Below, piece by piece: positions 1 through 39,403 of a stretch of DNA of 39,403 nt. Below the pieces are notes generated by a model that ran no database searches, had not been told where the DNA came from, and saw nothing but the letters and a program-made list of their open reading frames with translations. The first letter of the stretch is position 1. Every line of letters starts with the position of its first letter. The position numbers and the translations under genes were made by a program. The stretch is taken from positions 1 to 39,403 of IMG/VR virus record IMGVR_UViG_3300034019_000927. One strand, given 5' to 3'. This DNA comes from a virus.

Positions 1-103
1 AGGCTTGAGCTGTGCTATGACGCGCACAAGCTATACCTCCAATCTCAGATAGACCGTCCACTCTCTGTAAAGATGCGCGAGCGCCTTGAGCAACATATAG
101 GAC
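1..103. repeat. Terminal direct repeat, left copy
   Basis: Bases 1-103 are identical to 39301-39403. The reading frame that starts at 39241 continues without a break through the repeat and on to a stop at 193-195, so the repeat is an overlap of one circular assembly rather than two separate copies. The non-redundant length is therefore 39300 bases. A true 103-bp terminal repeat in virions is the alternative, but the gene running across the join argues for circular or headful-permuted DNA. Confidence 0.9.
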
Positions 104-195
104 GAGGCCTTGCATATCCGTATGGCACCGAACCCGAAGCGCGCGCCCTCGCCGCGCTGTGGCTGGCCCTTGAGGCCGAGGAGGAGGCAGCATGA
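1..195 (+). CDS. Small hypothetical protein, 3' part (gene begins at 39241)
   Basis: This is the 3' portion of a gene whose ATG lies at 39241. Joined across the circular overlap (39241-39300 then 1-195) it encodes 84 residues. The product is acidic and mostly helical, rich in Glu, Ala and Leu, starts MTEAEAWREIARRI and ends LEAEEEAA. No family is recognised. The stop overlaps the ATG of the next gene in an ATGA arrangement, which marks translational coupling in the small-gene operon that begins near 37.6 kb. It is listed as partial only because the assembly was cut inside it. Confidence 0.75.
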   Translation, partial: RLELCYDAHKLYLQSQIDRPLSVKMRERLEQHIGRGLAYPYGTEPEARALAALWLALEAEEEAA

Positions 196-419
196 TCGAA
201 GCCTACATCGTGCGCGACCCGCAAGGGCGCGTGATCGGGATGAGCGTTTCTAGCTACAACACCGCGCTTGTCGATGCTTTTTTTGGGGGCAGGCTGCCAG
301 CGGCGGCGTTCGGGCCCCTCAAGATCTGGTGCGAAAACGAAACCTCAGACTGGAGACGCGTTGCGATTGAGGCAGAGCATGACGGCTACACCATCAAGCG
401 CGAGCAGGTGGCGCTATGA
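192..419 (+). CDS. Small hypothetical protein, 75 aa
   Basis: The ATG overlaps the preceding stop (ATGA at 192-195) and the stop overlaps the next ATG at 416, so it sits in a tightly coupled operon. The 75-residue product begins MIEAYIVRDPQGRVIG, which looks like a short beta-hairpin opening, followed by a mixed segment with Trp and Cys in KIWCENE. No signal peptide or membrane span is visible. I do not recognise a family. It is probably a rapidly evolving accessory phage protein. The case for a real gene rests on the coupled overlaps on both sides. Confidence 0.65.
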   Translation: MIEAYIVRDPQGRVIGMSVSSYNTALVDAFFGGRLPAAAFGPLKIWCENETSDWRRVAIEAEHDGYTIKREQVAL

Positions 420-628
420 TCCGCTCCGGTGACCGCATCCCCACCGGCACGGGCACGGCCCGTCGCCGCCTGACCCGCGAGGAGGCTGAGGCGGGCGGGC
501 TGCCGGAGCCGATGACGGCGGAGGAGTGGGCGGCGATGTACCACACGTCACGCACGCTGCACAACGGCTACGCCAACCGGGCCAGCCTTCATTTTGTTGA
601 ACTTCACCCCAGCGAACGGAGCAAGTGA
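416..628 (+). CDS. Small hypothetical protein, 70 aa
   Basis: Starts at an ATG overlapping the previous stop and ends in TGA overlapping the ATG of the next gene at 628. The 70-residue product is basic at the N terminus (MIRSGDRIPTGTGTARRRL), then has an acidic helical stretch (REEAEAGG, TAEEWAAMYHTSR). No domain is recognised. The EEW..MYHTSRTLHNGY region could be a small helical DNA- or protein-binding motif, but this is not supported by any family I know. Confidence 0.6.
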   Translation: MIRSGDRIPTGTGTARRRLTREEAEAGGLPEPMTAEEWAAMYHTSRTLHNGYANRASLHFVELHPSERSK

Positions 629-975
629 TGGAAGAGATAAGTGAAGCCGGAGTGATCCATAGCCAGTCGCGCACGATCAGCGAGATCATGGAGCGGTTGA
701 AGGTGTGCGCCGAACAGCGAGACGCTGCGCTGGACAAGCTGGAGACGCTGCAGAAAGAGCACAACGCCTTGGCGTCGTCTCACGCGGCGCTGCAGCTCAC
801 GCCGCTGCATCCCACCGCGCCGCGCGCCGAGACGGAGCGTCTGGTCGCAGCGCAGCAGCGCATCGCCGCGCTGGAGATTCAAGCGCAGCATGACCGGCAG
901 TTGACTGCGGCGCTGCAGGCGTCGTTGCGTCACACGCTGGCGGCGCTGGACGTAACGATGGAGATGCGGCGATGA
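628..975 (+). CDS. Coiled-coil hypothetical protein, 115 aa
   Basis: I place the start at ATG 628, which overlaps the preceding TGA; a GTG at 625 is directly upstream and would add one residue. From about residue 20 to 50 (EIMERLKVCAEQRDAALDKLETLQKEHNAL) and again from about 70 to 105 the protein has heptad-like spacing of Leu, Ile and Ala with many charged residues, so it probably forms a dimeric coiled coil. The two segments are split by a Pro-containing linker (TPLHPTAPR). There is no catalytic motif and no known function. The stop overlaps the next ATG at 972. Confidence 0.65.
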   Translation: MEEISEAGVIHSQSRTISEIMERLKVCAEQRDAALDKLETLQKEHNALASSHAALQLTPLHPTAPRAETERLVAAQQRIAALEIQAQHDRQLTAALQASLRHTLAALDVTMEMRR

Positions 976-1538
976 CGCGCGGCCACAACGTCTCCCTCCC
1001 GCAGCACCAGTACGTGTGGGTCGTCCCCTCGTGCGTCCTGCAGGAGCCGCACAGCGACGCGCTCATCCCCGCCGTGTGGTGGGGCGTCGCGGCCACGCAC
1101 GGCCGTGCGATCACGTGCCACGTCCTCCTCGAGTTCGGCGCGCTCGTGGTGGACCTGCCGCTGCACGCGCTCCGCAGCTCACCGACCGCCACGCAGGAGG
1201 TGCACCACTGGGAGTGCGGCCTCTGGGACTGCTACGGCGACACCGTCGAGGTCGCGCAGCCGCCCTACCTCTCCGGGCTCGCGTGCGAGATCCTTGATGA
1301 CCACCACCAGCGCATGGGCGAGACCGGCACCCTGCGTTTCCTGTTCGATCACATGGGCGACGGCTACAGCGCGCGCCCCGAGCAGCACAAGCACCTCTGG
1401 ATCATCGAGCACCACGCAGGCCACTACGTGCTGCTGCCGCAGGACCGCTTCGTCGTCACCGAGAAGAGCTTCACCGTCGGGGACGCGCTGCCCCGCATCA
1501 AGCGGCAGGACACCATCCATTTCTTCGAGGACGCCTGA
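972..1538 (+). CDS. Conserved-type hypothetical protein, 188 aa
   Basis: A 188-residue soluble protein starting at an ATG that overlaps the upstream stop. It is rich in His and aromatic residues, with several His-containing clusters (DDHHQRMGE, IIEHHAGHYVLL), and shows alternating hydrophobic strands such as HQYVWVVPS and LVVDLPLHAL. The spacing of His, Cys and Asp would allow metal binding, but no known metal-site signature is matched. Third codon positions are almost all G or C, as expected of a real gene in this genome. Its function is unknown. It lies just before a small membrane protein and the RusA-like gene. Confidence 0.6.
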   Translation: MTRGHNVSLPQHQYVWVVPSCVLQEPHSDALIPAVWWGVAATHGRAITCHVLLEFGALVVDLPLHALRSSPTATQEVHHWECGLWDCYGDTVEVAQPPYLSGLACEILDDHHQRMGETGTLRFLFDHMGDGYSARPEQHKHLWIIEHHAGHYVLLPQDRFVVTEKSFTVGDALPRIKRQDTIHFFEDA

Positions 1539-1539
1539 C

Positions 1540-1701
1540 ATGCACCAGCTTGTCACCATCACGTTCACCGAGGGGCAGTGGTGGCTCCTTGGCACCGTTA
1601 CCGGCTTTGGGCTGGCGTTCATCGCCATGGGCGCGTGGGGGCTGGCGCAGGAAGCATGGGAGCGGAGCGCAAGGTGGATGACCCGGCGGCGCGCGTCGTG
1701 A
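1540..1701 (+). CDS. Single-span membrane peptide, 53 aa
   Basis: This short gene starts at ATG 1540, two bases after the previous stop. The 53-residue product has one clear hydrophobic span at about residues 14-34 (WWLLGTVTGFGLAFIAMGAWGLA) followed by a basic tail (ERSARWMTRRRAS), which predicts an N-out, C-in inner-membrane peptide by the positive-inside rule. Its 3' end overlaps the start of the RusA-like gene by 46 bases in another frame. The role is unknown; single-span phage peptides of this size include superinfection-exclusion and host-takeover proteins, but nothing here assigns one. Confidence 0.5.
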   Translation: MHQLVTITFTEGQWWLLGTVTGFGLAFIAMGAWGLAQEAWERSARWMTRRRAS

Positions 1702-2231
1702 GCCCCCGCAAGCCCGTGCGCGAGCTGGTGCGGGCGCGCGTGCGGCAGAAGGCGCGCGAGAAGGCGCCGCTGTGGGTGCCGGGGCATGATGCGCCGCTCC
1801 CCGAGGTGCGGACGGTGCCGCCGTCGCTGGCGGCGCACTGGCCGCACGGCAGCCCGGACGACGAGGTGCTGCTCTTCCACCTCCCGCTGCCACCGAACCT
1901 CGCCAACGCCCGGATGCACTGGCGGGTCAAGCACGCAGAGCAGGCGCGCTACGTGCGGCTGCTGGACTCGTTGCTCATGGTGCAGCATCTCCCCGGGCCG
2001 CCAATGGAGCCGTGGAGGCACGGAGAGGTGGAGGCGCTGCTGGTGCTGGGGAACCACATGGACCACGACAACGCGATGGCGCGCCTCAAATGGCCGCTCG
2101 ACTGGCTGGTGCGGCGCGGCTACCTCGAGGACGACGGGCGACGGCACCTGACGTGGCAAGGCCTTCCGCATCAGCTCCTGACACGGAAGGCCCCGCCCTC
2201 GCTGCACCTGTTGCTTCGTCGCGTCGAATAG
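1656..2231 (+). CDS. rusA: RusA-like Holliday junction resolvase
   Basis: The 191-residue product carries the RusA signature in its second half. LPLPPNLANARMHWR (about residues 76-90) matches the family's N-terminal LP.PPS.N..WR block. MDHDNAMARLKWPLDWL (135-151) matches the D.DN..K...D.L catalytic block, giving candidate acidic residues D136 and D138 and Lys145, and GYLEDDGRRHL follows as in RusA. RusA enzymes are Mg-dependent dimers that cut four-way DNA junctions, resolving recombination or replication intermediates before packaging. The basic N-terminal 70 residues (RARVRQKAREKAPLW) are longer than in E. coli RusA and may bind DNA. ATG 1656 is preceded by AGGAAGC. It converges with the leftward gene at 2233 with one base between them. 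Confidence 0.75.
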   Translation: MGAERKVDDPAARVVSPRKPVRELVRARVRQKAREKAPLWVPGHDAPLPEVRTVPPSLAAHWPHGSPDDEVLLFHLPLPPNLANARMHWRVKHAEQARYVRLLDSLLMVQHLPGPPMEPWRHGEVEALLVLGNHMDHDNAMARLKWPLDWLVRRGYLEDDGRRHLTWQGLPHQLLTRKAPPSLHLLLRRVE

Positions 2232-2232
2232 C

Positions 2233-2805
2233 CTACGGCACGGGGTGGGCGCGCTGGTAGGCGCCCAGCTTGCCGGCCATCGCGCCCGCCATGCGGGTGG
2301 ACTGGGCGGAGGGCTCCTTGTGCCGCGCGACGGGCTCGCCGGCGGCCTCGGCGGCGGCGTACAGCGCCTCCGTCCACGCGGCCTCGAAGGCGTCGCGCTG
2401 CGCACGGGGGAGCGCGCACAGCTCCGGCGGGCGGGGCTTTGCCACCGAGCACTCCGGCAGCCCGAAGGCGCGCAAGGTGGCGCGGTAGGCGATGTCCGCC
2501 CGGGTGACGGCGGGCCCGTTCTCCTTTTGTTCGTGCACCGTCGGCCGCTGCGCCTCATCGTTGAGGTGGGCATCCGCCAGCGCGGTCCCCTTGGGTGTCC
2601 GCCAGTACAGGAAGAAGCGCTGGGTGCCGCACGGCACCATCTCCCGCTCGATGAGCCCCTTGCGCAAGAGCTCGGACATGGACGGCTGGTGGAGCCGCGC
2701 CCCCGCCACCGCCGCGATCTCAAAGCTCCGCACGCCGTGCTCGCGGCCCTCCGGGGTCGCAAGCAGGAAGCGTATGGGAAGCGTGAGCTTGCTGGCGTCC
2801 GACAT
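2233..2805 (-). CDS. Possible winged-helix protein, 190 aa
   Basis: Last gene of the leftward island. I choose ATG 2805 because it overlaps the stop of the upstream leftward gene (ATGA); an upstream in-frame extension to 2886 would run through that gene. Residues about 8-75 (RFLLATPEGREHGVRSFEIAAVAG, SMSELLRKGLIEREMVPCGTQRFFLYW) resemble a winged helix, with a recognition-helix-like segment and a beta wing. The C-terminal half is helical, Ala- and Glu-rich. A DNA-binding role is inferred from this fold-like pattern only. A HTH gene at the end of the leftward operon could be a regulator of it. Confidence 0.6.
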   Translation of the reverse strand: MSDASKLTLPIRFLLATPEGREHGVRSFEIAAVAGARLHQPSMSELLRKGLIEREMVPCGTQRFFLYWRTPKGTALADAHLNDEAQRPTVHEQKENGPAVTRADIAYRATLRAFGLPECSVAKPRPPELCALPRAQRDAFEAAWTEALYAAAEAAGEPVARHKEPSAQSTRMAGAMAGKLGAYQRAHPVP

Positions 2806-2993
2806 CAGCGCCACTCCCGGTGACGCCACACCCGCTCCCGCATGATCTCCGACACGTAGCGCCGGCACTGCCGCCGGAACCACCACCCGCCCACCACCTC
2901 CTCGAGCCAGTCAAAGAGGAGGTTGAGGACGGCGTAGAAGCCGGCGCCGGCCAGCACGAACAGGGTGAACATCAGCCAGAAGTCGCGATTCAT
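2805..2993 (-). CDS. Small membrane protein, 62 aa
   Basis: Starts at ATG 2993, overlapping the stop of the upstream gene, and its own stop overlaps the ATG of the next gene. The product begins MNRDFWLMFTLFVLAGAGFYAVLNLLF, one transmembrane helix of about 20 residues, followed by a second amphipathic region with Trp and a strongly basic C terminus (RRQCRRYVSEIMRERVWRHREWR). This predicts a membrane-anchored protein with a positively charged cytoplasmic tail. Function unknown. In the leftward island it is the only obvious membrane protein. Confidence 0.6.
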   Translation of the reverse strand: MNRDFWLMFTLFVLAGAGFYAVLNLLFDWLEEVVGGWWFRRQCRRYVSEIMRERVWRHREWR

Positions 2994-3193
2994 GGGGCCT
3001 CCGGGCGGCTGGGCGCCGCCGTGTCGTGGATGAGGAGAGCGACGGCGCACTTGGGGCAGGGCTCGGATCCGGTCAGGACCGCGAAACCCCGGATCCCGGC
3101 CCAGCGGCCGCAGGCGGTGCGCCAGCGGCCCCCCAGCGTGCGGTTGGTGTCGGTGGGGTGGGGTTGGTGCTGGATGTGCCGGCGCCAGCTCAT
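2990..3193 (-). CDS. Small Cys-containing hypothetical protein, 67 aa
   Basis: Overlaps its neighbours on both sides by four bases (ATGA), which supports translation in the leftward operon. The 67-residue product is basic (MSWRRHIQHQPHPTDTNRTLGGRW) and has CPKC at about residue 46 with a single further Cys upstream (TACGRW), a possible incomplete zinc knuckle. No family is recognised. Confidence 0.5.
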   Translation of the reverse strand: MSWRRHIQHQPHPTDTNRTLGGRWRTACGRWAGIRGFAVLTGSEPCPKCAVALLIHDTAAPSRPEAP

Positions 3194-3432
3194 GCGTGCG
3201 CCTCCACGTAGGCCCGCCCGATTGCCAGTTTCTCGGCGTCAGTCACCGTGATGCCCAGCGCCTGATCGGCGGCGAACAACACGCGCCACGCGGCCCGCTC
3301 GGCGTCCAGCGCTGCACGGTACGCCCGGGGAGCGCGGGGAGCCGCCGCCAGCGCCCGGTTGGCCTCTTCCCAGTTGGCGCGGGCGTGAAGGTAGCGGGCG
3401 ATGACGCGGGCACGACGGGTAGGGCTTGGCAT
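3190..3432 (-). CDS. Small helical hypothetical protein, 80 aa
   Basis: The ATG is at 3432, and the stop overlaps the next ATG at 3193. The 80-residue product is almost entirely predicted helix, dominated by Ala, Arg and Leu (ARYLHARANWEEANRALAAA, AALDAERAAWRVLFAADQAL), with a basic N terminus. It has the look of a two- or three-helix bundle. Function unknown. A perfect stem-loop at 3458-3485 separates it from the upstream gene, so it is the first cistron of a four-gene overlapped cluster (3432 down to 2233). Confidence 0.6.
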   Translation of the reverse strand: MPSPTRRARVIARYLHARANWEEANRALAAAPRAPRAYRAALDAERAAWRVLFAADQALGITVTDAEKLAIGRAYVEAHA

Positions 3433-3457
3433 GGTCGTTGTCTCCGGTGGTGGTGGT

Positions 3458-3485
3458 GCCGGGGCTGGTGGCGTCCAGCCCCGGC
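3458..3485 (-). terminator. Perfect 11-bp GC stem-loop after the 3494-3829 gene
   Basis: Left arm 3458-3468 and right arm 3475-3485 are perfectly complementary around a 6-base loop. The hairpin begins 8 bases after the stop of the leftward gene at 3494. No U-tract follows, so it may be a weak or factor-assisted terminator, or an mRNA 3'-end stabiliser or processing site. Confidence 0.5.
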
Positions 3486-3493
3486 GGTCGTGG

Positions 3494-3829
3494 TCAGGCG
3501 GCGAACTGCTTGAGGTAGGCCTTGCGGCGCCGCCCGATGGTCTTGTAGGCGTGCGCCCACGCCTCCTCGAGGGTGGCGAAGCGGGTGGGGTACTGGTGGG
3601 CGCCGAAGTCGCGGCCGTTGCGCGTCTGCTGCACCCGGACGTAGTACCACGTGCCGGCCGGCGCGTCCCAGCAGCCGTAGTCAGCGACCGCCACGTGCTC
3701 GGCGCCGTGCACGTTCACGTAGAGCCCCAGCACTCGGCCCCGCGCGTCGCGGATGTCCTCGAACCGCATGAACTCGTTGGCGTAGGTCTGCACGTTGGTC
3801 TTGCGGGTGTAGGTCGCGGTCGCGGTCAT
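3494..3829 (-). CDS. Hypothetical protein, tandem paralogue A, 111 aa
   Basis: Start ATG 3829 is preceded on the coding strand by AGGATCCCGCC, a strong ribosome-binding site also found before its paralogue. The 111-residue product begins MTATATYTRK and ends KAYLKQFAA. It shares a block with the gene at 3891-4229: PAGTW(Y/F).V.V.QTR.GR, then the P.TFATL(D/E)EA module and the identical C terminus KQFAA. Predicted structure is a small alpha/beta fold with a C-terminal helix. Function unknown. The pair, each with its own leader and following hairpin, looks like a duplicated expression unit. Confidence 0.7.
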   Translation of the reverse strand: MTATATYTRKTNVQTYANEFMRFEDIRDARGRVLGLYVNVHGAEHVAVADYGCWDAPAGTWYYVRVQQTRNGRDFGAHQYPTRFATLEEAWAHAYKTIGRRRKAYLKQFAA

Positions 3830-3854
3830 GGCGGGATCCTCAGTGGGGGGGTGG

Positions 3855-3878
3855 GGGGCCGGCGGTGGTGCCGGCCCC
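3855..3878 (-). terminator. Perfect 9-bp GC stem-loop after the 3891-4229 gene
   Basis: Arms 3855-3863 and 3870-3878 pair perfectly around the loop GGTGGT. The structure begins 12 bases past the stop at 3891 and ends before the ribosome-binding site of the next gene. There is no U-tract; the same layout recurs after four other genes of this island. Confidence 0.5.
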
Positions 3879-3890
3879 GGTGGTGGTGGT

Positions 3891-4229
3891 TCAGGCGGCG
3901 AACTGCTTCGTGTAGGACTTGCGGCGCTGCTCAGTGGCGTTGATGGCGTAGACCTCTGCCTCGTCGAGAGTGGCAAACGTGCGCGGGTGCTGGAGGGGGC
4001 CGTGGCAACGGCCGGCGCGCGTCTGCCGCACGTGCACCTCAAACCAAGTGCCAGCCGGATCGGAGCAGCAGTTGCGCTTGGGGTCGCTGCTGACCTCGTA
4101 AACCACCCGGACAATCGTGCGAAGCACGCCGATCTCGCGGCCGTACTTGTCGGTGATGCCGAACCCGCGAGCATCCGAGCGGATCGTGGACTCTTCGACG
4201 CGGGCGGTGTACGTGATGGCAGCGGTCAT
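3891..4229 (-). CDS. Hypothetical protein, tandem paralogue B, 112 aa
   Basis: First gene downstream of the leftward promoter at 4279-4306. It starts at ATG 4229 behind the same AGGATCCCGCC leader as paralogue A. The 112-residue product begins MTAAITYTAR and shares with paralogue A the DPAGTW.EV.VRQTR block, the HPRTFATLDEAE module and the KQFAA end. It differs in having a Cys pair (KRNCCSDP) and a middle segment RVVYEV. No family is recognised. Such duplicated small proteins near phage control regions are often host-takeover or defence-related proteins, but that is inference. Confidence 0.7.
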   Translation of the reverse strand: MTAAITYTARVEESTIRSDARGFGITDKYGREIGVLRTIVRVVYEVSSDPKRNCCSDPAGTWFEVHVRQTRAGRCHGPLQHPRTFATLDEAEVYAINATEQRRKSYTKQFAA

Positions 4230-4278
4230 GGCGGGATCCTCTTGCGGTGGGTTGAGTACTGCAGCGGTGACAAGGTGG

Positions 4279-4306
4279 AATATACGTCGGGAAGCCTACC
4301 CGTCAA
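4279..4306 (-). promoter_or_regulatory. Leftward sigma70 promoter with operator-like site
   Basis: On the minus strand, TTGACG (4301-4306) and TATATT (4279-4284) are separated by 16 bases, a near-consensus sigma70 promoter reading into the gene at 4229. The bases GGGTAGG begin inside and just after the -35, and the 13-base string CCTACCCGTCAAG (4295-4307, plus strand) recurs exactly at the two other leftward promoters. A bound repressor here would occlude the -35. The surrounding sequence is homologous to the promoter at 5446-5474. Confidence 0.75.
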
Positions 4307-4352
4307 GTACCCTAGCCAACATTTCCTGAACTTTTTTTACCGGGGCGGTGGC

Positions 4353-4559
4353 TTAGGCGCCGGCCAGCGCCAGCACCTGCAGCCGGGACAGCACCCGCCG
4401 CCGGCCCCCCACCTCCACCAGCCACCCCAGCGTCACGGGCACGAAGTCCACCGGCGCCGTGGGGTCGCACGGCCCCTCCACGGCCCCCAGCAGCCGCGCG
4501 CCGGCCTCGGCAAGGCCCCGGGCTACCCCGGGGCTGAACGCGGCCTCCACGGGGCTCAC
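4353..4559 (-). CDS. Small hypothetical protein, 68 aa
   Basis: I start it at GTG 4559, which overlaps the stop of the upstream gene (GTGA); the frame stays open further upstream only as an antisense shadow of that gene. The 68-residue product reads MSPVEAAFSPGVARGLAEAG at its start, then a strand-rich middle (VDFVPVTLGWLVEVGG) and a Leu-rich end. It may be a small alpha/beta protein. Function unknown. Coupling to the previous gene suggests that the two work together. Confidence 0.55.
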   Translation of the reverse strand: MSPVEAAFSPGVARGLAEAGARLLGAVEGPCDPTAPVDFVPVTLGWLVEVGGRRRVLSRLQVLALAGA

Positions 4560-4816
4560 AGCGCCGCCTCGGCGGGCAGCGCCGGCGTGTCGGGGCGGAA
4601 CACCAGCACCTCGTCGCGCGTGGCGCCGAACCACGCGTCCCCGAGCTGGTCGCCGGTCCGGGTGTCGAGGTAGTAAGCCCACCACGATTGGGTCGCGCGG
4701 TCGTAGTACACGGCCATGCGGATGGAGGGGGCGACGGCAATTTGTTGGCGCCATGGACGGGGGCGTGTTGCGGGGCGGGGCGTGCGGCCAGCGTACAGGT
4801 CGGTGGTGGCGGGCAT
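4556..4816 (-). CDS. Hypothetical protein, 86 aa
   Basis: Starts at ATG 4816 and is coupled by overlap to the next gene. It begins with a basic Pro-rich stretch (TDLYAGRTPRPATRPRPWR), followed by a compact strand-rich region with many aromatics (MAVYYDRATQSWWAYYLDTRTGDQLGDAWFGATRDEVL), suggesting a small beta-sheet domain that presents aromatic residues. The second half resembles small phage proteins that bind a partner through a beta sheet, but no specific family is recognised. Confidence 0.65.
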   Translation of the reverse strand: MPATTDLYAGRTPRPATRPRPWRQQIAVAPSIRMAVYYDRATQSWWAYYLDTRTGDQLGDAWFGATRDEVLVFRPDTPALPAEAAL

Positions 4817-4840
4817 GGCGGGCGTCTCGGAGAGGGTGGC

Positions 4841-4863
4841 GGGGGCGGCGGGGTGCCGCCCCC
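4841..4863 (-). terminator. Perfect 9-bp GC stem-loop after the 4874-5062 gene
   Basis: Arms 4841-4849 and 4855-4863 pair perfectly around GGGGT. This 23-base element is identical to the one at 5092-5114. It begins 10 bases after the stop at 4874. No U-tract follows. Confidence 0.5.
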
Positions 4864-4873
4864 GGGGAGAGGC

Positions 4874-5062
4874 TCAGTACTGGAACTTGCCCTTGAGATC
4901 GCGGGCCAGTCCCTTCGCCGCTTGAGCGGCCTTCTCGTATGTCTTGTACGTCTCACCCACCTGCAACCCGGTGAGGAAGTTGAAGACTTCCCAGCCGGTG
5001 ACGTTGTTGCCCGAGAGCAGGACCAACCCACCGAAGACGTAGTTGCGATTGCGAACGGACAT
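4874..5062 (-). CDS. Small hypothetical protein, 62 aa
   Basis: ATG 5062, with a stem-loop upstream (5092-5114) and another downstream (4841-4863), so it looks like a self-contained cistron. The 62-residue product begins MSVRNRNYVFGGLVLLSGNNVTGWEVFNF: two short beta strands, then a Lys- and Ala-rich amphipathic helix (YKTYEKAAQAAKGLARDLKGKF). This resembles a small beta-beta-alpha domain. No family is recognised. Confidence 0.65.
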   Translation of the reverse strand: MSVRNRNYVFGGLVLLSGNNVTGWEVFNFLTGLQVGETYKTYEKAAQAAKGLARDLKGKFQY

Positions 5063-5091
5063 GGTGACTCCGGATTAGAGGGGAGGGTGGT

Positions 5092-5114
5092 GGGGGCGGC
5101 GGGGTGCCGCCCCC
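5092..5114 (-). terminator. Perfect 9-bp GC stem-loop after the 5125-5394 gene
   Basis: Arms 5092-5100 and 5106-5114 pair perfectly around GGGGT, in a 23-base element identical to 4841-4863. It lies 10 bases after the stop at 5125 and just ahead of the leader of the next gene. Confidence 0.5.
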
Positions 5115-5124
5115 GTGGGGGGTG

Positions 5125-5394
5125 TCAGAGGTTGACGCCGTAGATCCGGGTCACGTCCGCGAGGGTCGCGCGGAGATCCTTCTGGGCGTGCTCCATCAGG
5201 TTGGCGTGGATCTTTGCGGTGTTGGTCCACATCAGCGCTTCGAGCTCGTGGCCCGCGCGGCGCGCCCGTGCCGCCTTGAGGCTGAAGCTCGCGCACAGGG
5301 CGTGGTGGCGGTTCAGGTCGGCGTTGAGCTGGGCAATCTTCTGCTCGGTGAACTCGGGGAGGACGATGGCGGCGGGGGCGGTGGCGTTGGTCAT
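5125..5394 (-). CDS. Helical hypothetical protein, 89 aa
   Basis: First gene downstream of the leftward promoter at 5446-5474, with ATG 5394. The 89-residue product starts MTNATAPAAIVLPEF and is then almost wholly helical (EQKIAQLNADLNRHHALC, AARARRAGHELEALMWTNTAKIHANL, AQKDLRATLADVTRIYGV). The pattern fits a three-helix bundle. The opening MTNA is shared with the gene at 5540-5824, but the rest is not clearly homologous. Function unknown. Confidence 0.7.
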   Translation of the reverse strand: MTNATAPAAIVLPEFTEQKIAQLNADLNRHHALCASFSLKAARARRAGHELEALMWTNTAKIHANLMEHAQKDLRATLADVTRIYGVNL

Positions 5395-5445
5395 GGCGGG
5401 CGTCAGTGAACGGTTGGGGTCCAGTACTGCGCGGGTGACAAGTAC

Positions 5446-5474
5446 ATCTTAGCGTCGGGAATCCTACCCGTCAA
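5446..5474 (-). promoter_or_regulatory. Leftward sigma70 promoter with operator-like site
   Basis: On the minus strand, TTGACG (5469-5474) and TAAGAT (5446-5451) are 17 bases apart. The 13-base string CCTACCCGTCAAG lies at 5463-5475. Flanking bases on both sides match the cassette around 4279-4306 (AGTACTGC, GGTGACAAG, CGTCGGGAA, AACATTT), so the two promoters are duplicates with the same likely control. Confidence 0.75.
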
Positions 5475-5505
5475 GTAGTCTACCTAACATTTTCGGTAGA
5501 ATAGT

Positions 5506-5530
5506 GGGGGCCGGTGGTGGGCCGGCCCCC
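5506..5530 (-). terminator. Perfect 9-bp GC stem-loop after the 5540-5824 gene
   Basis: Arms 5506-5514 and 5522-5530 pair perfectly around a 7-base loop. It begins 9 bases after the stop at 5540 and lies upstream of the next leftward promoter, so a role in ending the first leftward transcript is plausible despite the missing U-tract. Confidence 0.5.
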
Positions 5531-5539
5531 GGGCGGTGG

Positions 5540-5824
5540 TTAGGCGACGGCGGCCCACCCCAGCGTCTTGGCCGCGCGCTCCTCCTTGCGCAGCGCGTCC
5601 TCGATGTAGAGGCACGCGGAGAGCAGGTTGGCCTCCGGGTTGATCGCGCTGGCAGCCGTGGCGCGCAGGTACGCGGCCGCGCGGCGGTCGGCCTTGGCCT
5701 GACGGAGCAGCTCCTTGGCGAGCGTCTTCCGGGCGTTCCGCTCGTCGCGCAGCGCGGCGGCGGCCTCGTCGAGGAACTTGGCGGTGCGGGCGGTGCGGGC
5801 GGAGGTCGTGGCGGCGTTGGTCAT
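5540..5824 (-). CDS. Helical hypothetical protein, 94 aa, first leftward gene
   Basis: First gene of the leftward island. ATG 5824 is preceded on the coding strand by GAGGATCCCTTCC, a strong ribosome-binding site; an upstream in-frame ATG at 5911 falls inside the promoter and is unlikely. The 94-residue product is Ala-, Arg- and Glu-rich and predicted all-helical (FLDEAAAALRDERNARKTLAKELLRQAKADRRAAAYL). It is basic overall, so nucleic-acid binding is possible. Immediately upstream are a parS-like site (5849-5864) and a sigma70 promoter (5883-5911). Its function is unknown. Confidence 0.7.
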   Translation of the reverse strand: MTNAATTSARTARTAKFLDEAAAALRDERNARKTLAKELLRQAKADRRAAAYLRATAASAINPEANLLSACLYIEDALRKEERAAKTLGWAAVA

Positions 5825-5848
5825 GGAAGGGATCCTCGAGGCGGGTGG

Positions 5849-5864
5849 TGTTTCACGTGAAACC
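5849..5864. promoter_or_regulatory. parS-like ParB-binding site
   Basis: The 16-mer TGTTTCACGTGAAACC differs from the widely conserved chromosomal parS consensus TGTTTCACGTGAAACA only at the last base and contains the perfect 14-base palindrome 5850-5863. It lies between the leftward promoter (-10 at 5883) and the start of the first leftward gene (5824). No ParA or ParB gene is visible in this genome, so a host ParB would have to recognise it. An accidental palindrome for another regulator is the alternative. Confidence 0.7.
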
Positions 5865-5882
5865 GCGTGGGCGACACAGGAC

Positions 5883-5911
5883 AATCTAGGGCAGGAAAGC
5901 CTACCCGTCAA
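5883..5911 (-). promoter_or_regulatory. Leftward sigma70 promoter in the divergent control region
   Basis: On the minus strand, TTGACG (5906-5911) and TAGATT (5883-5888) are 17 bases apart, reading into the gene at 5824. CCTACCCGTCAAG occurs at 5900-5912, as at the other two leftward promoters. No equally convincing rightward promoter is visible for the packaging genes in this 134-base gap. Confidence 0.75.
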
Positions 5912-5936
5912 GGGGTCTACTCTACCGGACGGGTAG
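5901..5936. promoter_or_regulatory. Inverted-repeat operator candidate
   Basis: CTACCCGTC (5901-5909) and its exact complement GACGGGTAG (5928-5936) face each other across 18 bases. One arm overlaps the -35 of the leftward promoter, the other faces the packaging genes. A CTACTCTAC string occurs twice nearby (about 5917 and 5946). This is consistent with a repressor controlling both directions, though the protein is not identified. Confidence 0.55.
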
Positions 5937-5958
5937 GGAACTGACCTACTCTACTCGC

Positions 5959-6456
5959 ATGAATCCACGCGCCGTATTGAAAGCTGCCATCGAGAAGGAC
6001 CGCGCCTCGCGCCCCACAAGGGCCCGCAGGAGCCGCGAACGGGCGCAGCCGAAGGTTGGGGTGCTGCCCCCGCCCCCCGTGGCCGCTACGGGGCAGCCAG
6101 AGGCCGCAGCGGCCGTTGTCGTTGCAGGGCCTGTTGGCGGTCGGCAGGTCGCCTCGACGGCCAAGGCGACGGCCGCCTCAGCGAGGAACGCCCCCGGCCG
6201 GGAGTGGAGCCCCGCGCCCGCGCCCCGGGCGGCTGCGGCTGGCCGGCCCCTCGAGGAGTGGAAGGCGTGGCTGCGCTCCATTGTGGACACGGACAGCACC
6301 CGGGCCGCCATCACGGCCATCCTCGCGGATCCGGGCCACCCGGCGTTTCACCGCGTGCTGGCGTGGGCGGACGAGCGGGGCTTTGGCAAGGAGCGGCAGG
6401 CGCTCGACGCGACCCTGCAGCTCGAGGTGGTGCGGCGGGATGAGGGGGGGCGGTAG
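5959..6456 (+). CDS. Terminase small subunit-like protein
   Basis: The 165-residue protein lies directly before the large terminase, whose GTG begins the base after this gene's stop, which is the normal place for TerS. The N-terminal 30 residues are strongly basic (AAIEKDRASRPTRARRSRERAQPK), a Pro/Ala-rich linker covers about 35-90, and the C-terminal 70 residues are a compact helical domain (LEEWKAWLRSIVDTDSTRAAITAIL, HPAFHRVLAWADERGFGK). TerS binds the packaging site and recruits TerL. The assignment rests mainly on position and on the helix-rich C-terminal part, since no signature is certain. Confidence 0.6.
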   Translation: MNPRAVLKAAIEKDRASRPTRARRSRERAQPKVGVLPPPPVAATGQPEAAAAVVVAGPVGGRQVASTAKATAASARNAPGREWSPAPAPRAAAAGRPLEEWKAWLRSIVDTDSTRAAITAILADPGHPAFHRVLAWADERGFGKERQALDATLQLEVVRRDEGGR

Positions 6457-7959
6457 GTGCTTACCGCCTCGGACGCAAACGTCCTCTACCTCCCCCGCCC
6501 GCTGGCGCATCAGGTGCCGGTCCTGAACCACCCCGCGCGGTTCAAGCTGTGGCGGGCAGGCCGGCGGACCGGGAAGAGCCGCGCGGCCCTGCTGGCAGGG
6601 GTGGACGGCCACGGGCCCCGGAAGGCCGGCCAGCCGGCTTTACGCGGGCTCCTGCAGGGGGGGGACATCGTCTGGCTGTCACCCGACTACCCCCAGAGCG
6701 CGGCCATCTGGCGGGAGGAGATCCTGCCCCGCTTTGACGGCCGCCCCGGGGTCACCGTTAACCGCAGCGAGCGGCGGGTGGAGGTGCAGGGGCTGGGCTC
6801 CCTCGAGCTCCGCTCCGCCGAGGCCATCGACGGCATCCGTGGCCGGCGCCTCGACGGGGTCATCGTGGACGAGGCGGCCCACCTCGACCTTGAGTACGCG
6901 CTGGGCGCCGTCATCCTCCCAACCCTGCTGGACCGGGGCGGCTGGCTGCTGGTCATCAGCTCCCCCAACGGCGGCCACGACGGCAACCAGCAGAAGCGGG
7001 TGCCGAGCTGGTTCAACCTGCTGGCCGAGGAGGCGGAGGCCGGCAAGGCGGAGTGGGCCGCCTTCCACAACCGCACGGAGGACAACCCCACCCTGAGCGC
7101 TGAGGACGTGGCGGTTCTGCGCTCGCAGTACCCCCCGGGCTCCGCGACCGCGCAGCAGGAGCTGGACGCGCTGCTGGTGGCGGGCGGCGGGCGGTTCTAC
7201 CCCGAGCTTTTCGAGGATTCGGACCGGCTGTGGGTCACCGTCCCCCGGGATGGCAAGGTGTGGCAGCTCCCCGACTGGGCCGAGTTCTGGGGCGCCTACG
7301 ACTGGGGGTACTCTCACCCCGCCGTTTACGTGCAGTTCGCCCGGGTGGGCAACGTGGTGACGGTGCTGGACACCACCTTCATGCGCCGCTATCAGGACGA
7401 GGAGCAGGCGGCGGACATGAGGGGCAACGCGGACCCTCGGTGCCTTCGCACGGTCTACGCCGGCCACGACGCCTTCGCCAAGCGCATGGCCCACGTGGCG
7501 GCCGCCGAGACGGTGGCGGACGTGTTCGACCGCTACGGGATCAGTCTCGGCAAGGCGAACATCGACCGGGCGGCCGGGGCCAAGGCGATGCGGCGGCTGC
7601 TGGCCCGCGCGTCCGGGGTGGTCACGCTGCAGGTGAACGACACCCCGGGGAACCGCCGCGCCATCGACGAGCTGTCCAAGCTGGTCCCCGACCCCTTGAA
7701 CTTTGATGTGCCGGCCAAGCGGGACGCGGACGACCGGGGCCTGAACGGCGACGACGCGGCCGACGCATGGCGGTACGGGCTGGTGAACGTCGGGACGGAG
7801 GTGGTGGAGCCGATTCGGCGCACCCAGCGCAACAACGTGACCGACGGCCGCGACGACGTGGTGGACCCGTTCAGCCCGGAGGTGGAGCGGAACCGCAGCG
7901 GCTGGACGGTGCAGTACGAGCAGCGCCCTGCCGGCGCGGACGGCCAGTTCGGGTGGTAG
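6457..7959 (+). CDS. terL: Terminase large subunit
   Basis: DNA-packaging motor ATPase and nuclease of 500 residues, started at GTG 6457 immediately after the previous stop. Walker A is GRRTGKS at 35-41, preceded by the typical FKLWRAG lead-in, and Walker B is VIVDEA at 135-140. The C-terminal RNase H-like nuclease shows three acidic positions: D282 in GAYDWGY, D338 in YAGHDAF, and D432/D433 with D436 in GDDAADAWRYG. The order and spacing fit the Terminase_6 type. It drives ATP-dependent translocation of concatemeric DNA into the prohead through the portal encoded at 10989 and cuts the DNA. The P22-like portal suggests headful packaging. Confidence 0.93.
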   Translation: MLTASDANVLYLPRPLAHQVPVLNHPARFKLWRAGRRTGKSRAALLAGVDGHGPRKAGQPALRGLLQGGDIVWLSPDYPQSAAIWREEILPRFDGRPGVTVNRSERRVEVQGLGSLELRSAEAIDGIRGRRLDGVIVDEAAHLDLEYALGAVILPTLLDRGGWLLVISSPNGGHDGNQQKRVPSWFNLLAEEAEAGKAEWAAFHNRTEDNPTLSAEDVAVLRSQYPPGSATAQQELDALLVAGGGRFYPELFEDSDRLWVTVPRDGKVWQLPDWAEFWGAYDWGYSHPAVYVQFARVGNVVTVLDTTFMRRYQDEEQAADMRGNADPRCLRTVYAGHDAFAKRMAHVAAAETVADVFDRYGISLGKANIDRAAGAKAMRRLLARASGVVTLQVNDTPGNRRAIDELSKLVPDPLNFDVPAKRDADDRGLNGDDAADAWRYGLVNVGTEVVEPIRRTQRNNVTDGRDDVVDPFSPEVERNRSGWTVQYEQRPAGADGQFGW

Positions 7960-7994
7960 CGCCCAGCCGGCTGGAGGTGCTTACCCCGCGCGGG

Positions 7995-8504
7995 ATGGAG
8001 GCGAACGCGACTGCGCACCGCGTGGCCGATGCCATCGCCGCCCGCAAGGGGATGGTGTGGGCCCCCACCCCGGAGGACCGCCCCGCGACGGTGGACGGGG
8101 CTTTTCTTAAGGACGGCCGCCTCCACGCGCTGGCGGAGTGCAAGGTGCGCGAGGATCGGCGCGCCGAGATCGCGCGGACCAAGTGGGGCGACTCGCTGCT
8201 GATCACCTACGAGAAGCTGTACCGGGGCAAGGCGCTGGCCGAGGGGCTGGCGGTTCCGCTGGTGCTGATCATCTACCTTCGCCCCGACGCCACTGCCTAC
8301 GTGTGGCGCGTGAGCGACGAGCGCGGACGGTGGACGAAGCACCCGCACACCGAGGAGACGCGGACGCAGGCGACGTGCAACGGGGGCACTGCGTACCGCC
8401 TGAACGCCTTTCTGCCGTTCGCGGACGCGGTGCCCTTCCCTTACCCTCGCGCGCTGCGGAACGTCCCGCAGAACGCGGCCCAGCAGGCGCTGCTTGGCTT
8501 ATAG
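7995..8504 (+). CDS. PD-(D/E)XK-type nuclease-like protein
   Basis: The 169-residue product (from ATG 7995) has the restriction-endonuclease-like core: ATVDGAFLKDGRLHALAECKVRE, with D34 and E48-x-K50 at the spacing of the PD-(D/E)XK motif, then a helix and a hydrophobic strand (AVPLVLIIYL). The alternative starts GTG 7977 and GTG 7953 would add 6 or 14 residues; the GGAGG at 7973-7977 is too far from 7995 to decide. Lying between terminase and structural genes, it could process packaging or recombination DNA. A catalytic role is inferred from the motif only. Confidence 0.7.
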   Translation: MEANATAHRVADAIAARKGMVWAPTPEDRPATVDGAFLKDGRLHALAECKVREDRRAEIARTKWGDSLLITYEKLYRGKALAEGLAVPLVLIIYLRPDATAYVWRVSDERGRWTKHPHTEETRTQATCNGGTAYRLNAFLPFADAVPFPYPRALRNVPQNAAQQALLGL

Positions 8505-8594
8505 CGCGCGTGGCCGCACGACACGACGACAACACGGCGCGGCGACAGTCCGACGGATAGCGGAAACTACGGCGTCGGTCGCAGCTTGTGACGC

Positions 8595-8765
8595 ATGAGC
8601 ATGTCACCTGTTTTGGCGGCCATCATTTTTCGCCGTCGAGTGAAGCGCGCAGGCGGAGGTGGGGGCGGCGGATTGCCGGCCACGGCGCTGCTGCTGGAGA
8701 ACAACAACGGCATCCAACTCGAAACCGGCAGCACCGACAGCGACGTGCTGATCATGGAGACGTAA
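8595..8765 (+). CDS. Small Gly-rich virion-type peptide, 56 aa
   Basis: A short ORF between the nuclease and the first fibre gene, stopping three bases before the fibre ATG. The product begins MSMSPVLAAIIFRRRVKRAG, then a run of seven glycines, then a tail TALLLENNNGIQLETGSTDSDVLIMET. Small peptides with a Gly linker and a LLLE..GIQLE-like tail are common beside phage head and tail genes, where most have no assigned role. Internal ATG 8601 is an alternative start. GC-rich codons and tight placement support it. Confidence 0.55.
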   Translation: MSMSPVLAAIIFRRRVKRAGGGGGGGLPATALLLENNNGIQLETGSTDSDVLIMET

Positions 8766-8768
8766 GCC

Positions 8769-9695
8769 ATGCCCGCAACCAAGATTTCCGCACTCACCGC
8801 CGGGGGCGCGTCCCAAGCGACGGACGAGTACGTCGTCGCCCGCGCTGGCGACAACCGCAAGATCACCGGCGCTGACATCGCAGCGGCTGCGACAAGCCTC
8901 GGCATCGTGGCACGTCTCCAAGCAGCGAGCGGCACCATCACCGCCGACGCGCCCGTCCTCAACCTGACGCAGACGTGGAACAACGCGGCCGTTGTGTTCA
9001 CGGGCATCAAGCTCAACGTCACCGAAACCGCGAGTGCTAACGGTTCGTTTCTGTTGGATCTTCAACGCGGCGGAGTTTCTCGGTTTGCCGTGTACAACAC
9101 CGGGCAAATCAACTTTCATGGCGGTCAGTACGCGCTGATTTTCAAGGACACCGGATCTACCACTATTCGTGGTGGCGTGGATTTCTGGCCAACTCAAGAC
9201 GGGTTTGGGTTTTTTGGCTCGAACTTGGTCTCGGTCAATTTTTTCAACACGACGGTTGCTCGCCTTGCTTCTGGCATTGCGTTTGGGTGGGCAAGTGGCA
9301 GTCCCGTTACCACCGCTTTCGATGTCACGCTGTTCCGTGACGCCGCGAGCGTGCTGGCGCTTCGCACTGGCACCACCGCGCAGACGTTCCGTGTCTACCG
9401 CACCTTCACCGACGCAAGCAACCACGAACGACTGTCGCTGAACTGGTCCAACAGCACGGTGATTGTTGCGACCGAAGGCGCTGGAACTGGTACGCGTGGC
9501 AACCTTGCGTTCGGCACCGCAGCGTTGGCAACCACAGCTACGCGCGGTCACATCATGATTCCGTCGTGCGCGGGGATTGCCACGGGCGTCCCGGCGGACA
9601 TTCCCACCGGACAAGTGGCGCTGATCTTTGACAGCACCAACAACAAGCTCGGCGTTTACGACGGCGGCTGGATCTGGACCGCTGCGCTGACGTAA
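8769..9695 (+). CDS. Fibre-like structural protein 1, 308 aa
   Basis: The N terminus (KISALTAGGASQATDEYVVARAGDNRKITGADIAAA) matches the opening module of many phage fibre and appendage proteins, and the C terminus (QVALIFDSTNNKLGVYDGGWIWT) matches the closing beta module of the same group. The middle (about residues 55-270) is beta-rich with Thr, Asn and Gly. Bases 9000-9500 are visibly more AT-rich than flanking genes and use codons rare elsewhere in the window, which suggests a separately acquired receptor-binding segment. Its place before the portal, away from the main tail genes, suggests a head- or neck-attached fibre. Confidence in a fibre-type protein is good; its location on the virion is inferred. 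Confidence 0.75.
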   Translation: MPATKISALTAGGASQATDEYVVARAGDNRKITGADIAAAATSLGIVARLQAASGTITADAPVLNLTQTWNNAAVVFTGIKLNVTETASANGSFLLDLQRGGVSRFAVYNTGQINFHGGQYALIFKDTGSTTIRGGVDFWPTQDGFGFFGSNLVSVNFFNTTVARLASGIAFGWASGSPVTTAFDVTLFRDAASVLALRTGTTAQTFRVYRTFTDASNHERLSLNWSNSTVIVATEGAGTGTRGNLAFGTAALATTATRGHIMIPSCAGIATGVPADIPTGQVALIFDSTNNKLGVYDGGWIWTAALT

Positions 9696-9712
9696 CCTCT
9701 GACCACACACCC

Positions 9713-9886
9713 ATGACCCTCGACTTCACCGTCACCGAAGCGCAGGCCCTCGTCGGCCTGCTGGACATCGCCACCAAGAGCGGCGGGCTTGAGATCGCAC
9801 AGGCGGCGCTGCCCCTCGCCATCAAGATTCAGACGGCCATCGACGCAGAAACGAAGACCAGCACCGCGAAGGAGGATGCCGCATGA
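9713..9886 (+). CDS. Small hypothetical protein, 57 aa
   Basis: ATG 9713 follows the fibre gene by 17 bases, and the stop overlaps the ATG of the next gene (9883), so it is coupled to it. The 57-residue product is mostly one or two helices (MTLDFTVTEAQALVGLLDIATKSGGLEIAQAALPLAIKIQTAI) with a charged C terminus. It looks like a small structural or chaperone-like protein for the neighbouring fibre; the function is unknown. Confidence 0.6.
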   Translation: MTLDFTVTEAQALVGLLDIATKSGGLEIAQAALPLAIKIQTAIDAETKTSTAKEDAA

Positions 9887-10104
9887 TCGTCACCATCGAC
9901 ACCGACAACGCCGCGCCGGGGCCGTTCGCCACGGATGCCGAGTACTGCCAGTTCGTGATGGCGAACGCGGCGCTGTCGTACCAAGTGCAGTACAAGACCG
10001 CCACGGTGGATGCTGGCATCACGGCTGCTCGCGAGGCATACAACGCCAGCCTGCCGCCGGAGCCCACGCCGGAGCCGGTGGACGAGCGGCGTTTGGGGCT
10101 CTGA
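9883..10104 (+). CDS. Small hypothetical protein, 73 aa
   Basis: Starts at an ATG overlapping the previous stop. It begins MIVTIDTDNAAPGPFATDAEYCQFV, has a helical middle, and ends in a Pro/Glu-rich tail (PPEPTPEPVDERRLGL). The Pro/Glu tail resembles that of the small protein after the main tail fibre at 20983. Both follow fibre genes, so fibre-assembly or virion decoration roles are possible, but unproven. Confidence 0.6.
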   Translation: MIVTIDTDNAAPGPFATDAEYCQFVMANAALSYQVQYKTATVDAGITAAREAYNASLPPEPTPEPVDERRLGL

Positions 10105-10153
10105 GTCGGTGATCATGCAGGAATCGCAGGCAACCATACACGCGGAGTAACCC

Positions 10154-10612
10154 ATGGCACGTGCCGTGCCGCTGACCGAAGTGCAGCGCTACAATCAGGC
10201 CGCGTGGGGCGCGCAGGACCGGCTGGTGCTGGTCTCCGTCCCTGCCGCAGCGGCGCAGTCGCTCGTGGGCAAGAACCTCGTGGACTGCGGCGCCCTCACC
10301 GTTGCCGGCACCTACGAGGTGCTCATCCCCCTCTCGGGGATCAGCACGGCCCTCGAGGTCCACCTGACGGCCACCATCGCCGCCGGCACCGTGTCCAGTG
10401 CGCTCAACACGCTGTACTACGTGTCGAACGCCTCGTCGCCTTCCACGTGGGTCAACAAGACGGCGGGGTCGGGAGCGGGGTCGCTGACGACCACCACCCG
10501 GCAGTCGTCCACCATCAGCACGCTGCGCGGCGAGCAGTTCGCGCGAATGACCCTGACGCTGGCGTCCTCGCCCAACGTGACGTTCACGCAAGCCGAGTAC
10601 AACGGGCTGTGA
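10154..10612 (+). CDS. Beta-rich virion-type protein, 152 aa
   Basis: The 152-residue product has a short helical N terminus, then a beta-rich, Thr/Ser-rich body (LVDCGALTVAGTYEVLIPLSG, LEVHLTATIAAGTVSSALNTLYYVSN, FARMTLTLASSPNVTF) with the look of a jelly-roll or Ig-like decoration domain. No enzyme motif is present. It lies between fibre 1 and the portal. Head decoration or fibre-associated protein is the most likely category, by composition and position only. Confidence 0.6.
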   Translation: MARAVPLTEVQRYNQAAWGAQDRLVLVSVPAAAAQSLVGKNLVDCGALTVAGTYEVLIPLSGISTALEVHLTATIAAGTVSSALNTLYYVSNASSPSTWVNKTAGSGAGSLTTTTRQSSTISTLRGEQFARMTLTLASSPNVTFTQAEYNGL

Positions 10613-10989
10613 GCGTGGACACCGCGATCCTGCTAGTACTGACGGTCTCGATGGCGGCCTGCGGGTGGGGGCTGCTGTCGCTGGCGCGCGAGGACCGTGC
10701 ACAGCGCGCGCAGCTCGAGGAGCGGCGTTTGACGCTGGAGGAGCGGCGTTTGACGCTGGAAGAGCAGCGCGCCATTCTGCCGGCTAGCGTGGAGGAGGAC
10801 ATCCCCGTGGACCTGCAGCTTCGCATCAACGCCGAGACGGAGACGTGGGCGCGCGATTCGATGCAGGCGCTGGCGCGCGAGCTGTACATGAAGCACCGGA
10901 ACTGGGACAGCGTGCGGGCTGAGATGGGCCGCATGGATGCGCAGGCGATGCTGGCGCCCCCGGGCTGGTCGCAGACCGGGATGGCGTGA
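10609..10989 (+). CDS. Membrane-anchored coiled-coil protein, 126 aa
   Basis: Starts at GTG 10609 (overlapping the previous stop) or GTG 10615. An N-terminal hydrophobic span (about residues 5-25, ILLVLTVSMAACGWGLLSLA) is followed by a heptad-like coiled coil containing a perfect peptide repeat EERRLTL, then an acidic helical C-terminal part (LQLRINAETETWARDSMQALARELYMKHRNWD). The repeat is encoded by an exact 21-base duplication. Position just before the portal suggests a structural or assembly role, but the family is not recognised. Confidence 0.65.
   Translation: MSVDTAILLVLTVSMAACGWGLLSLAREDRAQRAQLEERRLTLEERRLTLEEQRAILPASVEEDIPVDLQLRINAETETWARDSMQALARELYMKHRNWDSVRAEMGRMDAQAMLAPPGWSQTGMA
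10717..10758 (+). repeat. Exact 21-bp tandem duplication
   Basis: Bases 10717-10737 are repeated exactly at 10738-10758, encoding two copies of EERRLTL in the coiled-coil gene; a third, diverged copy follows. The in-frame 21-base unit lengthens the coiled coil by one heptad. Confidence 0.85.
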
Positions 10990-13253
10990 TGACGACGCCC
11001 CGACTGCCGCTGATGGACGACGAGCTCGAGGACGAGTTCGAGGACGCGCCGTTGGGGGCGGAGGCGTTCCTGCTGGGCGGCTACGAGGCGCCCAGCGAGG
11101 AGGAGGCGACAGCAGCGGCGGAGGCGGAGGCGGAGGCGCTGCGCCGGCAGGCCGAGCAGATGGCAGAGCAGAACGCGGAGGCGGCGCGGGAGGCGGAGCG
11201 GAGCCGCAAGGCGGCGCTTCGTGCGGCCTACGGCGACGATTTCCCGCTGGCGATGGACGGCGACCCCGGGCAGGACGATTGGGTGTCGTGGGCGAAGGGG
11301 CGGTGGGAGAAGCACCGTGCCGGCGTGCAGGACGCCATCTACGACGCCAGCCGCAACCGGCTGTTCCGCAAGGGCATTCAGTGGGTGAGCAGCACTGCGA
11401 ACCGGGGGAGCTGGCGCGAGCCGCCCATGCCGAAGGACGCGGTGCGCGCGGTGGACAACCAGATTGGGCCGGCGCTGGACTGGCACCTGCAGGTGCTGTC
11501 CGAGCAGCGGCCCGGGTTCCGTTTCTCGCCCGTCAACCCCGATCCTGACCGGCAGCGCAAGGCGCAGGCCATGCAGCTCGCGGTGGAGTACCAGTTCCAC
11601 CGCCAGAAAATGCGCAACCTGATCCGCGAAATGGGCTACCACGCCCAGACGGACGGGTGCGCCTTCCTGCTGACGTGGTGGAATACGGAAGCAGGGCCGT
11701 GGGAGGAGCTGGAGGCAGGCTCCGGACGGCGGCCGATTGGCGACGTGGCGACGAAGGTTTACACCATCGAGCAGGTGCGCGTGTCGGCGGAGGCGACGGC
11801 CACGCAGGCGCCGAGCTACTGGATCCTGCGCGACGTGCTGCCGCTGTCGCAGGCGGTGGGGCAGTTCGGCGCGGATGTGGCGGACGAGACGGACGAGTAC
11901 TTCGTGGGCAATCAGGTCTTTCAGACGAACGACCTGCGCTTCACGCAGTCGCCGCTGTATCAGGACCAGCGGACGGTGGACCGGCTGACGGTGTTTTGCG
12001 AGAAGTGCGAAGCTCTCCCGGAGGGGCTGCAGCTCATCGTGGTGGGGAACAAGGTGGTGTTCCAGCCGGCGGGGCTGGTGTGCGGCCGGGTGCCGGTGGT
12101 GCGCGTCACCGACGGCTCGAGCTCGCCGGATTTCTACTGCGCGGCGCGCATGAACGAGTGGATCGCGCCGCAGATGCGCGTGAACATGATCCTCTCCAAG
12201 TGGATCGAGTCGGTGCGCGCCAACGCGGGCGGAAAGTTCATCAGCAAGACCGGCGCCATCGTGGGCGAGACGTTCGTGGGCGGCCAGAACTCGGTGATCG
12301 AGGTTAAGGGGGCGGCGCCGATTTCGGAGACGCTGCAGCCGCTGCAGGGATTCAGCGTAGGGGGCGACGCGAAGGAGCTCCTGCGGCTGGAGACCAAGAA
12401 GCTGGAGGACCGTTCGGGGTGGAACGACAATGCGCGCGGCCAGTTCAGCTCGGACCAGTCAGGTCGGGCTATCATCGCCATCCGCGAGCAGCTTGAGCGC
12501 ACGTTCGCCCCATTCGTGTACGCCGTGTCCGACGCCATGACGGAGTGGGCGGAGTGTCAGGTGGCGTGGATGCGGTGGGGCTACCGGCTGCCGCGCGTGC
12601 TGGCGGTCGTGGGGGCCAACCGCCCCGACTTGGCGCGCGAGTTCTCGAGCGTGGACTTCGACGAGGTGGTGGACGTGCAGGTGGACGCGGAGACGCTCAT
12701 GCCCATGCCGCGCACCATGCGCTTGTTCCTGCTGGATCAGGATCTGGAAAAGGGCATCATCGACCCGAAGGAGTACCGCCGACTGCGCCCGTTCGCGTAC
12801 GCGCCCGACTCGACGACGCCGTACGACGTGCAGGAGGCGAAGGCGAAGCGGGTGTCCGAAGCAATCCGGATGGGGATGGAGCCGGAGGCGATTGTGTGGC
12901 AGGACGACGAGGCGGTCCATCAGGACGTGCTGGACCGCGACATCATCTTGGCCGCTGACGTGTCGCCGGAGGTCCGGGCTGCCGCGCAGGAGCGGTGGAC
13001 GGCGCTGGCGAATCAGGCCGCGCAGAAGCAGGGCGCCCCTCCCCCCGGCCAGCCCGGGATGGGAGCGGCGCCGCAGCAACAGCAGGAACCCCCGGGTGGA
13101 GGCGCTCCGCAGGGAGCCCCGCAGGGCGTACCGGCCCCCACCCCGTTGCCGCCATCCATGGCGCCGACGTTCGGCAGCGAGTCTGGCCTCCCGGCGGCCC
13201 CGCCGGATCAGGGCGGAAGCGCGGCCGCACCGACCGCACTCCCGGTGATGTGA
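10989..13253 (+). CDS. Portal protein (P22-like)
   Basis: The 754-residue protein begins at ATG 10989 (a GTG at 10986 would add one residue). Its size and the block WVSWAKGRWEKHRAGVQD to VDNQIGPALDWHLQVLSEQRPGFRFSPVNPDPDRQRKAQ, with a helical crown/wing middle and the DSTTPYDVQEAKAKR region, fit P22-type portals (about 725 residues). It would form a dodecameric ring at the capsid vertex through which TerL pumps DNA. The acidic N terminus (DDELEDEFEDAPL) and the C-terminal Pro/Gly/Gln-rich tail (after about residue 675) are disordered and may extend to the capsid interior. Followed directly by scaffold and coat, in the standard head order. Confidence 0.88.
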   Translation: MTTPRLPLMDDELEDEFEDAPLGAEAFLLGGYEAPSEEEATAAAEAEAEALRRQAEQMAEQNAEAAREAERSRKAALRAAYGDDFPLAMDGDPGQDDWVSWAKGRWEKHRAGVQDAIYDASRNRLFRKGIQWVSSTANRGSWREPPMPKDAVRAVDNQIGPALDWHLQVLSEQRPGFRFSPVNPDPDRQRKAQAMQLAVEYQFHRQKMRNLIREMGYHAQTDGCAFLLTWWNTEAGPWEELEAGSGRRPIGDVATKVYTIEQVRVSAEATATQAPSYWILRDVLPLSQAVGQFGADVADETDEYFVGNQVFQTNDLRFTQSPLYQDQRTVDRLTVFCEKCEALPEGLQLIVVGNKVVFQPAGLVCGRVPVVRVTDGSSSPDFYCAARMNEWIAPQMRVNMILSKWIESVRANAGGKFISKTGAIVGETFVGGQNSVIEVKGAAPISETLQPLQGFSVGGDAKELLRLETKKLEDRSGWNDNARGQFSSDQSGRAIIAIREQLERTFAPFVYAVSDAMTEWAECQVAWMRWGYRLPRVLAVVGANRPDLAREFSSVDFDEVVDVQVDAETLMPMPRTMRLFLLDQDLEKGIIDPKEYRRLRPFAYAPDSTTPYDVQEAKAKRVSEAIRMGMEPEAIVWQDDEAVHQDVLDRDIILAADVSPEVRAAAQERWTALANQAAQKQGAPPPGQPGMGAAPQQQQEPPGGGAPQGAPQGVPAPTPLPPSMAPTFGSESGLPAAPPDQGGSAAAPTALPVM

Positions 13254-13277
13254 GGAGCGCAGTGATGCAGAGGCCGC

Positions 13278-14360
13278 ATGTCTGACACCGCAGCAGCAGT
13301 GGAGTCCGTCGTCGCTGAAGTCCTGCCGCCCACCGAATCCGCGCCGGCTATTGTCCGCCGCGACGAGGTGCGCGACCGGCTCATCAACGCGGAGTTCGAG
13401 CAGGAAGAGGGAGGGGACGCCACCCCGGAGCAGCCGGCAGCAGCGGCGCCGGCCCAGCAGGGCGGCACGGAGACGGCCGAGACGCCGGAGCCGGAAGCGG
13501 GCGAGCCTCCCCCGGAGGCGGTGATCGGAGACGGTGGGACGCGCATCGTGGTGCGGACGACGGACGGCAAGTACGCCGCCGCCCCGGACGTGAAGCTGGA
13601 GTTTCAGGTGGGGGAGAAGGTGTACCTCAAGTCTCCCGCCGAGTTGGTGCGGATGGCCCGCGACGGCGTTGCCGGCCAGCAGTTCCGTCAGGAGGTGCAG
13701 CAGTACCGCGAGCAGGTGCCGCAGTTGGTGCAGCAGTACGAGTCGCTGCAGGCCGATCTGGAAGCCCAGCGCGCCCTGAACCTCGAGATGCTGACCGACG
13801 AGACGCGGTATCTGGCCCGTCGGGAAGAGTGGGACACGCTCAACTCGCCCCAAGAGCGCTTGCGGCGGATGGAAGAGCAGCAGCAGCAGGAGTACCAGCA
13901 GCGGATGGCCGCCTCGCAGGCCGCGCAGACGCAACAGGTGCTCATGCAGTACTACGCGCAGGAACTCAAGCCGGTGCAGGACGAGCTGCTGACGCAGTAC
14001 GCCGACGTGTCGCTGGAGGAGAAGATGGGCCGGATCAGCATCGACACCGCGCCGCTCATGCGGAACGGTGTGATCCCGCCGGATCGCCTTCCGGAGTACC
14101 GGGCGTATTTGGACGGCCCCTTCCGCGAGTGGGTGCGGCAGCGGTCGGCGCAGGTGCAGCAGATGTCAGCGCAGCGTCGTGCCGAGCTCGAGCAGCAGAT
14201 CCGTGCGGAGCGCCAGAAGGCCCAGCAGGTCGTGCAGAGTGTGGGCAAGCAGCTCACGCCGGCCGGCCGCGCGGGATTGGATGCGCCGCCGCCCCCCAAG
14301 AAGGCCCGCACGCGCGAGGAGGCCAAGGCCATGATCCTCGGGCGCGCGTGGCAGGATTGA
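13278..14360 (+). CDS. Scaffold protein
   Basis: A 360-residue protein directly before the coat gene. An acidic, Pro/Glu/Ala-rich N-terminal third (about residues 40-90) is followed by a small beta segment (GGTRIVVRTTDGKYAAAPDVKLEFQVGEKVYL) and then long Gln/Glu/Arg-rich coiled coils (EVQQYREQVPQLVQQYESL, RMEEQQQQEYQQRMAA) ending in a Lys/Arg-rich tail. This disordered and coiled-coil composition in the portal-coat interval is typical of phage scaffolds, which line the prohead interior and leave before DNA packaging. The basic C terminus is the usual coat-binding end. No protease gene is visible, so release without cleavage, as in P22, is likely. Confidence 0.82.
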   Translation: MSDTAAAVESVVAEVLPPTESAPAIVRRDEVRDRLINAEFEQEEGGDATPEQPAAAAPAQQGGTETAETPEPEAGEPPPEAVIGDGGTRIVVRTTDGKYAAAPDVKLEFQVGEKVYLKSPAELVRMARDGVAGQQFRQEVQQYREQVPQLVQQYESLQADLEAQRALNLEMLTDETRYLARREEWDTLNSPQERLRRMEEQQQQEYQQRMAASQAAQTQQVLMQYYAQELKPVQDELLTQYADVSLEEKMGRISIDTAPLMRNGVIPPDRLPEYRAYLDGPFREWVRQRSAQVQQMSAQRRAELEQQIRAERQKAQQVVQSVGKQLTPAGRAGLDAPPPPKKARTREEAKAMILGRAWQD

Positions 14361-14385
14361 CCGACCTCATACGACGGAGTAACCC

Positions 14386-15711
14386 GTGGCAAACCCGATT
14401 CTGATCACCGACACGGAGCTGCAGGGCAACCTGAAGAACGTGTACGCCGACATCCGGCAGCAGCTCTTCCCGATCAGCACCGTCCTGCTGGCCCAGATCA
14501 AGAAGGCCGGCCCGGGCGGGCTCCGCTCCCTCAAGTGGGGCGGGCGCAACGTGTACTTCGACGTGGTGGTGAACCCGCCCGTCAACTGGGGCGCCTCGGA
14601 CGCCGGCTACCTGCCGAACAGCTCCGAGACGACCGAAGTGCAGGGCAACGTCGGCATCCGGCGCTTCTACGTGACCCGCGAGTTCGACAACCTCGGCATT
14701 CTGGGCACGCAGTCGAAGCAGGCGGCCTTCACCAGCCTGAAGGCCAAGATCACCGAGGAGATCGACGGCGCCATGCAGCTCGGCATGCAGGAGCACGTGC
14801 ATGGCAACGGGCTCGGCATCCGCGCCATCGTCTCGTCCTACTCGGCCGGCCCGCCGGTCACCATCGTGGCGACCAGCCCCTACGGCGTCTCCGGCGCCGG
14901 TCAGGGCGGGCTGTGGCTGTACCCCGGGATGCTGATCGCGGTGCGTGACGCGACCGGCGCCACGCTGCGCGGGCGGGCGACCGTGACGGCGGTGTCGAAC
15001 TCGGGCGACAACGTCACCCTGACGCTGTCGGCCGCCATCAGCGGCACCACCGGGACCGACATCATCGTGGCGGCGACGGCCAACGACGATGCGTACAACC
15101 AGTACGCGAACGGGCTCATCAACATCACCAACCGGGGCGGGTCGTACAACACCCTCCACGGGATCAACGCTGGCACGGCGGGGCAGGAGCGGTGGAACGC
15201 CGTGCGGTTCACGGCGGGCACCGACACCGACGACGCGGCCAACCCGAACGAGATGGACGCATGGAAGCTGGGCGCCACCATCGGCGCGCGCAGCGGCAAG
15301 CGCCCGCTTTCGAGCCCGGACGAGTTCCTGTGCCTCACCACCTACGGTGTGCAGCAGAAGCTCATCGAGTCGTTCCTCGCGCAGCGGCGCTTCAACGTCA
15401 CCGGCGGCGAGGAGCTGGAGCTCAACGGCGGGTACAAGGCGCTCAAGCTGCACGGGATGGCCGTGGTGGCCGACGAGTACAACCCGGCCGGCACGTTCTA
15501 CATGGTCCACAAGCCGTCGCTGGCGTGGGTGGACGCGGCCGACTGGTCGCCGGTGCAGTACGAGAACTCGGGGGCGGTGCGCTTCATCGACGGGCGCGAC
15601 GCCTTCCAGACCAGCTTCAAGGTGTACTTCAACCTGATGACCTTCCAGCGCAACGCGCACGGGTCCATCGTCGGGTACGCCGACACGCAGCGCTACACCC
15701 CGGTGGTCTAA
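14386..15711 (+). CDS. Major capsid (coat) protein
   Basis: The 441-residue protein starts at GTG 14386, behind GGAG. Early residues (LKNVYADIRQQLFPISTVLLAQIKKAG, LKWGGRNVYFDVVVNPPVNW) suit an HK97-fold N-arm and E-loop, the region of about 145-230 is a strand-rich insertion (VTIVATSPYGVSG, GRATVTAVSNSGDNVTLTLSAAI), and the C-terminal part resumes the P- and A-domain pattern (DEFLCLTTYGVQQKLIES, GTFYMVHKPSLAWVDA). The insertion recalls the I-domain of P22-type coat proteins. Position after scaffold and the perfect hairpin downstream (15725-15751) fit a highly expressed capsid gene. Confidence 0.88.
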   Translation: MANPILITDTELQGNLKNVYADIRQQLFPISTVLLAQIKKAGPGGLRSLKWGGRNVYFDVVVNPPVNWGASDAGYLPNSSETTEVQGNVGIRRFYVTREFDNLGILGTQSKQAAFTSLKAKITEEIDGAMQLGMQEHVHGNGLGIRAIVSSYSAGPPVTIVATSPYGVSGAGQGGLWLYPGMLIAVRDATGATLRGRATVTAVSNSGDNVTLTLSAAISGTTGTDIIVAATANDDAYNQYANGLINITNRGGSYNTLHGINAGTAGQERWNAVRFTAGTDTDDAANPNEMDAWKLGATIGARSGKRPLSSPDEFLCLTTYGVQQKLIESFLAQRRFNVTGGEELELNGGYKALKLHGMAVVADEYNPAGTFYMVHKPSLAWVDAADWSPVQYENSGAVRFIDGRDAFQTSFKVYFNLMTFQRNAHGSIVGYADTQRYTPVV

Positions 15712-15724
15712 ACCCTGACGGCGC

Positions 15725-15751
15725 GGGGTGGGGGTGACGAGCCCCCACCCC
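15725..15751 (+). terminator. Perfect 10-bp GC stem-loop after the coat gene
   Basis: Arms 15725-15734 and 15742-15751 pair perfectly around a 7-base loop, 13 bases after the coat stop and 16 before the next ATG. No U-tract is present. It may be a partial terminator, or a stabiliser that keeps coat mRNA abundant relative to downstream genes. Confidence 0.6.
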
Positions 15752-15767
15752 AGCACGGAGAGCCTAC

Positions 15768-16199
15768 ATGCTGAACTTCTTCTCGCCACGCCCCGGGCGT
15801 TTCGGGATCCAGCCGGTCATCATCCAGCAGCGCATCAACACCGGCACGCTGGCGGCCGGTACGCAGACCCACAACCTCGGCGGACTGCCCCACAAGGCCA
15901 TCATCAGCGCGGTGCAGGTGTCGGCCGATACGTATCCGACCGCCGCGACCAACTGCACGGTCACGCTGGTCAAGCGGGACGCCTCGGCGGCTGGCAACGT
16001 CACGCTCAGTTCGGCCATCGACATCAACGCGAAGACGGCCGAGACGGTGCAGGCCGGATCGCTGCTCACCACCCTCACCGACGCGCAGCGTCTGCTCGAC
16101 ACGGGCGACACCGTCAAGATTTCGCTGGTCACGACCGGCGCGGTCTCGGTGCAGCCCGACGACCTCGTGGTCACCGTCGAGCTGCAGTACCTCTACTAG
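15768..16199 (+). CDS. Head decoration-like protein, 143 aa
   Basis: ATG 15768 lies directly after the coat gene and its hairpin. The 143-residue product begins MLNFFSPRPGRFGIQPVIIQQRINTGTL and is beta-rich and Thr/Ala-rich throughout (HKAIISAVQVSADTYPTAATNCTVTLVKRD, VKISLVTTGAVSVQPDDLVVTVELQYLY), suggesting a compact beta sandwich. Small beta-sandwich proteins immediately after the coat gene are often capsid decoration proteins. That role is inferred from position and fold-like pattern; a neck protein is the alternative. Confidence 0.65.
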   Translation: MLNFFSPRPGRFGIQPVIIQQRINTGTLAAGTQTHNLGGLPHKAIISAVQVSADTYPTAATNCTVTLVKRDASAAGNVTLSSAIDINAKTAETVQAGSLLTTLTDAQRLLDTGDTVKISLVTTGAVSVQPDDLVVTVELQYLY

Positions 16200-16207
16200 G
16201 ACAGGGA

Positions 16208-16229
16208 GGGTGCGTCAGACGGCGCACCC
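16208..16229 (+). terminator. 7-bp stem-loop after the decoration-like gene
   Basis: GGGTGCG (16208-16214) and CGCACCC (16223-16229) pair around an 8-base loop, with more imperfect GC pairing outside. It begins 8 bases after the stop at 16199, in the same layout as the hairpin after the coat gene. No U-tract follows. Confidence 0.45.
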
Positions 16230-16256
16230 GCCCTCACCTCCAACCCGTAGGACATC

Positions 16257-16790
16257 ATGCTGATCACCCCTCGAGGCGAGCCGGTTCCCCCACAGGAGGC
16301 CGTGCGCCGCCTGCGCGAGATTGACGAGCGCCTGTCGGTGAAGTGGGTGCCGTCTGCCTCCGGCCCGTACTGGGGCATCATCGAGACGTGGAAGCAGGGC
16401 GACGAGCGCTGGGCGCGCGTCAACTCCGGCGAAATTCGCGAGGAGCAGGCGTTTGACCTGCGCGCCATGCTGCCGCCCGACTGCAGCGCGGAGGAGGCGG
16501 TCGGGTTCGTGGAGCGCTTCTTCGAGCCGGTGACGGATCCGGCGAAGCAGGCCGCCGCGAAGATGGAAAGAGTGGACCGCGAGAACAAGGCCGTGAAGGC
16601 GGCGCACATGGAGCGGTTCATGGAAGAGCAGGAGCTCAAGACGGCCACGACCTCGAAGCACGAGTACGAGGTGCAGCTCGGCGTGGCTGAGGCGCACCCG
16701 ATCTCGCACGGCTTTGGGGAGGGAACGACGGAAGGCGCGCAGGTGGTGGCGCGCCGCAAGCGCATCGTGCGCCGCACGAGCGAGGTGTAA
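16257..16790 (+). CDS. Hypothetical protein in the head-connector region, 177 aa
   Basis: The 177-residue protein starts MLITPRGEPVPPQEAVRRLREIDERLSVKWV, with a compact N-terminal domain (GPYWGIIETWKQGDERWARVNSGEI), then a helical, charged segment (AKMERVDRENKAVKAAHMERFMEEQELK) and a basic end (ARRKRIVRRTSEV). Proteins of this type are common between coat and connector genes in podovirus-like phages, without an assigned role. It could be a head-completion or assembly protein. No enzyme motif is seen. Confidence 0.65.
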   Translation: MLITPRGEPVPPQEAVRRLREIDERLSVKWVPSASGPYWGIIETWKQGDERWARVNSGEIREEQAFDLRAMLPPDCSAEEAVGFVERFFEPVTDPAKQAAAKMERVDRENKAVKAAHMERFMEEQELKTATTSKHEYEVQLGVAEAHPISHGFGEGTTEGAQVVARRKRIVRRTSEV

Positions 16791-16793
16791 CGC

Positions 16794-17471
16794 ATGGGCA
16801 TGCCGCGCGGCACCCTGATGACGCTGGTGGACGAGATGGCGGACGCCGTGGGCTCGCCGCGCTGGGGCACCACGCTCAAGCGGCAGCTCTTGGGCGACGT
16901 GCACTGGCGCGAGTGGCGCACGCTGTTGTCCGTCAACCGGATGTTGCGGGTGGGCACGCGCACGCCGGCCACGGACGCGGACGGCCGGATTCTGAAGACG
17001 GCGCTGAACGACGGCAGCGGCGACGCCACCGAGACGTGGTTCCGGGTGCTGTCGCTGCGGTTGGACCAGCAGTTCTACCAGCCGGCCAAGTACGAAGACT
17101 ACCCGGTGTCGCCCACGGCAGTGTCGCTTCCGTACATCTGGTACGAGTACGGCGACGCCATCCAGCTCATCCCGGGGCCGGTCCAGAGCACGCCCATCAC
17201 GGTGGTGGTGAACCACTTCCCGCAGCGCGCCGACCTGCTGGTCAGCGATAGCAGCACGGTCGTGTTCCCCGACGGGTACGACCTCATTCTGGCCTACGAG
17301 ACGGCAGCTTCCATGCTGATGAAGGGCGCGGCCGAGACGAACTTGTCGGCCGAGCTGTCGATGCGCGCGCAGCAGCTCCGCGAGTCGATGCATCAGGATC
17401 TGGGCCGGATGAGCACGCGGCCGCTGCGGATGGGGTACACGGACGACCAGTACGAGTGGGGTGGCGTGTAA
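16794..17471 (+). CDS. Head-tail connector/adaptor protein
   Basis: The 225-residue protein has an N-terminal helical region (TLVDEMADAVGSPRWGTTLKRQLLGDVHWREWRTLL), a beta-rich middle (WYEYGDAIQLIPGPVQSTPITVVVNHF) and a C-terminal helix (AYETAASMLMKGAAETNLSAELSMRAQQLRESM). This pattern and the position after coat and before the nozzle fit podovirus connectors (P22 gp4-like or T7 gp11-like), which dock beneath the portal as a ring. The stop overlaps the next ATG at 17471. The family assignment is by architecture and synteny. Confidence 0.7.
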   Translation: MGMPRGTLMTLVDEMADAVGSPRWGTTLKRQLLGDVHWREWRTLLSVNRMLRVGTRTPATDADGRILKTALNDGSGDATETWFRVLSLRLDQQFYQPAKYEDYPVSPTAVSLPYIWYEYGDAIQLIPGPVQSTPITVVVNHFPQRADLLVSDSSTVVFPDGYDLILAYETAASMLMKGAAETNLSAELSMRAQQLRESMHQDLGRMSTRPLRMGYTDDQYEWGGV

Positions 17472-18994
17472 TGCCACGGCCGGTCGTGCGCGACGTGCAA
17501 GCAGACTTCCGGGGGGGACTGAACCTCGCGGCCGACGAGTACAAGTTGGCCGAGGATGAGGTGCGACGCGCGGACGAGGCGGTGTTGGACGAGTTCGGCG
17601 CCATCAAGAAGCGTTTGGGCACGCAGCGCCTGTCGGACACGCCGCTGCACGCCAGCGGGGTGCAAAACGGCTATGCGTGGCTGCGCGACAACGGCACGCA
17701 GCAGTTGCTGGCGGTCGCCAACGGGACGCTGTACACCGGCACCTACGCCATCCCAGCGACCTTCACGAGTCAGTCGGGGGCGTTGAATGCGACCGGCGCG
17801 CCGGCATTCGCCAGCTTCCGCACGACGACGGCAGAAGTGGTGTACATCGCGGACGGCGACAGCGCCACCAGCCTGAATCGCTGGAACGGCACGGCGCTGG
17901 CGACCAACCTCGTCAACACGCCAGCGGGCATCACGCAGCTCGCCGTGTACAACCAGCGCTTGTTTGGCTGCACGGGCGCGGACCAGAAGGTGTTTTGGAG
18001 CGCGATCAACAACGGCGACACGCTGGGCGTGACGGCGTCGGGAGGCGGCGAAGCGATCATCCGTACCTTCAGCGACCAGAACATCACGGGGCTGGCGACG
18101 TTTGGCGCCAGCCTGCTGATCTTCCACGTGTCCGGGATCTCGCGCTTCACGGGGCTGACGCAGGACGACATCGCCATTGCGGCAGGCGCGCAGGGCGTCA
18201 CGGGAGACGTGGGCGCTATCAGTGGGCGCAGCATTGTCGCGACGCCGCAGGGCGTCTACTTCCTGTCGGATCGCGGGTTCTACGTGGCGACGGAAACGCA
18301 GGTTGCTCCGATTAGCCTGAAGCTGGACCCGCTGGTGCGGTCGCTGAATTTGACCACGGCGCAGAACGTGGTCGGTGTGCACCGCCGTGCACTGCGCGAG
18401 GTGTGGTGGTTCATCCCCGGGAAGGGCGTCTTGCGCTACAACTATGCGTTGAGCGCGTGGACGGGGCCGTGCGCGGCGGGCTACTTGGATCCCAACACCA
18501 AGGCGCTGTGGGAAGCAGAAGATGACGTGAAGCAGCCCATCGTGCTGCGCGGAGACGCCGGCGGATACGTGACGGAGTGCGACGCGTCGAATGTGTTTCG
18601 CGACAACGTGCCGGCGGCCGGCACGGGCGGCACCGTGTTCAGCATGGCTGTCCGCTGCCGCCGCATGGTGCTGGGCGATTCGCTGACATTCAAGGCGTAC
18701 AAGTGGGTGTATCTGCAGGTGTGGCAGAAGTCTTCGTCGCAGTGTGCGGTCACGTGGCTGACGGACAACGGATCCGGCTCCTCGACGTTGCCGAACAACG
18801 GCGCGGGGCTCGGGCAATGGGGCACGGGCACGTGGGGCACGGGGACGTGGGGCGGGGGGGCGCAGAAGCCGGAACGGGTGCCGGTGAACGGCTACGGGCC
18901 GTACATCGACGTGTTGCTGACCGATAGCGGCGAAGCGCAGAGCGTGTGGAGCCGTGCCGAGGTTGAGGGCTTCTTTTACGGGAGACGGTTCTGA
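17471..18994 (+). CDS. Tail nozzle / tube-stabilisation protein
   Basis: I start at ATG 17471, overlapping the connector stop, which gives 507 residues. The chain is a long series of short beta strands with repeated modules such as LLAVANGTLYTGTY, EVVYIADGDSATSLNRWNGTAL, QLAVYNQRLFGCTGADQKVFW and GVYFLSDRGFYVAT. This is a beta-propeller-like pattern, as in podovirus nozzle or hub proteins (P22 gp10-like, T7 gp12-like). Near residue 450 is a local repeat WGTGTWGTGTWGGG. It would seal the tail beneath the connector and retain packaged DNA. Order connector-nozzle-fibre supports this. Confidence 0.75.
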   Translation: MPRPVVRDVQADFRGGLNLAADEYKLAEDEVRRADEAVLDEFGAIKKRLGTQRLSDTPLHASGVQNGYAWLRDNGTQQLLAVANGTLYTGTYAIPATFTSQSGALNATGAPAFASFRTTTAEVVYIADGDSATSLNRWNGTALATNLVNTPAGITQLAVYNQRLFGCTGADQKVFWSAINNGDTLGVTASGGGEAIIRTFSDQNITGLATFGASLLIFHVSGISRFTGLTQDDIAIAAGAQGVTGDVGAISGRSIVATPQGVYFLSDRGFYVATETQVAPISLKLDPLVRSLNLTTAQNVVGVHRRALREVWWFIPGKGVLRYNYALSAWTGPCAAGYLDPNTKALWEAEDDVKQPIVLRGDAGGYVTECDASNVFRDNVPAAGTGGTVFSMAVRCRRMVLGDSLTFKAYKWVYLQVWQKSSSQCAVTWLTDNGSGSSTLPNNGAGLGQWGTGTWGTGTWGGGAQKPERVPVNGYGPYIDVLLTDSGEAQSVWSRAEVEGFFYGRRF

Positions 18995-20967
18995 TGCCGA
19001 TTATCGGCTCGCATCAGCAGGCACAATTCACGATTCCGGTCAACGGCACGTCGCCGGTCAACGCGGACGAGGTGCGGTTGAACGACAACGCCACCGTCAC
19101 GCAGTACAACGCGCACGACGCGGACGCGACGATTCACGTCCAGTCGTCCGCGATTGGCTCGCGGCCGGTGCCCGGGACAGCGGGGCGCATTTGGGCCACC
19201 ACGGACACGGGCGAGTATCGCTGGTGGTACGATGACGGCTCCGCGTGGCACGAGATGGGCGCCGATCACATCAACTTCCCGGTCAAGGCCACGCAGACGT
19301 TGGTCAAGGGCGATGTCGTCAAGGCGACCGGGTTCAATGTTGGGCTTGGGGTCACGGAGGTGGCGAAGGTCTCGAGCGCGACGGACGTGGCACTGGGCGT
19401 GGCTCGCGACGACATCGCCAACGGCGCGACGGGCTATGTCACGAACACCGGCGTGATTCGCAACATCAACACGGTAGCCTTCAACGCCGGTGACCTCCTG
19501 TACCCGAACACGACGGGCGGATTCACGGCCAGCAAGCCGGCTAGCGGGCTGTATCAGGCGCTGGCGTATGTGCTGCGGGCGCACGCCAGCAACGGCGTGA
19601 TCCTCGTTGAGGCTTCGGAGCCGCAGTACGTCCAGAGCGCCAGTGACACGCCCAACACCGCCGTGATTCGCAACGGCAGCGGCAATTTTGCGGGGAACGA
19701 GATCACGGCAACGACCCGCTTCATTGGGGCGCTGACGGGCAACGTGACGGGCAACGTGACGGGCAATGCGGGCACGGCCACCGCCTTGTCGAGCGCGCGC
19801 ACGTTTGCGCTGACGGGCGATGTGAGCGGGTCCGTGTCCTCCGACTTGAGCAGCGGCGCCAGCATCAGCACGACCCTCGCAACGGTGCCCGTGAGCAAGG
19901 GCGGGACGGGGCTGACGAGCGCGCCGAGCAACGGTCAGCTCCCGATTGGCAACGGGACCGGCTACACGCTGAAGACGTTGACGGCTGGCAACAACATCAC
20001 CGTCACCAACACGTCCGGGGACATTCGATTGGACGTGGTGGGGCTGGCGTCTGGGGTCAGCGGCGCGGGCACGACCGACACGTTGCCCCGCTTCACGGGC
20101 GGCGGCACGAGCTCGCAGCTTGCTGACAGCGCGGTCAAGGATAACGGCAGCAAGGTGTCGTTGGAGCGCGCGCAGTTGCGGCTCAACACGGTGGACTACA
20201 CGGTGCCGACCGCGCAAGGCGCGGCCAATACGTGCCTGACGAACGACGGCAGTGGCAACCTGTCGTGGGTGACGACGGCGCAGCCGTTGGACCAGCAGAC
20301 GTTCAACAGCTCGGGGACGTGGACCAAGCCGGCGCTGGGCTCGATGGCGCTGGTGGAATGCTGGGGTGCTGGCGGCAGCGGCTCAAACGACAGCACGACC
20401 GCCGGCCGCAACGGCGGCGGTGGCGGCGGCTACATGTTCGTGCTGATGAAGCTGTCGGACTTGGGGGCGACGGAGACGGCGACGGTGGGCGCTGGCGGTA
20501 GCGCGCGCACTACCGCCGCCAACGGGATCGCGGGCGGCAATTCGTCGCTGGGGTCGCATTGCACCGCCTATGGCGGCAGCGGCGGGCGCACTAGCGGTTT
20601 GCCTGTCGGTGGCGGGTCGAACTACCGCATTGGCACCGAAATTACCGACTGGACCGCAGTGTCGCTTGCCAACATGGACTTCTTTCAGGGGCCGTTTGTC
20701 GGTGGCGTCGCGCCCGGATCAACAGTTGGCGCTAGTGTCCACGCCGTGTACGACAGATACCGGAATGCCATCTACGGTGGAGGCGCAGGCGCCAGTCGAA
20801 ACGACGGCGGGACGGTGACCGCCGGGACGAGCGTCTACGGCGGAGCGGGCGGCGCTGAGGGCGTGGCGGGCACGCAGCCCGCAGGAGGTGGCGGGCGCGG
20901 TTCGGGCACGGGCGGCGGGACTAGTGGCGCAGGCGGCGCGGGCCGCGTGCGTGTCACCGTTTGGTAA
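18994..20967 (+). CDS. Tail fibre with Gly-rich tip, 657 aa
   Basis: Main tail fibre. The N terminus is a short attachment region, followed by a beta-rich shaft with repeated modules (GNVTGNVTGNAGTATAL; VSKGGTGLTSAPSNGQLPIGNGTGYTL). From about residue 430 (QTFNSSGTWTKPALG, then LVECWGAGGSG) begins a glycine-rich domain, with GGGGGGY, GAGGSAR and GAGGAGRVRVTVW at the very end. The TWTKP.....VE.WGAGG..G start with a G(R)V.V end is the hallmark of Gly-rich receptor-binding tips of phage fibres. It would bind the host surface. The two small genes downstream (20983, 21185) may assist fibre folding. Confidence 0.85.
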   Translation: MPIIGSHQQAQFTIPVNGTSPVNADEVRLNDNATVTQYNAHDADATIHVQSSAIGSRPVPGTAGRIWATTDTGEYRWWYDDGSAWHEMGADHINFPVKATQTLVKGDVVKATGFNVGLGVTEVAKVSSATDVALGVARDDIANGATGYVTNTGVIRNINTVAFNAGDLLYPNTTGGFTASKPASGLYQALAYVLRAHASNGVILVEASEPQYVQSASDTPNTAVIRNGSGNFAGNEITATTRFIGALTGNVTGNVTGNAGTATALSSARTFALTGDVSGSVSSDLSSGASISTTLATVPVSKGGTGLTSAPSNGQLPIGNGTGYTLKTLTAGNNITVTNTSGDIRLDVVGLASGVSGAGTTDTLPRFTGGGTSSQLADSAVKDNGSKVSLERAQLRLNTVDYTVPTAQGAANTCLTNDGSGNLSWVTTAQPLDQQTFNSSGTWTKPALGSMALVECWGAGGSGSNDSTTAGRNGGGGGGYMFVLMKLSDLGATETATVGAGGSARTTAANGIAGGNSSLGSHCTAYGGSGGRTSGLPVGGGSNYRIGTEITDWTAVSLANMDFFQGPFVGGVAPGSTVGASVHAVYDRYRNAIYGGGAGASRNDGGTVTAGTSVYGGAGGAEGVAGTQPAGGGGRGSGTGGGTSGAGGAGRVRVTVW

Positions 20968-20982
20968 GGGAGGGCGAGACTG

Positions 20983-21183
20983 ATGATGGGGCGATGGGCG
21001 ATGGTGCGCACCAGCGACAACGTGGTCGTGAACGTCATCGAGTGGGATGGCGTCACGCCATATACTTCTCCAGCCGGGATCGTGTTGATTGACGGCACCG
21101 GCAAGGACGTGGGCCCAGAGTACATGTACGACCCCGGGACCGGCACGTTTTCGCCGCCGCCGGAACCGCCGCCTGAGCCGTGA
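20983..21183 (+). CDS. Small fibre-associated protein, 66 aa
   Basis: Starts at ATG 20983 behind a good ribosome-binding site (AAGGGAGGG), immediately after the fibre. The 66-residue product reads as short strands (WAMVRTSDNVVVNVIEWDG, GIVLIDGTGKDVGPEYMYDPGTGTF) and ends with a Pro/Glu tail (SPPPEPPPEP). This matches small proteins often encoded after phage tail fibres, sometimes annotated as fibre assembly proteins. The role is inferred. Confidence 0.65.
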   Translation: MMGRWAMVRTSDNVVVNVIEWDGVTPYTSPAGIVLIDGTGKDVGPEYMYDPGTGTFSPPPEPPPEP

Positions 21184-21184
21184 C

Positions 21185-21463
21185 GTGACGGGTCGTGACG
21201 ACACCTACTGGCTGCGGTTGCGGCGCCGGTTCCTGACTTCGGCGGGCAACATCGTGGGGCAGACCGTGACGACGGGGGCGGGCAGCGTGGCGGTGACCTT
21301 CCCCCGCGCGGAAGTGGACGCGGCGTTTGGCGTGTGCGCGACGCCGAGCTGGGGGACGACGGTGTGGGTGACAGCGAAGAGCACGACAGGCTGCACGGTC
21401 AACTTCGGGACCGTCGCGCCGGCAGGTGGCACGGTGGACCTCATCACGTTCAGGAGCGAATAG
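21185..21463 (+). CDS. Fibre-tip-like beta-sandwich protein, 92 aa
   Basis: I start it at GTG 21185, one base after the preceding stop; the frame is open further upstream only as a shadow. The 92-residue product has a basic start (DDTYWLRLRRRF) and then a compact run of strands (QTVTTGAGSVAVTFPRAEVDAAFGV, TTVWVTAKSTTGCTVNFGTVAP, GTVDLITF). This VTFP....D..Y/FGV...P.W.T..WVT.K...G..VNFG pattern is the small beta-sandwich found at the C termini of many phage fibres. Here it stands alone as a separate gene. Confidence 0.65.
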   Translation: MTGRDDTYWLRLRRRFLTSAGNIVGQTVTTGAGSVAVTFPRAEVDAAFGVCATPSWGTTVWVTAKSTTGCTVNFGTVAPAGGTVDLITFRSE

Positions 21464-21464
21464 C

Positions 21465-22178
21465 ATGCCAATCGACCCGGTGACCGGCAGCCTGATTCTG
21501 GCTGGTGCCAGCACGCTAGGGAGTGCGCTGACGGGCGCTTCAAACAACCGCATGAAGCGCCAAGAACTGCGCCAGCAGGCAGAGCAGTTCGCGAAGCAGC
21601 AGCAGCTCCAGCGCGAGCAGATGGCGCAGGGCAACACGCTGCAGCGCGACCAGATGGGCCAGAGCGACCGGCAGTTCGGTGCCAACTTCAACACGAATCG
21701 CGTCGGCCAGATGGACCAGCGCGCGCAGCAGGCGGCGGCGCTGCAGCGCCAGATCAACCTGAACCCGCTGGCGGATCGCGCCGCGTACATGTTGGCGCAG
21801 CGCGCGGGCGCCATGCCGGCGGCGTTCCAGCCGCGCGACTACACGCAGGGCGGGATCCCCGGGCGCGGGCAGGCCACGGGCGGCCTTGCCGACGTGCTGA
21901 ACGCCCAGCGGACGGCGGCTGGCAACTACAAGGCCGGCATGGGCGGAATGGATCCGGCCGCGCTGATTGCGGCGCGGAACCGGCTGCAGTTTCAGGGCGA
22001 CATGCCGGGGATGTACAGCGCGCAGACGCCTCCCCCGTCGGATGGCGGAATGAGCGGCGGGACTGGCGGCGGAATGGGTGGCGGTGGCGGTGTGGGTGGC
22101 GGTGGCGGTGGCGGTGGCGGGCGGACGGCTGAGGAGGAAATGATGATGGCGCGGTTCACCCCTTACCTGCTTTTCTGA
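21465..22178 (+). CDS. Internal virion (ejection) protein 1, 237 aa
   Basis: The first of four large genes between fibre and lysis. The product starts with a hydrophobic, Gly/Ala-rich segment (GSLILAGASTLGSALTGAS), then a Gln- and Arg-rich helical region (RMKRQELRQQAEQFAKQQQLQREQMAQG), and ends in a long Gly tract (GGGMGGGGGVGGGGGGGGG). A hydrophobic start followed by Q-rich helices at this position is typical of podovirus ejection proteins, which leave the capsid with the DNA and line a channel across the cell envelope. Assigned by architecture and position. Confidence 0.7.
   Translation: MPIDPVTGSLILAGASTLGSALTGASNNRMKRQELRQQAEQFAKQQQLQREQMAQGNTLQRDQMGQSDRQFGANFNTNRVGQMDQRAQQAAALQRQINLNPLADRAAYMLAQRAGAMPAAFQPRDYTQGGIPGRGQATGGLADVLNAQRTAAGNYKAGMGGMDPAALIAARNRLQFQGDMPGMYSAQTPPPSDGGMSGGTGGGMGGGGGVGGGGGGGGGRTAEEEMMMARFTPYLLF
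22070..22121 (+). repeat. Gly-codon microsatellite (GGC/GGT)
   Basis: A run of GGCGGT-type units within the 3' end of the 237-aa ejection-protein gene, encoding the long glycine tract. Simple-repeat instability here could change tract length between isolates. Confidence 0.7.
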
Positions 22179-22187
22179 GGGCACGCT

Positions 22188-24218
22188 ATGCGCATGATGT
22201 ACAACCCGGCCGCTGGTTACGGCGGAGATCAGCGGGCGGCGGGCTACGGGCAGACGGCGACTGACGAGGAGGAGCGCCGTCGCCGTGCACAGGCGGGGGC
22301 CCAACAGAGGCCAACGCCTTCGCCGCCCCCGTCGCAGCAAGCCCCGCCGCAGCCCCAGCAGCAAACGGACGGCGATTTCGAGCAGGGACTTCAGGCTGTC
22401 GATGCGCCGCGCCCGGTGAACAAGGCGCCGCAGCCCACGTTCGCGGAGCTTCAGCGGCAGGGTCAGGCGCGTCCTGCGCCCCCGCCGGTGCAGACGCAGG
22501 GGTATTCGCGGCAGGCGCCGCAGGCGCAGGGAGGCTACAACCCGCAGGCGTCCGTGGACGCGCAGTTGGCGACGATGCGGCAGGCGCAGCAGCAGTACGG
22601 TTCGCAGTGGGATGCCAACGCGCGGCAGCAGTTCGAGCAGCAGATGGGCGCACTGCAGGGCCAGCGCTCGCCACAGCAGGAAGCGGCCATGCAGCAGGCC
22701 CAGCAAATGGGGCTGGACCCCATGGCAGCCATGATGGATCCGGAGGGGTTCCAGCGGCAGATGGCGGCGCAGCAGCAGTTTATGCAGCGTCAGGAGCAAA
22801 ATTCGGCGGCAGCGCCGGCGCCGTTTGACCTTGCTGGCTTTGCGGCCGGCCAGTTGCAGACGGGCGCCTTGCCGACGGCTCCAACCCCGTACACTGCTCC
22901 GCAATCGTTTCTTGAACAACTGCGGCAGCTCATGGAACTCGGCCGCAACGCGCCGGGGCTTGCGGAGGCTGCGCAGGCGATGCCGGCTGGGCTCACGTCG
23001 GAAGGCGTCGATCCGGTGATGCTGGCGCAATCGTCTATGCAGACGCCTGCGCAGGCGGCGGCATTCCCAGCGGCTGCGCAGGCAACGCAGGCAACGCAGG
23101 CGAGGCAGGCGACGCAGGCGACGCAGGGACCAGTCTCCATTCCGGGGCCTGTTCGTTCCGTATCGGCACGCCCCGGGGAGTCCACCGAGGATCTGATCCT
23201 TCGTTCCGTTTTGGAGGCTAACCCCGGCGCAGAGTACCTGCAGGGGCAAACGGCTGGGCAGCCGATCAAGTACTACTACGACGGGCAGTGGACGACCACT
23301 CCGCCTTCACAGGAGCGGCTTGCGCAACTACAAGCGGGCCAAAGCGCGCCTGCGGCCGCGCCCAGTGGCGGTGCTGCCGGGTCACCGGCGGCGAGCGCAT
23401 CTCCCGGCTTCGCAGCGATTGGCGGCGGTGCGCAAGGCGCGCAGATGCTCGACGTGAACTCGTTGACCGAGCAGTCCCTGCGTGAGGCGCTGCAGAACCC
23501 GTCCGCGTTCGACAACGCGGAGGTGCGACGGCTGTACGGCGAGATGGGGCAGAACATCGACGACGAGTTTGCGCAGCGGCAGACGGCGTTGCGCGAGGAG
23601 ATGGCGGCGCGGGGGTTGTCGGACTCGAGCATCATGGGCGGGCGGTTGTCCGACTTGAACGTGCAGCAGAGGAGCGCTCAGGCACAGTTGGCGTCCGATC
23701 TCGCGGGGCAGCGGGCGCGCGACTTTGCCGGCGCACGCGCGCAGGCCATCGGGATGGGGCAGGGTCAGCGCGCGGCAGCGTTGAGCGAGGAGATGGGGCG
23801 CGCCAACCTTGGACTGCAGGGGCAGCAGTTGTCGCTGGCGCAACAGAACGCGGCGTTCAACAACGCCATGGCGCAGCAGGATTTCGGGCTGCGGCGGGAG
23901 GCGCAAGGGTTCAACCAGCGCATCGGGACGGCGGATTTCGGGCTGCGGCGGAACGCGCAGAGCTTTGGGCAGGGGATGCAGGGGTTGCAGTTCCAGAATC
24001 AGCTCGGGCAGCAGGGGTTCCAGAACCAGATGGACGTAGCCAACTTCAGCCGCAACGCTGGCAACGACCGCTTTTCGCAGAACCTCAACTGGTCGCAGTT
24101 TTTGCGCGGGATGGGGCAGGATGCGTTCAGCAACGACCTCGAGAGGGCGCGCTTCAACCAAGGGGTCTTGAGCGATCAGGACCGTTTCTTCCTGCAGTTG
24201 CTTGGGCTCGGGGGCTAA
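22188..24218 (+). CDS. Internal virion (ejection) protein 2, Q-rich, 676 aa
   Basis: The 676-residue protein is extremely rich in Gln, Ala and Gly. A low-complexity first half holds the run ATQATQARQATQATQ. The second half is helical, with repeats of the type QQDFGLRREAQGFNQRIG and ADFGLRRNAQSFGQGMQ, and the segment RQTALREEMAARGLSDSSIMGGRLSDLN recalls phage internal proteins. No transmembrane segment is clear. It most likely packs in the capsid core and is ejected with the DNA. It follows the 237-aa gene by 9 bases and precedes the next by 3. Confidence 0.7.
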   Translation: MRMMYNPAAGYGGDQRAAGYGQTATDEEERRRRAQAGAQQRPTPSPPPSQQAPPQPQQQTDGDFEQGLQAVDAPRPVNKAPQPTFAELQRQGQARPAPPPVQTQGYSRQAPQAQGGYNPQASVDAQLATMRQAQQQYGSQWDANARQQFEQQMGALQGQRSPQQEAAMQQAQQMGLDPMAAMMDPEGFQRQMAAQQQFMQRQEQNSAAAPAPFDLAGFAAGQLQTGALPTAPTPYTAPQSFLEQLRQLMELGRNAPGLAEAAQAMPAGLTSEGVDPVMLAQSSMQTPAQAAAFPAAAQATQATQARQATQATQGPVSIPGPVRSVSARPGESTEDLILRSVLEANPGAEYLQGQTAGQPIKYYYDGQWTTTPPSQERLAQLQAGQSAPAAAPSGGAAGSPAASASPGFAAIGGGAQGAQMLDVNSLTEQSLREALQNPSAFDNAEVRRLYGEMGQNIDDEFAQRQTALREEMAARGLSDSSIMGGRLSDLNVQQRSAQAQLASDLAGQRARDFAGARAQAIGMGQGQRAAALSEEMGRANLGLQGQQLSLAQQNAAFNNAMAQQDFGLRREAQGFNQRIGTADFGLRRNAQSFGQGMQGLQFQNQLGQQGFQNQMDVANFSRNAGNDRFSQNLNWSQFLRGMGQDAFSNDLERARFNQGVLSDQDRFFLQLLGLGG

Positions 24219-24221
24219 CGC

Positions 24222-25391
24222 ATGTCTGACTTTCTTGCCGGGTTGGGTGCTGGGTTGCAGTCACTGGGGTCTACGGGGATGCAGCTCTTGGCACAGGAGC
24301 AGCAGCGCCGTGCTTTGCGGGAGGAGCGCGAGCGGCAGGAGGAAAAGGAGCGGTTGGCCCGCGAGGCGCAGCAGCGTGCGCAGGAGCAGCAGTTCAACCT
24401 CAAGCGCTTCGAGCTGGGGCTGGAGGAGTACGCGCCGCTGGAGCAGCAGGCCGCGCAGATGGAGCAGCTCGGCGGGCTGCGTGGTGCACCCGGGTCGCTG
24501 GGGATGGCGGGCGACGCGCTTGCGATGATGGGCAAGCAGGCGCGCGAGCGGCTGCAGAAGGGGCGCACGTTCGACTACACCGACAGCGCCGGCAAGGCGA
24601 CGAAGTACTTCCAGCCGTACGAGCGGACGGAGGCCGGCAAGGCCGAGATGGCGACGCGGCAGGGCGTGCAGGCGCTGCAGGCGGCAGGGTTCACCCCGCA
24701 GGAGTCGCAGGCCATCATGGCGTCCCCAGAAAACATGCGGGGGGCGCTGCTGGACCGGCTGCGCCCCAAGCCGCAGCAGCCCGGGGCGCCGCAGCGGGTC
24801 GTGCAGGCTGACGGTAGCGTCGCCTTCGTGCAGGTGCCGGAACTCCAGCCCGGGCAGCGGTTCGACACCGGGATGCGCGAGCGCGTGCCCACTGGCACCC
24901 GACCGTCGGTGCCGCGCCCGCCCGCTCGTCCGACGGAGGCGCAGGAGAAAAGCTACCTGTATGCCAAGCTGATGGACGACGCGAGCGTCACCATGGACGA
25001 GCTGGGCCAGAGTGGCAAGATCAGCGGCTGGAAGCTGGCGTCAGCCCTCCGCACGCCGTTTGGGGCCGGCAACGTCATCCTGAACGACGAGGAGCAGGAG
25101 TACCTGCGCGCCGCGCGTGACTTCGCGGCCGGTGTGCTCCGCAAGGAGTCTGGCGCAGCCATCACGCCGAACGAGCTGCGGGACGTGTTCCAGCGCTACG
25201 TGCCGGCGCCCGGAGACTCGCCGGATCTCGCCAAGGCCAAGTCGGCTGCGCGCGCCACCTACATGCAGTCGATGCGAAAGCTCGCGGAGCCTGCGCGTAG
25301 GTACTACGACTACAGCAACACCCCGCAGGGCGCCGGTGGCGACAGCATGTCCATGGATGAGATGATTCAGTACTTCCTGAACCCGGGGTGA
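24222..25391 (+). CDS. Internal virion (ejection) protein 3, 389 aa
   Basis: Starts MSDFLAGLGAGLQSLGSTGMQLLAQEQQRRALREERER: a Gly-rich amphipathic opening, then a highly charged coiled coil. The C-terminal part contains the recognisable module EYLRAARDFAAGVLRKESGAAITPNELRDVFQRYVPAPGDSPD (about residues 290-332), which recurs in internal proteins of many podovirus-like phages as VLR.ESGAAI...E......Y.P..GD. It is therefore assigned to the ejection set with fair confidence. The exact function of the module is unknown. Confidence 0.78.
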   Translation: MSDFLAGLGAGLQSLGSTGMQLLAQEQQRRALREERERQEEKERLAREAQQRAQEQQFNLKRFELGLEEYAPLEQQAAQMEQLGGLRGAPGSLGMAGDALAMMGKQARERLQKGRTFDYTDSAGKATKYFQPYERTEAGKAEMATRQGVQALQAAGFTPQESQAIMASPENMRGALLDRLRPKPQQPGAPQRVVQADGSVAFVQVPELQPGQRFDTGMRERVPTGTRPSVPRPPARPTEAQEKSYLYAKLMDDASVTMDELGQSGKISGWKLASALRTPFGAGNVILNDEEQEYLRAARDFAAGVLRKESGAAITPNELRDVFQRYVPAPGDSPDLAKAKSAARATYMQSMRKLAEPARRYYDYSNTPQGAGGDSMSMDEMIQYFLNPG

Positions 25392-25395
25392 CCTG

Positions 25396-27534
25396 ATGGA
25401 CGGACTGCAGAACCCTGACGAGGAGCGGATCCGCCGAGACGTGGAGACGATGCGCCGCAACGGGGCGCCGGAGGAGGTCATCCGGGCGTACCTCCAGCGC
25501 GAGCTGTCTAAGCAGCAGGCGGCACCGCAGCCGGCAGCAGCCAAGCCGGCGATGGGGATGGGCGACATCGCCAAGGGCGTGGCGCGCAGCGCGCTGGGGC
25601 AGGGACTCGGGTTCCAGTTCGGGGACGAGATCGAGGCGGGGTTCCGCACGGGCTTCGGCAAGCTGGGCGACTACAAGGCGACGCGGGACCAGATCCGCAG
25701 CGAGCAGGCCGAGTTCGCGGACCAGTACCCGGGCCTGAGCATCCCGGCCGAGATCGGCGGCGCTATCATCCCCAGCGCGGCCGCGCTGATCGCCTCTGGC
25801 GGCGCGGCGGCGCCCGGGGTGGCGGCGCGCATGGCTCCGCTGGGCGCCCGGGTGGCGCGGGCGGCGGCGGCCGGCGCCGCCTCCGGGGCGGTGACGGGCG
25901 CAGGGGCAGCGCCGGAGATGGAGGACGTGCCGGCGGCGGCGGGGCTGGGCGCGGGCGTGGGGACGGTGGTGGGCGGCGCCATTCCCGCCGTCGGCGCCGG
26001 GATGCGCGCGCTGGGCAGTCGGGCAGTGGACGTGCTGGAGACGCCAATTCGGGCAATGGCCGAAAACGCGCCGCCGCCCCTCCCGGGAAGCGCCAACCCG
26101 TTTCAGCGCGCCGTCCGGACGGCCACGAACGCGCCCGCGCTTGCGGCGCAGAAGCTGACGGCGGGCCCGCTGGACCGGCGCGCGCAGCGCCGCGCCGAGG
26201 GCAAGCTGATGCAGGCGCTGGCCGACGACGAGCTCACCCCGGAGATGGCGGCGCAGCGCCTCGAGGCGATGCAGGCGCGCGGGGCCCCGGGCGCGGTCGC
26301 GGACGTGGGGGAGGAGAACCTCCTTGAGCTGGCGAACACGGCGTACCTGATCCCCGGGCAAGGGCGGCGCCGGGTGGCGGAATTCTTTCAGGGTCGCGTG
26401 CAGGGCGCCAGCGGCCGGCTGGCCGAGGGCGTCGAGAAAACCAGCCGGTCCAAGCTGCAGAACATCAATCAGGTGGTCCGCCAGATCGACGCGGACCGCA
26501 AGCCGCCCGCCAAGCTGCTGTACGAGGAGGCGTACGCGCACGGCCCGGTGCAGCTCAACGAGGATGGGATCAACCTGCTGCTGACCTCGGACGCGCGGAA
26601 GGCGTGGTTCGAGGGGCTGCGCCGCTCGCGCCTCGAGGCGTTCACGGACGCAGACAAGAAGCCGCTGCCGGCGCTGTTCCGCGTGACCAAGTACAACGAC
26701 GGCGAGGAGACCATCGAGCTGCTGCGCGACCCCACGGTGCGCGACATTGACGTAGTCAAACGCGGCTTTGACGCCCTGATCGGGGCAGCGCAGCGGAACG
26801 AGGACGCGGATCTTGCGCGCATCCTGACGGGGGCAAAGAACACGCTGGTCACGCAGGTGGACGTGCAGGCACCGGCCTACAAGAAGGCGCGGCAGTTCTG
26901 GGGCGGGCAGCAGGGGCTGATGGACGCGCTCGAGTCTGGAAAGCGGTTCCTGCGGGGCGGCGCGGACGACTTCGAGGACACGCTGGCCGGCCTCAACCCG
27001 GACGAGCGGGACATGTACCGGCTAGGGGCGGCCAACGCCATCGCGGAGCAGCTTCGGCGGCGGGAGGGGCGCGCGGTGGCGGTGAACATCCTCACTGACC
27101 CGACCGCGCAGCAGCGCCTGCGCAAGCTGTACCCGGACGAGGAGTCGTTCGAGATGCTGCGGAGCATGGTGGAGGACGAGCTGCGCATGGCGGGCCCGTA
27201 TGCGCGCATGACGCGGCAGTCGCAGACGGCGCAGAACCTTGCGGGGCTGCTGGACTTCGCGACGGACTTCCGGCCCGGTGACTTGTCGATGGATGCGATG
27301 GGGCTGGCGCGGCTGGCGCTCATGGGGCTGGCAAACGCGGGCGCTTCGCGCGCGCGCACCAGCACGGCGGCGCAGCTTGCGGACCTGCTGACGCAGCAGG
27401 GGCCGGAGGCGGTGGCGTACCTGCGCGGGCTGTCGCCGGCAGCGGCGGCGGCGGCGCAGCGCGCACAGATCGGCGCCCGGGCCGGCGGTCGGCTCGGTGG
27501 CGTGGTGGGCGGACAACTCATCCGAGGGTACTGA
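25396..27534 (+). CDS. Internal virion (ejection) protein 4, 712 aa
   Basis: The 712-residue protein has a recognisable early module (SALGQGLGFQFGDEIEAGFRTGF, then RSEQAEFADQYPGLSIPAEIGGAIIPSAAALI, about residues 60-135) found in many prophage internal proteins. Next come long Ala/Gly-rich hydrophobic helices (about 130-215), suitable for inserting into the host membrane, and then a long helical body. A Gly/Arg C terminus (GARAGGRLGGVVGGQLIRGY) resembles glycine-zipper tails. It likely helps form the DNA-translocation channel during infection. The inference rests on these modules and on position. Confidence 0.78.
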   Translation: MDGLQNPDEERIRRDVETMRRNGAPEEVIRAYLQRELSKQQAAPQPAAAKPAMGMGDIAKGVARSALGQGLGFQFGDEIEAGFRTGFGKLGDYKATRDQIRSEQAEFADQYPGLSIPAEIGGAIIPSAAALIASGGAAAPGVAARMAPLGARVARAAAAGAASGAVTGAGAAPEMEDVPAAAGLGAGVGTVVGGAIPAVGAGMRALGSRAVDVLETPIRAMAENAPPPLPGSANPFQRAVRTATNAPALAAQKLTAGPLDRRAQRRAEGKLMQALADDELTPEMAAQRLEAMQARGAPGAVADVGEENLLELANTAYLIPGQGRRRVAEFFQGRVQGASGRLAEGVEKTSRSKLQNINQVVRQIDADRKPPAKLLYEEAYAHGPVQLNEDGINLLLTSDARKAWFEGLRRSRLEAFTDADKKPLPALFRVTKYNDGEETIELLRDPTVRDIDVVKRGFDALIGAAQRNEDADLARILTGAKNTLVTQVDVQAPAYKKARQFWGGQQGLMDALESGKRFLRGGADDFEDTLAGLNPDERDMYRLGAANAIAEQLRRREGRAVAVNILTDPTAQQRLRKLYPDEESFEMLRSMVEDELRMAGPYARMTRQSQTAQNLAGLLDFATDFRPGDLSMDAMGLARLALMGLANAGASRARTSTAAQLADLLTQQGPEAVAYLRGLSPAAAAAAQRAQIGARAGGRLGGVVGGQLIRGY

Positions 27535-27537
27535 CGC

Positions 27538-30018
27538 ATGGATCCGCTGTTTCCTCCCCGTCGCCGGCCGTCGCTGGACGACTACCGCCCGCTCACGCTG
27601 GTGCGTCCGGAGCCGTCGGATGCGACCGCGACGCGCGCGCTGCGTGACCTGATGGCGATGCAGGAGCAGGCGCGTCGCGCGGGTGCCGGCAGCATGGGCG
27701 TACCCAGCGGGCTGCGCGGCCCGAGTGTGGGCGAGCTGTTAGGCATCGGCGCGGACGTGCTGACGCCGGGGCCCGTTGGCGCTGGGACGGTCATCAGTGG
27801 ACTGGCCGACATGCTGCGCGGCGACGTGCGTGGTGGCGCCGGCAAGATCGGCGCCGACCTCGCGATTGGTCTTTCCACGGCCGGCGTCGGCAGCAAGGTA
27901 AAGGCGGCGCGCAAGCTCAAGAAGCTGGCGGACGTGACGGATGAAGCGGCGCGGAGTGGCCGGGTGGCGGCATCCAACCTCACTGACCAGAGCGTTGCCA
28001 CCGTGTTCGATGACATGAACGCGGCTGAAGCGCTGCAGGCATCCCTGCGCGGCGAGCACCTCAAGCAGAACCCGACCACGGGCCAGTACATCGGCGCGCC
28101 GCGCGGCGTCGATTCGCCCCAGAAGCTGGGCGCCATGCGGTCGCAGGTTGACCAGAAGGTGGAGGGTGGGCTTTCCAATGCGGCGTGGTACACCCGCGCG
28201 CGCGACACGGCTGAAGACGTGTCGGGATTCCAGCAGGGGATGGATCCGCTTTCCGAAGAGGGCCGCATGGCGTCGCTTTTCGCGCGCAGCGGCGCTGCAT
28301 ACAGCCCGCAGGCGACCCCGCCCACCGAAATCAACGCCATGCTGCGCCAGCACAACGCGAAGGTGCTGCGCGGCGACGACATCACTCCGCGCACCGGGGC
28401 GCAGGCGCGCAATGTGGCAACCGCCTACGTGTACAATCCAGTGACTGGCGGATTCACGCTTGAGCCGGCCCGCATTCGGCTGGGCAAGAAGACCGGACCG
28501 TACGCGGACGCCAAGGATCCGACGGTGCCGGAGGACGAGCTGTACAAGACGGCCAACGACATCTGGCACGGGCGCGTGTTCGGCTATCAGGGAAGCAAGA
28601 ACAACCCCGATGCGCTGTTCTCGCGCGGCTTCACGCCGCAAGAGCACGGCTTCCTGACGGGCGAGAACCTGCTTGTGGCAGAGCGGGCGCAGCGCGCGGG
28701 GCTCTTGCCACCGGGCTACTCGTCATTCACGTGGTCGCCCCGCGCCGCGCAGGCTGCTACGTGGGGTGCGGAGCGCTTTCAGCAGATGCTTGAGGCGCAG
28801 AACGCCATGCTGGCGAAGTACCAGAAGGACATGGCGAAGTTCGACCGTGCCAAGGCAAAGGGAAAGAAGGCGACGCGCCCGACGGCGCCCAAGCTGCTGA
28901 CGCTGCAGGAAATGCGCGCGAAGGCGAACGCCGGCATCGACGACGCAGCGCGGCGTCAGGTGGCGGCGATCACGGCCGAGTTCGCCCCCGGCTCCACCAG
29001 CGGCATGTACGAAGGGTTCGGGGCGTTGCCAGCCGAGGCGCAGGAGCAGTTCGCGCGCGAGTCACTGGCGGCGACCGGCGAGCGCAACCCGTTGCTGTCG
29101 GCGTTCCAGATGTTTCAGGAGCCCACGCGCGTGGTGCGCGGTCAGTGGACAGATCCGGCGACGGGCGAGATCACGCAAAGCGTCACCGACGTGGCGCGCC
29201 CGCTGGTGGGGATGCAGAGCTCGGTGCTGGGGCGCAACGCCAAGGGCAACCTCAAGCGTGGAGGCCCTATGATGGACGACGCCAGCCGGGGTGGCCTCGA
29301 GGTCCAGAGCGCCATCGAGGGCGTCATTCGCGGCCAGCAGGGCGTCGGGTTGGGCAAGTTCACGCCCCAGAACTCTAGCATGAAGGGTTCCGAGAAGACC
29401 GGCGCGCACGTGATGGGCAACCCGAACGATCTCGCGCAAGCCAAAGCCGCGCTGGAGGCGGCCGGCCTGAACATCATGGACTACGGCGACACCGGCTTCT
29501 ACGTGGGCCGGTACGCCGACTCCGACTTCACGACTCCCGGCACGGTGTGGAACACCACCGTGGATGGCAAGGACGTGCAGAAGGTGATCAAGCAGACGCT
29601 CACGAAGCTCAAAGGCAACTACGAGATCACCCCGGGGCGGCTGGAGAGCGGCCTCACCACGGTGCCGTGGGGCGAGGAGGGGTCCGGGCAGGTGGCCCGG
29701 TTCCTCGATGAGACGCTCAACCGGCCCGACGTGATCAACGCCGCGCAGCGCCTCGACGTGGCGGGGGTGCCAGCCATGCTGGACGCGCGTCGCGCCGTCG
29801 CGCAGCGGGTTCTGGGTCCGCAGGCCGCCGCCAACCGCCCGGACGTTCAGCGCCTGCTCGACCTCCTGTCGGCCAGCTCCGGCGGCGGGTTCCGGTCCTT
29901 TCAGGACTACGTGCGCCGGCAAGGCTATCAGGGGCTGCCGGCTGTCGGCCTGATGGCTGGCGGTGCGGGGGCTATGGGGATGGCTGGCGCCGGTCCACGG
30001 AACCAGAACGAACGGTAG
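27538..30018 (+). CDS. Internal virion (ejection) protein 5, 826 aa
   Basis: The largest gene of the window, starting at ATG 27538 three bases after the previous stop. Residues about 60-130 are Gly-rich and hydrophobic (VGELLGIGADVLTPGPVGAGTVISGLADMLRGDVRGGAGKIGADLAIGLST), a possible membrane-inserting segment. The central part (about 150-640) is a large mixed domain without a recognised catalytic motif, and the C terminus ends in a Gly/Ala hydrophobic tail (VGLMAGGAGAMGMAGAG). No lysozyme or transglycosylase signature was found, which leaves peptidoglycan passage during ejection unexplained unless this middle domain supplies it. Confidence 0.72.
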   Translation: MDPLFPPRRRPSLDDYRPLTLVRPEPSDATATRALRDLMAMQEQARRAGAGSMGVPSGLRGPSVGELLGIGADVLTPGPVGAGTVISGLADMLRGDVRGGAGKIGADLAIGLSTAGVGSKVKAARKLKKLADVTDEAARSGRVAASNLTDQSVATVFDDMNAAEALQASLRGEHLKQNPTTGQYIGAPRGVDSPQKLGAMRSQVDQKVEGGLSNAAWYTRARDTAEDVSGFQQGMDPLSEEGRMASLFARSGAAYSPQATPPTEINAMLRQHNAKVLRGDDITPRTGAQARNVATAYVYNPVTGGFTLEPARIRLGKKTGPYADAKDPTVPEDELYKTANDIWHGRVFGYQGSKNNPDALFSRGFTPQEHGFLTGENLLVAERAQRAGLLPPGYSSFTWSPRAAQAATWGAERFQQMLEAQNAMLAKYQKDMAKFDRAKAKGKKATRPTAPKLLTLQEMRAKANAGIDDAARRQVAAITAEFAPGSTSGMYEGFGALPAEAQEQFARESLAATGERNPLLSAFQMFQEPTRVVRGQWTDPATGEITQSVTDVARPLVGMQSSVLGRNAKGNLKRGGPMMDDASRGGLEVQSAIEGVIRGQQGVGLGKFTPQNSSMKGSEKTGAHVMGNPNDLAQAKAALEAAGLNIMDYGDTGFYVGRYADSDFTTPGTVWNTTVDGKDVQKVIKQTLTKLKGNYEITPGRLESGLTTVPWGEEGSGQVARFLDETLNRPDVINAAQRLDVAGVPAMLDARRAVAQRVLGPQAAANRPDVQRLLDLLSASSGGGFRSFQDYVRRQGYQGLPAVGLMAGGAGAMGMAGAGPRNQNER

Positions 30019-30041
30019 AGGGCGCGTCGCCTTCCGCGTCG

Positions 30042-30242
30042 GTGCAGACCGTGAAAGTCACCGACGCGGAGGCGTGCATCGCGCGAGCGGGTGCCGCCAC
30101 CGCTGACCCCTCGGGATGGTCGCGATACCAGATGGCTGCGTCTACGTCGGACTGCGGAAGGTTGTACGTCAAGTTTTTGTACTGCCGTCGCATCGTTGAA
30201 CCCGGGAAAGAGTGCGAGCAGGAAACACCACCCGTAACATAA
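30042..30242 (+). CDS. Possible small Cys-containing protein, 66 aa
   Basis: A 66-codon frame from GTG 30042 in the gap between the ejection genes and the lysis genes. The product contains five Cys (EACIARAG, TSDCGRLYV, LYCRRI, GKECEQE) and a short hydrophobic strand. No good ribosome-binding site precedes it, and no family is recognised, so it may not be translated; the space would otherwise be 233 non-coding bases. The Cys content would suit an exported or redox-linked small protein. Confidence 0.4.
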   Translation: MQTVKVTDAEACIARAGAATADPSGWSRYQMAASTSDCGRLYVKFLYCRRIVEPGKECEQETPPVT

Positions 30243-30251
30243 CCGACCCTC

Positions 30252-30503
30252 ATGGATCTCGCCAGCATGGACTTCCAGTCGTTCGCCATCACGTTCGCCG
30301 GTTTCGTGCTCGCGGGATTCTGGCGCGAGATCCACATGTTCAAGCGGGACGTGGGCAAATGGCAGGCCAAGATCGACGTGGTGCTGTTCGGGGCCACGGG
30401 CAGCAACGGGATCAACGGAATCACCAAGGACCACGAGCAGCGGATCCGGCAGCTCGAGAATTTCCACCACGTGGAGCACGGGCACAGTGACCACCAGCAC
30501 TAA
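30252..30503 (+). CDS. Membrane-anchored lysis-region protein, 83 aa
   Basis: Begins MDLASMDFQSFAITFAGFVLAGFWREIHMFKRDVGKWQAKIDVVLFG: one transmembrane span at about residues 9-24, then a charged amphipathic helix and an acidic/His-rich C terminus (HHVEHGHSDHQH). It overlaps the holin gene by 17 bases. Single-span proteins with a short coiled coil at this position are common in phage lysis cassettes, as holin partners or antiholins. The His-rich end could bind metal. The specific role is inferred. Confidence 0.65.
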   Translation: MDLASMDFQSFAITFAGFVLAGFWREIHMFKRDVGKWQAKIDVVLFGATGSNGINGITKDHEQRIRQLENFHHVEHGHSDHQH

Positions 30504-30807
30504 GGCGAAGCTGCTCGAGCTGGTGGAGGACGAGCGGGGGCGGCTGTCTACGGCGCGCTCGCTGCTGTGGGGGTGGAGCATCTACAGCCTGTGTTTCCTG
30601 TCGCTGACGTGGGCGACGGTGAGCAACGGCGCGCTGTCCTTCCTCTCGGCGGTGGAGGTGGCGCTGATTGCGTGGGCGGCTGGCCCGCGCATCGCCCAGT
30701 ACCTCGGGCCGCAGGTGGGCGCGGCGGCTGCGGCGGTGGGGCAGGCGCTGCGCGAGAAGGTGCAGGCGCGCCGGCGCCCGGAGGAGGGATACGAGGTGAG
30801 CAAGTGA
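30487..30807 (+). CDS. Holin-like protein, two transmembrane segments
   Basis: From GTG 30487 the 106-residue product has a charged N terminus (KAKLLELVEDERGRLSTARS), a first span at about 25-45 (LLWGWSIYSLCFLSLTWATVS), a second at about 49-66 (ALSFLSAVEVALIAWAAG), and a basic C-terminal tail (REKVQARRRPEEGYEVSK). Two spans, small size, a charged tail and a position directly before the endolysin fit a class II-like holin, which permeabilises the inner membrane at the time of lysis. Stop and endolysin GTG overlap at 30804-30807. Confidence 0.75.
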   Translation: MTTSTKAKLLELVEDERGRLSTARSLLWGWSIYSLCFLSLTWATVSNGALSFLSAVEVALIAWAAGPRIAQYLGPQVGAAAAAVGQALREKVQARRRPEEGYEVSK

Positions 30808-31247
30808 AGGACGAGGTGGTGCTGGTGGCGGAGCGCTTTGTGGGGTGGGTAAAGGAAGGGACGGGCGCCAACGACGGGCCGTGGGTGGAGGCCATCCAGC
30901 GCACGACGGGGAACCGGCGCGGTGACCCGTGGTGCGCATCGTTCGTGGCGTTCGTGCTGGGGATCGCCTACCGGGGCAAGAACCCGCTGCCGGCGACCGC
31001 GAGCTGCGACGTGCTCCTCGAGTGGGCGCGGAAGGGCGGCCGGGTGACGGCCGAGCCGGTGCCCGGAGACCTGTTCCTCGTGATGCGCAGCCCCACGGAC
31101 GCGGTGCACACGGGGTTCGTCACCCGGGTGACGCCGGAGGTGGTGGGCACCATCGAGGGCAACACGGGGCCGGGGGGGACGCGCGAGGGCTGGGGTGTGT
31201 TTGCTCGGGAGCGGCGACGCAAGGGCCTCCTTTTCGTGAGGGTGTGA
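30804..31247 (+). CDS. Endolysin, CHAP-domain amidase/peptidase
   Basis: A 147-residue lysin started at GTG 30804 overlapping the holin stop. The CHAP signature is clear: Cys44 in DPWCASFV as the nucleophile, His102 in DAVHTGFV as the base, and the EGN (118-120) triplet in TIEGNTGPGGTREGWG, with PVPGDLFLV preceding the His as in the family. CHAP enzymes cut peptidoglycan peptide or amide bonds. It is a single domain without a wall-binding module or signal peptide, so it depends on the holin for release. A spanin-like gene follows directly. Confidence 0.88.
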   Translation: MKDEVVLVAERFVGWVKEGTGANDGPWVEAIQRTTGNRRGDPWCASFVAFVLGIAYRGKNPLPATASCDVLLEWARKGGRVTAEPVPGDLFLVMRSPTDAVHTGFVTRVTPEVVGTIEGNTGPGGTREGWGVFARERRRKGLLFVRV

Positions 31248-31753
31248 TGCGGAAGGCGCTGGAACGGCTGGGGAGCTGGCCCGGGCAGGTGGCGCTGGTG
31301 CTGGCGCTCGCGTCGGCGGCGGTGGGCGCGGTGTGGGCGCACGCCTACCGGGAGGGGCGCGCGGCGGCGCACCGGGAAGGCTACCGGCAGCGGACGGACA
31401 CGGTGCGGGTACTGCTGCGCCAGCTCGACACAGTGTACCGCGCAGACACGGTGCGGCTGTGGCGGCTGGTGCGGCAGGTGGACACGCTCGTGCGGGTCGA
31501 TTCCATCCCGGTGATCGCAGCCGACAGCGCGCGGGCGGACAGCGCGCTGCGCGTGACGACTACCGCCCTCCGCGCGTGTGTCTCTTCGGTGCTGACGTGC
31601 GAGCAGCGGGCCGCGCTCGAGCACCGGCTGCGGCTGGCCGCTGAATCGGCACTGGCGGCACCGCCCGGGCGTCCCTCCCTTCGGACTCGAGCTCGCGACG
31701 CCGGGGCCGGTGCGTTGGCAGGCGCGGCGCTGGTTCTGTTTCTTCGTCGGTGA
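31247..31753 (+). CDS. Spanin-like membrane protein, 168 aa
   Basis: ATG 31247 overlaps the endolysin stop. The 168-residue product has an N-terminal transmembrane span (about 14-31, GQVALVLALASAAVGAVW), a charged helical region (YREGRAAAHREGYRQRTDTVRVLLRQLDTVYRADTV), and a second hydrophobic segment at the C terminus (GAGALAGAALVLFLRR). The first two features resemble inner-membrane spanins (Rz-like), which join inner and outer membranes during lysis of Gram-negative hosts. The C-terminal segment recalls unimolecular spanins, but no lipobox Cys is present. Its last 194 bases are antisense to the repressor gene. Confidence 0.6.
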   Translation: MRKALERLGSWPGQVALVLALASAAVGAVWAHAYREGRAAAHREGYRQRTDTVRVLLRQLDTVYRADTVRLWRLVRQVDTLVRVDSIPVIAADSARADSALRVTTTALRACVSSVLTCEQRAALEHRLRLAAESALAAPPGRPSLRTRARDAGAGALAGAALVLFLRR

Positions 31754-31997
31754 TGTCGCGCCCCGTCATGGGGTGCTCGCACCCGAACGCGAGGTAGCAG
31801 GGCGTCACCCGCAGCACCATCGCAAGCCGCTCGAGCATCTCGAGGTCGGGGATCTTGATCCCGGCCTCGTAGCGCCCAATGGAGGTGCCGGTGGTCCCCA
31901 GCGCCTTCGCGACGCTGGTTTGCGTGACGTTGTAGCCGAGCTCCACGGACAGCGCGTGGCGCGCTTGGAACAGCCTCCGGCCCAAACCGTGCGACAT
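31560..31997 (-). CDS. CI-like repressor, HTH_XRE type, 145 aa
   Basis: Leftward gene opposite the Cro-like gene. Residues about 25-60 form a canonical XRE helix-turn-helix (QTSVAKALGTTGTSIGRYEAGIKIPDLEMLERLAMVL). I choose ATG 31997, preceded by GAGAGGGGAG; upstream ATG 32024 (154 aa) lacks a clear ribosome-binding site and the frame above it is antisense shadow. The C-terminal tail from about residue 85 is basic, low-complexity and overlaps the spanin-like gene on the other strand. There is no S24 (LexA-type) peptidase domain, so RecA-triggered self-cleavage is not expected. Position and the intergenic operators fit the lysogeny repressor. Confidence 0.72.
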   Translation of the reverse strand: MSHGLGRRLFQARHALSVELGYNVTQTSVAKALGTTGTSIGRYEAGIKIPDLEMLERLAMVLRVTPCYLAFGCEHPMTGRDITDEETEPAPRLPTHRPRRRELESEGRDARAVPPVPIQRPAAAGARARPAARTSAPKRHTRGGR

Positions 31998-32055
31998 ATA
32001 GATCGCGGGCTCCCCTCTCGCCATTGAACGCAACACTTTCTGCGGCAATGCCTTA

Positions 32056-32084
32056 CCGCTAACAGGAATGCTTCCGGCCGTCAA
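32056..32084 (-). promoter_or_regulatory. Candidate leftward promoter for the repressor gene
   Basis: TTGACG (32079-32084, minus strand) matches the -35 of the three leftward island promoters, followed after 17 bases by TAGCGG (32056-32061), a poor -10. The weak -10 would suit a maintenance promoter that needs activation. It lies inside a GGCCG..CGGCC inverted repeat (32076-32096). Confidence 0.35.
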
Positions 32085-32100
32085 GGGCTGGCGGCCGTAA

Positions 32101-32163
32101 GGTAGGCGCCCCGACCCGTTGCGCATCCTACCGCCCCGGTGTAGTTTACTCCGTGCGGGTAGG
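32101..32163. promoter_or_regulatory. Immunity operator region (three GGTAGG-type sites)
   Basis: Between cI and cro lie GGTAGG (32101-32106), CCTACC (32127-32132) and GGGTAGG (32157-32163). The latter two face each other around the rightward -10. GGGTAGG followed by AT and pyrimidines matches the operator-like sequence of the leftward promoters (GGGTAGG then ATTCC or CTTCC). This links the immunity switch to the leftward island. Confidence 0.55.
32119..32147 (+). promoter_or_regulatory. Rightward early promoter candidate
   Basis: TTGCGC (32119-32124) and TAGTTT (32142-32147) are separated by 17 bases, reading into the Cro-like gene at 32215. A CCTACC operator-like site lies between the two boxes and GGGTAGG lies 10 bases after the -10, so a repressor bound here would block it. 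Confidence 0.6.
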
Positions 32164-32214
32164 ATCTTCTCCGCGTCGAGCAGCATAGCCAACCTCCAGC
32201 ATAGGGGATTTCGT

Positions 32215-32481
32215 ATGACGGCACCAGTCCCTCAGCCGCCGCCGCGTGACAGCATCCACCGCGAGTTACGTGCCGCGCTGGCATTGTCGGGGCTGTCCGT
32301 GCGGCAGGTCGCACAGGACTTGGGGGTGACCCCCGACCACCTGTACATGGTCAGCACGGGCCGGCGGCAATCGCGCCGGTTGCGTCAGGTGCTGGACGAC
32401 TTCATCGCGGGCGTGCTGGCGGACGACACCGCCGGCGAAGGCAGCCCCGAGGCGCGGCATGAGGCGGCGTCGCAGGCGTAG
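32215..32481 (+). CDS. Cro-like helix-turn-helix protein, 88 aa
   Basis: ATG 32215 follows AGGGGATTTCGT, a good ribosome-binding site; the open frame upstream to 32119 covers the promoter and is not coding. Residues about 17-62 contain a helix-turn-helix (LRAALALSGLSVRQVAQDLGVTPDHLYMVSTGRRQSRRLRQVLDDF). The C terminus is acidic and Ala-rich. As the first rightward gene, divergent from the CI-like repressor, it is best read as Cro or an early activator. The 61 bases after it hold no gene. Confidence 0.72.
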   Translation: MTAPVPQPPPRDSIHRELRAALALSGLSVRQVAQDLGVTPDHLYMVSTGRRQSRRLRQVLDDFIAGVLADDTAGEGSPEARHEAASQA

Positions 32482-32542
32482 GTCGATGTGGTGGTTCCAC
32501 GTGAGGTCCGCAGCAGGTTCATCAACTACGCAAGGGGGCACG

Positions 32543-32710
32543 ATGATGTTGGACGAGACGCGGGACGCGATCCGTGCGCTGCAGGAGGCGGTGGCGCGGC
32601 TGGAGCAGCGGGTGGACGAGCTGGAGGTGGAGGCGGCGCGTCGCGAGGAGCAGGCGCAGCAGCGGCTGGCGCGGTTGGTGGATGCGTCGTTTGGCCGGGG
32701 GGATGCGTGA
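32543..32710 (+). CDS. Small coiled-coil protein, 55 aa
   Basis: ATG 32543 lies behind AAGGGGG and the stop overlaps the exonuclease ATG. The product reads MMLDETRDAIRALQEAVARLEQRVDELEVEAARREEQAQQRLARLVDA: a continuous heptad pattern over nearly the whole chain, so a dimeric or trimeric coiled coil. Function unknown. Coupling to the exonuclease suggests that it belongs to the recombination operon. Confidence 0.6.
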   Translation: MMLDETRDAIRALQEAVARLEQRVDELEVEAARREEQAQQRLARLVDASFGRGDA

Positions 32711-33438
32711 TGGACAACCCGGTCGTGCTTGACATTGAGACGGTCCCGCTCGCGAGCAGCATGGCGCTGCCCTACCCCGAGGCGCAGCGGCAGCCGCCCG
32801 CGAACTACAAGAGCGAGGAGGCGATCAGCCGCTGGCGCGAGGCCGACCGCGCGGCGTGGGAGACGGAGCGCGTCAAGGCGTACAGCCTCAACCCCCGGCT
32901 GGGGCGCGTGCTGTGCGTGGGGCTGACGCCCGCCGTCGGCGGTGACGACGTGCAGGTGATGGAGGCGTGGAACGAGTCGGAGGAGCGCTTCGCGGTGTGG
33001 CGCACCTTCGAGTTGCTGGCGCTTCGCGAGGGGGAGGTGGTGACGTGGAACGGGCACTTTGACCTCCGGTTCCTGCTGGTGCGCGGGCTGATCCTTGGCG
33101 TCGAGCTCCCCAAGCGCCTGCTGTACACGAACCGCGTGCAGGGGTGGTTCAAGCGGTACACGCTGTACCCGCACTTCGACTGCAAGGCGGCGCTGATGAA
33201 CCACGAAGTGCGCGTGAGCGGCGAGGGGCTGGACGAGTGGGCGCAGGCGCTGGGCGTGGCGGGCAAGACCCCGGGGATGGACGGCGGCGCGGTGTGGCCG
33301 CTGTACAACGCGGGGCAGTTCGAGGCCATCGCGGAGTACTGCCGGCAGGACGTGCGGACCACGCGCGACATCTTCCGCCGCATTGCGCCGACGTTCTCTT
33401 CGTGGGGCGTGCCACACGTGCTGGAGGCCGGCCTGTGA
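32710..33438 (+). CDS. DnaQ/PolB-like 3'-5' exonuclease
   Basis: The 242-residue product carries the DEDD exonuclease motifs: Exo I LDIETVP (D8, E10), Exo II NGHFDLRFL (114-122, with D118), and Exo III YCRQDVRTTRDIF (210-222, with D214). The form resembles predicted PolB-related exonucleases with a Tyr before the last Asp. Such enzymes degrade single-stranded or recessed DNA ends. Here, two genes before RecT, it may prepare single-stranded DNA for annealing, in place of a lambda-type exonuclease. No polymerase domain is attached. Confidence 0.82.
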   Translation: MDNPVVLDIETVPLASSMALPYPEAQRQPPANYKSEEAISRWREADRAAWETERVKAYSLNPRLGRVLCVGLTPAVGGDDVQVMEAWNESEERFAVWRTFELLALREGEVVTWNGHFDLRFLLVRGLILGVELPKRLLYTNRVQGWFKRYTLYPHFDCKAALMNHEVRVSGEGLDEWAQALGVAGKTPGMDGGAVWPLYNAGQFEAIAEYCRQDVRTTRDIFRRIAPTFSSWGVPHVLEAGL

Positions 33439-33821
33439 CGCTTAACGAGTGGAGGACTCAGTCCGACGAAGGCGTGCAGCGGGTGCTGCACCAACTCGAG
33501 AATGCCCGCAAGGAGATGGCGCTGCTGTGCCTTGACTGGCCGACGGAGAAAGTAGTGCGCCGCGACAGCTACGTCGCCGGACTGGTGGACAAGGGCGGGG
33601 CCGACATCGTGGCGTGCATTGTTGACATGGGGCATATGCGAGCGACGCTGATGTACAACTCAATGCGCGAGATGACGGACCATGCATTGGATGTACGCCG
33701 TGCGGTGGGCCGTGTCCTTCGTCACTGGACCGACGAGGACATCAAAGGCGTGCGGCGCCAACCGCACATGTGGGGCCTCGACACCGAGATTCTCGACAAT
33801 ATCGACAAGGGGGAGCTGTGA
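33435..33821 (+). CDS. Hypothetical protein between exonuclease and RecT, 128 aa
   Basis: From GTG 33435 (overlapping the exonuclease stop) to a stop overlapping the RecT GTG, so it is coupled on both sides. The 128-residue product is mostly helical ([72 protein letters not shown]). No motif is recognised. Its tight insertion in the recombination operon suggests an accessory factor for RecT or the exonuclease. Confidence 0.6.
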
Positions 33822-34684
33822 GCACTGCCGTGACGAAGATGAACAACGGGACCGTCGCCCCCATGGAGGGGGCGGCGCTGTCCCGGGAGCAGGTGGAGCT
33901 GATCAAGCGCACCATCGCCAAGGGCGCGACGGACGACGAGCTGGCGCTGTTCGCGCAGCAGGTGCAGCGCACCGGGCTGGACCCGTTCGCGCGGCAGATT
34001 TACGCCATCAAGCGCTGGGACAGCCGCGAGCGTCGCGAGGTGATGGCGGTGCAGGTGAGCATCGACGGGTTCCGGCTGATCGCGGAGCGCACAGCGCGCT
34101 ACGCCGGCCAGACGCCCGCGCAGTGGTGCGGCGAGGACGGCGTGTGGTGTGACGTGTGGCTGAAGTCGCACCCACCGGCCGCCGCCCGGGTAGGCGTGCT
34201 GCGGCACGACTTCGCGCAGCCGCTGTACGCCGTCGCCACGCTGCCCGAATACCGGCAGTTGACCAAGGAAGGGAAGCCCAGCGGGCTGTGGGGCAAGATG
34301 CCGGCGGTGATGCTGGCGAAGTGTGCCGAGGCGCTCGCGTTGCGGAAGGCGTTCCCGCAGGAACTGAGCGGCCTCTACACCAGCGACGAGATGGGGCAGG
34401 CCAGCGTGGCGCCCACGGAGTCGTCCGGGGAGGCGCAGGAGGAGATTCCGGCCCTCCCCGCGCCGGCACCGGCGCTGCCGACGCTGGACGAGGCGCTGCG
34501 CATCACGGTGAAGGGGCGGACGCTGGGCGACATGAGCACGGAGCACCTCGAGAAGTTGCTGGCGTGGGCGATAGAGAAGGAGAACGTCGTGATGGCCCAC
34601 GCGGTGGAGCTGGTGCTGTTCGACCGGGCGGCGCAGCAGGACATGGACGAGGACGCGGCGGAAGCCGAGGGGCTGGTGGCATGA
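33818..34684 (+). CDS. recT: RecT/Bet-family single-strand annealing protein
   Basis: The 288-residue protein (GTG 33818) contains the lambda Bet/RecT core: [46 protein letters not shown], then [35 protein letters not shown], and [30 protein letters not shown]. These blocks are highly characteristic. It binds single-stranded DNA and anneals complementary strands, supporting recombination-dependent concatemer formation. The acidic C-terminal part ([24 protein letters not shown]) is typical of a partner-binding tail. It works with the DnaQ-like exonuclease and RusA in this genome. Confidence 0.9.
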
Positions 34685-34941
34685 GCGACGTGACCGAGAA
34701 GACCGTTCACGACATCCCGGTGTCGATGACGGTCGGCGCGAGCGGTAAGCTGCTGGTGCTGACGGCCGCCGGCAACATGTGGGAGTGGAGCAGCAAGGAA
34801 CGGCGCTGGGGGCGGATGCAGCCGGTGCCGCTGACCATGGCGTGGGACGAGTACATGCAGCAGGCGATGCAGGGGCCGGCGCAGGAGCAGGGCCAGAGTG
34901 ACGACAAGCCGGGTGAGCCGGAGAAAGCGCAGGAGGCATGA
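34681..34941 (+). CDS. Small beta-rich hypothetical protein, 86 aa
   Basis: ATG 34681 overlaps the RecT stop and its stop overlaps the integrase ATG. The 86-residue product begins [37 protein letters not shown]: a strand-rich start with a Trp pair, then a Gln/Glu-rich tail. No domain is recognised. Coupling with integrase would suit an excisionase or recombination accessory, but the sequence lacks a clear winged-helix Xis pattern. Confidence 0.55.
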
Positions 34942-36113
34942 GCGGAGCGAAGGACAAAGGGGCGGGCCACGGGTCCGCCCCTTTGCGTTGGGGGCAGCGG
35001 GTGCGACAGTGGATCCGCCCTGCGGCGGGCGGCGGCCCCATGACCGTGGGCGAGGCGGCCGAGGTGGCGCTGGACCCGGCCACGGGCCGCTGGTCGCGCG
35101 AGACGGGGCACGGGAAGGAGGTGGCGCGCGCGCTGGCGCTGGCGGCTGCACACTGGGGCGCCGACCGGCCGTGGGGCACCCTCACCCGGGGTGACTGGCG
35201 CAGCCTCTGGCGGTGGCGCCTCACCGTGCTGCGCGAGGCCGGCCACGGCGGGCACCGGGGCACCGAGCTGGTGGTGCAGCGCGCCGCCACCGTGGCGCGG
35301 TGGCTGGTGGAGGAGGGCCACGTGGTCCGCATCGTCGGCCCGGAGCGGGAGTGGCGCCTCCGGCTGGCCGAGGACTACCACCGGCTGGCCGGGGACGGCC
35401 CGGAGCCGCGCCGACCCCGCCACACCCTCGAGGAGCTGCGCCGGATCCTGCAGGCGGCGGAACAAGCCGACCCTCGGTTCCGGCTGCTGCTGGCGCTGGG
35501 CGCCGAGCTCCGGCTGGGGCAGGTGGTGCGCTGCCGGCGCCGCGACCTCGACCTGCAGGGGGGCACCCTGACCGTGCGCGGCCGGGGCCGGAAGCGGGGC
35601 GTGGTGGTCGAGCTTACCGCCGGCCAGCAGGCAGCCGCGCTAGAGGCGCTGGAGGGCTATCTGAGCGAGCTGGAGGGCTCAGGGCAGGATTACCCCTTAT
35701 TCCCGTGCGGACAGCTTCCCGGGGGCCGCAGCGGGGCAGCACGGGCCTGTCCCACCCGGCACCTGTCCGCGCGCCCGGTTGGCCGGCGGTGGGTGGTGGC
35801 CCAGTTCGCGATGGTGGAGGCGGCTGCCGGCGTGCCGCACCGCCCGGGCCGGGGGGCGTATGGGATCCGGCGCGCGGCGGTGGACGCGGTGAAGGCGCTG
35901 GGGGTGTCGCGCGAGGGGCTGATGGCGCACGGCGGCTGGACGGACACGGCCGTCCCGGACCGCATCTACGCCGAGCAGCAGGCCGAGTACGCGCGGGCAG
36001 AGGCCGCACGCCTACGGGCGCGCGTCCGAAACGAACGACGATGGGCCAGCGAGGAGTTGAACCTCGGACCTCACGCTTATCAGACAGGGGATGCGAAGAA
36101 CTCACCGCACTAG
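34938..36113 (+). CDS. int: Tyrosine-type integrase
   Basis: Site-specific recombinase of 391 residues. The N-terminal arm and core-binding regions (about 30-150) contain the SAM-like helix TVLREAGHGG...ELVVQRAATVARWLVEEGHV. The catalytic domain starts near 160 and shows box I Arg192 (GAELRLGQVVR), a basic beta-hairpin (RGRGRKR, candidate Lys219), box II Arg311 in AYGIRRAAVD, His331 (AHGGW) and nucleophile Tyr344 (RIYAEQ). The usual box II His is Tyr308. Residues 369-382 are encoded by the attP core, so the protein's C terminus changes on integration. It integrates the phage into host tRNA-Ile(GAU). Confidence 0.88.
   Translation: MSGAKDKGAGHGSAPLRWGQRVRQWIRPAAGGGPMTVGEAAEVALDPATGRWSRETGHGKEVARALALAAAHWGADRPWGTLTRGDWRSLWRWRLTVLREAGHGGHRGTELVVQRAATVARWLVEEGHVVRIVGPEREWRLRLAEDYHRLAGDGPEPRRPRHTLEELRRILQAAEQADPRFRLLLALGAELRLGQVVRCRRRDLDLQGGTLTVRGRGRKRGVVVELTAGQQAAALEALEGYLSELEGSGQDYPLFPCGQLPGGRSGAARACPTRHLSARPVGRRWVVAQFAMVEAAAGVPHRPGRGAYGIRRAAVDAVKALGVSREGLMAHGGWTDTAVPDRIYAEQQAEYARAEAARLRARVRNERRWASEELNLGPHAYQTGDAKNSPH
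36042..36083 (-). other. attP core: 3' half of tRNA-Ile(GAU)
   Basis: Read on the minus strand, these 42 bases match the 3' half of tRNA-Ile: anticodon loop CTGATAA (36077-36083), anticodon 3' stem GCGTG, variable AGGTC, T-arm with 5-bp stem CGAGG/CCTCG around TTCAACT, acceptor strand CTGGCCC and discriminator A. The next bases 5' on this strand (CCTGT) do not pair with GCGTG, so identity ends at the anticodon loop, as in phages that integrate into tRNA genes and restore the 3' end. The core lies inside the integrase coding sequence. Confidence 0.85.
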
Positions 36114-36133
36114 CACGTAGCATACCCTACGGG

Positions 36134-36162
36134 TTGACGAATCACCGCTCCGGTGGCATTGT
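36134..36162 (+). promoter_or_regulatory. Weak rightward promoter candidate upstream of the initiator
   Basis: TTGACG (36134-36139) is followed after 17 bases by CATTGT (36157-36162), three matches to the -10. The preceding ACCCTACGGG resembles the GGTAGG-type sites. It could drive the replication genes after integrase, but the poor -10 makes this uncertain. Confidence 0.3.
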
Positions 36163-36219
36163 GCGGGACAACTGACGCACGGCCCTGTTGGAGCAGGACG
36201 CCGAGCCCGTAGCATCCCG

Positions 36220-36296
36220 GCCCCCCGTCTGCAGGGTGCCGTCCGCCGACACCCCCCTTGCTCGGCGCGACGGACTCCACCCCTGCAGCGGGGGGC
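36220..36296. other. Large nested inverted repeat before the initiator gene
   Basis: Outer arms 36220-36238 and 36278-36296 pair over 18 of 19 bases with one bulge on each side. Inside, GTCCG (36241-36245) pairs with CGGAC (36271-36275) and CCGA (36246-36249) with TCGG (36262-36265). The structure ends 15 bases before the initiator ATG. It is much longer than a usual terminator and has no U-tract. Possible roles are a replication or regulatory cruciform, or an RNA element controlling the initiator. Confidence 0.65.
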
Positions 36297-36311
36297 TATG
36301 CTTTGGACCCT

Positions 36312-36776
36312 ATGCCGAACCTGTGCATCATCCCGGCCCGGGCGTTGTTTGATCCGGAGCTGACCTATCCCCAGCTCCGCGCGCTGCTGGCGGTAGGACT
36401 CCATACGGACCGCTATGGCGACAACGTGTGGGCCTCGAACTCCACGCTGGCGGTCGAGGCGCGCATGGACGTGCGCGACCTCCGTCGATGCCTCCGTGAG
36501 CTGGAGGAGATGGGCTACCTGTCGCGTATTCGGCGGGTGCACCCCGGCGGCGGGACCGCCACCAGCCTCATCTCGGTGCGGCTGGACGACCCCATCCCGA
36601 CGGAGCCCGTGGTGGCGCAGGTGGGGGGAGGGTCAACGCTACCCTCCCCCCGGGGGGGAGGGGTCGTGGACCCCGGGGGGGAGGGGCCCGGTACCCCTCC
36701 CGGGGAGGGGTCCGGAGCCCCGGGGGGGGAGGGGTCCGGGCCCCCTCCAAACGACCCCAATAAACGACCCCAGTGA
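36312..36776 (+). CDS. Replication initiator (lambda O-like), winged helix
   Basis: I start at ATG 36312, since the open frame upstream to 36258 runs through the stem-loop. Residues about 15-75 form a winged helix (LTYPQLRALLAVGLHT, NSTLAVEARMDVRDLRRCLRELEEMGYLSRIRR), as in O-type initiators and helix-turn-helix replication proteins. The C-terminal 45 residues are low-complexity (Gly, Pro, Glu) because they are encoded by the GC iterons, which suggests that the gene carries its own origin, as in lambda O. It would bind the iterons and recruit the helicase via the downstream genes. The C-terminal domain that should follow is not in this frame; see the downstream gene. Confidence 0.75.
   Translation: MPNLCIIPARALFDPELTYPQLRALLAVGLHTDRYGDNVWASNSTLAVEARMDVRDLRRCLRELEEMGYLSRIRRVHPGGGTATSLISVRLDDPIPTEPVVAQVGGGSTLPSPRGGGVVDPGGEGPGTPPGEGSGAPGGEGSGPPPNDPNKRPQ
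36623..36651. other. Perfect 11-bp stem-loop at the left edge of the iterons
   Basis: GGGGGGAGGGT (36623-36633) and ACCCTCCCCCC (36641-36651) pair perfectly around a 7-base loop, within the initiator coding sequence. It abuts the first iteron and is part of the same structured block. Confidence 0.7.
36649..36742 (+). other. Candidate replication origin: GC iterons inside the initiator gene
   Basis: Four copies of a (C)3-4 G4-8 AGGGG unit, most followed by TC, begin at about 36649, 36671, 36699 and 36718. They are followed by the less GC-rich stretch 36747-36780, with an 11-base direct repeat. Iterons inside the initiator gene next to an easily opened segment match the layout of the lambda origin. 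The initiator would bind the repeats and melt the neighbouring region. Simple low-complexity expansion is the alternative. Confidence 0.6.
36749..36772 (+). repeat. Direct repeat AAACGACCCCA x2 beside the iterons
   Basis: AAACGACCCCA occurs at 36749-36759 and 36762-36772, two bases apart. It is the least GC-rich stretch in the origin candidate and ends at the initiator stop codon, so it could be the duplex-unwinding side of the origin. Confidence 0.65.
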
Positions 36777-36811
36777 ACGTCCTTCACCGCCGCCGCCGCA
36801 AACGTCGAACG

Positions 36812-36826
36812 GTCGGGAAGCCTACC
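36812..36826 (-). promoter_or_regulatory. Isolated operator-like site
   Basis: These 15 bases are identical to 4286-4300 within the leftward promoter (minus strand GGTAGGCTTCCCGAC). No TTGACG or -10 accompanies it here, so it is an operator without a promoter, inside or just before the downstream replication gene. It may let the repressor block transcription or origin activity. Confidence 0.5.
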
Positions 36827-36846
36827 TGACGTTTCCGCATGAACTG

Positions 36847-37209
36847 ATGCAGGCCGCGTACGAAGAGCTGCTGGGGTCGGCGCCGAGTCCGACGAGCGTG
36901 GACGCCTATCTGCGCGGGCTGACGCAAGGGTTGGGGAACGCGCTGGGGAAGCCGGTCACCCTCCACGACATTGGGATGGCGCTGATGGAGCTGCAGGCGA
37001 ACGGGCATGCGTGGAACGGGGCCCTGTTCCGGGGCTACCTCCGCAAGCAGCAGGAGACCCAGCGCAAGGACGCCGAGTCCGAGGTGGCCGCAGCGGCGCA
37101 GGCGGCGGCGCCGAAGAAGGCCCAGACGTGGGACGAGGTGATCGCCCACTTCGAGGCTGAGGAAGCGCGCGAGAAGGCCAAGGCGCAGGGGGTAGGCTCT
37201 CATGCGTGA
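36847..37209 (+). CDS. Replication-region protein, start uncertain (120 aa or longer)
   Basis: From ATG 36847 the product is 120 residues, but the frame reads protein-like upstream to about 36780 (REAYLTFPHEL) without an in-frame start. That region is in the +1 frame relative to the initiator, so a frameshift fusion to the initiator or a non-standard start is possible. The visible part has MQAAYEELLGSAPSPTSVDAYLRGLTQGLGNALGKPV, DIGMALMELQANGHAWNGALFRGYLRKQQ and a charged Ala-rich helix. It could supply the missing C-terminal domain of the initiator. Its stop overlaps the next gene. Confidence 0.6.
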   Translation: MQAAYEELLGSAPSPTSVDAYLRGLTQGLGNALGKPVTLHDIGMALMELQANGHAWNGALFRGYLRKQQETQRKDAESEVAAAAQAAAPKKAQTWDEVIAHFEAEEAREKAKAQGVGSHA

Positions 37210-37654
37210 AACCGTCGGCAAGGTGCACATCGCCAAGCAGCTCGCTCGGCTCAACACCGTGTTCCCTAAGTACGGCGACAAGGAGCTCGAGGGGCTGGTG
37301 TACGGCTACCACGACGCGCTGCACGACCTTGACACCGAGCAGCTTGAGGCGGCGGTCAGCATTGCGATCCGCAACGAACCCCGCTTCCCGGTCCCGGCCA
37401 AGTTGCGCGAGCACTCGCGGAGCTGGACGACCGCGACGCGGCTGCAGCATCAGCCTGTGCTCCGCGAGGATGAGCCGGCGGTGGGATGCCGCACGTGCGG
37501 CTCGCGGCCCCGGCTTGCCATCACGCGGCAGACGCACTGGAAGACCGGCGAGGTGACGCTGCTGCAGCGCTACCTGCTGGCGTGCGACCCTCACCAGCAC
37601 CCGGCTGGCACGGGCTACATCCCTCTCCCGGAGCACTTCGTCGAATGGGCCTGA
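37202..37654 (+). CDS. Possible helicase-loader-like replication protein, 150 aa
   Basis: ATG 37202 overlaps the previous stop. The N-terminal 75 residues (HIAKQLARLNTVFPKYGDKELEGLVYGYHDALHDLDTEQLEAAVSIAIRNEPRFPVPAKLREHSR) are the helical pattern typical of small phage loader proteins that link the initiator to DnaB, with RFPVPAKLRE being especially typical. The C-terminal part holds a zinc-like Cys/His set: CRTCGSRPR, then ACDPHQH. The arrangement initiator, middle gene, loader mirrors lambda O-P. Confidence in a replication role is moderate. Confidence 0.65.
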   Translation: MRETVGKVHIAKQLARLNTVFPKYGDKELEGLVYGYHDALHDLDTEQLEAAVSIAIRNEPRFPVPAKLREHSRSWTTATRLQHQPVLREDEPAVGCRTCGSRPRLAITRQTHWKTGEVTLLQRYLLACDPHQHPAGTGYIPLPEHFVEWA

Positions 37655-37845
37655 CTTTTTACTTCGGCATCTTCGCGGCGGTCTTTTTCGCGAGCTTTAC
37701 CAGCAGCTACGTGATCGCGCTGCTTAACTACCGCACGATGCATCGCATGATTGGTGAGCGCGACCGGAAGCGGCAGGAGTTGTTGGACCGCATGGCGGCA
37801 GAGGCGATGATCGAGCTGTCGCGTCACCGTGGAGACGATCTGTGA
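37645..37845 (+). CDS. Small membrane protein, 66 aa
   Basis: ATG 37645 lies within the end of the loader-like gene. The product begins MGLTFYFGIFAAVFFASFTSSYVIALLNY, one long hydrophobic span, followed by a basic helical cytoplasmic tail (HRMIGERDRKRQELLDRMAAEAMIELSRHR). Function unknown. It is one of two consecutive small membrane genes. Confidence 0.6.
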   Translation: MGLTFYFGIFAAVFFASFTSSYVIALLNYRTMHRMIGERDRKRQELLDRMAAEAMIELSRHRGDDL

Positions 37846-37949
37846 GCGCCGACACGGTGGTCCGATTGGCGCTGCTGGTGCTGCTTGCGGCGGCGCTCTT
37901 GGCTTTTGTCGTGGGTCTGGCCGCTTTGACTGGAGGCCACCGTGACTGA
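37842..37949 (+). CDS. Single-span membrane peptide, 35 aa
   Basis: A tiny frame from GTG 37842, overlapping the upstream stop (GTGA), to TGA 37947-37949, overlapping the next gene's GTG at 37942. The product starts MSADTVVRLALLVLLAAALLAF and is essentially one transmembrane helix with a short charged end. The coupled overlaps on both sides are the main evidence that it is translated. Confidence 0.5.
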   Translation: MSADTVVRLALLVLLAAALLAFVVGLAALTGGHRD

Positions 37950-38283
37950 CCGTCCCAGTGACCCGGCAGACAAGGCCGCCGACGGCGCGTTCGGTGGCGT
38001 GACATCGCACCGCGCCGGGTACGGCGACCGGCTGGCGCGCGTGGAGGAGTGGCTGCGGAAGCACCCGAGCGCCACGCTGGCGAGCGGGGAGGGCTGGGCG
38101 CTGGTGGAGGAGATCGACCGGCTGCGTGCCGCCATCGACCGGGTGCGGGCGCTTCATGCACCGCAGGAGTACACGATATGGTCTGGCGCTCGCCTGCAAC
38201 GCTGCACGCATTCCCGTGACGAAACTGGATACTGCCTGCCATACCCCTGTCCCACCCTCCGCGCCTTGGACGGTGACGCATGA
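37942..38283 (+). CDS. Zinc-motif small protein, paralogue 1, 113 aa
   Basis: Starts at GTG 37942. A helical N-terminal and middle part (RLARVEEWLRKHPSATLASGEGWALVEEIDRLRAAIDRVRALHAP) is followed by a Cys-containing end (RCTHSRDETGYCLPYPCPTLRALDGDA). The IDRVRALHxP...C....PCPTLRALD ending is shared with the next gene and is a pattern I know from many actinobacterial phage proteins of unknown function. Three Cys with one His could bind zinc. Confidence 0.7.
   Translation: MTDRPSDPADKAADGAFGGVTSHRAGYGDRLARVEEWLRKHPSATLASGEGWALVEEIDRLRAAIDRVRALHAPQEYTIWSGARLQRCTHSRDETGYCLPYPCPTLRALDGDA
38125..38151 (+). repeat. 27-bp direct repeat, copy 1
   Basis: These 27 bases recur exactly at 38424-38450, encoding the shared RAAIDRVRA segment of two adjacent paralogous genes. 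The exact nucleotide identity indicates recent duplication or gene conversion. Confidence 0.85.
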
Positions 38284-38582
38284 CGCGCGACGAGATGCAG
38301 GCACAAATGGAACTACTGCGGCAGGAGAACGACCGGCTGCGGCGTGCACGCAGCGTTCTGGTGGAAGACTTTGTAGGCGCGCGCAAGGAGAAGGCGACGC
38401 TGCGCGAAGAAAACGCCCAGCTCCGTGCCGCCATCGACCGGGTGCGGGCGTTGCACGCTCCGATTTACAAGCCGATTGGGTGGGGGACGCTGGTTCTGTG
38501 CGCCCAATGCCAAGATGACGATGGCGATCTACGCTACCATCCCTGCCCCACCCTCCGCGCCCTCGACGGGGAGGACGCATGA
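38280..38582 (+). CDS. Zinc-motif small protein, paralogue 2, 100 aa
   Basis: ATG 38280 overlaps the previous stop. The N-terminal half is a coiled coil (EMQAQMELLRQENDRLRRARSVLVEDF, KATLREENAQLRAAIDRV), followed by a compact metal-binding-like end (LCAQCQDDDGDLRYHPCPTLRALDGED): CxxC then HPC. It shares its C-terminal half with paralogue 1, including an exact 27-base stretch. The coiled coil differs, so the pair may present the same metal module on different oligomers. Confidence 0.7.
   Translation: MTRDEMQAQMELLRQENDRLRRARSVLVEDFVGARKEKATLREENAQLRAAIDRVRALHAPIYKPIGWGTLVLCAQCQDDDGDLRYHPCPTLRALDGEDA
38424..38450 (+). repeat. 27-bp direct repeat, copy 2
   Basis: Second exact copy of the 27-base string at 38125-38151, in paralogue 2. 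A second, shorter shared string (CCACCCTCCGCGCC, at 38252 and 38548) covers the PTLRAL codons. Confidence 0.85.
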
Positions 38583-39244
38583 CGCGCTGGATCCGTGACC
38601 TGTGGGACCGGCTGACCCGCCGCCGTCCCCGCATGGTGGTCGGCGTGGTGTGCCACCTTCTGCGCCCCGAGGACATCGCCGCCCTGCGCGAGATGGGGGT
38701 GCGGCACGTCCGCCTGTCGCTCTACGGCGACGACTACGGCAGCCAGTGGATCGACGCGGCGCTGGCCGAGGGGTGGGACGTGCTGGCCGTCAGCTACCGC
38801 GACCCCGCCGTCTGGGAGAGCGACCGCCAGCGGTGGCCCGCCGTCTCGTGGCAGTATGGCAACGAGCCCGCTTTGGACGCCACGCCGACCACCCCGGGCC
38901 GCTGCTGCCCGGGGATGCGAACGGACAGCCCGCCCGACGCCATGCGTCGGTACGCCGACCGGATGCCGGTGGGGCAGATCTTCTGCTTCCACAGCTACGG
39001 CCAGCCGCTGACGCTGGCGGCCGAGCGGCGGCTGGAGGCGATCCGGGGTATCACCCGCACCATCTGGTGTACCGAGACGGGGCAGATCGGCGGCACCGAG
39101 CAGGAGCTGCGCGACACGCTGCGGACCTTGGACCGCGCCAAGGTGGAGCGCACCTACTGCTACGCGCTATACAGCGACCACGGGTACACGATGACCCCGG
39201 GCCAGCGGGCCGCGATCCGGGCGTGGATCGGGGGGCGCGCATGA
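38579..39244 (+). CDS. Glycoside-hydrolase-like TIM-barrel protein, 221 aa
   Basis: ATG 38579 overlaps the stop of paralogue 2. After a basic start, strands alternate with helices: MVVGVVCHLL, VRHVRLSLYG, WDVLAVSY, VSWQYGNEP, IFCFHSYG, TIWCTETGQIGG, RTYCYALYSDHG. The NEP motif (Glu96) and TETG (Glu166) correspond to the acid/base and nucleophile Glu at the ends of strands 4 and 7 in clan A glycoside hydrolases. The protein is short for the clan (usually over 300). There is no signal peptide. A sugar-processing enzyme in this early small-gene operon, away from the tail genes, is unusual. Substrate unknown. Confidence 0.65.
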   Translation: MTRWIRDLWDRLTRRRPRMVVGVVCHLLRPEDIAALREMGVRHVRLSLYGDDYGSQWIDAALAEGWDVLAVSYRDPAVWESDRQRWPAVSWQYGNEPALDATPTTPGRCCPGMRTDSPPDAMRRYADRMPVGQIFCFHSYGQPLTLAAERRLEAIRGITRTIWCTETGQIGGTEQELRDTLRTLDRAKVERTYCYALYSDHGYTMTPGQRAAIRAWIGGRA

Positions 39245-39403
39245 CGGAAGCCGAGGCGTGGCGCGAGATCGCGCGGCGGATCGTGGAAGGGGAGTGGTCA
39301 AGGCTTGAGCTGTGCTATGACGCGCACAAGCTATACCTCCAATCTCAGATAGACCGTCCACTCTCTGTAAAGATGCGCGAGCGCCTTGAGCAACATATAG
39401 GAC
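39241..39403 (+). CDS. Small hypothetical protein, 5' part (continues at 104-195)
   Basis: ATG 39241 overlaps the stop of the glycoside-hydrolase-like gene. The frame runs off the window end and continues, through the identical overlap, to the stop at 193-195; the complete product is 84 residues. The product is helical, Glu- and Arg-rich, with one Cys (LELCYDAHKLYL). Function unknown. Its AT content is higher than its neighbours' in the stretch 39310-39403. Confidence 0.75.
   Translation, partial: MTEAEAWREIARRIVEGEWSRLELCYDAHKLYLQSQIDRPLSVKMRERLEQHIG
39301..39403. repeat. Terminal direct repeat, right copy
   Basis: Exact copy of bases 1-103. See the left copy for interpretation: circular-assembly overlap, since a gene reads through it in frame. 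Confidence 0.9.

Follow-up and report, generated by a model that had tools for sequence, protein, structure and literature searches.

The stretch of DNA analysed here (the window) is a viral record of 39,403 bases whose ends carry a direct repeat of 103 bases; it encodes a terminase, a portal and a major head protein. Leftward small genes fill the region between about 2,805 and 5,825, and five of them (all on the minus strand) are each followed by a hairpin: 3494-3829 and 3891-4229, which are paralogues (~40% identical); 4874-5062, for which a family search gave no match; 5125-5394, for which it gave no confident match; and 5540-5825, the 3' part of an open reading frame (5540-5911) with an in-frame ATG near 5824, the start of which is approximate. 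The major capsid gene (14386-15711, plus strand, assigned on the basis of phrog_14242) is followed by a sixth hairpin. Two of the small genes searched singly for relatives yielded none, a three-sequence profile search for small-gene relatives recovered only an already known contig, an Rfam search of the window gave no match, and a DNA similarity search against named phages retrieved nothing beyond 100 bases of coding sequence inside 4556-4816, which match Pseudomonas phages and are unrelated to the hairpins.

The leftward genes are preceded by three promoter-like sites on the minus strand (P1, 5883-5911, TTGACG-17-TAGATT; P2, 5446-5474, TTGACG-17-TAAGAT; P3, 4279-4306, TTGACG-16-TATATT), which have TTGACGGGTAGG in common (at 5911, 5474 and 4306; shuffled expectation 0.4 for the scanned region); used as a 15-mer query, the motif gave mostly unrelated matches. 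These predicted promoters split the leftward genes into three units, the first consisting of one gene, the second of 5125, 4874, 4556 and 4353, and the third of 3891, 3494, 3190 and onward.

Hairpins downstream of stop codons

A preliminary description of this DNA had reported five perfect GC stems located 8-12 nt past the stops of leftward genes, and all five were recovered at such distances on the minus strand. H1 (3458-3485; GCCGGGGCTGG-ACGCCA-CCAGCCCCGGC, 11 bp, loop of 6 nt, fold z -5.9) lies 8 nt past the stop of 3494-3829, with the ATG of 3190-3432 25 nt further on, and H2 (3855-3878; GGGGCCGGC-ACCACC-GCCGGCCCC, 9 bp, loop of 6 nt, fold z -4.3) 12 nt past the stop of 3891-4229, with the ATG of 3494-3829 25 nt on. 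H3 (4840-4864; CGGGGGCGGC-ACCCC-GCCGCCCCCG, 10 bp, loop of 5 nt, fold z -3.8) is found 9 nt past the stop of 4874-5062 and 23 nt ahead of the ATG of 4556-4816, and H4 (5092-5114; GGGGGCGGC-ACCCC-GCCGCCCCC, 9 bp, loop of 5 nt, fold z -5.0) 10 nt past the stop of 5125-5394 and 29 nt ahead of the ATG of 4874-5062. H5 (5506-5530; GGGGGCCGG-CCCACCA-CCGGCCCCC, 9 bp, loop of 7 nt, fold z -3.2) lies 9 nt past the stop of 5540-5825 and is succeeded by ACUAUUCU and then by P2. The coordinates reported previously hold for four of the stems, the exception being 4841-4863, which is the inner 9 bp of the 10-bp stem of H3. The identity of two hairpins over 23 bases was likewise confirmed (4841-4863 vs 5092-5114, within H3 and H4), and their surrounding 39 nt are 92% identical. 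On the mRNA, H1-H5 have a G-rich 5' arm, loops made mostly of C and A, and C-rich, G-poor flanks (for H2, 23 C as against 4 G), and the folding of each region, suggested at the time as a check, showed that all five (together with their flanks) fold better than dinucleotide shuffles (z -3.2 to -5.9).

The inventory was nevertheless incomplete, as it overlooked H6 (15725-15751, plus strand; GGGGTGGGGG-TGACGAG-CCCCCACCCC, 10 bp), which lies 13 nt past the stop of the major capsid gene and 16 nt ahead of the ATG of 15768-16199, and perhaps a further hairpin of the same kind at 34955-34985 (11 bp, 13 nt past another stop). The window holds 10 perfect stems that reach 9 bp or more, where 20 first-order Markov shuffles gave 2.65 on average and never more than 5; H1-H5 account for five of the ten, with H6 and 34955-34985 contributing one each.

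The absence of U-tracts, as originally claimed, applies to H1-H4, whereas H5 (alone among H1-H5) has a U-rich though interrupted tail with 4 U in 8 nt. The 8 nt that follow the stem contain no U in H1, H2 and H6, and a single one in H3 and H4. A terminator scan that demanded at least 5 U in the 8 nt after the stem called none of H1-H6, which have the GC-rich stem-loop after a gene that marks a canonical intrinsic terminator but a tail below this threshold. Hairpins are also lacking, as had been noted, between genes in GTGA/ATGA-overlapped pairs (4556/4353, 3190/2990 and 2990/2805), but these pairs have no spacer that could hold one.

With regard to the predicted units, H5 closes the first one ahead of P2, and H1-H4 are situated inside units, with no predicted promoter after them. 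As these four hairpins are inside predicted multi-gene units, they cannot be full terminators if the downstream genes use the predicted promoters. The suggestion that each small gene is a separately dosed unit therefore went too far: with only three predicted promoters, and four of the five hairpins inside predicted multi-gene units, these hairpins could create at most partial ends.

Conservation of layout and pairing in related phages

In a terminase search, five contigs proved 70-78% identical and one 51%, besides one remote relative; the same approach found no prophage relatives in bacterial genomes. Among the relatives, contig L002 has the promoter motif and is missing the small-gene block, contig L003 carries GGGCCGCGTGGAGCGGCCC after two small genes (with an ATG 22 nt on), and contig L004 carries GGGCCGCGTGGAGCGGCCC after a homologue of 3494/3891. 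L003 and L004 agree in their promoter region and in the hairpin-RBS segment, and differ in the first gene between the two. In the 51% relative, AGGGGCGGC-ACTCCC-GCCGCCCCT is found 11 nt past a stop and 21 nt ahead of an ATG. The layout (stop, hairpin, ribosome-binding site, ATG) is kept in small early genes of relatives while the sequence of the stem changes.

The stem behind the capsid gene is present, at the same place and with 11 to 13 pairs, in all four related contigs that hold this gene, and in the 51% relative, which has a pair of head protein genes, a stem follows each of them. As a MAFFT alignment of the capsid-gene spacers was out of structural register, individual folds were used instead, and pairs were counted by hand over five distinct sequences (a count, not a formal test of covariation). 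All pairs are standard in the five distinct stems, and several are changed on both sides: counting from the base, position 4 is G-C or A-U, position 5 is U-A, G-C or A-U, and position 7 is G-C, G-U or U-A. The capsid-gene hairpin H6 is hence conserved as a structure in relatives. One clear compensatory difference (U-A vs C-G), within a stem that is otherwise shared, was also observed between H1 and H2, which stand behind paralogous genes (GGGGCUGG/CCAGCCCC vs GGGGCCGG/CCGGCCCC).

Recurrence in unrelated phages

Viral contigs were scanned with the pattern GGGGCGGCAC-n2-5-GCCGCCCC, which matched at least 119 stretches; 80 of these were listed and comprised 74 distinct hairpins. The scan used one stem sequence, and the proportions drawn from the listed matches may not be general. 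Among these matches, 56 of the 74 distinct hairpins (about three quarters) are located 4-20 nt past a stop on at least one strand, a stop being counted when it ends an open frame of at least 50 codons (random positions give 8.7% per strand). By strand, 19 of the 74 (among the matches listed) are so placed on the strand that has the AC loop and 40 on the opposite one, with 3 counted on both; downstream of many of the listed hairpins come a ribosome-binding site and, about 20 nt on, an ATG. When the 16 upstream genes of the AC strand (a set confined to that strand and to frames long enough to be genes) were compared with PHROGs, half of them, among the matches listed, proved to be structural: six encode major head proteins, one a major tail protein and one a head decoration protein, the last assignment being less sure owing to two overlapping frames at that locus. 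A distance of 6-9 nt between stop and stem occurs behind major head protein genes of these unrelated phages (among the matches listed).

The tails of the listed hairpins in unrelated phages contain from 0 to 7 U in the 8 nt after the stem, and because they grade in this manner, the U-less hairpins of the window stand at one extreme of a graded series to which ordinary terminators also belong. The layout was thus found not only in related phages, where the preliminary description had proposed to look for it, but also in unrelated ones; it recurs more broadly than could be seen from the window and is not peculiar to this phage.

Presumed host

Two Gemmatimonadaceae genomes, and also one contig filed under Chthoniobacterales, have as the 3' part of their tRNA-Ile(GAT) an exact copy of a 43-44 nt stretch of the window (36040-36083), which lies directly behind an open reading frame with a weak match to tyrosine recombinases and is a putative attachment site. 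The virus probably infects Gemmatimonadaceae; a literature search found no characterised phages of Gemmatimonadota. In the two Gemmatimonadaceae genomes (sampled contigs, with genes called by a simple script) stems occur after stops and include classical U-tract terminators, so that bacteria of the presumed host kind do use U-tracts. Both genomes encode Rho, RNase E/G and PNPase, and the factors for termination as well as for protection of 3' ends are accordingly present in the presumed host family. The GGGGCGGC stem pattern is absent from the three bacterial genomes with the attachment site, and for this reason it is not a host repeat.

Interpretation of the hairpins

An RNA-level device had been postulated for the five hairpins, and this view is well supported by the compensatory changes behind the capsid gene, by the U-A vs C-G change between H1 and H2, and by the recurrence in related and unrelated phages. 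We consider that they are, with fair though far from full probability, intercistronic 3'-end hairpins in polycistronic phage mRNAs, which would act by partial termination and/or as a barrier to exonucleases and would raise the dose of the upstream gene. This explanation is judged the most likely one because the hairpins recur behind high-dose structural genes, are conserved as structure and are poor in U; it draws on what was computed here, that is their position, their predicted stability, the pairing kept behind the capsid gene, their recurrence and their frequent placement behind structural genes.

When its A site holds a stop codon, a ribosome covers about 10 nt downstream, and an initiating ribosome covers about 20 nt upstream of the start. 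Each stem would consequently span from approximately the front edge of the terminating ribosome to approximately the back edge of the next initiating one, and could stay folded while the genes on both sides are translated. The hairpin would then set the 3' boundary of the upstream message, with some transcripts ending at the stem or shortly beyond it, either because termination is partial there (perhaps with the aid of Rho or Nus factors) or because the unstructured C/A-rich spacer is cleaved. Exonucleases moving 3'-to-5' would halt at the stem, the remaining transcripts would read through to the next gene, and the message of the upstream gene (capsid or small early) would become more abundant, or more stable, than that of the genes downstream. 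Within this scheme we infer where the RNA 3' ends lie, how far termination goes, which enzymes act and that the dose is affected. Of the roles initially proposed, 3'-end stabiliser and distinct terminator type both stay alive, in the form of a stabiliser and a partial terminator, and sequence alone cannot separate the two. Judging by its U-richer tail just ahead of P2, H5 is probably the most terminator-like of H1-H5. As a counter-point to the dose reading, two genes that perhaps also need a high dose have no hairpin (e.g. 4353, the last of the second unit).

The strongest competitor, to which we attach a rather low probability, is that the hairpins are plain intrinsic terminators without a U-tract (I-shaped, of the phiC31 early-region type), the sole job of which would be an incomplete stop of RNA polymerase. 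Their location directly after genes, the occurrence of the same stem in unrelated phages with tails that grade (among the matches listed) into those of ordinary terminators, and the partial U tail of H5 ahead of a promoter are all in keeping with it, and a precedent exists in the phiC31 early-region terminators, which are described in the works that cite them as having no poly-U tails (Ingham et al. 1995, cited in PMC8355165 and PMC5335608). Against it stand the tails of H1-H4 and H6 (0-1 U in 8 nt), given that mycobacterial RNA polymerase reportedly needs a U-tract in vitro (cited in PMC5335608), and the U-tract terminators in genomes of the presumed host family. Moreover, four of the hairpins precede genes that have no predicted promoter of their own, and the predicted end of the second unit (after 4353) is without a hairpin.

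A more far-reaching proposal would see in the layout a general and so far little described phage device, in which a hairpin placed between the footprints of terminating and initiating ribosomes acts independently of termination, insulates genes and sets the ratios of capsid to neighbouring proteins in many unrelated phages; we regard it as improbable.

Considerably less credible is a REP-like role, by which the hairpins would stall the last ribosome and lower the expression of the upstream gene. All five stems begin no more than 15 nt from the stop, the distance reported for down-regulating REP sequences (PMC12306157), but in unrelated phages the same placement (6-9 nt past the stop) is found behind major head protein genes, the products of which are needed in the largest amounts, and no REP-like motif is shared. 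We give equally little weight to a function at the level of DNA, where the hairpin segments would serve as short shared sequences for the gain, loss or exchange of small genes. The likeness of H3 and H4 over 39 nt in spite of their unrelated genes, the different first gene between the shared segments of L003 and L004, and the missing small-gene block of L002 would fit such exchange; the other hairpins of the window, however, differ in sequence, and the capsid hairpin keeps its pairing as its sequence changes, which homology-driven exchange does not need, so that a role in gene exchange may be a side effect. Least probable of all are the RNase cleavage sites put forward at the outset, by which an RNase III type endonuclease would cut the polycistronic message into units: the hairpins do lie between genes of multi-gene units, as the processing sites of T7-like early messages do, but an RNase III processing site is a long duplex of about 20 bp, and stems of 9-11 bp with small loops are short for this enzyme, on which ground we rejected the assignment.

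Returning to the 3'-end hairpins, phages have to produce proteins in widely differing quantities from genes that share a message, and hairpins found behind capsid and small early genes, with similar spacing from stop to stem and from stem to start in unrelated phages, offer a concrete and testable control site. Terminator finders that demand a U-tract overlook such hairpins, as happened in the scan performed here. For phages of Gemmatimonadota, they provide a first hint of how messages may end.

Comparison with known systems

The T7 terminator Tphi lies after capsid gene 10, allows read-through to downstream genes, has a U-run and serves T7 RNA polymerase. H6 resembles it as a hairpin behind a major capsid gene, and differs from it by having no U in the next 8 nt, where Tphi has its U-run. 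A literature search for terminators behind capsid genes found none that matched all aspects.

Those E. coli REP sequences that lie no more than 15 nt from a stop (PMC12306157) share with H1-H5 a palindrome located 8-12 nt past stops and between genes, but the window is without a repeated family that has a common motif (only two of the five, H3 and H4, are alike), and membership among REP sequences was therefore rejected. H1-H4 and H6 have the structure expected of a U-less (I-shaped) terminator, a stable stem-loop after a gene without a U-tract. Structured 3' ends that lack U are common in the GC-rich Streptomyces and have been read as I-shaped terminators or as Rho-terminated ends with a protecting stem (PMC8269248). 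Those of Streptomyces clavuligerus have in common with H1-H4 and H6 a stable GC stem and fewer than 3 U in the next 8 nt, though they are bacterial and defined by mapped 3' ends, whereas the phage hairpins are known from sequence (PMC8269248). In the alr-groEL1 operon of Mycobacterium tuberculosis, an I-shaped element after tsaD likewise places a U-less hairpin between genes of an operon, and a reporter assay showed a partial effect on downstream expression, in this case in a bacterial operon (PMC5335608).

The nearest precedent, by analogy and as far as the citing accounts describe them, would be the U-less terminators of the phiC31 early region, which share with the window GC-rich hairpins without a U-tract, an early-region location and a phage of a GC-rich host. 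They belong to another phage and another host phylum, termination was tested in phiC31 while here it is read from sequence, and the window has such a hairpin behind a capsid gene as well. U-less phage terminators, U-lacking Streptomyces 3' ends and REP sequences near stops were thus known already, and what is added here is another instance and a broader recurrence. Its recurrence in unrelated viruses, often behind the main capsid gene, makes the hairpin layout look less like a new mechanism than like a common means of fixing where messages end and how much protein is made.

Probable attachment site and host

The first and last 103 nt of the record (1-103 and 39301-39403) are identical, and the record is therefore probably a complete genome, either circular or terminally repeated. 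A tyrosine-recombinase-like ORF (34938-36113) has directly behind it a stretch (36040-36083) that is identical over 43-44 nt to the 3' part of tRNA-Ile(GAT) in Gemmatimonadaceae genomes; judged by sequence, this stretch is a probable phage attachment site, which points to a temperate phage of Gemmatimonadaceae. The 43-nt core is present in two copies, only one of them within a tRNA-Ile gene, in each of the bacterial contigs JACCWE010000038.1 (stretches L105/L106) and JACDGM010000072.1 (L102/L104), a pattern that would fit integration of a further element at this place. JACDGM010000072.1 may owe its Chthoniobacterales label to a binning error. At, or within, the 5' end (putative start) of the recombinase-like ORF lies a perfect 11-bp stem (CAAAGGGGCGG...CCGCCCCTTTG, 34955-34985), 13 nt past a stop codon at 34939-34941.

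Predicted regulatory sequences and head protein genes

All three predicted leftward promoters (5900-5937, 5446-5474 and 4279-4306) have in common TTGACGGGTAGG. At P1, the first of the three, the motif GACGGGTAGG is accompanied by an inverted copy at a distance of 18 nt, and in the related viral contig L002 a near version precedes the first leftward gene; this is possibly a common operator. Short G- and C-run repeats (GGGGGGAGGGGTC..., 36620-36750), forming several overlapping stems, occupy the end of an ORF (36258-36776) with a weak helix-turn-helix match.

The distant relative IMGVR_UViG_3300007734_000718 carries two different major head protein genes (L113, 7309-8616; L115, 8459-9778), each followed by a hairpin, and the two encoded proteins share 56% and 49% identity with the major head protein of the window.
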